Position numbers and translations under genes: made by a program | Notes under the pieces: model-generated | Told to the model about the DNA's origin: nothing | Database searches by the model: none | Seen by the model: the letters and a program-made list of their open reading frames with translations, nothing else | Shown here: one piece after another, positions 1-64,000 of the stretch | How the letters are laid out: every line of letters begins with the position of its first letter | Position numbering within the stretch: the stretch's first letter is position 1 | DNA from: Nemopilema nomurai | Lineage: Eukaryota; Cnidaria; Scyphozoa; Rhizostomeae; Rhizostomatidae | Assembly: GCA_003864495.1 (NCBI GenBank) | Contig: ML133454.1 | Span: 152,501 to 216,500, forward strand | DNA length: 64,000 nt | Reading direction: 5' to 3'

Positions 1-4
1 CTAC

Positions 5-364
5 CTCAGAAGACCAGGGGTCCTCTGTCCCAAGCAATTCAGAGCCTCTCTCTCCATCACTAGACTCAAAGTTAGTTGGCTTTTCAATTTTGCTTAACCA
101 TCTTTCAATCCACTCAGAGATATTGAATTTATTTTGACTGGCTACGTCAAGATATCTGGCGAGTTCTGTGGGCTTGGAATGTTCTTCTGATTGAAAGGCT
201 ATCCACTTTTCTTGTCTCTTAACTTCATTCTTGCTGTAATAGTTTCTCTGTAAAAAAGGCTTTTCGGCACCAGTCTGTTTAATGCTAGCTCTGGTCCTCT
301 TTTTCTTCAACACAAAAACAGAGCAAGGTGGTGGTTGATAGCAATCGACATCCACAGACTGCAT
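5..364 (-). CDS. First coding exon of an unidentified gene, cut by the window edge
   Basis: Read on the minus strand from an ATG at 364, this is 120 codons with no stop. It ends in GAG followed by GTAG, a plausible splice donor at the window edge, so the rest of the gene probably lies outside. The protein begins MQSVDVDCYQPPPCS, continues through a basic stretch (LKKKRTRAS), and ends in an amphipathic segment (ELARYLDVASQNKFNISEWI) followed by an acidic Ser/Glu-rich tail. I recognise no domain. Codon-like composition over 360 bases and the clean phase-0 donor are the only evidence. It could also be a chance open stretch. Confidence 0.45.
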
Positions 365-2376
365 TTTGAAAACAATTAATTTCTAATCCAACGAAATTGA
401 TCCTCCGTAGCTGCAATCCGAAGGACTCCTTGGTTTGAAACTCAAGTTACATTCAATCAATACCTCCACGTGGTGCAGAAACTCTTCAGATTTCTCCTAT
501 CTGCATGAAGCCGGTTTCCATCTGTTTGATCCTCCCTTCCCTAAATACCCTTGAGGTTGGTGGAAGCAGCGGCGATACAAACTTCTTTCTTCACGTAGAC
601 GTCTTCGTGTAGGGCCTTTCGCTTGTTCAATCGGCTACCTCGGAGATGTTGCATGAAATGACGTTCTTCTTAGCAGGACAACAATAAGTACGAGACAATC
701 CTTTGTTTTCTGATTGCGTGTAGCGCTGGTGTATGCTTGTAGAGGAATTCGCCGGGCATGCGCATCACAATTCATGTGCGGTCTCTTAACTATTCGCCGG
801 TGATATATAAAGGTGATATAAATGCACCTGTCATGGTTTCATAAATGTTAATCAATCTACGTTTGTCGATGTAGGTCAATGGTCGCTGACGCACGCTACT
901 GGACAAGGGTGTTTTCGATTAGGACAAGTAGCGTATTGGATGCTGTGATCAAGCAACTTTCGGTAATCTTAAACACCATTGAAGCATCCAACATAGTGTG
1001 AAGTTTGCTAAACAGCCACAACTTCATTATAAATAGCAAAAGCACGGAAATAGTTCTGCAGGTTGCTAGAGGCTGCCTTTCTTTGGATGGAAACCTACTG
1101 ATAAGACGACTAATCGTTTCTTTTTTTATCTCTTATTTAAAGGCAAGTGATATAGATACTCTCTGGCAGTTTACTTTATCAATTATTCAAATAATTTTTC
1201 TATGGAGTATGCATTTAGTAGACTGCCAGGCAAAACATTCATTGGCCCCTTTACTTGCTATGCTGCATTAGCAAATAAATTATTCGTGAAAGAGGTGGGA
1301 CCATGTTCCAATAACTCTGATCTAACGTTCGTGAAACACAATGAAAAGACGCTTGAATACTAAGAGACCGGAAGATTAGTTCTTCTTTCCAAAGTTGTTT
1401 GAATTGCAAAAGAAAATGAAAAGAAAATGAACGGTGTTTTGGTTGACAAGAACAATCAATCAGTTATAAACAAATAGAAAACAAAAAAGAAAGAAACTTC
1501 ATTCATGGAAAAACGAAGGTTTAGTGTTTACCCTATAAAAGAAGGAAGTTAATCAAAGGGCATCACGCTAAACGTGAAGTATCTGGGTAAACAGGCTACT
1601 AAATAGGAGCAACTGCCCATGCCAATTTATAACCGTCTCGTCTATTACATCACAAACGTAATAGAATAGAGCTCAGACATCTGACCAACTATGATCTGGC
1701 GTAAATGGCAAAGTGCGGCTTTTCCCGGAGATCGACAAATACTGTTAGCATACTTCTCCCACGCATTCGACAGCAACACCCAATATCTTTGTCAATTAAT
1801 CTGATATCATTGCTGTCTACTCAAGATTTATTTCCCGCCATTTTGTTAGGGCATACACTTGCGAAGGGTACCTCCGAATGATATCTACTGCGCATGCTCC
1901 AAATAATTAAAACTGGGGGCTGCCATAATTTTACAAAATTCCTTCAGACTTGGGCAACTAATATCCCCGAAAACTTTTGGCATTGATATAAATGTGCTTA
2001 TGATGCTCCTGGACTTTTGTCACTGCAATTGTTGTGAGGGGAAAGGATTTCAAATTTGTCGGGTCTTTTTCAAAGGATGCCAAAAATGAAAGAAGTAAAT
2101 CAAAAATGCTGATAACAATTTTTTAGCCTTTTTTAATGTAAGTATTGCGAATAGTGCCAGGCATTTCCTTTACAAAACACTCTGTCTTTGCATAAAGCTA
2201 CAGACATTGCTTCACGACTAGTCATAAAAAGCATATCACTTTCGATGCTAGCTGATCAAACTGACTTTCATATTTATCTATCACCGCGTTTCTTGTCGCT
2301 TTTTGCTGAGATCGCTTTTTAGCCGCCACGTCTGACTCGACCTTTGAGAACCTTACAGTATACACATCGCTTCGCC
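365..2376. other. Intergenic stretch, nothing assignable
   Basis: I see no convincing exon, RNA gene or repeat here. Short open frames on both strands are below 90 codons and lack splice or family support. If the neighbouring minus-strand exon (5-364) has a promoter it should lie in the first few hundred bases of this stretch, but no recognisable element stands out. Confidence 0.4.
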
Positions 2377-3324
2377 TTATCGCCGTACCTTCTTTGCATA
2401 TAGTCCACCAGACATTGCTCTTTTCCCCTCCCTGTCTGTGCTTTCGTATGAAATCGAAATAAACTTGTCATGGCAGTTCTCTCTACTCTGTTTCCGTATA
2501 AACAAATCGTTGACATCCACTGGCCCCTCCTTCACATTCTCCTGAGCATAGACTGATTTCCTTCGAGGTGCCATTGTTTCTGGTCGTTGATCAAAATTTG
2601 ACCCAGTAGCCTCGTTAACACTTTTAAGCCTGGTTACGGGGCTTTTCGACTTCTTCTTACTCTTCGCCTTCCTTTTTTCCTGCTTCTTGCTGTCTTTATC
2701 TTCTTCCACGTGATAGAGCCGCTTACCATAAATCGCCCCATAGCTCGCGTCACCATCTTCTTCCTCAGCTCCACGTTGGTAAGAAAGCGCCAAGAACTTT
2801 GGCGTTGGGTGGAACTCGCTCTTCTTTCGGCTCTTCATGAGACCATCAACACTCACAGGCTGTCTCCCGATTCTTTCATCAGCAAAAACAGACTTCTTTC
2901 TTGTTGAATTGTCATCCAGTGCTGATTCACTCATGAGGTCGAGGGCTTTTAGGTACAAGTCATTTCCTCCCTCTACGTCATTCATCTCTCGCTTCTCAAC
3001 TATCTCGTCTTCCAGTGATAGACGACGCATCATTGGCTCTGCGCTTGCATCAAAAAGCCCATTGCGTTTGCTGTCATTCCCTCTAAGGCCGGTTTTGTTG
3101 TTGTTGCTCCCAGATGCTGAGCGCTGCCTGTTTTCCCCTGCGTCTCCATGCTTCCTTGCTGGCCGTGATTTGCTTCCATTCAATGCTTTCGATGGAGGCC
3201 TTTTTGTCGGTGGTGTGCCTGGGCTCTCATAGCACCCCTTTTTGATTCCTATGCCAAGTTCAATGACAGTCGATGGTGGTGGTGTCCAGTCAAACAGCCT
3301 TTCTATTTCTCGTTTCGCATACAT
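2377..3324 (-). CDS. Disordered basic protein with RxxS sites and an internal repeat (unknown family)
   Basis: An uninterrupted 315-aa frame from an ATG at 3324 to a TAA at 2377-2379. The protein is Lys/Arg/Ser-rich and looks intrinsically disordered, with basophilic kinase-like motifs (RRLSLE, RRKSVYAQE, RKKSEF, RKQSRE) and a lysine cluster (KAKSKKKSKS). The last third holds two imperfect copies of one module: RK-K/Q-S, a K-F-hydrophobic-S-Y core (KFLALSY / KFISISY), an acidic spacer, then a Y-G/A-K-R/K element (GAIYGKRL / GGLYAKKV). A related MYAKRE forms the N-terminus. No signal peptide or membrane segment is visible. I do not recognise the family. It resembles in style the RRxS protein at 14429-16252, also intronless and on the minus strand, but I cannot show homology. 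Confidence 0.55.
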   Translation of the reverse strand: MYAKREIERLFDWTPPPSTVIELGIGIKKGCYESPGTPPTKRPPSKALNGSKSRPARKHGDAGENRQRSASGSNNNKTGLRGNDSKRNGLFDASAEPMMRRLSLEDEIVEKREMNDVEGGNDLYLKALDLMSESALDDNSTRKKSVFADERIGRQPVSVDGLMKSRKKSEFHPTPKFLALSYQRGAEEEDGDASYGAIYGKRLYHVEEDKDSKKQEKRKAKSKKKSKSPVTRLKSVNEATGSNFDQRPETMAPRRKSVYAQENVKEGPVDVNDLFIRKQSRENCHDKFISISYESTDREGKRAMSGGLYAKKVRR

Positions 3325-4375
3325 GTCAGATCTGAATTGTCCTTCCTTTTATTCCAGTTCTACTTCACCATCAAGCGTCTAATCCTTAGTAACACTGAAA
3401 CTTTATTCTTCCATCAAGAACCCAAGTTGTAAACCTGCAACAAGTCGCCTTAGGCTATGGCAGGTCTCAATATTGTTCTGGCGCCCGTGTCATTAGCAGC
3501 GTTTCATGGTTCTTCTACCATATCTCAAAGCAATTTGCAAGCATTCAATGTGAGAATGTCAAATACAGTCGACAGCTTTCTGTTGTGATGGATAGCACTA
3601 GATTAACATGGATACAAATGCTCATACGCAAGTTGCTGCAATGCTACCAACCAATTATGTTCACAGTTAAAAATTGATTATTAATGACTTTAAGGTTGCT
3701 TGTTTTTGATTAAGTTAGCTGTGAAAGCCTGCTGCGAAGGAATACCATAGCAGCAGGGGTGACAGGTATCTTGAATGCCGTCTACATAGTTCTGTAAGAT
3801 GAAAAATATAATAATAATAATAATGTCCCACAACCTTACGACACACTTTAATTGCAACTACTCCCCATAGAGTGTTTGATGAGGTGAAAAAGCATCATGC
3901 TTATGAAGAGTGGGGCTTCAAGGTTTCAGTATTTTCAATATACATTTCCGTAAAATGTTCATCTTTCGAAAGGCTTTAGATAAATGCCTTCATATGATGT
4001 TCATCAGAATAAAACTTTGCGTAATAGATTGTTTGTTAAAGTAAAGTAAGGCACACACCACAAATAATGTAGCAACATGGATTTTTACAAAATGAATAGT
4101 TTAAGAAATGGGTAAGGTGAAAAGTGAGAAGACGTTGACAGTGATCCTTCCTACTGTCAAATATGCCCACGTCAAAAGGCGTGCACTCGTTACAGCGCAT
4201 TACTTAGGAGGTACAATGTCTGTTGAACCAAGGACAGCCCTTTGACTCGGTTTCTTGCGCCTCTTTCCCTCGACAAACAATGTTATCCTGTTGCCTCGAG
4301 CCTCTTATCCACAAAAAAGCAATTTCATTTCTTTCTAGAAGTTAATGAAACTCGAATCATTGTCTTTGTCATAGC
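3325..4375. other. Intergenic stretch, nothing assignable
   Basis: Probable upstream region of the minus-strand gene ending at 3324. It contains a short ATA/AAT trinucleotide run near 3810 and no open frame with coding character. No promoter motif can be named. Confidence 0.35.
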
Positions 4376-4681
4376 AAATACCATACCATACTATACCATA
4401 CCATACATAGCATACCATACCAGACCATACCATACCATACCATACCATACCACACCATGCCATACCATAGCATAGCATAGCATAGCATAGCATAGCATAC
4501 CATCCCATACCATACCAAACCATACCATTGCATACCATACCATACCATACCATACCATACCAAACCATACCATACCATACCATACCATACCATCTCATCC
4601 CATACCACACCATACCATTCTATACCATACCATACCATCCCATACCATACCATACCATACCATACCATACCATACCATACC
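4376..4681. repeat. Pentanucleotide microsatellite (CCATA)n
   Basis: About 305 bases made of CCATA units (TATGG on the other strand), with variant blocks such as repeated CATAG near 4465-4497. Because 5 is prime to 3, all frames read the same low-complexity Tyr/Trp/Met/Gly string on the minus strand, so the open frames here are not genes. Confidence 0.95.
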
Positions 4682-5457
4682 GGTAAAAAACACAGGAATG
4701 TTGAGGTTTGGGTTGAGGAAATTCTCTTCTCAAATTTTTCTCACGTTTTTGCAATGTCCAGTTGAATCCTGTGGAAACCTTTCATTGGGCAAAAGATGCA
4801 TACAAATACACAAAAGAGTAGTCAATACCTTTTCTTCAGTTTTTTCTGAATTATTCAAGAAGCGTCAATAAAATATTATGATATGCATAACTCTCAAATG
4901 TGCGGCTACCTTCTAATTTGCAGGTGATAAAAGAGCTGTCGACTAGAACGAGAAACGTTTTTCCATAATTTCCTTCTTGCGAGTTTTACGATATTTGTAC
5001 TTTAAATATTTTATAATCCTGGCGTGAGTTCACTTTGAATTATTTACAAAGTTAGATATACCGTTTAATCTCTTTTTAATATGATGCTGTTGCTATTTGT
5101 TGAAGATCTACAAAAAATTATACAAACAAGAAGTCTTCAGCATTTATGTTACACCTGCCAATGCTATGCTATCCTATTAAGCTTCAATACTAGAGTCAAG
5201 AATAGATATGAAATATAAGTAGGACCAGTTTCTGACTAAATTGCTATACATTGTGGCATGCTGATACGCTTAATGTCTTTGCAACTCAAAGGGCTTTTTC
5301 ACAAGTTTATTATGGACTTCTACTGGTGGATTTCTTCCTGTGGGAGCGCCTGGCTGACCTTTCTGTAATAGAAACAAAGGGGGAAGGCACTTGATTGCAA
5401 CACGAAGTTCATGCGATTGATTCTGATTGGTTCATAGTACTTGCACGAACTCCATTT
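4682..5457. other. Intergenic stretch, nothing assignable
   Basis: AT-rich sequence between the microsatellite and the minus-strand ORF ending at 5458, so it probably includes that ORF's 3' untranslated region. I see no exon or repeat of note. Confidence 0.35.
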
Positions 5458-6021
5458 TCACCTCCTCTTCTCTGCATTACTTTCAGCAGCTCTTTCCTTG
5501 CTTGCCCTCCTCCGTATCCGCTTCTTGCGCATTTCCCCCGCTGTCTTCATCCATATTGGATAGGCAAATGTCTCTTCTTTTCCTCTTTCATCCCTACATT
5601 GTCTATAATTCTGACATTCTCTTATCCATTCTGCAACTGATTCCATCTTTTTCCTGTAATGCAGCTCTTGAAGCTGATCTTCTGAGAGTGAATCAAGACA
5701 ATTCTTATTGACTGCATTTATTATAGTATACTTTAGATGTTGATGAGCAGGCCTGGCTTTGTGAAATCCTCCAAGGAAGGTGAATTGTCTCCTTTGTCGT
5801 GGGTTCCCCTGCAGACTTCTAAAATCTAAAGCTTTTGCATTGCTTAATCGTCCATATACGTCTTTTTCTCTGCAGAAGACCTCTGCTTGAAGTCGGTCGA
5901 CTTTTTTATCTTGAAACTCGTAGCAACTCCTCCTTCCATCTACATGATGAGTCCTAGTATCATTTAATTGACTCTCCATCCTTACCAGTCTTTCAGACGT
6001 CCGTGGTCTACACTCGCTCAT
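5458..6021 (-). CDS. Uncharacterised Arg-rich protein, 187 aa
   Basis: An open frame from an ATG at 6021, with an in-frame stop just upstream (near 6040), so this start is consistent with a single-exon product. It is highly charged and helical-looking: MSECRPRTSERLVRMESQL at the start, a middle segment RRQFTFLGGFHKARPAHQH, an ELHYRKKMESVAEWI helix, and a very basic end (RKKRIRRRASKER). No signal peptide, membrane segment or catalytic motif is visible. A second frame just upstream (6018-6200, minus, MFVSYEKRPEDLLENF..., with GTAACG after its last sensible codons) looks exon-like and might be a 5' exon, but I find no junction that joins the two. Family unknown. Confidence 0.4.
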   Translation of the reverse strand: MSECRPRTSERLVRMESQLNDTRTHHVDGRRSCYEFQDKKVDRLQAEVFCREKDVYGRLSNAKALDFRSLQGNPRQRRQFTFLGGFHKARPAHQHLKYTIINAVNKNCLDSLSEDQLQELHYRKKMESVAEWIRECQNYRQCRDERGKEETFAYPIWMKTAGEMRKKRIRRRASKERAAESNAEKRR

Positions 6022-6945
6022 AGTCGAGTTACCGTTACCGTAATGAGATCACAATATATGCTGATGGCAAATTCTTGTCCAGAAGTCTTATCAAACAACA
6101 GATCGAACAAGTGATGAACTTCTCTGTCTCTTACTTGATCTCCAACTGGTCGAAAATTCTCAAGCAAGTCTTCCGGTCTTTTTTCATAACTGACAAACAT
6201 TGATCTTGTTACAGAGCTTTAAATATCTATCTAAGCAGTACAACTTCCCTACGTAACTGATCTGTTTACGCATCTGATCAACAAAATATATGCAATTGCC
6301 GTCAGATTGCACATAAAGTCTCTTGAATAATTGACAACCTGTTGGTTTTCGTGACGCTTGATGGAGTCGAGGCACGTCATGCAAACAGAAGGTGTGGGCT
6401 TATAACAATAGGGACGAAATTATTTTGCTTAAAACCCGTCATATCGTCATGGCGATGGTGGAGTACAGATCCTAAGCCAGATTTACCTTCTACAGCTGTA
6501 AACAAAGTCAATTTTCTGCAAAAATTGACGGAATTTTCTCACAGGCAGCAACAGCAGTAAATATCACTTTGACACACTGCGTGAGATGCTTTTAATACCA
6601 CTGATTTTGGACGGTGCCCTTTATTGGCAACACATTTACTATTCGTAATAGAAGGTTGCCCAAAAAGGCAACATATATCTAAAGAGACACCATCAATAGC
6701 CCAATTTGACAAAAACGTATAAATTATGAATCAAAATCTCGTCGTCGTCAAAAACTCATCAAGAATTTCAGTAAAAGATTCTAAATTCACTTCACAAGGC
6801 CTAAGCAGCTTGAAAATTCGAGAAACATTAGATTTCTCGGCAAGTAACAGCTGCATATTCTGCTTAGAAAAACATTCTCATTAGATCCCTGATGATGTTC
6901 ATTTCTAGATTTAATTAGCATTGTATGTATTTTGATTAAGCTTAC

Positions 6946-7046
6946 AGCAAGTATGTAGCATGTGGCAAAAACAACATAGAGCGCAAAGAATAGCCCAAAG
7001 AAAACAAATAGCATAGAGCTGTCTCTTGCATCCAACCCAAACTTAG
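6946..7046 (-). CDS. Possible internal exon with one transmembrane segment
   Basis: On the minus strand an AAG acceptor-like site near 7047 is followed by an open frame FGLDARDSSMLFVFFGLFF and on into a hydrophobic run ending YILA, which meets a GTAAGC donor at 6945-6946. The hydrophobic run is long enough for one membrane helix. No partner exons could be chained to it and there is no upstream ATG in frame, so this is an exon candidate rather than a gene call. Confidence 0.2.
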
Positions 7047-8267
7047 TCCTTCATATAGCATATGATTTTAATCACACAAAATACACAGCCTGCCCAAGAG
7101 AAAGACATTTGACAAAAGTTGAAATTACATTTTAATAATGATGCTACAAGCATGTGAAGTTAGCAGAAGGAAGCGATTGCTTACGCGAAAATTTCACCTC
7201 GCTTTTCACGTGCAGCGAGGGTGAAAATTGCGGTGGTGAAAAAAGCGCGACAGAACTGGTTTATAACCAATAGGACATGCTTGGTGGATGCCAGTTGGAA
7301 GGGTTCTATCAAAGAATGCAAAGTGACAAGAAAGAAGATGAAGAAGAGAAGAAAAGTGCAGAGGGGAGCAAGATGAGGCGAGTGTTCCAAGGACAAAGTA
7401 TGGCGGCTATAAAAATGCCAAAGAGACAAGGATGATAGGTATAGGAGGAAGAGTGATGATTGGCAAAAAGGACAAAGAAGAGATGCATTCTTGTGAGCTC
7501 ATGAATTTCCAGTAGACTTAGCATTGCTAACGAGGTTTTTGAAGAGTGATTAATCTGTTCGATGGGGACGCATGCTAGGCCTATCTAGACACTAAACAGA
7601 CCACACAGGTCAAGTGAAGATTAGAAACATCATTTGGGAAGCCACTTTGAGCTAATCGACACGATCTCCCCTTAAAAAGCGAAGTCTGTGATTTACCTCA
7701 TGTCGCGTCAATTATCCTGCCCTGCTGCGGCTTACATCTGCACGGCTTGTAGGCATTAATGACGTCACAACCGCTATTAGGTTACCATAAGCATTGACGA
7801 GATCCACCTGAAAGGACAAAATGAACTACTTTAAAGGCTGAATGGGTTGAAAAAGAAGCCTGTACAAATTTAAACAAAAGTGTTTCTGCTAGAGATCAAT
7901 CTTGACATGCCTTTCGATTAATTAACTTCGAAAAGACACAATCGGTTAATTATTCATGCTGTTTTTCAAAACACACTGTATGCGCGTTATCAGATTTAAA
8001 TTGCTTCTTTAGCAATTCAGTTAATGTTTTTTGTTTGAAATTACTACGAAGCATAAGCATACCTTAATAAAATATGCGTGGTTGTATCAGTAATAGATAA
8101 GATTAGGGGTTGCAAGATTCAAACGTATGCTTTATTTGAAAACATGACTATGGAATCTTGATTTTTCTTAAAAAATTTGATTTATGAAAAATTGCAAACA
8201 CCCTTGTTTTCAAATCATATTTTACAATAGCAAAGGATTAAGGAAATATCCCTTTTGCACACAAAGC

Positions 8268-8320
8268 AGTTTTTTATCCGACATTCCTTATAGTATGCAA
8301 ACTTGGGAAAATGACTGACA
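8268..8320 (-). repeat. Degenerate relic resembling the Penelope tail/ribozyme region
   Basis: The plus strand reads TTTTTTATCCGACATTCCTT then ATAGTATGCAAAC. This parallels TTTTTTCGTCCGACACTCCT then CAGAGTATGCAAAC in the ribozyme region at 9470-9504. The catalytic CUGANGA core is destroyed (CTATAAGGA on the minus strand), so if related it is a dead copy. The match is short. Confidence 0.35.
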
Positions 8321-9454
8321 TCTACCTATTGGTCAAGAATGCAATCGTTATGGATGGAAGGAAACAATCAAACAATATAAACCACACAAGAACCTGCAGC
8401 TGAAAAGCATAAATCCAAAGCATTTTATTTGGCTTTCATGTTTAATAGAAGCACCACCTGTCAGTGGCGATCATGGGCAAACCAAACACTTTTAGTTCCA
8501 AACCCCCTGCCCAACAAAGTTATACGATGTCTACAATAACTATGAAATATGTTGTACTCTATTTTTGCTTTCTAATATAGTCACCAGTTGAAGAGAGTTG
8601 GCGACAAGCTGTTTTTTCCTTTGTAATGGTGTGGTGGAAAAATTTGGAAAGCTTTTACGAAAAGGCGACTTCTGGCTTTCCCTTGAGGACTAATCTTTTT
8701 GAATGCACCTTGAACAATTATGATTATTCAGATCTTAGTTGATTTGCATTGTTAGAGGAAAGCCATAAATAATCCGTTTTAGTAGCTTTTAGAATAAAAC
8801 GGCTACTTTTTTCCTGCCGAGTTAGGTTTTCAACTCTATCTCCTAATAAGACAGAGTCATTTAAACCAGTTGCTCTATTTCTTTTTATTTTAGATCTTTT
8901 GTAATCATTTTCTGATCATTCAAATTTTTTAAATAACAACTCGGCCAAATAAAAATGTTTTGCTTCTGCATGGATTTGAATATTCTATTTGAATACGCCA
9001 AATACAAATGGATGCAATAAAATATTTCGAAAACATCTTGATCTTAAACGGTGCGTGCATAAACTGCTTGTCTTCATGCTTATCCAAGACTCTTACTGTC
9101 CAGAATAAACGTTCAGAGATTTTACATATACTTTATAAAAAGCAATTGAAATATGTAAGTAAAACGTTTAAGGTCAATGAATTATCCAGTGATGAGAGAG
9201 ATGAGGTCAAGCGATGTCCTTGAATGCTGGGTTTCTAAGGTTGACGTTATTATCCAGTTGCCCAAAACAAGACAGGAATCATCAAAATGCATTTAGTAGA
9301 AAAGAAAAGAACAAGCAAGGAGAAATTTCAGACAAAAATGAGGCAAAAAGAATCAATTAATAAATGTCACATGTGCCCGTTGTTTCCAACTTTGTGAACA
9401 AGTGCTTTGTGGTACAAAACTTCACAATTGCTAGAAAAAGCGGAACTATTTTTC

Positions 9455-9500
9455 GCATACTTAAAAGTACTTTTTTCGTCCGACACTCCTCAGAGTATGC
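9455..9500 (-). ncRNA. Type I hammerhead ribozyme motif
   Basis: On the minus strand: GCATACT (stem I), CTGAGGA (core CUGANGA), GTGTCGGAC (stem II with G-C and T-A closing pairs, weak inside), GAA (core), AAAAGTACTTTT (self-complementary stem III), A (cleavage-site H17, preceded by T), then AGTATGC, the perfect complement of stem I. All core positions of the hammerhead consensus are present in 46 nt. Penelope-like elements are known to carry minimal hammerheads of this type near their ends, and this one lies downstream of the endonuclease stop at 9628, as expected. The short stem III and weak stem II suggest it may work best as a dimer. Confidence 0.7.
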
Positions 9501-9800
9501 AAACGTCGGAAGATAACCAAAAACTGACCGAATAAATAGCCAGATGCGGATCGAAAACACTAGAGGGTGATAAGCAGAGCGCGTGATTGGTTATAATTGA
9601 CCAATCTGCGTTACTTAACACCTCACTTTAGAAGAGCCCAAGGGAAAAGACGAACTCTTTCTGTCTACAAAGAATGGGATTTTCCATTGAAATATAGACA
9701 GACTCCAAAACACCTAGGTGAAAGGACGACCTAGCTTGCCCAATTATACGAAAATTGTCGTCACTGTATGTTTTGGCGCAATCTGGATTCTCTAAAAGAT
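9466..9800 (+). repeat. Left arm of inverted repeat (Penelope tail)
   Basis: The sequence is the reverse complement of about 9985-10308, with very high identity over more than 300 bases. It includes the endonuclease C-terminal codons and the downstream tail with most of the ribozyme. The arms diverge inward after GGCGCAATCTGGATTCT. Confidence 0.85.
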
Positions 9801-9984
9801 GTTGTCCTATAGCCAAATCGCAATTAATTTGGGCATTGCGTCTTTTACAATTTCGACGCGGCTGCTCTCTTTCTGCAGACGTTTTGGTCCTTATGCTCGT
9901 GGGAACATGCTGCTTTATTCTATCCTCCAATCTTTGAGTAGTGCGTCCTACATACCGAGCTTCACATCGGCAACAAAATTCAGA

Positions 9985-10308
9985 ATCCAGATTGCGCCAA
10001 AACATACAGTGACGACAATTTTCGTATAATTGGGCAAGCTAGGTCGTCCTTTCACCTAGGTGTTTTGGAGTCTGTCTATATTTCAATGGAAAATCCCATT
10101 CTTTGTAGACAGAAAGAGTTCGTCTTTTCCCTTGGGCTCTTCTAAAGTGAGGTGTTAAGTAACGCAGATTGGTCAATTATAACCAATCACGCGCTCTGCT
10201 TATCACCCTCTAGTGTTTTCGATCCGCATCTGGCTATTTATTCGGTCAGTTTTTGGTTATCTTCCGACGTTTGCATACTCTGAGGAGTGTCGGACGAAAA
10301 AAGTAGTT
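9985..10308 (-). repeat. Right arm of inverted repeat (Penelope tail)
   Basis: Partner of the left arm. It stops inside the ribozyme stem III, at GACGAAAAAAGTA followed by unrelated GTTTCC, so this copy lacks the 3' half of stem III, the cleavage site and the closing strand of stem I. Confidence 0.85.
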
Positions 10309-10310
10309 TC

Positions 10311-11480
10311 CAACTTTATGTGCTTAAATTTCTTCCAGATAATTCGGTCTGCATCCTTTACTTTTGCTTCTCTGATCTCAGCCTAAGCTCTTCTTACTGG
10401 TGCTTCTGCATTAAGTCTTAGAAGGTGTCATATCCATCTTTTTCTCCTTTCTTTGATCTTTTCTCCCAACCTTTGAAATTTCCATCACTTCTTCCTTTTT
10501 TTCTTTTTTTCTTCCCATTTGGTGTTCTTTCTTTTTTATCTTCCTCTCTAAGGTTTTATTGATACCCATCGATTCGCTGTTATAAAAAAATATTGGTTAT
10601 ATCAAATAAAATATGACTTTTTTCTTCGCATTATCGGCTCCGTTTTTCCATATCTTCTTTAGTTTGATCATTGCAGTTATTGTAAATCTTCTTCGAAGTT
10701 GATGGTCTTCTTCCATGTCATGCTTGCTATCCAGATATTTGCACTATTCCCATTCAATGTTATCCTTTCTCTTGACTTTGTAGTATTCCGTCTTATTTTT
10801 ATTTACTTTTAAATCTCTGTTTTTTAAGTTTTGTTAGTGCGTGTTGTATTTGATCATCCTTTTCTGTCTTGTCTTCGTGCAGCCATCTGCATGATTTTGG
10901 TTGATGTTGAACTTATGTTATGATCTGATGTAGGAGTTTGTGGTTCAGATTCTAGTGCTTTTGCTCGATATAATGTGAAGAGTATTGAGCTAAGTCCTTC
11001 TCCTTCTGCTACTCCTTTGTCTATCATTCGGCTCAGGTCTTATATTACTTCTTTTCTATTGATTGTGTCAAAGGCCTTGCTCATTCAAATCTGTTATAGT
11101 GATGTGGTGTTCGGTGCCTGGTGTTGTAATTGCTTTCTCAGCTTGAAATTTGAAAGATTGGACATGCTCAGTTATATTTCTTGCCAGTTTTTATACTGCC
11201 TGACATGTATGTTGTATTGTATCTTTTCAATTGTTCTTTCCAGCATGCATATAGTAAGAATCTTACGTAGTATCGTCATTAGTATAATTGGCCCTTTGTT
11301 TTCTGCTTTTCCTTTTTTTCTTTCCTGGTTTCTATAAAGGGATAGAATGTGTTTGCTGATCTCCTCTAGGCTCTTTCCAGTTTCCACCATAACATTTCTG
11401 CTTACAATTTTTGGGCAGTTTTTTGAGCGATTTAGCAATTCTCTAGCCCCATCCTGCAGCTTAACCATTTTCCAATTTTC
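10311..11480 (-). pseudogene. Decayed non-LTR retrotransposon reverse transcriptase
   Basis: Minus-strand translation across several frames gives a recognisable order of non-LTR reverse transcriptase blocks. They are a GPIILMTILRKIL block near 11290, TEHV...AEKAIT near 11130, MSKAFDTINRKEVI (the D-S-K-A-F-D motif) near 11060, and a late block KYLDSKHDMEEDHQLRRRF near 10720 followed by the F-Y-N-S-E-x-tryptophan-like region. Stops and frame changes interrupt all of it (for example TAA right after RKEVI), so it cannot make protein. The plus-strand frames here are its T-rich shadow. Which clade it belongs to I cannot say. Confidence 0.7.
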
Positions 11481-12126
11481 TGATGGTTTTTTATACCTCT
11501 TTTGTTGTGAATGGTGCTTTTAGTGCCTGTGGAATAATTGACAATATCTTGACTTTTAGTGTTGTTGTTTTTTTTAATGACGCTGGTTTTGAAATGATTT
11601 GTACTAGTCGTTTTGTGGTTGATAAAGTTTTTCCATCTTTACCGTTTGCTTGTAGCTTGCTGGGCTTATTGTTGTCCAGCTTGAGTATTTTATTACTCTG
11701 AGCATTTTGCTGTTGTCATTTCCTTCTTTCCAAAAAATCTTTTACCATATTGATAATCTTGTTGTTCTGATCATTTCTTTTGAGTTGGTGGATTGTGTTT
11801 GATATATTATTTCTTTCTTTCTCGATCCTTCCCTTTCCTTGATTCTATGTTTAGAGTTTAGTTTATTTCCAATCTTAATTTTTTAGATTTAATTTTTTTG
11901 CTATTTCAAACTACGGTCTGTCAGAGTTTTTATCAATTGTAAGAATATCATTGTTGGAATATTATCAAGTAGAAGTGTGAATATTATTAAGCAGAGAATT
12001 GCCTCGTTTCCAAACAAATAGGCAACTTGAGGTAGAGGCGGAGTGGCCTACTTTCCTTTGAAAACGCTGCTGACAGTAGCGAATAGTAGGTTCTTCTAGA
12101 AGCGTTCTTTGAGAAATATTTTCACT
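11481..12126. other. T-rich 5' remnant of the dead retroelement and LSM6 upstream region
   Basis: The T-rich composition on the plus strand continues to about 11940, suggesting more of the decayed retroelement. The last ~180 bases before the LSM6 ATG are less biased and probably hold its promoter and 5' leader. No TATA box is evident. Confidence 0.35.
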
Positions 12127-13259
12127 ATGAGTGGCAGACAGAATCCAAGCGATTTCCTGAAACAAATAATTGGCCGTCCTGTGGTAGTGAAGCTCAATTC
12201 CGGGGTTGATTACCGAGGTAAGTTAACGATTAATTGCTTAACGTCGTGTGAAATAGAAGCTCGCCATAGGAACGAGACAAGAGACCCATTAATGCGCATG
12301 GATTAAGGCCTTAATATTAATAGTACATGTTGAAGACGCTGATTATTTGAGAGAATTTTTATTTAATAGGGGTGCTTACATGTTTGGACGGATATATGAA
12401 CATTGTTCTGGGGCAGACTGAAGAATATCTCAATGGCCAGGTATGTTTGATAAATGCTGTTATATATATTATATATTAAGATATGATGCACAATCTCTCG
12501 AAAAATAAATTTACTGACACCAAAAAAGATTTTTGCGTTGCTTTCGAAGTTATAGAGATATACAAGTTCTGGAAATACATGTTTTTGAAGAAATGTAGCT
12601 CAGGAAATGCACAAAAATATAACAGAATTGTAAATTTTTGGAATTGCACTTTGTAATATTATCACCAGTTTTGTAATGCCAATTTGACTTGTTTGCTAGA
12701 GGTTTTGCAATAATACGGTTTTGTGTTATTTGTGATTTATATGAGATATCCTATCTTTGTTTAGCTGAAGAATAAATATGGAGATGCTTTCATTCGGGGC
12801 AATAATGGTAAGGCTCTACACAAACATATTTATGCCAGGTTTGCATAGTCATTTAAAAATGCCACATCACCAGCATTTTATCTCTATTTGCTAAATCCAA
12901 TTTCCACTTTGGAAAACAGCATATTGGTTTGTTAATTAAAAAATTTGGAGATTACCAACTATATAACTGATGACCACATTAACTGCCTTTCTATGTACTT
13001 CTAACATGAAGTATAATAATTATCATCACTTTGATCATGGCTATTGCTATAGTTATATTTTAAGGTTACTATTAATACCACATAAGGATAACTGTTTACT
13101 CACTTTCCTGAAGTGCTTGGTAACATCAAATGAAAGTATCAATATGACATATTGGTATTTATTTGACTTATCTGTAGTGTATATGATGAGTATTGTTGTA
13201 TATTCTTCATTTTAGTTCTGTACATAAGCACACAGAAGCAAAGGAAACTGCATCCTTAG
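12127..13259 (+). CDS. LSM6: U6 snRNA-associated Sm-like protein LSm6
   Basis: Four exons with exact phase: 12127-12217, 12370-12440, 12765-12807 and 13216-13259, giving 82 aa (human LSm6 has 80). The protein starts MSGRQNPSDFLKQIIGRPVV and contains the Sm1 motif (VKLNSGVDYRG, LTCLDGYMNIVL) and the Sm2 motif (FIRGNNVLYIS). LSm6 is one subunit of the LSm1-7 ring (cytoplasmic mRNA decapping and decay) and the LSm2-8 ring (nuclear, binds the U6 snRNA 3' end). The only departure from the usual sequence is the C-terminus, TQKQRKLHP in place of the shorter TQKRRM. Introns are 152-408 bases. The plus-strand gene lies just downstream of a dead retroelement. Confidence 0.95.
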
Positions 13260-14428
13260 ATTCACTTCTGCTTATGAAGGAAGACACCAAGAGCATCTGC
13301 CTTCTCAAAAGCTTACCAAGAAGGACCATACTAATTGTGTTGGATAATGTATATATGAAGACCACGTCCCCATTGGGGACTAGTGCATAATGCTAAACAG
13401 GTTTTGTGCAGCAAATCAATCTGTTTAAGTAGCTTGCATGAGCATTTAAGTGTTTCAATGTATTTTGAGCAAATAATGATGCCATCAGATCTTTTTTTTA
13501 AAACAAGAGAACATAAATTGTGTTTGAGCACAAAAGTGTACTTTCTGCATCTTTCAATCAAAGGAAACAGCATCATTAAAATGTTTCTTTTTTACTAAAG
13601 GTGAGGTCCAAATTTTCAATGCTACAGATCTGTAATTGGGGTGGAACAAACTGTAATAGAAAGCCTAAGAATAATAAAGCCTTAGATAAAACACAATTAG
13701 ATTAATTCAACGAATCATGTTTTTATATACATTTATATACATTTGCATGAGATATTAAAATTATCATGATAGATGCTTAAGCAGACCTAAAGTATTTCTG
13801 CGTATAATGCAAACATTTTGTGACAGCCCATTTTGTCAAGGTGACAGTGCTACTACACTCTTGTGTTCTCAAGTTATTGCTTTAAAAAACTTGTTTATTA
13901 TTTATTGTTTAGTAGGGATTTTTTGTTAATACATTTAACAAGTATTGCAGAAATACCTGCATCAAAATTTGAAAGTGTGTAGGAAATTGACAAAATCAGG
14001 GCCAAATGACTAATGCAAACTGATAATTGCAAATAACAGAAGGGTTGAAATTTTTGGGAATCTCCAATCGGACAGGTTTCTAATAACATAGAACTTATTT
14101 TTATTATCTTTAAGCCCAGCTTTGGTATACTCAATTATACCAAATATTTTGAAAATCAGTTTTTCAACAGCAGACTTCTTTCATGATAATGTGCATCTAA
14201 ACTTTAGCTCTAGACACAATTAGGAGTGTATGTTTCCATTGCAATTATCAATTGATTTATACCAAAATACGGTGAGTTGTGATCTAATGTTGCATTTCTG
14301 CTAAGTTCCTTTGCATTTAACTAGTGATCCTCGGCCTGAAATGTACATCATAATTTTAAATGTTTATAGGTTCCCTGTCGAAAGCAGCATTGTCATTTCG
14401 TCACAGTTCACCCTCAAAACTTCATCTG
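13260..14428. other. Convergent intergenic stretch
   Basis: This lies between the LSM6 stop and the stop of the minus-strand RRxS gene, so it should contain both 3' untranslated regions. Several AATAAA-like signals occur (for example AATAAAG near 13674). No exon or repeat is seen. Confidence 0.4.
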
Positions 14429-16252
14429 TCAGTTTTCATCATTCGTTCTATTACAAAGAGAATCGTTTTTATTGGTGTTTATTTCACTCGGTTCTCTTTG
14501 ATTTTCTGCTGAAATTTCTCCCTCAGAGTTGACTGGGTCTTCATTAAGCTTGTTATTTCCTTTATCCTCTGAGGGATCTTCACTAAAAGTGATTGTCGGG
14601 ATTGACAGCTGTGCTTGCTTCTCGTCATATTCTTCATCAAGTTTTTCCTGGATCAGACGTGCATCAATCGAAGCATAATCGACGCCATATTTCCGGCCAG
14701 TCAGTGACTCAAAAAGTCCAACGGCTCCTTTTTTCTCTTCCTGTTTACTATTTTTCTTCTTCTCGTACCTTTCATTGACTCTCTCCATGAACTCGTCTGC
14801 TTCTTCGCAAGCATCTTCGTCGTCGCTCATGCTGTTCATTGAAGACGGTCCATCAAACGCAACTCGCTTTGCTGCTTTTGGTGGTGATTCCTGAGGCTCG
14901 GTTTCATATTGTTCATTGGCCGGAGTCAGCGACCTCCTGCGGATGCCACTTCGTAGTGTTCCGGGGTCCTCTATTTGGAGCTCGGTATTGCTCATGATCT
15001 GATCATCTGCCTCTGAGTCGGCACGTTTGCAAGGAGGAGCAGCTGACACCCCAGCGATGGAGCCTCGTCTGATGCCATTTTCGACATAACGAACGTTCTG
15101 ACAACTGTCGGCTCCGGGCGGGGTGAGTTGTGTCTCTTCATTCTGCTTACTAGCTAAGGCGAGGAAGGGGGGAGCGGCGGAAACGGCGGCGACTGACCCC
15201 CTTCGAATGCCAGATGTCACGTACCTTGATTTGTTGGGGCAGAAAAGGTCATTATCTGTCGCCGGGTCTTCATTGTACTCCTTGATGCTCATTCTTGCAT
15301 CTTCTTTGTTTTCTTTCTCTTCACAATCCTCCTCCTCCTCCTCTACTAGACTGCTTTGAAAGAACGAAGGTGCAAGCGACTTGCGTCGAACACCGCTTCC
15401 AACCACAACATCGCTATGCCATTCCGGAACCTCTTCCTTTTTCTCTGCATCATTTGACTTCCCGATTTTCGGAATCATCTTGAAGAAATTCAACTTATCG
15501 ATAATGCTTTCCCGCCTTGTTTGGGGACACTCGTGCACCGTTTCGAAGCTCCTGGAAATGAAGTTCACTGCGCCAGGTGGCGAAGCTTCGTCCGTTGTGA
15601 TTGCCAAGCCCGCGTCGTACACGGCCGACTCCTCCTCTACCAGCGTCCCGTTGTCCAGCTGAAAACTCTTTCGCCTGATGTCCTTGCCAGCCGACTCGAT
15701 TTCATCGCTGAAGCTTGCCCGGTGCTTGGACCTGTCAACATCCAGCTTGGACGGGCCTTCCTCGGCGGTCGTCTTCGGGCTCTGCTGCTCCGCAACTTGG
15801 TCCAACTCATTAGGTTTGCGCGTCGGATCTGATCTTCGTCGGCTCCCAAGCGACTTGATTCCATCGAAAAGCACGGCAATGCTTGAACGGCGCACAGGCA
15901 CTGGCGAAGCTTGATTCTCGAAGCTGCGCGTCATTATTAGAATTTCATTGGGGGAGGTTGCCGCTTCCAGCGTCGCCACCTCATCTTTGTGCGACACCTC
16001 TTCCTGTACCTCTGTCATGCTCTGTACACTACCACGCCTGCTGCCTGTGTTAATCTCACTTGCAATGGCAAGTAGGCCGTTTTTTTCAGAAAGCAGGTCG
16101 CATTGCACCGAGTTGTCCGACAACGGGATCATCACAGTCGTGCATGTGGGGCAGTAGTATCTGCTGTAGCTTTCTTCCTTCACAACCAAGCCTTCTGGCA
16201 CAGAATCATTGTCAGCTCCGACCTCCAGCGATTCTCCATTTTGGAGTTTCAT
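14429..16252 (-). CDS. 607-aa intronless protein with nine RRxS phosphorylation-type motifs
   Basis: A long open frame from ATG 16252 (MKLQNGESLE). A CPTC pair near residues 34-37, with a further Cys at 51, could be half of a zinc ribbon. From residue 71 to 441 there are nine R-R-x-S motifs: SRRGSV, VRRSSI, SRRRSD, IRRKSF, TRRESI, VRRKSL, IRRGSV, IRRGSI and IRRRSL. These match the basophilic (PKA-type) kinase consensus. They sit in repeated contexts: RSFE...RRxSI twice, RRKS...LVEEE twice, and GIRRGS(V/I)A.VSAAPP twice. The C-terminal third is acidic and helical (FMERVNERYEKKKNSKQEEK; GLFESLTGRKYG). No membrane segment is seen. I recognise no family; a kinase-regulated scaffold is an inference. 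Codon usage and length make it a convincing coding region. Confidence 0.75.
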   Translation of the reverse strand: MKLQNGESLEVGADNDSVPEGLVVKEESYSRYYCPTCTTVMIPLSDNSVQCDLLSEKNGLLAIASEINTGSRRGSVQSMTEVQEEVSHKDEVATLEAATSPNEILIMTRSFENQASPVPVRRSSIAVLFDGIKSLGSRRRSDPTRKPNELDQVAEQQSPKTTAEEGPSKLDVDRSKHRASFSDEIESAGKDIRRKSFQLDNGTLVEEESAVYDAGLAITTDEASPPGAVNFISRSFETVHECPQTRRESIIDKLNFFKMIPKIGKSNDAEKKEEVPEWHSDVVVGSGVRRKSLAPSFFQSSLVEEEEEDCEEKENKEDARMSIKEYNEDPATDNDLFCPNKSRYVTSGIRRGSVAAVSAAPPFLALASKQNEETQLTPPGADSCQNVRYVENGIRRGSIAGVSAAPPCKRADSEADDQIMSNTELQIEDPGTLRSGIRRRSLTPANEQYETEPQESPPKAAKRVAFDGPSSMNSMSDDEDACEEADEFMERVNERYEKKKNSKQEEKKGAVGLFESLTGRKYGVDYASIDARLIQEKLDEEYDEKQAQLSIPTITFSEDPSEDKGNNKLNEDPVNSEGEISAENQREPSEINTNKNDSLCNRTNDEN

Positions 16253-17166
16253 TGCGGCTTATCCCCTAGAAAGACCACGCTTACCTTCAACGTCGTAATA
16301 ATCATCTAAAAGTTAGAATAGTTCCCTTGATTACTTTTAAAGTTTGTTTTATATTCTGTCCCTATTTTTGGTGATAAGAAAATTCTAATGCTCCATGAAC
16401 CAAAAAAGTGACTGCTTGATAAGAAATTTGATTAAACATCTTCCAAATCTTATCTCTTAAAAACACGATGCCGCCACTCGCTCATAATCCTCAAATGTAT
16501 TTTCCTGCCTTTTCCATGCATGCTGTATGTAAGCAAGTTTAAATCTAATTTGAACTCTTCTGTGACCCAGGCTGAAGGGAAAAAACCGTAGAGGCTTCAA
16601 TGTACAATAAGATAGCCAATTAGGTAGTGAATTGTTTATACTTGGAGAAACTGAGGAAGCTGTTTAAAAGATAACATTAAAATATCTGCGCTTCATATCT
16701 TACGGCTGGCACGAGACAAAGACCGCAGGGAGAGTAGTGAAATTGAAAGAAATGTTTTACCTCGGCTGTAGATTTAGCAGCGATGTTCCTTTCTTTGCAA
16801 CTTGGCTCGTCGAAAAGAGGAAGACAGGCGTTGGTGAATACCCGAAAGCCACTTTTTCTAAAACCCAACTATTCGTACGAAGCTGCCCGAAGCTGACAGA
16901 GAAACTTAAAATAACAACACTATGATTGTTCTTTGATTATATCAATGAGAATTGACAACTTGTTTTGCATAGATAATGAACAACGGCGGCTCCGCAGCCC
17001 CTGCCGCTGCTCCGTGGATTGTTTTGGCTTAATTCGAAATGTCTGTCATGGTAAATGTTGACCAAGTTTCTGGTCGTCTTGGTGATGCCACGTTTTTATC
17101 TGCTTCAAGAAGCACCTTATCCCCTTATTCTAGTAAGATAGTTGAGCCATTTTGAAGGCGCTTTTC
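16253..17166. other. Upstream region of the RRxS gene, possibly divergent promoter
   Basis: No exon is assignable. Small frames exist, including MNNGGSAAPAAAPWIVLA near 16977 and MSVMVNVDQVSGRLGDATFL near 17039. The second could be a first exon, because TTCTA is followed by a GTAAGA donor at about 17131, but neither could be joined to later exons. Confidence 0.3.
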
Positions 17167-18517
17167 ACAGTATTTTGCAAGGCGATATCACTTTGATCAA
17201 CTGTTAAAAAAAAGGTTTACACTGTGGAAACATTTTCAAGCCAATAGCCTGCTTGGTACAGCTATACAAGTTAAGTATTGCAGCTATTTTGATGTGTACA
17301 GAAAAGAGCTGGCTCCCTATGAAGTGTTAAAGGCATTGCTGTACGCATTAGGCACGCTGAGGCACAGTTGTATGTTTTAGGTGGGAGCGTGCAAAGAACC
17401 AGCTAGACAAGCATGAGATATATTGCTTAGCTACAAAACAAGAGATTGAAGTTTCAAACTGCGTGGAAACCGCTGGTATGTTTGTATTCTTGCGTGAGAA
17501 ACCAATGTAAGCTAACTTAAATGCTGAAATGACAGATAATTATGGTCAGATGACATGCTGAAGAGCATATTGTTTCCCAACCTGTTACTGGTGGTGATTT
17601 TACTTATTAATCAAGAGGTTTGAGCAAATTGTTACCAGCTGGAAAGCAACGATCGCACTTTGAAGGTATTTTCAACATTCGGCATGAGATTGCTACACAT
17701 GCTGTGGCAGCCCAGCCCAGTGGCCGCTGGAATGAAAGTGAGGTTACGAGGACTGTGATTGCTTGGAGTGAATAATCAAGAAGCATCTAGAGAGATATTA
17801 AGAAGAGGGAAGTATCTAAGAGAAATCTAGAAAGCAAAAGGTACCTAAGAAGATTCTAGGAAGCAAGAAGAATCTGAGAAGATTCTAGGAAGCAAGAACG
17901 ATCTAAGGATATTCTTAGAAGATGATGTATCCAAAAAGATTCTAGGAAGCAAGAAGAATCTGAGTAGAATCTAGGAAGCAAAAAGTATCCAAGCGGAGTC
18001 TAGAAAGCAAGAAGAATCAGAAAGGATCTAGGAAGCAAGAAGAATCTAAGAAGAATCTAGAAAGCAGAAAGCACCCAAAAACATTTTAAGAGAAAGAAGT
18101 ATCATCGAAAAACCTAGGGAGCAAAAAGTATCTAAAAAATTCTTGAAAGAAAAGGCATGAACTTGCAAAGTTTGTTTAAAAGGGAAACTTGCAAAGTTTG
18201 AAAGCATGTTTAAAAACTTGAAATGTTAACAATTTGAATGCATATTTTATTGGCTCACAAAAGGCTGCGAAGAGCAATCTGAAATTTCTAGGTGCTGGTT
18301 GATGATGACAGGCTTGGTCTAGGTGCCTTTTGAGGAAATATTCCTGCGTACTGAAGAGGCAATTACTTACTCAAGACAAAAAATCAAATTCATAAATGAA
18401 CAAATTATTTTAAATAAAGAGCATGAGCTAGTGAAGGACGTGAATCTTAAAATAAAAGTAATTACAAAAGCTTTTTCTATCAAGGACTTGCGACAGAAAA
18501 CAAATACAGTGCAGTAA
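17167..18517 (+). CDS. Exon-like pieces of an unidentified plus-strand gene
   Basis: Three pieces look coding. The first follows TTTCACAG at about 17172 and reads YFARRYHFDQLLKKRFTLWK. The second, 17381-17475, has a good acceptor (TGTTTTAG) and donor (GTATGT) and reads WERAKNQLDKHEIYCLATKQ, then EIEVSNCVETA. The third, 18320-18517, follows TTGGTCTAG and reads VPFEEIFLRTEEAITYSRQK, ending in TNTVQ and a TAA. All are charged, helix-rich segments of the kind found in coiled-coil or prefoldin/BAR-like proteins. The phases of the second and third exons do not join directly, so at least one exon is missing, perhaps within or near the minisatellite at 17770-18140. The product is unidentified. Confidence 0.35.
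17770..18140. repeat. Minisatellite of ~22-bp purine-rich units
   Basis: Repeats of AAGAATCTAGGAAGCAAGAA with many substitutions and spacer changes, roughly fifteen units. The purine bias is strong. It probably lies within an intron of the plus-strand exon cluster. Confidence 0.8.
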
Positions 18518-19819
18518 TTTTCGCCTTTATGACGAAATTTTGAAAAGCAGAATAATCAAGGTTGCTAAATACTGGTGTTGCACTGGAAATCGGATCTTCG
18601 TAGCGTATTCGTTATCTTATTCTGAAGCAGCTATAAGACAGAAGAGTGCCGGAGACGCGTAGAGATGTAGTTGTTTCGCTATGAACAGTTAGGAGTTTAC
18701 TTGGGAATGACATGAAGATCAGATAAAGGGTACGGATTTGCAAGCAATTAGGTTGAATAGTCACAAAAGTCTGGAAGTAATGTTTAGCACATAGAGCTTT
18801 ATGGGCAACAATACACGAGTCCCATTAAATATTTTGTGAATAGTCATCCTTCCCTAGATGCATTTAAATGACGTTCTTTTAGTGCAGACTTGATGCGATT
18901 TCTCCGCATTTATTTGCCAACAACACACGTTTAAAGCACTTCCAAGAGTAATGACAGCTAAAGAATATTTGAAAGAAAGAATATGATTGGCTCAAGCGCC
19001 CGTCCTTGTTTTCCTCGGTCTCCACGAGTTTTGACGGCTACCATGCCCTCCTCCCGTGCGGTGGGAGGTCTGTTTCCATAGCAGGTCTGGGCACTTTGCG
19101 ATGAATACTGCAATAGCACCCCCGCGCATTTTGTAAACAAAGGGGTGGTGTGAGTGGCTGGCATCACTCCGAGCTGAGGTTAGAGGTCGTGACAAGGCAG
19201 CTCAAATGAATCTTGCTAGCAAGTTCCAACCATGCTAGCTGGAATAATTTCGGTTTTGCTTCAAACGGCCGGTGAAGTTTGAGGACAACAAACGATTGCA
19301 GCATACGAAGATGTCCATGATTGAATTGATGAAATAGCTTCAAACATAATATAGTCTCACCCATGGATTGTTAATGGGCGTGAAAGTTGATAAAGATGAG
19401 CAGATTGTTCACCCACTAAATGTTCACCAAATGGAAAAACTAAACTCATCTGACGTCACCATAATATTTGCTGGGTTCAGAAGGGAACAATTTTTAAAAT
19501 ATTTCAAAAAGTTCCAACCGTTTCTGTTTTTTGAAATTAGACCACAAATCTATTAGGTATCCCGCAAGCATTTTAAATGATTTCAGTTTTGATTCTAGAT
19601 TTTTGGTATTAGTGAGGTCTTCTACCAATTCAACCGTCTCAATTATCCCTGCCAAGGAGGGCATCTGCCCCCATCCTGCAAATATAGAAAGTAAACACAA
19701 ATTTGTGTGCCCATTTGTGTAACTGCCCCCAGTTTGCCACGCTGTCTTGCGTCCCTGTTGTGTTGATCATCTTTCTGCCGAAGCAACATCAACAACGAAT
19801 GTGTTCAGTGCGCCACAAA
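18518..19819. other. Intergenic stretch upstream of KGD4
   Basis: No exon is recognised. A perfect TGACGTCA palindrome occurs at 19451-19458, about 370 bases before the KGD4 start codon. Short open frames on both strands have no support. Confidence 0.35.
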
Positions 19820-20966
19820 ATGGCTGCTGTAAACATAAGCCGTAGGTTGGTGCAGACAGCTGCAACGAGGTCTCATGTACCAATGATCAGATTTCCTGAA
19901 AGGGGACCTCTTTTAAACAGATGTATGTTCGTTGGAATCTTTTTATTGGCAATTTCCTTTGAAAGATTCAGCAATAATAATTGTAATAAATGCTCGATCC
20001 TGTCTCCCTTGTTTTTTTTAGACAAAGTTATAACTCTGCAACATGTTGATAGAAGTTTTATTGTTCATTGCTTATCAGAAAAGGTTTTACCATACCCAAA
20101 TTTGGTAAAAAGGGAAATGTATCAGCTATACATTTAATGAAAATCTTTGTTGCCTATGCTAAAGAATTTTTAATATTTGCATCTTGAATCTTTTTCTTGA
20201 CTTTTGGGTGTCAAGTCCGATCAAGACGATACATCTAAAAACTAGTATTTGAAAATTAAAGACTTGTATTGAAAAATATTTTAGATTTAGATTAAAATGG
20301 ACATTTAAAACACCCATATAGTTTGTTGCCAGCTAAAATTTCAAGAAAAATATTTGTTTTGAAATCTTTGATTGATTTTTCATTGATAGTTCCATTGCTT
20401 GAAAAATTAAAAAACATGGTAATCCAAAAGTCCACTGGGCCCAAGTTACAGATAAAAGACCATGGTACAGTTTTAGAAACTTTAAGTGAATTGCCAGCAA
20501 GATATAGAAGACAGGAGATATCCCAAGAGGAAATTGCATACATTGAAGTGAGTGCTGAGCGATTTTGTAGTGTTTGTAAAGATATGGATAGATAAAAAGT
20601 ATATGAAGTTTTGGATGCAGGTATTGAATAAATCTATAAACTTTATAAAGCATCATCTTTCCAGAAGCTGTTTCTTATATTTCAAAGTCAGACGCAATTT
20701 TATATTTAAGAAGAATGCATTGAGCTTTTCTTCTCCATTTTTTAATGACTACATGAAAATAAATTTAACGGATACAAGTATTTTTTATCTAAAAGTCAAT
20801 TAGGCTGCATTCAATATAAATGCTACTGTGAAAGGAGTGAAATTTATAATAATTATTTATAAAGTAGCATGTTTTTTCCTGTTTTATCAGAAAGGTGTTT
20901 TAAAGGAAGAAAACCACATACCTGCAATTTTTCTTTCCTTCTTTTCAGCGTGGTGGACCTGAGTGA
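19820..20966 (+). CDS. KGD4: KGD4 / MRPS36, 2-oxoglutarate dehydrogenase complex subunit 4
   Basis: Three exons with exact phase: 19820-19922, 20390-20547 and 20949-20966, giving 92 aa (human has 103). The N-terminus MAAVNISRRLVQTAATRSHV is basic and mitochondrial-targeting in character, followed by MIRFPERG, which matches the family's PLIRFPDR motif. The C-terminal half ends ELPARYRRQEISQEEIAYIE and, from the tiny last exon, RGGPE, the hallmark C-terminus of this family. KGD4 tethers the E3 (dihydrolipoamide dehydrogenase) subunit to the 2-oxoglutarate dehydrogenase core in the mitochondrial matrix. It was earlier misnamed ribosomal protein S36. The last exon is only 18 bases with its stop, so automated annotation could easily miss it. 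Confidence 0.88.
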
Positions 20967-23589
20967 TGTGAAATTCCAGCATTCTTATTGATTTTCAGGT
21001 GGCTTTCCTGGAAGGAAACTTCTTTGTTAACTTGGCACTTTGAAATTGTGTTAATTTGTCACTGAATATTGTCATAACAATTGACCCAAAATAGCTACAT
21101 CACTGACACATAGGCTTTCACTTCCATGGCAATAGCTTTGAACAAGTTCAACTAAACATTTGTAAGTATTTAATTATGAATTAAACAAGTTGTGTCTTTC
21201 ATTGTTTGAGCTCTTTACTTTTGAAGCATAATTGCAATATCAATTATGATGGATAGCCATAATATTTAAGTTATTGTTTTGGACATGTCATGACAGAGAT
21301 GATGGAAAATTCTCTCTAGGAAGATGATCTAGAATGGTGATTAAAAAAGCTCCTGGCATTAGTAATTTTTTTTATGTCAACGAGAAAAAACTTGGACTAA
21401 GACTTTGTCTGTGATTGTCTGGGTAAAATATATTTTATTTGCTCAAAGTCTTTTTGAGTCATGGTATTTTTGCTGAGCTTTTTTTAGATATTCTGTGACT
21501 TGCAGAGTGCGTTGGAACAAAATATTGAAAATTGCAAATAGCCAGCGTTGCCTTCAAAACTATTTAAAATTTAGAATGATTGGACTTCTAGTGTTATCAT
21601 TGTTATCTATCCTCCATGTGTAAGTATAAATTGCTCAGAAGAATTCTTGCACATTTACCTTAAAAGAGAAAACTAAAATCTGTTAAGTTTCAAGATTTGC
21701 TTGACCCTTTTGCAATTGAGTCTAGAGTTCTGCATCATAGAGCCAAGAACTAAGATAAACAAATAAACTGTTTTATGGGTTGATAACTGTCATGTAGTTT
21801 CGACGACCTCTTGTCAACAGGACATGTAATGGCTTATGTGCTCCCGAAAGTATTGCCGGATTGGCCATAACGAAAAGGGACCTAATGCAAAGGTAGCATC
21901 TATGAACAGAATTGAAGCCAAAGCCTTCAAACCATTTCTTTGTCATAATTCATTATCATAATTCTGCATATGCAAACACTCACCAAACGCGCCTTGAGTA
22001 TCCGTTGCGTGCAATGTTCGAGGGAAGGTTTAAGCAACCGCACCACATTTCACCAGCTCGTCGGTGGTCCCTTGTGTAAATCAAAAGCAACATTTCGCTT
22101 TTGCTGCGTACAAGCGGGTTATCTGGTCTTCCGGGATACGAAAATTCCTTGGTGATTTGATATTTAGTAGGACGGCAGTACGAACAATATTGTGGTATTT
22201 TTTGACGACTAAATGCCCGATGAGCCCAACAACACTAATTTCTTTTCAAATGAACAGACCCAAGGCAATAAAAAATTTCAAAAAACAAGGAATTTCAAAT
22301 TCTAATGTGAATTAAAAGCAAATAAATAACATCTGAATATAACTTTATTTTCGTTACAAACAAGAATTTGCAAAATGCACGAAACTCTACAACAATTACT
22401 CGTTAAATACATATTTTCAATATAAACATATTTAAAACTAGTGGAACAAGAAGTGTTTGGGCTGGTTGCTTTTCGACTTAATACCAAGATGGATATCCAC
22501 GTTTGATCTTATTTGCGAACCAAGAGTTCGAAATCGAAATCGATATGCGGACAATTTAGGATAGATTTAGATAGATTTAGAGGAGATATGAATTAATTCT
22601 TCAATAGATGCTAAGGGAAAAAGGAAAGTTAATCAACTTGAAAAAGGATGTACATCAAAGTAAAATCTTGTGCGTTGTTCAAATATAAATACGAATAAAT
22701 GGCCTAATACGTTTTTGCCTTACATCCACCACAAGGCTCTAACTGTCTTGTTACAATTTCCTTCACTATTCTGGCGCTATACAAGGTATAGATGGCAAAA
22801 TCAACAATTATTGAAAACAGTGCGATTGCTGGCACTGTTAAGAAAGCTAAAATACTCAAATTTTAAATATATTAAAGTATATACAGATATACAACCATTT
22901 GTAATACCCCGTTCCAAAAAGTGCATCTGAATTAAACGAGATTAAAATTTCATGAAAATTTTTCTGCTTGAGGATTTGCGCAATGTTGGACAACACTTAT
23001 CGAGGATAACACGTTGTTATTTTCTTAATACTCCAGCATTGTTACCATGGTAATACCTCATCCAGATTGCATCGGCATAGGCATTTCAAAAAGGATCCGG
23101 AAATAATTGGATCTGATCAAAACCAATTCAGCTACTCTTGTGCAATGACTTGTCACATAACACTCAGCAGCCAACTCCTATCATCCTCAGACGATCTCAG
23201 GCCGATGATGTCATTTGAAATAAAACGCAAATAGAATTGGATAAGTGAGAAAAAACTGTCCCCTTTTGTGTACTTTTTACGAAGTTCAAGCAGTATCACA
23301 ACAATTCATTGGGTGTTGGTCCCAGACACCCGCACATTTTCCTGTCGGTGGTGAACTCAAATGTGATCATGTTCAAATATCAAAACGCGAATTATTATAA
23401 ACTCTTTTCCATGTGTTGATCGAGGTCCACGGAAATCGAAGAAAACGAGCTTTGCCAGTTGCATTATTATTTTACCCTTCCAACCTTCGTTATTCCATGT
23501 TGTTGGCTTTCAAACCGGATTGCAATCATGTCAGAGATATGTTCTATCTTTGTAGAAGCAAACCTGCCTTTATGAACCTTTCTTGAGCA
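20967..23589. other. Intergenic stretch, nothing firmly assignable
   Basis: This is 2.6 kb between the KGD4 stop and the DCAF12 stop, holding both 3' untranslated regions. An open frame at 21970-22155 (plus, MQTLTKRALSIRCVQCSREG) has some coding character but no splice or family support. A small GATAGATTTA duplication is seen near 22562. Confidence 0.35.
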
Positions 23590-26500
23590 CTACTCCCATA
23601 AGGCAGCATAATTTCCGTAGAGACCAAGTGCAAGAGGTCCACCAGCTGTAAACAGTTTCGTCTCGGTTGGATCATAGCAGTGGGTGTAAACGGCGTTTGG
23701 GTATTCTTGGATGTCCCAAAAGAAGTGCCGTAAGATCGAATCATCTCGCTGAAAATAAAAGTAGAACTAAGTGCTTGATTTAACGGTAAAACAAAATTTT
23801 TGAGCATTCTCAACTGATGTCTCATTGCCAGATGAAGTACATTTTTTGTTTTTTTTAATATCCACGATTTTATTCAACAAATCAAATCTGTGAATGTAAT
23901 ATATCTTGAAAACTAACCAGCCAGCCTTTTCCAGCTTTAAGCATGCAGCGTGAACCGTCTGGCCTCTGAAGATACTTGCAATTTCGCAGATCGTAAAACA
24001 AGACAGAGCCTAGGCCGGTTCCAATGGTGAGCACGTAATCCCTGAAGCTAATTGATCGGACTCCTGGAAGGAAAGCGAATGTATACGTAAACAATGAGCA
24101 TGTAGTTTAATGCAAGGTGCTGTGTAATGTAATGCAATGTAGCGTAATGTAATGTAATGAAATGCAATGTAATGTCTTGTAATGTCTTGTAATGAAGTGT
24201 AATATAATGAAATGATATATGAAGTAATGAAATGTAATGTAATTAAATGTTATGTAAAGTAATGAAATGCAATTCTTAAAATTGTGTGGACAGTGAAACA
24301 ATGAAAATGGCAGAAGCAAAGAAATCCAGTTAAAATGGGCTTTAAAATGACAGAGAAATAGTTGAAATCAGCAAAACTTTTTTAAATCAATTGGAATTAA
24401 CAAGGGCACACATGTTTCGTAGAAACAATGAGCTATTTTGACATAATCATCAGTTTACTTAGATCTCTCTTGTTTACTTAGAGTTCACATTTTAATGATG
24501 CACGACTACAACGACCTAAGAAGCTAGCAACAGAAAAGCTAATATCAAAACTACTAATGGCTCTATCAATGTAAGATTCAACGCATATCTATTTAAGAAA
24601 TAGAGAATTGTCAAAATTCGTCTGGAAGAAGCGAAAGAGACATTAAGAAGGATAGTCCGTGAGAGAGGCAACGAATGTAAGGGAAAACAATGCTTCGATG
24701 TCTTTTGTAGCAGATTCGTCTTTTTAGAGGTTTTAAAGAAACTCTATTGGGGTGTCACGAAAGGAAGATCCATCGATGAACGTAGTTTTAGCTGTCTTAA
24801 TGTTAGCTGTATATAATCTGTGTCAGGCATCTTATCTTGAGATAAGGAGAAAAGATAGAGGATGACTGAGTGGTTAGAGGCGCTGCATACAGACCCAAGG
24901 GTCCCTTATTCGAGTCCTTGGCATGACAAAAAACTTGCCCACACATGGGCTCCGACGCAGGTTGAAAAGTGGAGTGGCCAAGGAAGATTTTAACAATCAT
25001 AACAAAATATATTTAGAAAAGATCTATTGTTTTACAAAAAAGTGTGGGGGCCATGGCCCCCGGCCCCCCTTCGTCGGAGGCCTTGTCACATGGTATGGAG
25101 TGTCGCCAGCTCTTTGTAATTCCAGACATAAGAAATCTGACATTAGAAATCACGAGGTGTGGTTACATCGAAAGGAAGGAGCAGGACACTTCTTTCAGAA
25201 GCTAGGTAGAAACAAATACAAATATAAAATAGAAATGCAAGCAGTGTCACCAATAACTCACCTGATCCATGTGCCTCCGAAGATACCGAGCCAGCATGGG
25301 AACATGTTCTTGGGTCGATCAACGACACATGAGACAAAGATCCTACTGCATACAGGCTGTTGATTTTCTCCTGAGCCAGGCATACGTTCTCTTGGCAGTG
25401 TGGGAGTGGAACTGTAGCCCTCTGGTTGTAGAATATAAAATAGGTAATTAAAGTTAAATCACCTAGTGCATGAATGATCAGCTAGTTTAATTCCAATACC
25501 ACTTCTTCTTTCATATGAAAAGTGAGTAAAGGTCTGTAATACACACTAATTACAAATACTGCTACACAAAATGTTATGGAATTAGAATGAAAAGAAGAAA
25601 TAGATCGAAAAATACTAACCTTTTTGTAATATTCCAGATTAAGAAAGTGAATAAAGCCATTTGTGGAAATTGCAGCTAGCTCCTAAAAGCAAAGTTAAAA
25701 GTTTCTCAGGTTGAGTTACATGAAAATCAAGTGGACAATATATGATAAACACATTCAAAAATGAATAAAAAATTTAGGAGGAATTAGTCAAAAAGAGGGA
25801 ACTGATAAATGGCTATGTGCAACAAAATCATAACCTGAATATTGAAAGTTTTCTCAGGCCTATGTGAAAAAGAGATGAGGCTGTGTGACAGGATTTGGGA
25901 ATTTAAGAACACTTCTTAAACAGGGTGGGTCTAGATAATTATATTGGAAGAAGAAAATCCAAACTTTGGTGGTTAACAGTAAATTATAAATTATGAGGCT
26001 TACCTGGGAATGTTCATTGTAAACTATATCTCTGACCCTGTCTACCAGCTCAATATCCTTCATTACAAGTGTTGGAGAAATACATGGGTACTTTATTGGG
26101 GGGCTACTGCTCCTACCAAAATCATCACAAATAGACCAGATAGCAATGGAGCCATCACGAGAGCCTGGAAGAGTAATGTTGGTTAAAAATGTCACCCCAA
26201 CTACTCAATAAGAAATAGTTTAAAAAAGAACTTTTCATAGAGCATTTAATGAAACAATTTTAAAATTCATAAGACTGAGACAAATGATAGCATACCTGAT
26301 GCAAGAAGTTTCGGAGAAATCCAGGCAAGGGAGAATAACCAGTCAGAATGATGCTTTAAAAGAAAAATTTCATTAATTCTTGCTACTTCATTACTACTTT
26401 TGATTGAAGGTATGACCAAAAAGATTAATTTTAAAGGATTTAAAAACTCAATAATATGTAAAATTATGAACAGAGGCCAAAATACAGAGGTTAGATGGGA

Positions 26501-27714
26501 AAAGAGCCAATACAGATGTGGCCATATCCCTGCCAATTTATAATACAATTGACTAATTTTGACAATTTAGAGGTACTTCGAGATGCTTTTCAGGCTATGG
26601 AAAAAAATTCAAAATACATTTTGAGACATCATCACTTTAGAACCCTATTAGATAAAAAAAACATTGGGTGTGATCTTACCTCTCCAACACAAATTGGCTC
26701 CATTGATGGAAGTCTATAGGCTGCAATATTGTTTGGATTTTCGCCACCAGTAGCTAAAATCCTACCATTTTGATTTTTTGCTATGCTGTGAATACCACAG
26801 TTGGTTCTTGGCTGTGGTGCATTCACTGGCCCTCGCAAAACAGGAATGTTCCAAATTCTTTTTGCTGCAGCATTTATAACAATCAGCTAAACCACAAAAG
26901 GAAGAATCATAAAACATCATAATCAATCAAATATTTCTAATATGGAATGCAAAATAAAACTAAGTAGCAGACACTTGAGAACATTTGCAACTGGTTTTGA
27001 TTCTCTAAAAACAACAGAAAAGAACTAGGATAAGAGATTATGCAAAGAAGGTTGATTGCATATGATAAAGAACTGATACACCCTAAAGTCAGGTGAAGGG
27101 GCTACAACAAAAATGTTGTGTAACACAAGGCAGTTTGAACAGCTGGAAGATAATATGAGGATGTTCTTTGGATAGAAGTATTCTAACAAAAGTTAAGGGG
27201 AAATTCAAAAGACGATATTTCAGCAAGTGATGTTGTGTGGCATGGAAATAATCACTCAAATTGCTTTAGATGTTAAAATGCTAAAATTATGGAGATGGGT
27301 TTGTGGGTTCGTGCAAAAAGACAGAGGATCAAAGCTATTGAACAAATAATGCTCATAGCCTTACTGGGGATGCCAGTCAAGCAAAGGCAGAAATGTAGCA
27401 GACTTTCTAGAGAAGGCTGATGACATCTGAAGTACAGAAACCATTAAGAACAAGAGCAAAAAATAATCACTTTAATTGCTTACTGAATTGCATTTAGTTC
27501 CACACACAATATTTTTACTGTCAAGCCATGTTGAAGAGAATATTTTGTCAAGCTGACCAACATCTAGCTCTTTCTCTTTCAACACCACTGGCAGCTTTCT
27601 GGCACAAAATCTTTCCCTTGCAAATTCATCAATTCTTGCTGCTGCATTGGTCTCTCTATCAGTCAAATATCTGTGAATCCCATCAATAGGGAATTCTCGT
27701 TTTTTGGAACCCAT
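23590..27714 (-). CDS. DCAF12: DDB1- and CUL4-associated factor 12 (WD40 substrate receptor)
   Basis: Eight minus-strand exons, each phase-consistent: 27484-27714, 26680-26886, 26296-26353, 26004-26164, 25620-25682, 25262-25421, 23918-24063 and 23590-23748, giving 394 aa (human 453; the N-terminus is shorter here). Family landmarks are VFA/IFSSTWL...VVCGTKCN-type text (IFSSTWLDSKNIVCGTKCNS), GCGIHxI...LATGGENPNN, YRLPSMEPICVG, SDWLFSLAWIS, SGSRDGSIAIW, the VRSISFRDYVLTIGTGLGS blade, and the C-terminus YPNAVYTHCYD...FTAGGPLALGLYGNYAALW. DCAF12 is a WD40 propeller that docks on DDB1-CUL4 ubiquitin ligase and recruits proteins ending in twin glutamates. A TGACGTCA palindrome sits 248 bases upstream of the ATG. 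Intron 6 holds a SINE and a pentamer repeat. Confidence 0.93.
24108..24275. repeat. Pentanucleotide-type microsatellite (AATGT/TAATG)n
   Basis: About 165 bases of imperfect TAATG units on the plus strand, with slips to 4-6 bases, inside the intron between DCAF12 exons 6 and 7. The reverse-strand open frame rich in Ile/Thr/Leu/His/Tyr is an artefact of this repeat. Confidence 0.85.
24849..25088 (+). mobile_element. tRNA-derived SINE (Leu/Ser-type head)
   Basis: The head GATGACTGAGTGGTTAGAGG then CGCTGC matches the internal A box and D-arm of a type II (Leu/Ser) tRNA. ATTCGAGTCC (24909-24918) matches the B box. The 3' body GGGCTCCGACGCAGGTTGAA ends in a palindromic GC-rich tail (GGGGGCCATGGCCCCCGGCC). 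A second, headless copy of the body and tail lies at 47398-47530, and a shorter tail at 48795-48850, so this is a dispersed family. Acceptor stem pairing is not preserved, so it is not a working tRNA gene. Confidence 0.7.
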
Positions 27715-29651
27715 GACTAAAATATGAAGATTTATAGATTGTACAGTGTATGGTGAAGTAACATTTATAGATTTTTGTAACTCCTACAGCTAGTAATTGA
27801 GATGAAAGCTTGACATAGTAATTTTTACTCAATAGGGTAAACAATTTCAATCTCTCTCAATAAAGATAAAAAAAGAAAAATCTCTATCAATACTTTACGG
27901 TAAAGATAAATAAAATAAATGGTGTGCTACACGGAATATATCACAATTCTCCAATCCAGGTTGACGTCATCGATTTTGTATCTCGCTATCTACGGATCTT
28001 TCACAAAAAATGAATTTCAGGATTGAAATCTTCATCTTTTATTCAGTTTAAACTGAAAAAATCATGTTGTTCGGACCATACGGTCGCGAGTTACTTTGTT
28101 TTTAATACTTAGATTCTTCTTTTGATCTGACTGCAATTTGCGGCTGCAGTGAAATTTTTTTCCATTGAACGTGAAATTCCATTGAATGTATAGAAGCTAA
28201 ATTTTGCAAATGGGTTTATTCGCAGCCTGACAGCGAAAACACTTAGAAGTTTTCGGCACAGACTAATTGCAAAGTGAAGATACCAATTTTATGATCCATT
28301 TTTGCCAAAGGTGAAGTGAAATTTTCCTGGATCGGAGATTCACTTAATCAGGTTAGGGTTGGATCCTATATAAAAGCGAAAACAAGCTTAGATGAATCGT
28401 TTTCACGACTTATTTCTATTTAAGTAGATTATGTAATTTGTTTATAATTGGCATTTGTTTCTCAAATAGACATTTATTTAAGGCTACCCTTCGCAGTTAG
28501 TATAATGAGGATAAGAAGAACTGTAACGATTAGCCATGACAAACCTTTTTTTAATGACCCATCTTTTTTAACGACTCCCTCCTGTTATATAATTATCATA
28601 AACTCATTCCATGAAGCATTAATCGCCATGATTATTTGCTTTAAACTTTTACTTCGTCACCATCACCATCAGCATTCTATTGAATGTTTTTTCAACATCA
28701 ACCTTTGTCCGAAAAATCGAACTGAAATATCGATTCTGCCTCGTGTTCAACGAACTCAATGTTTTGGTTGTTGCAGTTGCTGCTGTGATTTGTGGCTACG
28801 TTGCACACGTCATATGCCGGGGGCGCATTTCCCCTTTTCGTAACAAATGATATTTCAAACTGTTAAGACATCTAGTTTTATAGGGCCAACGCCATAAATT
28901 TGAAGGGGTGGGGGCAATGCTTGAGGATTAAGTAGTTCTAGGCTTGCAGAATGATGGCTAAAAGTGGATACTGCTAAAAGTAGCTTCATGTGATCTGCCT
29001 TCAAATGTTATCTGGAGTTGATACACCAAGGATATCAAGCCTCGGTGCTTTGAGTATGGTTTCGCCTACAATGACTTTATTTGTATTTGTTTACATCTAA
29101 CAACGTATAAAAACATATTTCGTTTGCAAACTTGTTTTGCAAAAAGGGGCGTTTGCCCTGTCTCAGCCCAAAATGGACAAACATTTCGGAAATTAGATAC
29201 TCTTTAGCATGCTTAAGTTGAAGTAATTCATCTATTAGGTTGCAAGGAACAGATAACGAGCACGTACCTATTCACGTTCCTATTATTTCGGAACTCTGGC
29301 CTACAAATATTTCTTCCATATTGTAAAAGCTTATGAATCGATATGCTCAAATGATATGTTACGTTGTTCAACTCTCTAGAACTGTTATTAGAAGGCAGCT
29401 CTAGAGGAGGCCCTGAAATCTTCCTGGTAAACAAGAAAACGAATTGCATGCCAAATATTAAACAACATGAACCAAAACATATGTGGCATTAATAAGGTAA
29501 AAACAGAGCAAACAACAATACAGAATTCTAGGATTCACTTTGCGACTAAATTTTAGCAGCTTTTTATTACCAAAATTAAATGCAATGGGAAACGAAGTTT
29601 TTAGCGTGGACAGTTTTGAAAATGATAATAAATTATATACACCCATATATG
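27715..29651. other. Intergenic: DCAF12 promoter side and PDCD7 3' side
   Basis: This contains the upstream region of DCAF12 and the probable 3' untranslated region of PDCD7. Open frames near 28448-28843 (plus) are Cys/His-rich but have no splice or family support. No TATA box can be assigned. Confidence 0.4.
27962..27969. promoter_or_regulatory. Perfect CRE-type palindrome TGACGTCA upstream of DCAF12
   Basis: TGACGTCA, the consensus full cAMP-response element bound by CREB/ATF bZIP dimers, lies 248 bases 5' of the DCAF12 start codon. The position suits a promoter element. Function is inference from the motif alone. Confidence 0.4.
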
Positions 29652-32600
29652 TCACTTCTTCCTTTTTAAATATTTATACCAAAGTGAATTCTTGTTTACT
29701 TCTGGCGAAACCCAACCATCCGGTATTGGGTCACCGTGTGGGGCAAGGTGAACATCCCAAAGCCGTCTAAAAGATAATATTCAAAAATTTTAACCAGCAC
29801 AATTGTGGAAAAAATGGAAGAATTAATTTTGTAACACACACATTTCATAAAAACAGCAAGGGACCGGCAAAATCAGTGTTTTAACTGACAACCTACAGAT
29901 CATCCAAGTCACGATTCGCCAGAACGAGGTTAATATTGCAACAGCAACAACAACCAAAACCAGCATTTTAAAGTAAACATGATTGAAACAAAGAAAGTCT
30001 TGCATTTCATTATTGTGTAAGATGTGTCAATTAAGTGGTACTTTGAATCTCTAATGAGTGTCAAGTTGCATAGGGTTACCTTATTTGAACCAGAGGCATT
30101 GGAGTCTCCTCAGCCTGAAGCCAGTAACGACGACATTCAAGTAATGGGTTGTAGCCAAAGAGACGCACGTGTTCTATTGATGAAATAATGCGTAAATTCA
30201 GCTTCGTGAGAAATGACTACTTGCTTCTATTTCCAATGGCAGTACTTGAACAACAAACGAGTTAAAAGTTAAATCGAGGATCCTATAGAATTGTTCCCTC
30301 TTTGGGTGTAAGCTTCGACAGATACAAAAATGTTTAAAAAACAAAATTTCGAGAATCATTTCCAATTAACAAGAGGCTTATATAGGGAATACCCGTTATT
30401 ACCAAAGAAAATAAATTTAGACAATCATTTCTCCATCTTAAGCGGGTATTTTTCTAAGGTGGTTTTACAGTCACCTAATTTACATGGGTGGAGATTTGGC
30501 TCTGCTGTGGGACACTCGAGGCCAGGGTGTAACAATGAAAAAAACAAAGAATATACTTCGAAAGTGCTCTAAAATCAAAGAAATCTACAGCATTGCAGAA
30601 ATAATGACCCCAAATATCTTATTGTATCGCAAGGCTGACATGTCGAAAAATAATGGCGGGAAAGCTGTCATTCAACGGGAAAATTTGTGAGTAGTCAACA
30701 GTAAAGAGTACACATTAAAGACAATTCTACAAAAGTAATGAATAAATCAATGGAGATTAAGAAAAAATTTGGTGCGATAGAGGGTAAATAAAGTTCTATC
30801 GCCCCTCTACGTTAAATTTTTTAGAAAACTACCACTGGAAACAAATACTTTTCAGAATAGGGCGAAAACAGTACTTCCCCATAACTCTTATCTGACAAAC
30901 ATGACAAGTTTTAACGAGGAAAACTTACCTTTCTCCATCAACGCTCTTCGCTTGCTATCGTCTTCACGCTTCATTTGCTCCTGCTCCTCTTCCAACATTA
31001 CTCGCAATGTTTTCTCTTCGTCTTTGTACAACTCTAGTCTTCTTTTAATGATTTCCCTTATCTTGTTGAGTCTTTCTTCAAATTTCTTGTCTTGATCCCC
31101 AAAAATGAAGATGCCTATGGGAAAATAGAAGATAATGAGTATAGTCATGGAAATCTGCGTACTAGATATTTGTGAAAAACTGTCATTGACATAAACTTTT
31201 AACAAGGCTAAATATTAAACTTCTTGTCTATAAATTAAGAGGATAAACCTAAATGAACTTTAAAAGAAGTAAGCGAAACCTAATGTCGTCTGACAAGATT
31301 CTCTGCAGGACACCAGAAAAACAATCAAAGACACTTATACACTCCTGAATACCCTTGTAAAATTCAGGAACCTAGATCTAGAAACCATTAGAAATTTTAA
31401 CGTGACTTTTTAGGTATTAAAAGACTAATAACTAGGGCATAATCTATTCTTATCACTGGCAGCGGTTCAAATGTCAAATCGATAATTTTGAGTATTTAAT
31501 CCCTCAAAAATGTTTTTACGCCAATTAAGGCCACCAATAACAATCAATATTGCGGCTTCTAAAGAAACTGGTCGCAGAGCACACAATTGCGAAATGAGCT
31601 AAGAAAACTTTGGCATGATTAGACGTCTCCTTGTACCTCGCTGTAACGCTGTTTGCCTTCGTATCCCCCGCAACTCCATTGTTCCATCAACCTTTTCCAG
31701 CCATTTTGAACCGTCGGCTAATTTTCTTCGCACCTCCGCCAACGATTGGCCTGCATCCGACTTCAACGAGTCGACCTTTAAGAAAAGTCATCATCAAACT
31801 ACTATTGCAGCATGTAAAGAACATAGATAGACCTTTCATTTTGCAAAGAGAAAAATATCAGACAATAAACAACCTTTTTGACAAAGATCCTTTCGGGCAA
31901 AGTTACAATAAAAAATAAACCAAAATGGCAAGCAAGCGATAAATCTTCGCAACGAAAAAGGCTTATACCATTCTTTTTGCATTTATCTTTGAAACAATTT
32001 CATGTCTCCATTCGTCGATTTTTTGATGTAACATTATGGTTCTTCTCTCTTTCTCAACCTTCTCCTTTGCTCTTCGTTCTCTGGCATTTTTCTGCCGCTC
32101 CTTAAAATAAAAACGTAGCTTTGTGAGCAAAAACTCATCACAAGAAGCACATTATGTATATTACTTTTCCTACTGCATGTCCATTGTTTCTCTTTCAATA
32201 TAGCTGCAATTGTAGAAAAAGCTTTCACTTAGTCACCCCTTCACTTTTTTGTTTACAAGTTCAAGAATTACACTTGTACTGGAGTTGAAGAGTTGAAGCT
32301 ACAGATACTATTACTTAATATCATCATCTTAATATAATAATTTTAACAGACTGCTGCTGCTACTATATCAAAATGAACAAGAGAAAAGACTATTAGCTCT
32401 GTTGGTTAGCATACTGTTGTGTTTTACTGTATAAGGTGATCAGTGATCAGTGATCAGTGATTGCTGCACCACCATTTTGCTTTTTGCTTTTGTAAGTTCT
32501 TGAAGCTTGGTTAAAAAAGGGAGACCTAAGAATACATGTGTCCATAGTCATCATTCTGTTGGGTCAGAAACTTATCATTGGCTATGATCAAAATGGCTAG

Positions 32601-35600
32601 TTTTCTGAAATTAAGACACTTTGATATTAAAACATCTGATTAGACGGCTAAGTCACACAGACACTTATCACATACCCTTTTTCTTTGCCTTCTTTTTATT
32701 TTCTTGCTTACATCCAAAATATATTCATTTTCAAAGAGCTTTCCTTGGATAGCATGTAAATTTTCCTGGTTGAAAATGAAGCAAGATTTAAATTTGACAA
32801 CTTACTAAAAATTTAAAGTGAGGTAAGCTCACCAGCTAACCATAATCTAATCATCTAAATGATTGCTACAAAATGGTACACATAAACTTATAAAAGCCAG
32901 AGAGGACTCTTATATCTAACATTAAGCAAAATGAATGCATATTTTGGCAGAATAGAAAAAGTACAGGTAGGTGAATGATGTCATTGACAGAGACCAATTC
33001 AATTTGTTAAAAGTTGCACTGTAAGATCTAATTCCATTTAAATGCTCCACAGAACTTTGTCACTAGCTCTAACAGCAGGAACTTAGGTGAAAACACATGA
33101 CAGGCAATATGAGTACCCTTGCTTGAATATGCTTGAATTTGTAATATGAGGTGTGCGGTCACATGCGCAAAACAAAGTATTTACCACAAAATTTTTTTTA
33201 AATTGCTTATGTTTAGAAGATTTTCAAAGCAGCGGTAACTCAAAGTCGCCAAATTCAAAGGCAGTTCTGTCCTTGTCCAAGGTGTTGTTAAAGTATTCCC
33301 ATTCCCATATTCGCATCCACGCCATCGCTTGCGCAAAGTAATCAAGGCGTGCGAAATGCGGCACACTGCCTATTTTCATATTACAAAGACTGAATATGTA
33401 CTAATAAGTAGTACAGAACTATGGAACTTTCTAATTGCTAAGATAAGAGTGATGGTAAAAACTGCTCTGATAGTGAAGGCATTCAGAAATTGGAAAACAA
33501 TGAAACAGGGTGCATTTGTAATGCGTAGTTGTTATTTGCAATGCGGACACAGACAGAATCTGTCTGTTCTTTTCATAGACAGAACCTCATGGACAGAATA
33601 TGGTATATTAGCCAATCAGGTTAGAGTTTCTCATTGCCATCATAAAGCCGCCATAGGTATCAGAATTACACGTTAACACCTTGTTTAGTTGTCAAGATTT
33701 ATTTGCACAAGGATTTCTACGTGCATTTACACCCCATGTGGTCTGAAGGATTCAAAACAGTGCAAGCTACACAATAGACCTGTATTCCACCGCTAGCGCT
33801 GCCTCTCAGTCATTGTTTCAAACTATAACAAATGCACAAAATAAATCATTCTCTGATCTCATAACCATTAACAATGGAACCCCAAAGATAGCAGAAAGGC
33901 TCACACGGCAAAATACAAATGAAATTCAATTGTTAAAACTTTATATTTCAACGGTTCGAAAGAAAGGAACCGCCAAGCATTAAATTTATTCAAAACACAC
34001 GTCGACCCGGTTTACAATATCTAATGAAAGCTGGTCGGGAACATGGTTTCTTGTAAGAAATACCAGGAGTAATCAGAAGTCTCATTTCCAGCTGTTTTGG
34101 AAGGGGGTTTCGCATTAACTCTCAACTTTGCTAAAAATATCGCATGTCACTGAAGTGCTGTCGGAAAGAAAGCCAGGCTACTTCCTCTTTGCCACGCTGT
34201 TCTATAGGAAAGGTAGTTCACTTTGACAATGATTGGGGGTATACTTAATAGTTTCTTGCATTAAAAACACGCTTTATCTTTTTTAATTACATAATCGGGG
34301 CGGGGCCGGCAGAGAGGCACACGGGATTAAACAGGGATACCTATTATCTTCTAAGACGAAAAAAGGGGATATCTATTTGCACCAAAACTTTACGTCACAA
34401 ATTGATAGAGACAGTAATAGTGATAAATAAAATCATAACTTTATTTTAGTGTCTAAAACATTTAGCATTTTTCACCGCACAGCCTGTTTTTAAACATATT
34501 TGTAATGAGAAAAATTACGCAATGCAAAAGGTTTGTTGCGTATGAAATGAAAGCTCAAGGCTGGTTGAGAAATTTCCCGCTTCCCATAGACTGATTCTGT
34601 CCACTATGGACAGATTCTGTCTGTAGAAGACTGATTGACCCCATGCTGGCAGGCATTGCGTATGAAATGAAAGCTCAAGGCTGGTTGAGAAATTTCCCGC
34701 TTCCCATAGACTGATTCTGTCCACTATGGACAGATTCTGTCTGTAGAAGACTGATTGACCCCGTGCTGGCAGGCATTGCGTATGAAATGAAAGCTCAAGG
34801 CTGGTTGAGAAATTTCCCGCTTCCCATAGACTGATTCTGTCCACTATGGACAGATTCTGTCTGTAGAAGACTGATTGACCCCGTGCTGGCAGGCATTGCG
34901 TATGAAATGAAAGCTCAAGGCTGGTTGAGAAATTTCCCGCTTCCCATAGACTGATTCTGTCCACTATGGACAGATTCTGTCTGTAGAAGACTGATTGACC
35001 CCGTGCTGGCAGGCATTGCGTATGAAATGAAAGCTCAAGGCTGGTTGAGAAATTTCCCGCTTCCCATAGACTGATTCTGTCCACTATGGACAGATTCTGT
35101 CTGTAGAAGACTGATTGACCCCGTGCTGGCAGGCATTGCGTATGAAATGAAAGCTCAAGGCTGGTTGAAATTTCCCGCTTCCCATAGACTGATTCTGTCC
35201 ACTATGGACAGATTCTGTCTGTAGAAGACTGATTGACCCCGTGCTGGCAGGCATTGCGTATGAAATGAAAGCTCAAGGCTGGTTGAGAAATTTCCCGCTT
35301 CCCATAGACTGATTCTGTCCACTATGGACAGATTCTGTCTGTAGAAGACTGATTGACCCCGTGCTGGCAGGCATTGCGTATGAAATGAAAGCTCAAGGCT
35401 GGTTGAGAAATTTCCCGCTTCCCATAGACTGATTCTGTCCACTATGGACAGATTCTGTCTGTAGAAGACTGATTGACCCCGTGCTGGCAGGCATTGCGTA
35501 TGAAATGAAAGCTCAAGGCTGGTTGAGAAATTTCCCGCTTCCCATAGACTGATTCTGTCCACTATGGACAGATTCTGTCTGTAGAAGACTGATTGACCCC

Positions 35601-38600
35601 GTGCTGGCAGGCATTGCGTATGAAATGAAAGCTCAAGGCTGGTTGAGAAATTTCCCGCTTCCCATAGACTGATTCTGTCCACTATGGACAGATTCTGTCT
35701 GTAGAAGACTGATTGACCCCGTGCTGGCAGGCATTGCGTATGAAATGAAAGCTCAAGGCTGGTTGAGAAATTTCCCGCTTCCCATAGACTGATTCTGTCC
35801 ACTATGGACAGATTCTGTCTGTAGAAGACTGATTGACCCCGTGCTGGCAGGCATTGCGTATGAAATGAAAGCTCAAGGCTGGTTGAGAAATTTCCCGCTT
35901 CCCATAGACTGATTCTGTCCACTATGGACAGATTCTGTCTGTAGAAGACTGATTGACCCGTGCTGGCAGGCATTGCGTATGAAATGAAAGCTCAAGGCTG
36001 GTTGAGAAATTTCCCGCTTCCCATAGACTGATTCTGTCCACTATGGACAGATTCTGTCTGTAGAAGACTGATTGACCCCGTGCTGGCAGGCATTGCGTAT
36101 GAAATGAAAGCTCAAGGCTGGTTGAGAAATTTCCCGCTTCCCATAGACTGATTCTGTCCACTAGGACAGATTCTGTCTGTAGAAGACTGATTGACCCCGT
36201 GCTGGCAGGCATTGCGTATGAAATGAAAGCTCAAGGCTGGTTGAGAAATTTCCCGCTTCCCATAGACTGATTCTGTCCACTATGGACAGATTCTGTCTGT
36301 AGAAGACTGATTGACCCCGTGCTGGCAGGCATTGCGTATGAAATGAAAGCTCAAGGCTGGTTGAGAAATTTCCCGCTTCCCATAGACTGATTCTGTCCAC
36401 TATGGACAGATTCTGTCTGTAGAAGACTGATTGACCCCGTGCTGGCAGGCATTGCGTATGAAATGAAAGCTCAAGGCTGGTTGAGAAATTTCCCGCTTCC
36501 CATAGACTGATTCTGTCCACTATGGACAGATTCTGTCTGTAGAAGACTGATTGACCCCGTGCTGGCAGGCATTGCGTATGAAATGAAAGCTCAAGGCTGG
36601 TTGAGAAATTTCCCGCTTCCCATAGACTGATTCTGTCCACTATGGACAGATTCTGTCTGTAGAAGACTGATTGACCCCGTGCTGGCAGGCATTGCGTATG
36701 AAATGAAAGCTCAAGGCTGGTTGAGAAATTTCCCGCTTCCCATAGACTGATTCTGTCCACTATGGACAGATTCTGTCTGTAGAAGACTGATTGACCCCGT
36801 GCTGGCAGGCATTGCGTATGAAATGAAAGCTCAAGGCTGGTTGAGAAATTTCCCGCTTCCCATAGACTGATTCTGTCCACTATGGACAGATTCTGTCTGT
36901 AGAAGACTGATTGACCCCATGCTGGCAGGCATTGCGTATGAAATGAAAGCTCAAGGCTGGTTGAGAAATTTCCCGCTTCCCATAGACTGATTCTGTCCAC
37001 TATGGACAGATTCTGTCTGTAGAAGACTGATTGACCCCTGCTGGCAGGCATTGCGTATGAAATGAAAGCTCAAGGCTGGTTGAGAAATTTCCCGCTTCCC
37101 ATAGACTGATTCTGTCCACTATGGACAGATTCTGTCTGTAGAAGACTGATTGACCCCGTGTTGGCAGGCATTGCGTATGAAATGAAAGCTCAAGGCTGGT
37201 TGAGAAATTTCCCGCTTCCCATGGACTGGTTCTGTCCACTATGGACAGATTCTGTCTGTAGAAGACTGATTGACCCCGTGCTGGCAGGCATTGCGTATGA
37301 AATCAAAGCTCAAGGCTGATTCTGGCTGCAACGGAATGGCACAAACTTCCGCTCACTTCCATCCTCCACATATTGTCCTTTGTTTTATTTCGTTGATGAA
37401 TTTTTTAAGGTGTTTGACTAGACGGTAATTCTTTCTTTTTCAAATTTTGCTGTGCACCTGCTTCTTTTCATGGATTGTTTGTAATTGTTTCACGAAAATT
37501 TGTGACTGTTTCGTGAGATTCGGCCAATTGCAGATTTTGCTAGGGATGTTGTGGTATTGGCTGAGGGTAATGCAGCCCCCTACTTGCAAGATTTTTCGAA
37601 AAAAATGTGGGGAATCAGTCTCCCCTAAAAGCTTGAGTGTTTGATTGCTGTTGGATTTTTAAGTAGATTGGCCATGAATGAAACTGTATCAGGTCATTTC
37701 AACCAGTGTGTCCTTGGGCGTGAAATCTATTCAATGCAAGGATGAGTCATGTCGGATGCTGTTTGGTTGCGGGCATTTCTGGGGTCTATTTGTCTTGGCC
37801 AATCAGGTTAGCCTTAGAAGAAATTCTGTCCAGCAGAAAAAGTTCTGTCCGTATGAGGACAGAGTTGTTTTTACCCAATCAACTGCCTTTCAGCAAAATG
37901 CGCGGGTTGGCTCTTCCAATGAAATGCCTACTTTTCAGACCATCCAATAGACACTGAAATGAAGGCTGAACACATCTATCTCAACCAATCAATATTTAGG
38001 ATGCATGATTTGGCGCGAAGTATGCTTTACATTTGGCGGGACTTTCTCTGTGCACATTCGTGTTGAAGCATCGAATCGAAAGGCATTGACAAACAATGAC
38101 TTAAAGTTTTATCTTGGGAACGGGTATTTAGCCGTTTTTTGATCACAACATTTCAGGTAAGACAATCCTGCCGTTTGTCTGAAAACGTTTTCTTAATTTC
38201 GTTTATCGGCTGCCACATTACACAATGTTACAAACAGTTGATTCTGAAGAAGAAATTTGATCTGCAATTCTTTTCTATTTATGACACTATAGTTTTGCAT
38301 TCTGCCTCGTATGGTTTCTTGCTGCCATCGAGGTCCAATTGTTAATAATTATAAGAGCAGAGAAAGTTTTATTCTGTATTCTCTGATCCGATTATTATTG
38401 TTAATGGTTATGAGATCAGAGAATGATTTATTTTGTGCATTTGTTATAGTTTGAAACAATGACTGAGAGGCAGCGCTAGCGGTGGAATACAGGTCTTTTG
38501 TGTAGCTTGCACTGTTTTGAATCCTTCAGACCACATGGGGTGTAAATGCACGTAGAAATCCTTGTGCAAATAAATCTTGACAACTAAACAAGGTGTTAAC

Positions 38601-40236
38601 GTGTAATTCTGATACCTATGGCGGCTTTATGATGGCAATGAGAAACTCTAACCTGATTGGCTAATATACCATATTCTGTCCATGAGGTTCTGTCTATGAA
38701 AAGAACAGACAGATTCTGTCTGTGTCTGCATTGCAAATAACAACTACGCATTACAAATGCACCCTGTATGGCTAATTTGATCAGTAAACATTATACAGGA
38801 TAAGTAGAATCATAAAAGTGACATCAACCTTAATACTTTCAGTCTTTTCAACAATTTCTTGCCACTTGTCTTCCTCTGTGTCTACAAATCGCATCAGTAC
38901 ATCCATACACATTTTTAACTCAGATATGCATTTGAGGTAGTTCTTCAATTCTTCTTTGAATTCTTTAAGCTGTATAAGAGATATTTGGAGATTACAGGTT
39001 GCAGACTATCAATCTATTCAGATAATTAAACTGTACAAAAAACTGTAGCTAAACTGGTCAAGTACCAATTCCAGGTCATCAAAAGCAAGGTCAAACTGTG
39101 CAAACCAACATTAATTAACCCCCAAATTGTCTGTAACACATCCCCAACTCCTGCACCATACCTTTTCATGCAACTGGAGTGTTGAACCCAAGATGGCATG
39201 TGCAGGATCTACACACAATCAAGTCACAAATGACAAGCTCATGGAAGGAGAGAGTTGGATTGTAAAGAAAAATCAGGAAGAAATCTCCCACACCCATAAT
39301 GCAAATCATGTTCCATGAAATGAGCACAAAGAGATTCAAACAAAGTTGCAAATGAGCCTAAAAAGCTCCTTTTGAATCGAAGAATTTTGAATTGGGAAAT
39401 CATACTGCAAAAGAAGCTTGTTTTAAAGATAATTTCTGGCCAAGGCAGTGTCACCAGCTTTTTGAAGCTTGAGGACAAACAAATCTATAAAAAATGTAAA
39501 AAGCTTAGCAAGATGTTGAGTTAAAAATGGATTTTGGCAAATTCAAAGTCTGAAAAACTGGAAATCGAACATAATCAAATACCTTGATGGTGCCTGTCTT
39601 TTCTGTATCTGTCGACTCTTTCTTTATATTCTTCTGCAATAGCCACTTTTTTACAAATTCATCATCATTTGGAACTATTTCTTTGCTATGGCTTTCTGGT
39701 TTGTTACTTAGCATTACTTGACTGGATTGATGTAATCCTTCACTTGCTTGCCATACCGGCCTATTGAATGGCATGTTTGGGGGAAATGGAGGCAGGCTTG
39801 GCATTCCAAATGGAGTGAAATTATCAACCATTGCAGGAAATCTGCTTCCATGTGGAAGACTTTCAAATGGTGGCAAATTCCGATTACCATGGAATACTGG
39901 ACCATTATTTCTTAAATTTGACAGTCCGGGCATTCGCATAAAACCCGGATCTTGATGAGCAGGGTCCATGCCAGGTTGGCGCCAAGAGCTAGGCCGAAAC
40001 GGAGCCCTCGGTCGTTCCGCAACAGGAGACCTATTTCGTTGGTATTGTGCCTGGAAATTACTTCCTTGGTGAGCAAAAGAATGGTTTGCGCCATGTTCCC
40101 AAGGCTGTAAGCCAATGAAGGGGGTTTGTCCTCTGTTGTCAAAGGGGTTTACTTGACGAACATTATTATCACGGAAATAAGAAGGACTTTCTGTCCTCTG
40201 CAATGGGAATTGACTGTTAGAAGGATACCTACTCAT
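29652..40236 (-). CDS. PDCD7: PDCD7 / U11-59K, minor-spliceosome U11 snRNP protein
   Basis: Eight phase-consistent minus-strand exons: 39583-40236, 38829-38969, 32676-32765, 31969-32100, 31637-31775, 30929-31114, 30080-30173 and 29652-29766, giving 516 aa (human 485). The first exon is a Pro/Asn/Phe-rich low-complexity domain, like the proline-rich N-terminus of the family. Then come coiled-coil exons with family signatures KIDEWRHEIVSKI, LKSDAGQSLAEVRRKLADG, RLNKIREIIKRRLELYKDEE and TLRVMLEEEQEQ. The C-terminal domain is LLECRRYWLQAEETPMPLVQ, then WDVHLAPHGDPIPDGWV. PDCD7 is the 59K subunit of the U11/U12 di-snRNP, which recognises U12-type introns. The exon 6-7 junction is in phase but short compared with human (the ESKLFGDP segment is missing), so a small exon may be unfound. 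Intron 2 (6.06 kb) carries the satellite transposon. Confidence 0.9.
32438..32463. repeat. Short tandem repeat of GTGATCA
   Basis: Three to four copies of a 7-base unit (GTGATCA), within intron 3 of PDCD7. Confidence 0.8.
33505..33875 (+). repeat. Left terminal inverted repeat
   Basis: 371 bases, paired with 38397-38767. Within it, GACAGAATCTGTCTGTTC and nearby CATGGACAGAAT echo the ATTCTGTC/GGACAG words of the internal satellite, suggesting the satellite grew from terminal sequence. Confidence 0.9.
34534..37317. repeat. 120-bp tandem satellite array, ~23 copies
   Basis: Unit boundaries recur every 120 bases with near-identical sequence. Each unit contains ATTCTGTCCACTATGGACAG, a short hairpin-forming inverted repeat, plus GACTGATTGACCCC. 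Variants are few: CCATGCT for CCGTGCT in a couple of units, and 1-2-base deletions near 35167, 35960, 36164 and 37038. Because 120 is divisible by 3, the minus strand reads as an endless 40-aa repeat (VDRISLWEAGNFSTSLELSF), interrupted only where those deletions fall. Confidence 0.95.
38397..38767 (-). repeat. Right terminal inverted repeat
   Basis: Reverse complement of 33505-33875 over its full 371 bases. The end CACCCTGT abuts flanking ATGGCTAATT, while the left flank is AACAATGAA, so no duplicated target is visible. Confidence 0.9.
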
Positions 40237-41509
40237 ATCTACTGCATTGAAGCGAGTTTTCTTTTACCGTTTCCACCACTGAATTGCACTTGGCTCATGT
40301 CAATTAAATGTAGAATGTGGCCCCATTCTATGATTCCTCTCCTCTTGTTTTCGAGCCAAGACTAGGCTACTTAGCCTCACATTGATTCGGAGACTTGCTT
40401 GACTACGGCAATTATTTATATTCAAAATGGTTTCAATACAGTTTCTATCCTCGTTAGTACAAAAAACAGGGATCACCCGATAATCACCTGAGCTACCAGC
40501 ACTATTGAGAGAACTCCTCTTTAAATTAATTTCCCCCCAGTTGTCTTATTTTGTAATTTGCCTTGTATTAGTTTTGCCATTATTGTATCAACTTTCTGTA
40601 TTCACCTCCTTGTACTCTTTGTAACTTTCTTGTAAAGTTAGTCGTTCATTTAAAAGTTTCTTTTAAATTTCATGTAGTGGAATTCAAAAATATAAAGCTG
40701 GTGGGGTGGGGGGGGGGCACATCAGCGGTGAAACCAGTGATAATATACGCTTTGGTACTAATAAACTCTTGTGAATTTTTTCATACTTTTCATATAAAGC
40801 TACTGCGTACCTGACTTGATAAAAACTGACATTATCATCATTATTTATTATCAGAAAAAATGAAACGTTTGCAATATTCCTAGGATTGGCAACCTTTCTG
40901 CTATGAGCGTGCAACTTTACTTCCTTTTGCAAGCTTTTAAATGTGCTTGTAATCAAATTTGCTGACTTTATTGCAGTTGTCCTAGCTCTGTCAGTTGCGA
41001 GGTCCACGGAAACGCTGTCAGCCTTTTTCCAAAAGCGAGGGTACGCTTTTTGCTATTTCAAAAAAAATCAGCCGTGGTATGTGTCAGAAAAGAATGTTAC
41101 ACAGTTCACTGCTGTATGAGAGTTATACCCTGTAAATGAGAAAACGATTCGTTACACTAAAGAAGATTAACTTTTGTTCGATGTCGAACAGGCAAAGTGA
41201 TGCATGCTTGGGACATGAACAATAGGACAGCTATGAATTGCTACTCCACGCGTCATGCGAAAAAAGGCCATTGGACAATGATTGCAGCAAGGTTGAACCT
41301 CGGAGATCGATTAATTTTATATGTTCGAATCGAGGCTGCGCCTGGTTTTAATCTTGCATCTTGAGTAATGAATATGACGTCAAATGTCTACAGCTATCAG
41401 AACTTTGAAATAATCTTAAATTGGTGTACGCGATTCGGAAAAACATCATTGCTGATTCAAAAGACACAATAATTTTCTGAAAGAGCATCAATGAAGAGAA
41501 ATTGCCACC
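40237..41509. other. Intergenic: PDCD7 upstream side and promoter side of the 115-aa gene
   Basis: No exon is assignable. It includes a poly-G tract near 40708-40717 and the TGACGTCA palindrome at 41375-41382. The two genes point away from each other, so this 1.3-kb stretch probably contains both promoters. Confidence 0.45.
41375..41382. promoter_or_regulatory. Perfect CRE-type palindrome TGACGTCA
   Basis: It lies 128-135 bases upstream of the ATG at 41510, a position expected for a proximal bZIP (CREB/ATF) site. Evidence is motif and position only. Confidence 0.45.
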
Positions 41510-42369
41510 ATGGGAGGTTGCAATATGTCAAAAATGTGCGCGTGTCTACCAAGTAAGACCCTTCTGGAAGAATTAGTAACTTTATTGACTTTTTCATATT
41601 TAGGCCCTTCTTTTGAGCACAGTCTGCATTTTTTATCGACATTCTATTCCCTGCAAGCAAATAAGGACAACTGGAATTCAATTAGAGTATAACCAGACTT
41701 TCTCAATCCTTAAACAGATCTGAGATCCAACCGCGTCAGTTCGGGAAGAGACAGTGATGTCATCTCTTGTGCTTACAAAAAGTCTCAACTCGACCAGGCA
41801 CTAAAGACGAAAGCTTTTGCACAAGATAGAAAAGGTAAGAAGGAAGCACTGGCCTTTGAAAAAGAAATTCTGCAGTCAAGCTAACCACAAATATGTCATG
41901 TGATCAATTGAAATATATCTGAATGACCTACCATTACCCTTAGCAGCATTTGATATCTTTGTGTTGTCGGTGAAATATTTTTCAGTTACCTTTATACACA
42001 CATCAGCGACACGATATAAAGCTAAATATTTCAAATATTCCCTGATATAAAACCGAATCGTTCAAAAGTTCCCTGTTGCACTGACTTTTAGGATATGAAC
42101 ACATCACCAAGAGCAGCAGCTACGATTATGCAACCAGAGCATTTGCACCTCCAGAGCCAAAGCAAAAGGTATCTGACAATGTTCATGTCTGATCAATCGT
42201 TCACTACAAATATTATCATGTTTTCTTTGGCAACAATGTGTCTTTTCCAAAAGCAGAGGAAAACAACAGAGGCATAAGTACTGACCAGAGTAAAGAGAAA
42301 CACTTCGAACCAACAATATGGATTGTTTCAAAGTATACAAGTTTGGAAGCTCTAAGGATTTCAATTTGA
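41510..42369 (+). CDS. Small protein with MGGC N-terminus, possible lipid anchor (115 aa)
   Basis: Four exons join in exact phase: 41510-41552, 41718-41834, 42092-42168 and 42259-42369. The start GCCACCATGG is a near-perfect Kozak context. The N-terminus MGGCNMSKMCACLPNLRS has Gly2 and three nearby Cys (4, 10, 12), the layout of N-myristoylated, palmitoylated membrane-anchored proteins, although Ser6 is absent (Met6, Ser7). The rest is Ser/Lys-rich and hydrophilic: SSGRDSDVISCAYKKSQLDQ, then YEHITKSSSYDYATRAFAPP, and a C-terminus KHFEPTIWIVSKYTSLEALR. Tyr-containing motifs (YEHI, YDYA) could be phosphorylation sites. No known family is recognised. All donors are GTAAG/GTATC and acceptors are pyrimidine-supported except the last (AAGCAGAG), so exon 4 is the least certain. 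Confidence 0.6.
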
Positions 42370-42741
42370 ATTGAAATCAAACACAGTAATTTTCTTGCGA
42401 CCAGCTTGGCCTAGATCTGTACATAAAGATCAGGGGATGTTTTGGGAATATCTAAATAATGCATTAAGGAATAGAAGAGCTCACAAAGAAAGACAGAGAA
42501 GACCTTTTAGGTGGTAAAAGGATTTGAAAATGGTAGATGCCTTGCTTTCTTATGGTCTTTTTCAACTTAGACAGCTGCTTTGAAGCTAAAAAAGGTACTT
42601 AAGTATTCGTCTTCTTGTGAATGATCCATAAAAATTTAACAAGAAATGATTTTTTAAAGAAACAAATAACTAGATAGAGGTAACGTCTGCTGTAAAGAAA
42701 GTTCTCTGCATTTGTAGACGAGAAATAACGCTGCTGCATGC
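42370..42741. other. Spacer between the 115-aa gene and the repeat-protein gene
   Basis: 372 bases with no coding signal. It contains the 3' end of the small gene and the upstream region of the repeat gene. A six-codon upstream ATG frame (ATGCATGCC...) starts at 42738 and overlaps the repeat gene's start out of frame. Confidence 0.4.
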
Positions 42742-45700
42742 ATGCCCGAGTTGAATAGTTTTGGAAAGAAGAAATTGGATCAATCGTGTAATGGTCAAGT
42801 TCCGCTCGAGGCTGACGATAATGGTGAAGTATACAAGTTGTCTAGATTTGAGATAAGTAACACTAGCAGCAACAAAAACTCATGGAATGACAACTCTGTC
42901 CAGGCAAGGATAGGAATCTCCGGAAACCCAGTTGATCTTGCTGTTGTGGAGACGACGGGAATCCCAGGTCAAGTGCAAGGTCAACAGCAAGATAAACCAG
43001 GCACGCCAGTCTGCAGGAAAACAATCATTGGTGATGAAGTATTTCAAGCCACGCCAATTGACACTGCAGACTCAAATACAGCGAGAAGTGATTCAACAGA
43101 CAAGCAAAAGAGATGTACAGACATGCTGGACAGCAGCAGCATAGTAGCCTTTGACATCGACGGGAACCTAGTCCAGAAGAATGAGCAGCCAAAGGACACC
43201 CCCGCTGCTCTCAGACCTGCCCCAGTTGACCGGAAACGCGAAGTTCTCAGAATGCTTCCATCAATCGAAACAGTAATAAGCGAATGGGCATGCCCGGATC
43301 ATGTTCCTGGTGGCACCTCTAGAGCCTTCATCGTCATAGACAGCACCGTTCTTGACGCACTAGTAACAGGCGATTATGCAAATGAAAACTTTGCTATCCC
43401 TGCGACAAATGTTACACCTGTTGTTCCTGTCCTTGACGATGGTTTTGAAAGTGCCACAGCTGCAGGTCATGTGCCAGATACTGCCCCTGTCGAAGTCCCA
43501 TTCACTGGCAACATCAACATTGAAATTCAGGGTAATGATGCAACAAGCCCTAACCCTACCAGCATTGTTATCACTGATGATGTCATAGGAGATATCTCTG
43601 AAGCATCTATTCTCATAGATGATACCCCTGTTGACATCTCAGTCACTGACCATGGTGCCGGTGAGTATTCCGGTACTTCTGCAGCACATAGAGCACCTAC
43701 TGTCGTCCCTCTCGCCGGTGACGTTATGGGTGACACTCCAAGATCCGCTATCATCGCGGATAGTACCCCTGCCGACAGTTGCACCACTGATGATGTCACA
43801 AGTCATATTTCCGATACTTGTCCTGTCACAGACAAGACTCCTGCCGATGTCCAAGCTACAGACGATATCGCAGTTGACAGATCTGGTGCCTCTGATACTG
43901 CTGCACCTGATAATACCACTTCAGATGACCGTGTCACTGGTGATGTCACAGATGACATGGTTAGCGTCTCTGTTGCCAAGGATGCTACCCTTGCGGACAT
44001 CTGCACCACTGATGATGACACAAGTCATATTTCCGACACTTGTCCTGTCACAGACAAGACTCCTGCCGGTGTTCAAGCCACAGACGTTATCGCAGTTGCC
44101 AGTTCTGGTGCCTCTGATACTGCTGCACCTGATAATACCACTTCAGATGACCGTGACACTGGTGATGTCACAGATGACATGGTTAGCGACTCTGTTGCCA
44201 AGGATGCTACCCTTGCGGACATCTGCACCACTGATGATGACACAAGTCATATTTCCGACACTTGTCCTGTCACAGACAAGACTCCTGCCAATGTCAAGCT
44301 ACAGACGATATCGCAGTTGACAGATCTGGTGCCTCTGATACTGCTGCACCTGATAATACCACTTCAGATGACCGTGACACTGGTGATGTCACAGATGACA
44401 TGGTTAGCGACTCTGTTGCCAAGGATGCTACCCTTGCGGACATCTGCACCACTGATGATGACACAAGTCATATTTCCGACACTTGTCCTGTCACAGACAA
44501 GACTCCTGCCAATGTCCAAGCTACAGACGATATCGCAGTTGACAGATCTGGTGCCTCTGATACTGCTGCACCTGATAATACCACTTCAGATGACCGTGAC
44601 ACTGGTGATGTCACAGATGACATGGTTAGCGACTCTGTTGCCAAGGATGCTACCCTTGCGGACATCTGCACCACTGATGATGTCACAAGTCATATTTCCG
44701 ACACTTGTCCTGTCACAGACAAGACTCCTGCCAATGTCCAAGCTACAGACGATATCGCAGTTGACAGATCTGGTGCCTCTGATACTGCTGCACCTGATAA
44801 TACCACTTCAGATGACCGTGACACTGGTGATGTCACAGATGACATGGTTAGCGACTCTGTTGCCAAGGATGCTACCCTTGCGGACATCTGCACCACTGAT
44901 GATGTCACAAGTCATATTTCCGACACTTGTCCTGTCACAGACAAGACTCCTGCCGATGTCCAAGCTACAGACGATATCGCAGTTGACAGATCTGGTGCCT
45001 CTGATACTGCTGCACCTGATAATACCACTTCAGATGACCGTGACACTGGTGATGTCACGATGACATGGTTAGCGACTCTGTTGCCAAGGATGCTACCCTT
45101 GCGGACATCTGCACCACTGATGATGTCACAAGTCATATTTCCGACACTTGTCCTGTCACAGACAAGACTCCTGCCAATGTCCAAGCTACAGACGATATCG
45201 CAGTTGACAGATCTGGTGCCTCTGATACTGCTGCACCTGATAATACCACTTCAGATGACCGTGACACTGGTGATGTCACAGATGACATGGTTAGCGACTC
45301 TGTTGCCAAGGATGCTACCCTTGCGGACATCTGCACCTGATGATGTCACAAGTCATATTTCCGACACTTGTCCTGTCACAGACAAGACTCCTGCCAATGT
45401 CCAAGCTACAGACGATATCGCAGTTGACAGATCTGGTGCCTCTGATACTGCTGCACCTGATAATACCACTTCAGATGACCGTGACACTGGTGATGTCACA
45501 GATGACATGGTTAGCGACTCTGTTGCCAAGGATGCTACCCTTGCGGACATCTGCACCACTGATGATGTCACAAGTCATATTTCCGACACTTGTCCTGTCA
45601 CAGACAAGACTCCTGCCAATGTCCAAGCTACAGACGATATCGCAGTTGACAGATCTGGTGCCTCTGATACTGCTGCACCTGATAATACCACTTCAGATGA

Positions 45701-46710
45701 CCGTGACACTGGTGATGTCACAGATGACATGGTTAGCGACTCTGTTGCCAAGGATGCTACCCTTGCGGACATCTGCACCACTGATGATGTCACAAGTCAT
45801 ATTTCCGACACTTGTCCTGTCACAGACAAGACTCCTGCCAATGTCCAAGCTACAGACGATATCGCAGTTTGACAGATCTGGTGCCTCTGATACTGCTGCA
45901 CCTGATAATACCACTTCAGATGACCGTGACACTGGTGATGTCACAGATGACATGGTTAGCGACTCTGTTGCCAAGGATGCTTACCCTTGCGGACATCTGC
46001 ACCACTGATGATGCACAAGTCATATTTCCGACACTTGTCCTGTCACAGACAAGACTCCTGCCAATGTCCAAGCTATAGACGATATCGCAGTTGACAGATC
46101 TGGTGCCTCTGATACTGCTGCACCTGATAATACCACTTCAGATGACCGTGACACTGATGATGTCACAGATGACATGGTTAGCGACTCTGTTGCCAAGGAT
46201 GCTACCCTTGCGGACATCTGCACCACTGATGATGTCACAAGTCATATTTCCGACACTTGTCCTGTCACAGACAAGACTCCAGCCGATGTCCAAGCTACAG
46301 ACGATATCGCAGTTACCAGTTCTGGTACCTCTAATACTATTGCACCTGATAATACCACTTCAGATCCGTGTCACTGATATCACAGATGACATGGTTAGCG
46401 ACTCTTTGTGCTAAGGATGCTACCCCTGCGGACATCTGCACCACTGATGATGACACAAGTCATATTTCCGATACTTGTCCTGTCACAGACAAGACTCCTG
46501 CCGATGTCAGGCACCCTTGATATTGCTGTAGCTTCTGGCAGCATTTCTACCAATGGTGACGCCACAACTTTCGAATCGAAAGTTTCCGATACTACCTTGG
46601 ATATCGAAGGACATGTCTTCGTGCTTCATGATACTGCCGGTGGTCAACCTGTCGCTCAAAATATGGGCAATAGCCCCGCTAGTGTGCTCTTACTAGAAAT
46701 GACAGCATGA
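42742..46710 (+). CDS. Repeat-containing acidic Thr/Asp-rich protein, frame broken in the repeat array
   Basis: From ATG 42742 (MPELNSFGKKKLDQSC) a unique region of about 350 residues, hydrophilic with many Val/Pro/Thr/Asp, leads into 74-aa repeats such as TSHISDTCPVTDKTPANVQA, then TDDIAVDRSGASDTAAPDNT and DDMVSDSVAKDATLADICTT. Each unit has two Cys (SDTCP and DICTT). A unique tail (TLDIAVASGSISTNGDATTF) ends at a TGA at 46708-46710. At least eight indels of 1-2 bases break the frame (near 44293, 45058, 45337, 45868, 45981, 46013, 46365, 46405 and 46506). Start and end share the same frame, so the indels net to zero. No signal peptide or membrane helix is seen in the intended frame. Either a consensus-error-ridden real gene or a decaying one; function unknown. 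Confidence 0.55.
43787..46505 (+). repeat. 222-bp coding tandem repeat, ~12 copies
   Basis: Units start near 43787, 44009, 44231, 44453, 44675, 44897, 45118, 45338, 45560, 45782, 46005, 46226 and 46446. Central copies are nearly identical while the first two and last two are divergent, the usual pattern of array homogenisation from the middle. The 222-base period equals 74 codons, as expected for selection on or origin within a coding region. Confidence 0.95.
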
Positions 46711-47397
46711 TGCCAAAGGATGACGTCATAATGAAAAAGCAAACTTTACCAGCTGAAAAGTATTTGAACTAATTTTGTTGAAAAAGCCAAAATCATTAAA
46801 CAAAGTCTATGCCTGTTTTACCTTTGATCTTTGATCCTTTCTGTAAGCCCAGACTATCGATGCTATGACCATAACATATTAGTGATACTGGAGTGTATTT
46901 TAGCTATAAAGCTTTTTTTACATTAAAACAAGGTCTTAAAAAGCAACGGAAGACTTAATTTTACCCATTTACTTAGAAAGTACACATTCACGTGTTGTTC
47001 TTTTGCGCACCCATGCTACCAATAGAGTCAGGTGACAAGAAACGTGACGTCAGGTAAAGGAATCTAATGGTCTTTATTCATTTGTAGGGAACAGAATGGT
47101 AATAAACATCTAAAATAGCTGAACCCGTTTTTTACTGTCTTTTCAGCATGAAAAGACTGGTTTCGCTTTCCGCACCACGAAGCACGTGTTCACAATGGTA
47201 TTTTAAACAGAAATAGAAAAGTAGATTGTGCTCGATAAACTGGCTAAGATGGTCCATAAAGGAATTTATCTATCCACAAAAGACTAACTAATTGGACAGC
47301 GACACACTTTTGACATATTACAACTTTCCATCCACGCAATACCTTGGCGTTAATTCCTTTATTTTTTGAATCAACTTTTCTGTCCTCATGATTGAAT

Positions 47398-47530
47398 GGG
47401 CTCCGACGCAAGTTGGAAAGTAGAGGGGTCAAGGGAGATTTAATATTCATAACAAAGAATGTTTGAAAAAGCTCCACTGTTTTACAAAAAGGTGAGGGGG
47501 CCATGCCTCTCGGCCCCCCTTCGTCGAAAA
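47398..47530 (+). mobile_element. SINE fragment (body and tail, no tRNA head)
   Basis: GGGCTCCGACGCAAGTTGGA and the later GGGGGCCATGCCTCTCGGCC match the body and tail of the SINE at 24943-25088 with scattered substitutions. The tRNA-like head is missing, so it is 5'-truncated. Confidence 0.7.
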
Positions 47531-48794
47531 CCCTGAATTGTATTCACCAACTGAAAATAGCATTTTGCCTGCAATAGTATTTTTTTTCTCGATATCTTTG
47601 TGCACTTGATTGCATACTCATAGCTTGAGGCCTGAATCAAAATATTGTTGTCATCTTCTTGTCATTCAGAAACACTGTACCTCATACTATGCCGGGACTT
47701 GGAGGGGGCTGGTTATTTCCTTTATAACGGTGTAGTGGGCAACCCTCCCCCGAGTGTGAGTTTCGTTCCGACTGCGCAGTAACTTAACTTCCTACTAAAA
47801 ATTCCCTTCAAATTTGTAAAGCCGAGATTACCGAAAAAAATCTCGCTCTGGCACAATTTCGCATTTCTTTAGTTTATATTTTCCTTGCTTAGAGCCCCCC
47901 CCCCCCCCCAAGATCTACTTACAAATATGGAAAAAGTACCTACAATTGATGATTTATACCGATTTTCCCTGCAACCAAAAAAACCCTGAAAATCCCTACT
48001 GTATGTAGGCAGAAATACCTTATGTGGCAAACGGCTCTGTGGAGATGCTGTCAATAAACGTGACCTTTCATTTGACTTGAACCTGACCTGTGACTGTGAC
48101 CTGTGCGCAACATCTAATCGAGGCTTCTCAAAAACAAGATGGGGACCGTTAAAGATGGACGGCGTAGTGATACGATTGGCCACTTTAATGATCGTGGTCC
48201 TCCCACTCTCCTGAGTCAGACCATTAGAATAGCTGCGGACGACAAATTTATTGCTTCTAATTTGTATCTTTTTGCCGGTAAGACCTCGGGAGATACTTGT
48301 GTAGACTAAGCTTACATGACCGTCTAACCTACTAGTTAACTTGATAAAAAGCAGAAGTGAACTTGAGCTCAAAAGTTTGTGAACGGCTACCCCGACAAAA
48401 GTTAGACGCTTTTTTATATCAAGAAATTGAGTTAAATAAGAAATACATAATAATTTTGCCCTGTCGCTCAAACAAGGTGCTGAAATCAGCATATGACTAA
48501 CGTTCATGGATTGATAAAATATCTACTACAGTAAATGTGTTTAAAATTTTACTTTGGTTTTTTGGTCCAATTTGCTGCATAAAGTTTTTGATAGGTATTT
48601 CAGGTTATTGCTGTTTTTCTTCACAGCCTTTATAATTAGATGTTTTCCTAAGCACTATAATAATATAATGATTTATTGTCGCTTTAGATATTTTTAAATA
48701 GATGCAGCAGCATAAATTAAAAAAGTTATCAATACAGTTATTGAAGCTATTTTCAAAACAATGGTCTTGTTCTCATTACTCTTACACACAAGAG

Positions 48795-48850
48795 ACCTTA
48801 AGGTGCCATGGCCCCATGCCCCCTCCCCCCTTTGCCAGAGGCCCTGCAGT
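48795..48850 (+). mobile_element. Short SINE-tail remnant
   Basis: The sequence GGTGCCATGGCCCCATGCCC, then TTTGCCAGAGGCCCTG, resembles the GC-rich palindromic tail and TTCGTCGGAGGCCTTG end of the SINE at 25045-25088. Only the tail is recognisable. Confidence 0.45.
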
Positions 48851-49092
48851 TGTGGCAGCAGGATGGTACATGTATAAAAATGGATGGAAATATGCTGTGC
48901 AAAGGTCCTTCACATGCACAATAATTAATAGACTTGAATAGTACAATCATACAATACATTGGCTACAAGTTCACAAAGGCTTCATGACCTCAATTACCAG
49001 CTTGGGAAAGTAAACATCTCTGAGATCTGGATTTCATGATATTTTGCATTTCTCTAAGATTGTATGCCATCTGTTTTAATTTTCACTTTCAG

Positions 49093-52000
49093 ATTTGCCT
49101 GGTGATATTGTCACAAAATTGTCTGCTAATGCATCTGCCTATGGACTATGTCTTCTAGAATCAAAAGGATTTATTGGAGGTTAGCAATCATGTATCAAAT
49201 TGATATTCATCAAAGTATTAAAAATGCATTCTAATAATTTGATAACAAAATGTTTCAAATGTTTTGATTTATCAAAGCTATAGTCTTGTTTTTTGAAGAT
49301 TGATTTTTATTTTTCAATTATGTTGAAAATGTTTTTAAGCAGGAATAATTTCTTTCAGGCAATTATCAATCATATTGGGTATTGTGAATAATTTGGTCCC
49401 AGATTCATAATTAGATTATCAGGAAAAATTAATTGGTAAACTTCTTTCAACAATAGGTGCAGAAAAGCCAATGTTTTGGAAACATCTTGCTTCAAGGATA
49501 ACTAATAAGTTCTATGATAGAGGCAACCAAAGAGATTCTTTGAAGAGTGACCGCCAACAAATGTATTTTCAAAGAGTTTTTTATGATGTTGTGCAGCATT
49601 TTGATAGAAATGAAGATGTTTTTGGTTGGTATTTTCTTTTTTCCAATAGGCCGTTTAATAAGAAATATGTGGGAGTTTTTTAAAATTATTTAGAAAATCT
49701 TGACTCTAATCTGCAACAAGTTGAGATTATATGCTTTAAGTTGTTGTCAAAGCTATATACTTTTTATTAAAACATCGCCATTCTTGCTACAAAACTAAAA
49801 GAATTTATAAACATGTTTAAGAAGAATCTAACACTATCTGATATTACAGACAATATGATATAAAGGGTATGTGTTCAGTCTCCTAAGAAAAAAAGCTTTT
49901 TTCTTTTTGTGATTAAGCCAAACTATTACATAATTGATTCAGTTGGTAGTTTTGATGAATTTTGCAAACGTAAATATAGTTTTAATGAATTTAAATTATA
50001 TATTGAATGTTGTTTGAAATTGTCATTGATTTTTGTTTGCAGCTAAGTGGTTCAATGGTTACATAAAAAATTCAAAATTATTCAACGGAACATACTGGAC
50101 TCTTCACTGAAAGGCTTAGAAGTCTAAAGGCAATGTTTCAAGAGCACCTTGCAGTTATACGATTTTATCCCAGAATTTTGCAGAATCTTGAAAAAGTGAC
50201 AACTTGTAACGGAATGTTGCAAAATTCAACCTCAAAGGTGTCCCATGTTGAATTTCATGATTTCATGAGTTTCAAGCAATGTCACATGTTATGCATTAGA
50301 AATATGTTGTGTGGACACTTCTTTCCAAATTTGAAGGGCCTAACATTTTTAATTGCAAGTTTGGTGCTCTTTCTATGGAAAGGTTCTACGAAGTACTATG
50401 GGATAACCATCTTCATGAAAGAAGTAAAAATAGTGACATGCAAAAAGAAAGATTGCTGGAGTTGTTAAGCCCAGGTGACTTGTTAAAAAGAAACCACTCT
50501 GGTGATTCATTTATTGGCAGTTTTACAGTACCAAGAAAGAAGCAAAGGTTTGATGGCACATTAGATGCTGCAACATGTTATCATGAAGCCAACCTTGATG
50601 AGTCTTCTCTTTGTAATGATGCAATGGTAGAAGCCAAAGACAAATGCGTTCTTAATGAAAATGGAGGAATTGTCAATATGGCTTCAAACATTAAAATTCT
50701 AAGTTTTCAAAATTGTCATGTAACATCAGAGGCAATGGAGATTCTTTGCGAGATTGTGAACAAACTTCCAAGCATGATATCCTTCACTCTGTGCCCAGAG
50801 TGGAGGCTTCTTATTCGGGAATCAGATGAAGTTATACACTCAATGGTTACAAACCCAGTCAATAGTTCTTGCATTGATAGTATAGTGTTGGAAAATTGCA
50901 TGCCAGGACATTACTCTAAAAACGTCTTACTCTGGCATAGAAAAGCACAGTGTACTGATAAAAACATACTTCCTGTGCCAAAGCCTAGAGTCCTCAAACT
51001 GATTGATTGTAACTTGGTTACCTCCCAAGCAGATTGTCAAAAGTCCACAGATCATGAACAGAACTCTCATGTTGATTGCAGTAGTGGAGAATTTAAGTGG
51101 TGTTTTGATTTAAAGTTTGATTGTGCTTGTAATTGGAGCAATCTATCAACACTGGATTTTAGTGCGAACAAATTTGAAAGAAAGGAAGCAGAGGCACTTG
51201 CACAAGCATTAAATTCTGCTCCTGTTATAAAATCAATCACATTAAAAGACTGTGGCATGGATACAAATGGGTGTGGTTTTATCTTTAAAATGGCAAAAGG
51301 TAGGTATTGTCTTCTATACTCCATATCTGTGTTAGACTTCACTAACTTGGACTTGAAATGACTTATATTATTGTATTTGACTTAGAAATGACTTATAGTA
51401 TTATATTATTGTAGAATTGTTAAGATATAACTCCACTCAAGCATGCTTATTACAAAAGTTAGACATTTACCATTTATTTTTCATTAAAATGGATTTGAAG
51501 ACCAATGTGTATTGACTGTTATTTTTGAAAATTACCTAGCTTGATAGTATGAATATCTTCAATGTTTTTTAAACAATAGTATGTGCATAATTTCATGTTT
51601 TTAACAAGTCAAGTCATTGCATAATCAAGTCAAGGAAGTCATTTTAAATGAATATATTAGTGAAACAGTGTATAAAATCTTTGTTTATTCAGAGAGCACT
51701 TTATTGGAGTATCTGAACATGTCCGGAAATAGATATGATAGCAACAGCGATGGCAGTTTAAGAGACCTCATTATTCATGGGCATCTAAAAAATCTCATTC
51801 TTGCATTTTGCATTGTCCCTGGTAAGTTTTTGTGTTTGTATAAGATCTGTATAAGATATCTTAATAGCTGACCCACAATATGAAATTGGATATAAGATAA
51901 GCTACCAGATAAAGAAACATGTTTGATGTCTTACTTATAGATAACTGCTTTGCTTTTTAAGCCCTGCTTTGCCAAAAATCTTTCTGAAGGACGGAGTCAT

Positions 52001-53101
52001 TTTCAAAAGAACATCAGGCACAAGCAAGAATAAAACAGCCTACCAAGCTTACAATTAGTAAAAACTAACCAAAATGTTATAACACAATGTGCAGCATTTC
52101 AAAAAAGAATAATGTTGGTTGTATAGTTACCCCAATCAGATGGTTGTTTAAATTGGAAGGTTTAGAGTCATTTTTAAAATATTGTTTTAAAGTTGAAACT
52201 TTTCATTTGAAAAATCTTGATTACAGGACAAAATCTTCTCATTTAATTAACAAGCTACTGAACCTTTGTTTGTAGGTGGATTTTCCAAAGAATTTATTGA
52301 TTCATTTTCAAGAAACTCAACTCTAGAGAGCCTGGATTTGTCTGTTAATAGATTAGGTATGTCAATAGGTTTTCAACCCTTGTATTTGCATGTAAGTGGA
52401 AAACATCTCTTTACGCAGAGAATCAATTTGAGTAGGAAGGGATGAAATGCCTTTTTTAAAACATCTAATAAATTTAAATATAATTTTCATGCAAATGTAT
52501 AATAAATGTCTATTTTTTAGGAGGAGAAGAATTCTGGTAGAAATTCTAACAAAACCATCAACACTTTCAGCACTAAAAATCCTTGATTTGAGGTAAAAAA
52601 AATCAAGTCAACTAATATCCAAATCTAAATGCTTTTTATCACTATCTTCACCAATTCAAGACTATTCTGTATCTAATTACCTTTAATCAACTGTCTATCA
52701 ATTGATGTATGCAGTAACAGTATTTTAATAAACAGTCTTCAATCTTGGTTGTCCTCCATTCTCCTGGATTAATAAGATTCTAAAAGCTTGAATGTTAACA
52801 ACAATGTTATACCAATCAATAACATTTGTTTTACCTTTTATTCTTTTCAAGATGCAACAAAATCCCAGCATCACTTCTCCCAGATTTTGCAAAATCTTTA
52901 GAGCTATCAAACAGGAAGATGAAAGAAGTCAACCTAAATGAGAATCTGCCCCACAATTTTCTTTTCAAAATGCAAGGTTCCAGTCTCAAATTCCTTGACA
53001 CAATCAAGAGAAGAGTAGCATCTTTTAAAATAGAAGGGTGTGAACATTATATTTCACAGGCAGGAGTTGTTGCGTTATCTGATTTTGCAAGTGTAATGTA
53101 A
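49093..53101 (+). CDS. LRRC41: LRRC41 (MUF1)-like leucine-rich repeat protein, with frame breaks
   Basis: Exons seen: 49093-49179, 49457-~49630, ~50125-51299, 51693-51821, 52276-52356, ~52519-52592 and 52852-53101. The first exon is not found. Similarity to human LRRC41 is modest but collinear. LPGDIVTKL...Y.L...ESKG matches the N-terminal LPGPILQ...Y.LERIE box, then come FWKHL, an LRR series (LSTLDFSANKF, LEYLNMSGNRY, LESLDLSVNRLG, LKILDLRCNKIPASLLPDFA), and the same C-terminal end (...ISQAGVVALSDFASVM against ...SSQAFADYVSTM). LRRC41 is a BC-box substrate receptor for Elongin B/C-Cullin ligases. Two one-base frame breaks occur, near 50330 (between HFFPNLKG and PNIFNCKFG) and near 52545 (EEF then VEILTKPSTL), so it is either a pseudogene in the making or carries consensus errors. 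Confidence 0.6.
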
Positions 53102-53768
53102 GTATTCAAATTCTAACAATACCCTGTGATGCAAGCATTTTTATATTGTTTTAATAATAAAAAACAAAATTGATGTCTAATTGCCCAGTTTGTGTTCATG
53201 AAACTCCCTCAAGGCTTTAAGCCATGTCATAAAGTCTTTCAAGGCTATATCTTAGATCCTCCACAAAGACACAGTGGGATAGCCTGCATTACATTATATA
53301 CTTAATGATATTGTGACAAGAAAAGCTTTTCACTTTGTACTGAAATACTGAGCCCTTAACAACTTCTTCTTCTTGTGAAGAAATCAACACATGCATTTTA
53401 GGTGGCTGTATTGAAGTTTTTTTCAGAATTGATAAGCATATGGTAATGAAAAACCTATAATGGCACCCAGAACAGAACCTGTCTCTATAAATTATTGGTG
53501 GCAGTACAAACTTTTGTACTGTTTGTAGATTGTAGATATAAGTGCTTGTTTATCTCTGTTCAAATACTTCTTCAAAGGCATCTCTCACAGAGCTCTGCAA
53601 TAAGCAAAAAAACATGACGGACAAATTAAAATGAGTTCATGTTTGTTACAGGCAACCCTGACATAATCTTCTTACAAGAAGACAATCCAGTAGATATAGA
53701 CATGTTTAGTATAAACATAATCCATTAAATTCTCGAAGAGCAACCTCAAAGGTCTTTTTTGAGACAGT
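53102..53768. other. Convergent 3' ends of the LRRC41-like gene and HACD3
   Basis: Both neighbouring genes end here, so the stretch is two facing 3' untranslated regions. AATAAAAA (53154) could serve the plus-strand gene. No further coding signal. Confidence 0.5.
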
Positions 53769-56700
53769 TTAGTCCTTCTTCAGAGCTTGCTTCTTTTTAC
53801 GACTGCCAAGTTTCCTTCCACGCAAAATAAGTAGATGTTTCATCATATAAGCTCCACCTATGATAAAGAATTAGGAAACCTACTGACACACAATCAAATA
53901 TGTAACTGGCATCAATGATCAATAACCAATTTTTTATGGGACACTTTCTTCTTTGGGTGAACAAATGTTACATGATACAGATATGCACAAAAGCAAGAAA
54001 CGCGACAACCACCAAATGATTGGCTGTTAAACTCCAATAAGCATCTATTTAACACATAATCTTAACAAGAGTCTAAGTGAGAAAATTAACTCTTTCTGTC
54101 AACATATAATGAGGTATGCATATAAACATAGAGAGACTCAAAAACTACCTGATAAAAAGACAGGCAATGTGAACCATAACATTTTGTAAATCTTCACAAG
54201 GAATAACAAATATTACTAGCTAAATTTTGATTCATGCTTGCTTAATAATATTAGCATTAAACATTAGATGGTAAAAAACATTTTGGAAAAGGGCAAAGTT
54301 GAGAAATTTTTGCTTACCAAACACTAAAAGTAAAATGTAAAGCCGCAGGAAATATGAAAATTTAAATGAAAAGTTGAGCTGGTTTGGTAGGTCTAAGCCA
54401 AAGCGTTTTGTCTCCTCTGCATATGGAACTGACCAGTGGACAATGAGTCCTACGGAGAGCAACATAATGGTTGAAGCAGAAAATAATTTTTGTACAGAAA
54501 GCAAAAACATGCCCTAATTTCAATACTAAGTTTGGTGTCAAAGTTTGAAAATATGAAAGAAGTTAAAACAATTTTTTGTTATTTCAAATGCTGTAAATTG
54601 TGTCACATAAGTGTAAGACAATTCTATGCTATATTAACGGCATTTTCAGGTACATTTAAAAAGGGCAATACATTTAATATAGTGATAATATGCAGCAGGT
54701 TTTTTTTTCTAATCTCTATCAAGGTGTTGATTATTCAATTAAACTTATCATTCATCAAAGTTTTGAGGTTTAGGTGGCTTTTCTTTATTTCATAATGTTA
54801 CAGTACACTTAATAGATATTTTACTATTTAAACATTAAAATATATCAGGTCAATGCCAAAATCTTAATTTGGAAAAAAATTGTAATGTCCTTGCAATGAG
54901 TAGAAAAACCCAAAAGCAGAAATCAGAAAATTTCAATCAAGTACTAACCTTCACAAAGAAGCCCCACTGGGTACAGTACAACCCACAGTGAGTATCTCAA
55001 CCATGTCAGTAAATGAAAGTTTTTTCGAAACAATGATGTAACATAGAAGGGATATCTATGGTAGAAAAGGCAGTGAAATCTTTAAACTGTTAAAATCCTA
55101 TAATTTGAGATTTTAAGAATTTTGCAAACTTGTAAAACCATTATCATCTAAATTTGACCAAATCATGCAAAATAAAAGACCAAATAAAATAAAAATCTAA
55201 CTTCTCCTCAGGTCCTTCTATCTTTATACAAACATGAACTAAAAATGTATACAATGACATTCATCAAAATATGTAAAGCAACTTATTACAGAAAAAACCG
55301 CATATTTTCATTATGATAAACAAATAAGAATTACCTTATGATCTCAATTCCTGCCCAAGCCATGAAAAGAAAATAAACAACTGCACTTGTGTGGAGCTCT
55401 TTATTTGGCAAAATAAGAACAAATAGTATGAAGTTCCTACCGCCAACCTAAAATAAAAAAAGTCAGACAACTTCATGTTCAGCAAAATCTCAAAATTTTA
55501 AAAACAAGGCTGAGTATTTTAAGAATCTTCCAACATCTGAATAGATTCCTCTATCCAACATCTGAATAGATATCTATAAGTTCAAAGTGCTTCATACTTC
55601 TAACTAGGGTCTGGTATAGATATAGATTAGGATAATTTGGAAAATCTGTAGTTCAGGCAGCAAAAAGAGTCTGCTTGTTCAGTATGAGAATAAAATATTA
55701 TGAAAATAGCAAGAGATTCAATACTGGAACAAAATAATGGAGTGATTGTGCATGTGATCCTTAGAAGCTTGTCAATCAATACCTATTTTTGTTGTTGCTT
55801 TAATGCAAAAAGTTAAAATATTCAAAGAAATATTAAATTAAGTTTTACCTGAATCAAAGGTGCAACAACTCCTGTGTTTACTATATGGAGTAATGGATTG
55901 ATGATTTCTAGGCACGCACAGATTTGACATGTTAGAAATAGATCACTGACATTGTCGTAGGCTGAGAATAAACCAGCTGAAAAAGAAATCAAGAAATATC
56001 TCAAATCAGCTTGTACAAAACTATTACTTAATGGCCCCATTATGAAGTAAATGCTTGAGATTGAGGTTGTGCCAGTGATGCTCTCAATTACCAAAATATT
56101 AATTGTGCAATTAAAAACAGATAACCAAAAGATACCCATCTTGCATACTTTATGTTGTTATTTTCAGTAAGGGACAAATAGTATGCTTGCTAAATGCTAA
56201 ATAAGGTCTTAAAGGCTTACCCTTAAAAAGATTAAAAGAAAGAGAGCACATTTGCAAACTATAGCTGTATAAAATTTTATTACTTGAATTGGCAACAGGC
56301 AACTCAGCAAGCATTTCTCAGAAAACTGAATGCAACAAAGCAACAAAATATTTCTATCTTGGCATTCGTACAATGAAAAATCAATTTGAAAGATTTGACC
56401 AAAACTCACCATGGCCTTGAGAGTAAAAACTATAGAGCAGCTTTCCAAAGATAACCCAGAAGGCGATTGCTTGGGCACCATTGTAGATTGCCAGATATGC
56501 TATTTTGAAAAACACACGAACTGCAAAGGAAACAATGTACTTTCAGATAAGACAAATTATTGTTAAATATACACAGTTTATACAAAACTATAAAGTTAAT
56601 ATGTGACTAGGGTGCAGAAAATTTACTGATAAAAATTTTTAAAAGAAACTAATACGTTCTTCTTAAAATACAAGAAAATGTTATATGCAGGCCTATGACT

Positions 56701-59189
56701 GCTGCTTTTCAACACTGATAAGTAGTAATGTTGAAATTTCATCAAAACCAGCGTATATTGGAAATAGCTATTCCAAAATCAGCAAATTGAAAGCTCAGGG
56801 ATTTTCATAATTCTAACAGGATCTTTTTCAAGAGTCAAAATAAAATGATACATCATAGAAGCAACTGAAAGCAGGCTTGGAGCTCAAATATTTAAGGAAC
56901 CTACTTTCTTCCTCTGCTCGCTCTATATCACTTTTCATACGATTCTCAAATGTTATGTTCTAAATCAGCAAATGAGGCAAAATAAGATTAAAATTCAAAA
57001 CAAATAGCAAACCAATTCAGAGGGCAAGGCAATAACAACACAGTTGTTCTAGCATTAAAACATGTTTATATCCACTGGCTGAAAAATTTAGAAGAAGAGG
57101 CCATGCAAGGTTTTACCTTGACAAACAATTTGAGGCTACATGAAATTATTTTCTTTTTACTCTTTTAGCAGTCTTAGAGCATACACAAAGTAAGAATTTA
57201 AGTGCGAGGTGGTGTAAATTGCAATAGACAATAAAAAATAAAAACCTTCAATTGAGGTTCTACTTGTTCCTCTTCTGAGTCATCTACCACCATCTTGTCA
57301 AAATCAACCTTGAGCCACCCTGGTTTTTGCTGACTCTTCAAAAGACGTGGCCAGTGATCTACAAAATCAAGCATTTGAAGCTTTTAATATTCTTTACATG
57401 CATTCTGCAATGTGTGTGAACATTTGCCTGAAGTTTGGAATGATTAAAGCATATACAAGAATATACATAGTATGTAATATGTGATTATGAATATACAGGG
57501 CAGGCTTGATTTCTTATGTCTGGGTGAGAGGGTGGGGTGTTCAGGCAATGGAATAGCAAATTTTCCCAATAGAAACATATTTTCAGATCTTGTGCAGGAA
57601 ATTGTATCACATTCAATTTAAAACCCCAAACATAAATGTGTCATTAATATAATGACAAAGTTACATCAGATGTTGTTAGGAAATAAACTAAATTTTAATT
57701 TAGTTATAACACTACAAGGTACCTTTATTGGCCTTTGCTAATGTGAAAGTCAAGCATCTATCTGTTAATGTGTGTGTGCTTTTCTGAAAAAAGATAAGAA
57801 ATACTCTATCAATCTCTCAAAAAAATATAGCTTCTTTTGAAAAATTTGTAGGTGCAGAATAACTTTGAATACATGCCGAGGTTTATGAAAAACAAACCAC
57901 CAGAAAAGATAACAAATAAGCTAAACCCCAATATCCTGGAGATGCGCTTCATTTATAAGGCCTTATATTAAGGCTCTAATTATCAGTCACTTTCGCAGCA
58001 AAATAAACAAAAGGTCTATCTAAATTATAGGTAGCTCCAAATCAATTAGAATCTTTACTACACACACGAACATTTTTCAGCAATCTAAAAGAAAAAGAGT
58101 GTTGCTAACAAACCTTAACATCTATTTTTCCAAAGAGATCCAAAGAAACTTCATAGTAGTTTTCGCCTCTTGCACCAAAGCCAAAGCCTATAAGATTTTG
58201 GCTCGAATGTAGGACAGAAACAGAACTTAACAAAACTAAGAGCATCAGTTACATAAATTTGAGCTTCATTGATCATCAGTTTTGGAACGATAAACAACTT
58301 AGGTAACTTTTAAAAAAACTGAATAAATGACAAGACTTGCAGACATTGCAAAGAAAGCCAAAGAGTAGTGCATACAGCCATCTTTTGAACAAAAATATAT
58401 TCGTCTCTAGGCTTATTTATAAAGTCTGTTAAATAAATAAAGCTAGATATAAAAAATTCTTTAATTTTCAAAGTAGGCAAACAACTTTTAATGAACTGCA
58501 AAAGTAAATAAATTGACTCACATTTGAAAGAAACTTTTTCATCGCTTATATCTATACATGGTTCCTGGAAAAGAGTAATTATAGGATTGTGTAAATGAAT
58601 CGCATTGAATAATTCAATGCATTTTCCGGAAAAGTGATTGATCACAAGCTTTGATTTCCCAGACAAACTGGGCGTGCAATCATTAACTCTTGATAAACTG
58701 TGGAATCTGATTGCCAAACTACTGGAAAACCGAAAAACTATTTACCAAAGTACAGCTGTACGGCTTCTTCCACTACGTTGAGGGGGGAATTTTTAGACCA
58801 TGGGATATAATGGCTTTTAAAGTAATTGATTCATAAAGCCACTCAGCCACTTGGCAAATTCATTAAGAGATGTACCAGAATGCATTCATGCACGGTCTTA
58901 AATTAACTAGATCTAATCCAGTGAGTTGAAACAACGCGAAAACATCGTTAGAGTAACAATTCAGCATTGTAATGGTAAATGTATGTGGAAAAAGATTCAT
59001 TACAAATGCTGAACGTGATGCTTTGTTTCGGCAACCACAACAACACTTCAGTAATTACTCTTCAAAACTAAACATGCTGCATCTAAAAAAATTGTAAATT
59101 ATCAATACCTTCACATCACTAAGTTCAGCTTTTAAGAAAATGTTTGTTTTAGAGTCTGCCCATCGAATTATGGGAGTTAAAGTCTCCAT
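53769..59189 (-). CDS. HACD3: Very-long-chain 3-hydroxyacyl-CoA dehydratase 3
   Basis: Twelve minus-strand exons in exact phase: 59109-59189, 58522-58564, 58114-58187, 57723-57783, 57246-57358, 56905-56959, 56410-56520, 55849-55976, 55335-55447, 54949-55055, 54318-54449 and 53769-53857. This gives 368 aa (human 362). The N-terminal p23/CS domain starts METLTPIIRWADSKTNIFLK. A linker (DHWPRLLKSQQKPGWLKVDF) leads into the multi-membrane-helix dehydratase domain with YLAIYNGAQAIAFWVIFG, VGGRNFILFVLILP, AGIEIIRYPFYV and WLRYSLWVVLYPVGLLCEG. The Tyr and Glu of YPVGLLCE are the catalytic pair of the PTPLA/Phs1 family. The C-terminus is lysine-rich (GSRKKKQALKKD), fitting ER residence. It carries out the third step of very-long-chain fatty acid elongation. 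Confidence 0.95.
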
Positions 59190-61150
59190 CGCGTGCAAGA
59201 GAAAGGATAGCTCCAAAAAGGCTTGTTGATTAGGCCACCAGTCTCGATTTCATGAGCAAGGAAACGAGAATAGGAAAAACGGAACGATTAAATTATAATT
59301 TTTACATACCGTAAAAACTCTATTAAGCCCCTCCCTTTTGCAAGCCCCTCCCTTTGACGACCCATCTCTTTCACGTCCCCTCTCTATAAAGCCCCCTTTT
59401 ATCAAGCAAAAATTTGAGATACGCCCCAATTCTATTAAGCCCCTCTCGTTGATCAAATAACTAACGAGTAAGAAAAATCCTTGCTTTCTTCTTCAGTTGC
59501 GTCCTAATGTCTCTAGCTGCCTTCACGATGGACACAATGATTCAGGTGAGCCAAAATATTTCGGTATGGTCAACTAAATGCAAAACGTCTTTTTGAAAGC
59601 CCTGGGACAAACAAAAGACAACCCTGATGCCACGACGAATGTCATATTGCTGACCGGTCAACCTATAAATGTCAAAACCTGGAGATTCCAGATTTTTGTT
59701 GAGCCGAGAGATTTGGCCAAAATCAGGGAGATTCTTGGCGTTTGTTGGAATTATAAAATACATAAATGTCAAAAAGTCATGGTGACCAAACATTTAATCA
59801 CAAAAATTATCACTTTTATAGTCTTCGTAATGGTTTTTAACGTTTTCGTTTATTTGGAAACACTAACAAAAAACTTTGCTACGAAGCAAGTCATTTAATT
59901 GATCTTTTGACAAGAAAACCTCTACTAAAAGACAAGTAAAAACAGGTAGAAAATCATAAAAAACCGAGAGGAAGCGAGCAAATCCTTGAGTCTCCAAGCG
60001 AAACCGGGAGAGTTGATAGGTCTGGTATTGCATTCAATCTGGTATTGCATTCAACAAGGGCAGGCAACTAGAAACATAAAGAATGGATGTTATTCTTGCA
60101 CCACTTAATCTGCGTATATCAACTTGCAATAGCCCTTGGTCCAACAACCCTCCCCCTCCCCCCTAAATCCACCACTGACAGCTACCGATGAAGAAAATCT
60201 CCCTAATGAGAGAAACATGCAGGAAATGATGCGAAAATTGAGCAACAGAACAGGGAATGTACCTGCGTTGGATTGCGGACACCCGTATGTGCTTGATTCT
60301 TTGGTTATTTATCTTTTACCAAAAGTAAAGGACAGGCCTTCTTGTCTTCAACGCTTCCATGTCATTAGTTGTTTAACATTGGGGTGCTGCTCATAGTGGA
60401 AAATAGGAATTAACTTTGGAGATTCCATTATCATTGGTGGCGCACTTGGCAGAGAAAGTACAACAAAGACATTGACAGATGGCTGTGCCAAATAATCAAA
60501 CATCTCCTTTGAAATATATGCATATCTATATCATGGTACAGCTTTGACATAACAATCATTATTATATTGAAAATACTTTCCATTTTTTCAAACTGCTATT
60601 AGCACTTACTTCTGTAATGAGGGAATTTCAATCAAAAGCAGAAATATATCAATTGAACTGAGATATATATCTTGCTTCTTTAGCGAAGCTTTTCAATCAA
60701 ATCTTTTAATAAACTGGATGTAAGGTTGTCACTAAAACAATAAAATTATATGTGCGAGTGTTGAGTTCTTTCAAATCCTTTCAAAACCTTAGTATTTAAT
60801 CATCTATATTGAACTGCACAATTCTTAAAATACCCATGTCTATGGATCTCTGTCTACCTGAGATGTAGACCACGCCTATTTATCTAGAGGAATATCAAAC
60901 ATTTTCCAAAAACTCGCTCAATATCTTTTGCAACCAATCAGTGTTATATAGTATTACTTGAATAAAAAAGCATCAGTGCCTCTCAACAACACCTTTAGCT
61001 AGACATACAGAAACCAAGCGGTTAAGGAGATCCCTAACTAAATTTGCCTAATGGGTGATTGGGGTAATCTAAAAACAAAGAAAGAACATTTCAACATATG
61101 TCAACCAATCCTACAAAAAGTTGATGAGAAATGAAGAAAGGAACAAAAAG
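59190..61150. other. HACD3 promoter side and ERMP1 3' side
   Basis: At 59320-59450 a CCCCTCCCTTT-type motif with AAGCCCCT words recurs about five times, starting at CCGTAAAAACTCTATTAAG, and looks like a small repeat-element remnant. Open frames at 59578-59898 and 60136-60396 (plus) have some coding character but no splice or family support. A pyrimidine-rich CCTCCCCCTCCCCC run lies near 60149. Confidence 0.4.
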
Positions 61151-63852
61151 CTAAACTCTCCATACATCGTACGAACTTACAAAGGCTACATCAACAACCC
61201 AGGGTGGGAACTCCCTGATAATCTTCTGCAGCCATTTTGTACTTGAAAGTGGACCATGAAGATAGTGTCCAGCAATTGCAATATCAGAAATACTCTCATC
61301 AGCATTTTCTCCATTTACTTCAAACTCAAGCCAGAAGTCCCAAGGCTTTGCATAAAACCCATGAGCAAAGAATGTGAAAAATGTCATCCTGCCATCATAG
61401 TCAAGTTGGCCTGCTGGTGGTTCATCTGTGACTGACCAATTAATGAGCTTGTTTCCTGGATTTGGCGTGACAAGTAAAGTCATATGGTCTGGACCTTTCA
61501 CTCTAATATTCAGTTTTACATGACCATTATCAAGTGTTTCCTGTTTAACAATACGGAATGTGGACAATTTCTTGTTGGTGTTGAATGGAGGTGGCCCTTT
61601 CAAATACCATGTTTTCCTAAAAAGCCTTCTTGCTGGAAAGAAATATGGATAGCCACAGTAAGGGCCATCACACTGAACATTGGCAATGTCTTTCAAGCTT
61701 GGGAGATGCTTGACTGGTTCAAGCCCTAGGAAATCTAGGGGAACAAACCAGACACCAGAATCATTCTTGTAAACCAAACCATCTTTGTTATGGAAATTGC
61801 GCACCACATGCTGCAAAAATATTCTCTTTGGTGCAACGGGGTGGCTACTTGAATATGGAAACATAATTCCCAAAGAAGCAAACAAAAAAGCAGTAACAGC
61901 AATGAAACCAATTATCTTTATCAACAATGCTGTCCTTTTAACTAAATGGACAAGTGATGTAAGGTAGAGTGTATTGATGATAACAGAGATTGCAGAAAAA
62001 ACAGCAAAAGCTAAATCAGGTGGAATCACTGAGCCTTGTCTCCCCATGATTGGGATGAAAACATCAAACAACGAAAACAAATGATAGGATGTCAAGACAA
62101 TAGGACAGGAAACTGCAAGAATGTGGATAAGAAGCAGTTTTACAGAATAGAATTCGTCATTTTGACCCTTCTTGTGGATCCAGGGTCTGATACAACAGTG
62201 AAAAATGAGGGGGAAAACAAGGAATGTTAGCACTAAAAATGATGACAGGACCCCTTTGTAAGTCATAAAAGCAACCAATAATGATACCACAAACATGTGT
62301 GCCAAGATGCAATTGTTTTCATATATCTCTGGCTCATCCGATTCTTTTCCAAATGATATGCCAAATTTCTTGGCAATTTTTCTCACACCATGATGTACAA
62401 GCAATATAGTTGCCAATGCAGGCGTTCCATACAAAACAAGTGCAAACCATGGGTGACTATACCATGACAAAGACTTTCCCAACTTTGTCAAGACAAATGC
62501 ATCAAGCACTGCCACAAATATGCCGCTTGTCCATGAGAACACAACAGTTATTAAGGCTATGATAAAAGACAGAAGTGTCACCTTCCTAGGAAATTTGTCT
62601 GGATCTGTATTTTTATCCACCAAGGCAGCCAGGATGTAGAGGAGAGAGAAGCCAACTGAACCAATGCTCACTAAATTCAGAAGCTTTTCTGGAATCAAAA
62701 CCATGCATGTACCAAGAAGGTCAAAATAGGCCGTTCTGCCATGTTTAAAGTCTTCTTCGTGTGTCAAATATGGTGACTTTGACAGTGCCTTGATGAGAGC
62801 AAGAACATTCTCACCTGCTCTTTGAATTGACCCATCTGGAATAATGGAAGCATTGTCATGGCGAGTGTGATAGACATAACCATTTGAGGCATAGGCAATA
62901 TCAATGCCAACTAAGTTGCCATAATCTCGAAAAATTCGGAAATCAGTATCCGACGGTATCACTCCTGACTGGAAGATTTCCTGTCCAACAATGGATGCAT
63001 ATGGATAACTAGATGATGAAGCGTATGTATGGATTAGCCAAGGATGTCCTGGCCCAGTCTGAAACACAATTTCCCTACCACCAGAGCCAGCAGCTTCCAA
63101 ATTAACAAACGCCTTGATTGTTGAAGCCAGTCTGTGCCCTTTAACAAATGCATGGCTGCCTTGGAGCATTCCTTCTTCTGCACCATTAAAAAGAAACACA
63201 ATGCCACTTTTGATAGTTCTTGGCGGTGACCTTGTGATTGCTCGCATAGTCTCCAGCATCATGGCACAGCTGACAGTGTCATCACTAGCACCCTCTGTTC
63301 TAGGCTGCGTGTCAAAGTGACAGTTCAACAGAACATTAGGGTCCATTTCGCTGCTACTTTTCTGGTGTAGATGGACAATTATATTCGTTATGTTCTCGTA
63401 AGCAACGGCAAAGTTCTTGTGCAGAAAGTTCAGCATGAACCCACCCGACGCTGTTTGCACATCAACATCTACATGGTAGTGCACGTGAGCGTGTGCAATG
63501 ATGCTGTAGATTTCCTTCATCAGGTAATCAACGGTTTGTACATCATTCGCATAACTGCCAATTGTTCGCGCTCCAAACTTTGTTATACCAGTCAGATAAG
63601 ACCGTGCCTTCTCAGCTGTAAAGTCAGTTTCCTTGGATTCTTTCACGGTCTTGGGCCTAGGCAGATGGAAATGTGGAAGGCAAGCAATCGCAACCAGAAG
63701 TACCAAACATAGACAAACAAAGGCAATTTCTGCTAAAGATATGAACTTTCCAATTCCTTCTGCCTTTGCAGTCGCTTCATCACTTTTTCCTGTGAATCAG
63801 AGCTGCTTTCGTGCAAGTCTTTCGCAAAACGCTTTCTCAGCGTGGCCGCCAT
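61151..63852 (-). CDS. ERMP1: Endoplasmic reticulum metallopeptidase 1 (M28 family)
   Basis: The main frame, 63706 to 61151, is open for 851 codons. Its M28 zinc-peptidase domain shows NCHFDTQPRTEGASDDTVSC (metal His and Asp), FNGAEEGM (catalytic and metal Glu), SDTDFRIF (metal Asp) and GYVYHTRHD (metal His). Several membrane helices follow (for example GSVGFSLLYILAALV, VTLLSFIIALITVVF), then the lumenal domain with FPYSSSHPVAPKRIFLQH and a C-terminus SSYDVWRV like human CTYDLFVF. The likely start is the ATG at 63852 (MAATLRKRFAKDLHESSSDS, a cytosolic basic tail), but that frame stops at 63737. The membrane anchor that should follow (LAEIAFVCLCLVLLVAIACL) lies one frame over. No normal intron explains the shift. 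The gene is almost intronless, unlike its neighbours. Confidence 0.9.
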
Positions 63853-64000
63853 TATGGAAAGAAATTTGAGAGGCTTTTGACCAAGAAAGAGCAGGGCATG
63901 TGTTGAACTGGGAGACAAAGGGGGTAAGAGTCCAAACCATCTTTCGATTAAGGAAAGACGGGGGGAGGGCGTGTGCTGGAAAGTTAAAACTTGTCAACTC
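63853..64000. other. Upstream end of ERMP1
   Basis: Probable 5' leader or promoter of ERMP1 on the minus strand. The stretch is too short to say more, and no motif stands out. Confidence 0.3.

Follow-up and report, generated by a model that had tools for sequence, protein, structure and literature searches.

The inverted-repeat element at positions 33505..38767 of the window (the whole stretch of 64,000 nucleotides of Nemopilema nomurai DNA that was analysed) is very probably a member of a young family of non-autonomous cut-and-paste DNA transposons, which have 372-bp inverted ends, 4-bp target-site duplications and a resident array of 120-bp units, and for which the transposase would be provided from elsewhere. 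Re-reading of the window confirmed that the 5.26-kb structure is genuine and that its coordinates hold. The features of the element and the adjacent pieces of the host gene are as follows.

30867..31114 (approximate), minus strand: PDCD7 host exon; Pfam PF16021 positions 171-247, E 2.7e-15; the border at 31114 is a splice-site reading
33500..33503, no strand: left target-site duplication, ATGA, placed by the 4-bp duplication seen family-wide; its partner ATGG agrees at 3 of 4 bases
33504..33875, plus strand: left terminal inverted repeat with the tip AACAGGGTGCATTTGTAATGC; according to the duplication test, the first base A is part of the element
33876..34535, plus strand: left inner segment of 660 bp, 90-100% alike across the copies retaining it
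34536..37318, plus strand: satellite array with 23.2 units (120 bp each), longer than that of any other family member
37319..38396, plus strand: right inner segment of 1,078 bp, containing CCAAT-type words together with CATTTCAG/GTAAGACAAT
38397..38767, minus strand: right terminal inverted repeat, ending in CCCTGT; the terminal T of the family is absent
38768..38771, no strand: right target-site duplication, ATGG, imperfect, placed by the 4-bp duplication test
38837..38970 (approximate), minus strand: PDCD7-like host exon, from translation; PF16021 positions 3-48, E 7e-4, under the curated cut-off

The first-pass annotation, made from the window alone, had described inverted ends with about one mismatch, a central array of 120-bp units and no transposase. 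This architecture was confirmed, including the array of 23.2 units. The ends (33505-33875 and 38397-38767) are indeed inverted copies of each other with 99.46% identity, and the number of mismatches has to be corrected to 2 differences in 371 positions. The units of the array show 99% matches and a mean unit-to-unit difference of 0.35%. Stop-to-stop frames of at least 75 aa that touch the element outside its array have lengths of 77 to 145 aa, and the five frames scanned matched no Pfam family; the minus-strand frames of the array are the repeat sequence itself. The left inner segment is partially deleted in four other copies (L019, L020, L022 and L025). The right inner segment may be what is left of a transposon gene, namely its promoter and first exon. 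The placement inside an intron of PDCD7 was supported as far as the host gene is concerned, since Pfam PDCD7 pieces flank the element on both sides, both on the minus strand. More than one intron may separate the two located pieces: no place was found at the host locus for PF16021 positions 49-170 and 248-306, and additional exons may lie between.

A genome search with the ends had been proposed earlier: many copies with varying unit numbers would speak for a mobile satellite-carrying family, and ends occurring nowhere else would have indicated a one-off inverted duplication enclosing a satellite by chance. The former was observed. The inverted ends are common to many dispersed copies on many contigs, and 20 two-ended copies with the layout of the window element or variants of it, with ends facing each other and lengths of 2.9-10.1 kb, were found in the host genome. 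All 20 carry the array at the same position within the element, with unit numbers between 1.2 and 23.2. A 20-base tip pattern, searched with up to 3 mismatches, was found at 46 forward and 37 reverse places, whereas the reversed control gave 4 and 1, respectively; 3 of the 36 tips with 1-3 mismatches were fetched for inspection, all in one assembly. The window copy taken by itself, which has no clean duplication at its borders, would fit a one-off event; given the 20 copies, their 4-bp duplications and the empty sites described below, this explanation was rejected and retains next to no probability. As the array is a regular part of the element body, each new insertion plants a new array. The 127 matches of the unit in the genome all lie in family members, in a one-ended copy on C136 or in relatives on C45, C1 and C168, and no free-standing satellite of the unit was found among them, in an assembly of a kind that can lack long satellites.

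The borders of the family were defined by its tips. The true tip (AACAGGG...CCCTGTT) extends 1 base beyond the end points used earlier, and the window copy is without the last base; L009 and L019 are copies with a lost tip. At the earlier end points no duplication signal was obtained over the copies for any length from 2 to 9 bases, and the 4-bp signal emerged after one base had been trimmed on each side. An exact 4-bp direct repeat outside the tip is present in 10 of 14 independent two-ended copies (mean of 0.07 with shuffled pairing, at most 1 in 500 shuffles), and its sequence varies between copies. The other four, including the window copy (ATGA/ATGG), are without an exact duplication. The earlier statement that no target-site duplication is visible was thus true for its own end points; the duplication was missed there because these points stop one base short of the true tip, and it is 4 bp family-wide and imperfect (3 of 4 bases) in the window copy.

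Moreover, element-free paralogs were found for at least 6 of the 14 two-ended sites and at least 2 of the 7 one-ended sites queried. These counts are lower bounds, since scoring covered 40 out of 296 candidates and 40 out of 658, and the sites are paralogous and may not be allelic. The overlap at the empty site, determined by alignment, was none for L022, 1 for L021, 6 for L015, 4 for L024 and 3 for C90, and 11, 11 and 4 at three paralogs of L012. The six two-ended empty sites thus show overlaps of 0 to 11 and no constant value of 4, which counts against the transposon reading; we attribute the inconstancy to divergence of the paralogs.

In addition to complete copies, truncated one-ended remnants retaining 47-314 bases of an end were found. 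An exact 4-bp duplication near the truncation is present in 3 of 7 remnants (shuffled mean 0.86, P 0.014) and absent from the other 4, of which one (L048) shows a 3-bp overlap at its empty site. These remnants look like products of interrupted repair after excision. They could also be read as truncated products of a rolling-circle element of the Helitron or Helentron type, a type that often carries central tandem repeats between conserved segments as seen here, and the remnants have a fixed tip; tip retention is partly a matter of selection, because the remnants came from a tip search. Rolling-circle elements are not known to make target-site duplications or to have long terminal inverted repeats. 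The present family has both (the duplication exact in 10 of 14 copies), and a rolling-circle origin is therefore very improbable.

The search for a transposase source gave no autonomous partner in the frames searched, which came from the extra sequence of C90, C120, L020 and L043 and of the one-ended L030 and L031; part of these frames were compared with protein families, and a partner may be missing from the one assembly searched. Mobilisation in trans is suggested by the structure of the elements. The 10.1-kb copy on C90 was rejected as an autonomous element: nested in it is a different element of 6.9 kb, which has 381-bp ends of its own and an integrase-type protein. The extra sequence of the C120 copy is a nested LTR retrotransposon. 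L030 was likewise dismissed, with one full match to its 2-kb inner sequence and other matches of at most 189 bp; the frames of its 9-kb stretch reach at most 121 aa, and a gene with many introns may lie there. In L041/L042 (on C45 and C1), which represent a diverged relative, the array has 9 units and the right segment can be aligned; no ends matching the family were seen. The helicase-like frame of this relative runs in the opposite direction, and for its CxxC frame none of 22 candidate relatives was significant. There was no support for one large element extending from the C45 tip to the array, the tip being a 139-base remnant. The promoter-like segment is followed, on its own strand, by pieces of DDE_Tnp_4 in both diverged relatives (L041; L044 and L069), and neither has ends matching the family. 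PIF/Harbinger elements have a 3-bp TWA duplication; with a 4-bp duplication of variable sequence and no matching ends in the DDE_Tnp_4-bearing relatives, the family was not assigned to this group. Duplications of about 4 bp are found in Academ, Sola, Chapaev and Ginger elements, and no transposase could be linked to the ends of the present family.

Array length differs even at a single insertion. The flanks of L020, L022 and L025 are 99.3-99.8% alike on both sides over about 600 bp, and the arrays have 12.9, 7.0 and 10.0 units, respectively. A single insertion at three near-identical loci, which may be haplotypes or assembly duplicates, therefore has three lengths, and the array changes its length in place. 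In the array of L015, a repeated block of about six units was noticed by eye. Differences between units decrease with array length (Spearman -0.57, P 0.02, 16 elements), and all 5 arrays with at least 14 full units are more uniform internally than in comparison with other elements. Pooled unit differences of 1.79% within and 2.47% between elements suggest a general uniformity within elements; this gap is driven by the long arrays, and general uniformity fails element by element, being found in just 9 of 19 elements with a mean over elements of 2.57% both ways. The two ends within an element differ by 2.00%, compared to 2.72% after permutation (13 elements; 0 of 20,000 permutations as low), a likeness that could be partly inherited from few master copies.

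These observations raise the possibility that excision followed by copy-repair itself lengthens the satellite, converts the ends and leaves one-ended scars with a duplication. After excision, the sister or homolog would serve as the template from which the gap in the broken chromosome is filled; out-of-register copying within the array would alter its length and homogenise long arrays, template switching between the ends would keep them alike, and copying broken off midway would give rise to one-ended remnants. We hold this mechanism tentatively, its odds having been lowered because uniformity failed element by element. A nearly even probability is assigned to unequal crossing-over or replication slippage alone, acting on array length and uniformity with no contribution of excision or gap repair. 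In L026, two other copies have recombined and the flanks are exchanged, a repeated block like the one in L015 is expected of crossing-over, and uniformity is not general across elements. Crossing-over or slippage alone leaves both the end likeness within elements and the duplication-ended remnants unexplained.

Selection on the array was considered as well. The satellite and the ends had been noted to share words, and an exact 16-mer, the palindromic word GACAGATTCTGTCTGT, is indeed common to the unit and the end, in inverted sense. The further suggestion that the element amplifies part of itself is only half supported, by this word; no other exact match of at least 11 bases was found between the unit and the left end or the inner segments. 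The word RGACAGAAY occurs 8 times in the approximately 2.5 kb of the element minus its array, compared to 3 times in the remaining 58.7 kb or so of the window, and a slightly looser pattern occurs four times per end, and three times each in the unit and the right segment. If such words were extra putative transposase-binding sites, long arrays might be selected. This is unlikely: the strong enrichment of the strict pattern partly reflects the inverted duplication itself, and in 180 units of the family the variability at word positions is not below that of the remaining unit sequence (0.0162 vs 0.0154; circular-shift rank 69 of 120), and in the relatives L041/L042 it is higher (0.0861 vs 0.0486, 15 units). 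The word, enriched yet not conserved, was therefore not accepted as a transposase-binding site.

Satellites residing in transposons that have inverted ends have been described before, and the present family is a new, well-preserved case. MITEs with tandem repeats, likened here by description and not by sequence, are reportedly present in the clam Donax trunculus. As far as described in the cited texts, miDNA4 of Xenopus tropicalis (Scalvenzi and Pollet; PMC12628747, PMC9659126) is a satellite-carrying MITE that resembles the family in being non-autonomous, with inverted ends and the satellite as one unit or a variable-length array. It belongs to Tc1/mariner, whereas in the present family the ends are 372 bp long and the duplications, of 4 bp, vary in sequence. 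The fixed place of the array and the variable unit number of the miDNA4 kind were both found here; free satellite arrays, not a strict requirement, were not seen. Xstir of Xenopus, compared by description only, is likewise of MITE type with tandem repeats (PMC12628747). Tetris of Drosophila virilis, according to the account consulted (PMC4079207), is a foldback transposon with long inverted ends, tandem units and no coding capacity, as in the present family, and with unit numbers that differ even between alleles. In Tetris the 220-bp units are located within these ends and the duplications measure 8-10 bp, whereas the present family has one central array, ends that carry none and 4-bp duplications, and was thus not classed as a foldback element of this kind; Tetris also gave rise to long satellite arrays, of which none were seen here. 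Cg_HINE elements of the Pacific oyster, described as non-autonomous Helentrons (PMC7492417), similarly carry satellite-like repeats centrally between flanking segments and are dispersed across the genome, but belong to a superfamily from which the long inverted ends and the target-site duplication set the present family apart. The 3-4 bp duplications given for AcademX transposons (PMC10045372) fit the family in length, a likeness by that description alone, with no Academ protein linked.

The birth of satellites and their spread in gene-rich DNA are still debated. The present family is young and small enough for a near-complete reading, with exact borders, element-free sites and one insertion with three array lengths, and as a natural experiment it allows a clean test of whether satellite growth is caused by transposition as such. 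Traces of each of the proposed steps are present in this one family, and if excision and repair do drive the growth, it would be measurable per excision.

The element is built, in this order, of a 372-bp inverted end, a 660-bp left segment, an array of 23.2 units of 120 bp, a 1,078-bp right segment and the second inverted end, the left and right ends differing at 2 of 371 positions. It is flanked on both sides by PDCD7 matches on the minus strand (Pfam profile search), one of which scores under the Pfam curated cut-off; no host gene piece covering PDCD7 profile positions 49-170 or 248-306 was found. Repetitive features of the window include:

33504-38767: the satellite-carrying inverted-repeat element
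43764-46508: twelve 222-bp units with 97% matches, lying in open frames that resemble a repetitive protein
4378-4681: 61 copies of ATACC with 88% matches

Searches of the 213-Mb genome with the 371-bp end gave at least 40 matches (best 40 of 69 candidates), mostly as facing pairs, while the right segment gave 31 matches (25 of 25 candidates scored) and the 120-bp unit 127 (24 of 24 candidates scored). With up to 3 mismatches allowed, the outermost 20 bases of the end, the tip, gave 46 forward and 37 reverse places, 83 in all, of which 47 are exact; the reversed control gave 4 and 1. All searches combined yielded 20 two-ended copies, from which a one-ended copy on contig C136 and relatives on C1, C45 and C168 were excluded; 19 were read whole, and the C120 copy was read up to its right end, the tip of which comes from the tip search. 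Both tips are exact in 18 of the 20; at loci L009 and L019 one tip is short by 5 or 6 bases, and in the C76 copy about 1 kb interrupts the right end. The array is present in every two-ended copy, ranging from 1.2 units (C76) to the 23.2 of the window. The left segment is largely gone in L019 and in L020, L022 and L025, and the right segment of the latter three holds about 2 kb of other sequence. Nested elements occupy the right segment of two copies. That on C90 (6.9 kb, L013 3029 to L014 3880) has 381-bp inverted ends 99% alike, about 6 repeated target bases and reading frames matching the integrase core rva_4 (PF24764, E 1e-71); that on C120 (L032 2738-8707) is an LTR retrotransposon of 6 kb whose 592-bp repeats are 99.8% alike, and it has about 4 repeated target bases and matches to reverse transcriptase and integrase.

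For the borders, outer flanks were compared across 14 two-ended copies that are independent of one another, omitting L020, L025 and L026, which repeat or combine other sites, L009 and L019, which lack part of one tip, and C120, the right flank of which lay outside the sequence read. With the untrimmed end points, no duplication length gave a signal over these copies. When one more base per side was counted as element (AACAGGG...CCCTGTT), an exact 4-bp duplication appeared in 10 of the 14 (shuffled control: mean 0.07, maximum 1 in 500 shuffles), the exceptions being the window copy, L022, L024 and L043. The first-pass annotation had reported no target-site duplication; with the longer tip the window copy itself reads ATGA/ATGG, the terminal T of the element being lost. 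Element-free paralogs were found for at least six of the 14 sites (best 40 of 296 candidates). Their similarity to the joined flanks is 83-96%, which marks the flanks as repeated sequence, and the sites are treated as paralogous. On alignment, the flanks overlap there by 0 (L022), 1 (L021), 6 (L015), 11, 11 and 4 (three paralogs of L012), 4 (L024) and 3 bases (C90), a departure from a uniform 4 that is attributed to divergence and gap placement. The best supported mechanism is that a transposase from elsewhere would cut the element at its tips and, with a 4-bp stagger, insert it together with its array.

DDE_Tnp_4 transposase pieces lie downstream of the promoter-like segment, on the same strand, in both the C45/C1 and the C168 relative. 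They were not taken as the autonomous partner, because similar pieces also lie on other sides of both relatives and ends matching those of the family were found in neither. In both, right-segment-like sequence (75% and 69%, respectively) adjoins the same 120-bp unit, and the array and the promoter-like segment are therefore long-standing neighbours. The alignment of the C45 relative retains one CCAATCA word and TTTCAG/GTAAGACAAT, a stretch which, judged by its motifs, may correspond to a promoter and first exon. The array contains the word RGACAGAAY 46 times, the rest of the element (about 2.5 kb) 8 times, and the approximately 58.7 kb of window beyond the element 3 times; its positions within the unit are no more conserved than the rest, which counts against a binding-site role. 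Near a diverged relative lies, at L041 7069-8145 on the minus strand, a RecQ-type-helicase-like frame that is 45% identical, over 84%, to a eukaryote protein annotated as ATP-dependent DNA helicase Q-like and has no Pfam match of its own. At L069 and L044 (C168) a DDE_Tnp_4 frame is apparently split by another element, in which two identical 71-bp inverted repeats surround two frames, one with a SAP domain and one with THAP plus DDE_Tnp_4.

Loci L020, L022 and L025 have both flanks alike at 99.3-99.8%, except for a few element-adjacent bases in L020, and have the same unusual inner structure in common; the simplest reading is therefore a single insertion represented by three loci or haplotypes. 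The array counts 12.9, 7.0 and 10.0 units in them, respectively, and thus alters its length in place. Gap repair from a template would account for such changes; the main rival is unequal crossing-over, and the two may act jointly. For uniformity, 195 full-length units were cut, 180 of them from the family. When all pairs are pooled, the difference between units is 1.79% inside an element and 2.47% across elements, a gap that comes from the long arrays: taken singly, only nine of 19 elements have units more alike internally than to those of other elements (mean 2.57% both ways), among them all five arrays with at least 14 full units. The longer an array, the more uniform it tends to be (Spearman -0.57, P 0.02, 16 elements). 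Among the 23 units of the window array the difference is 0.35%, a uniformity equalled only by the 5 units of L026, and in L015 a block of roughly six units was seen by eye to be repeated. These data support recent growth in some arrays, but not a steady homogenising process across all of them.

The two ends of an element evolve together. In 13 elements (L043, L020, L025, L026, L009, L019 and C120 omitted), left and right ends differ by 2.00% compared with 2.72% for permuted partners, a value as low being reached in none of 20,000 permutations. Within this set, two variants are private to L022, where both ends carry them, two further ones occur at both ends of L028 and one end of C90, and another at both ends of L011 and of L012. 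L026 (C91:65626-68845) is a mosaic of two other copies: the left flank and approximately the first 730 bp match L022, the right flank and most later sites match L021. This is a sign of either recombination between dispersed copies or assembly error.

Interrupted copy-repair after excision is known for P and Ac/Ds elements. Nine more tips without a partner were examined, and two pairs represented the same locus twice, leaving seven loci. Six of these and L031 were tested as remnants, omitting L051 and L030, where similarity extends to about the inner edge of the end, and L029, which retains the right segment. The seven retain 47 to 314 bases of the end and, having been collected by tip search, owe their intact tips partly to selection; in all of them A precedes ACAGGG (ACAAGG in L055). 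In three of the seven (L049, L050 and L054) an exact duplication lies near the truncation (P 0.014 against a shuffled mean of 0.86). At the empty site of L048 the flanks overlap by 3 bp, and the empty site of L050 is, by reading, compatible with a 3-bp duplication plus six filler bases; for L053, L055 and L031 no duplication was found. The remnants are consistent with what interrupted copy-repair would leave.

A clam element is reportedly also a transposon with inverted ends and a resident satellite. The same holds for miDNA4 of frogs (PMC12628747, PMC9659126) and Tetris of Drosophila (PMC4079207), Xstir of frogs is listed with inverted-end, satellite-bearing transposons (PMC12628747), and non-autonomous Helentrons also bear central repeats (PMC7492417). 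The combination of 372-bp ends, a 4-bp duplication and a single central 120-bp array was not found, by description and not by sequence, in the accessible parts of the open literature compared (PMC12628747, PMC9659126, PMC4079207, PMC7492417, PMC10045372). Inverted-end transposons with a resident satellite are already known, and the family described here is a further example.
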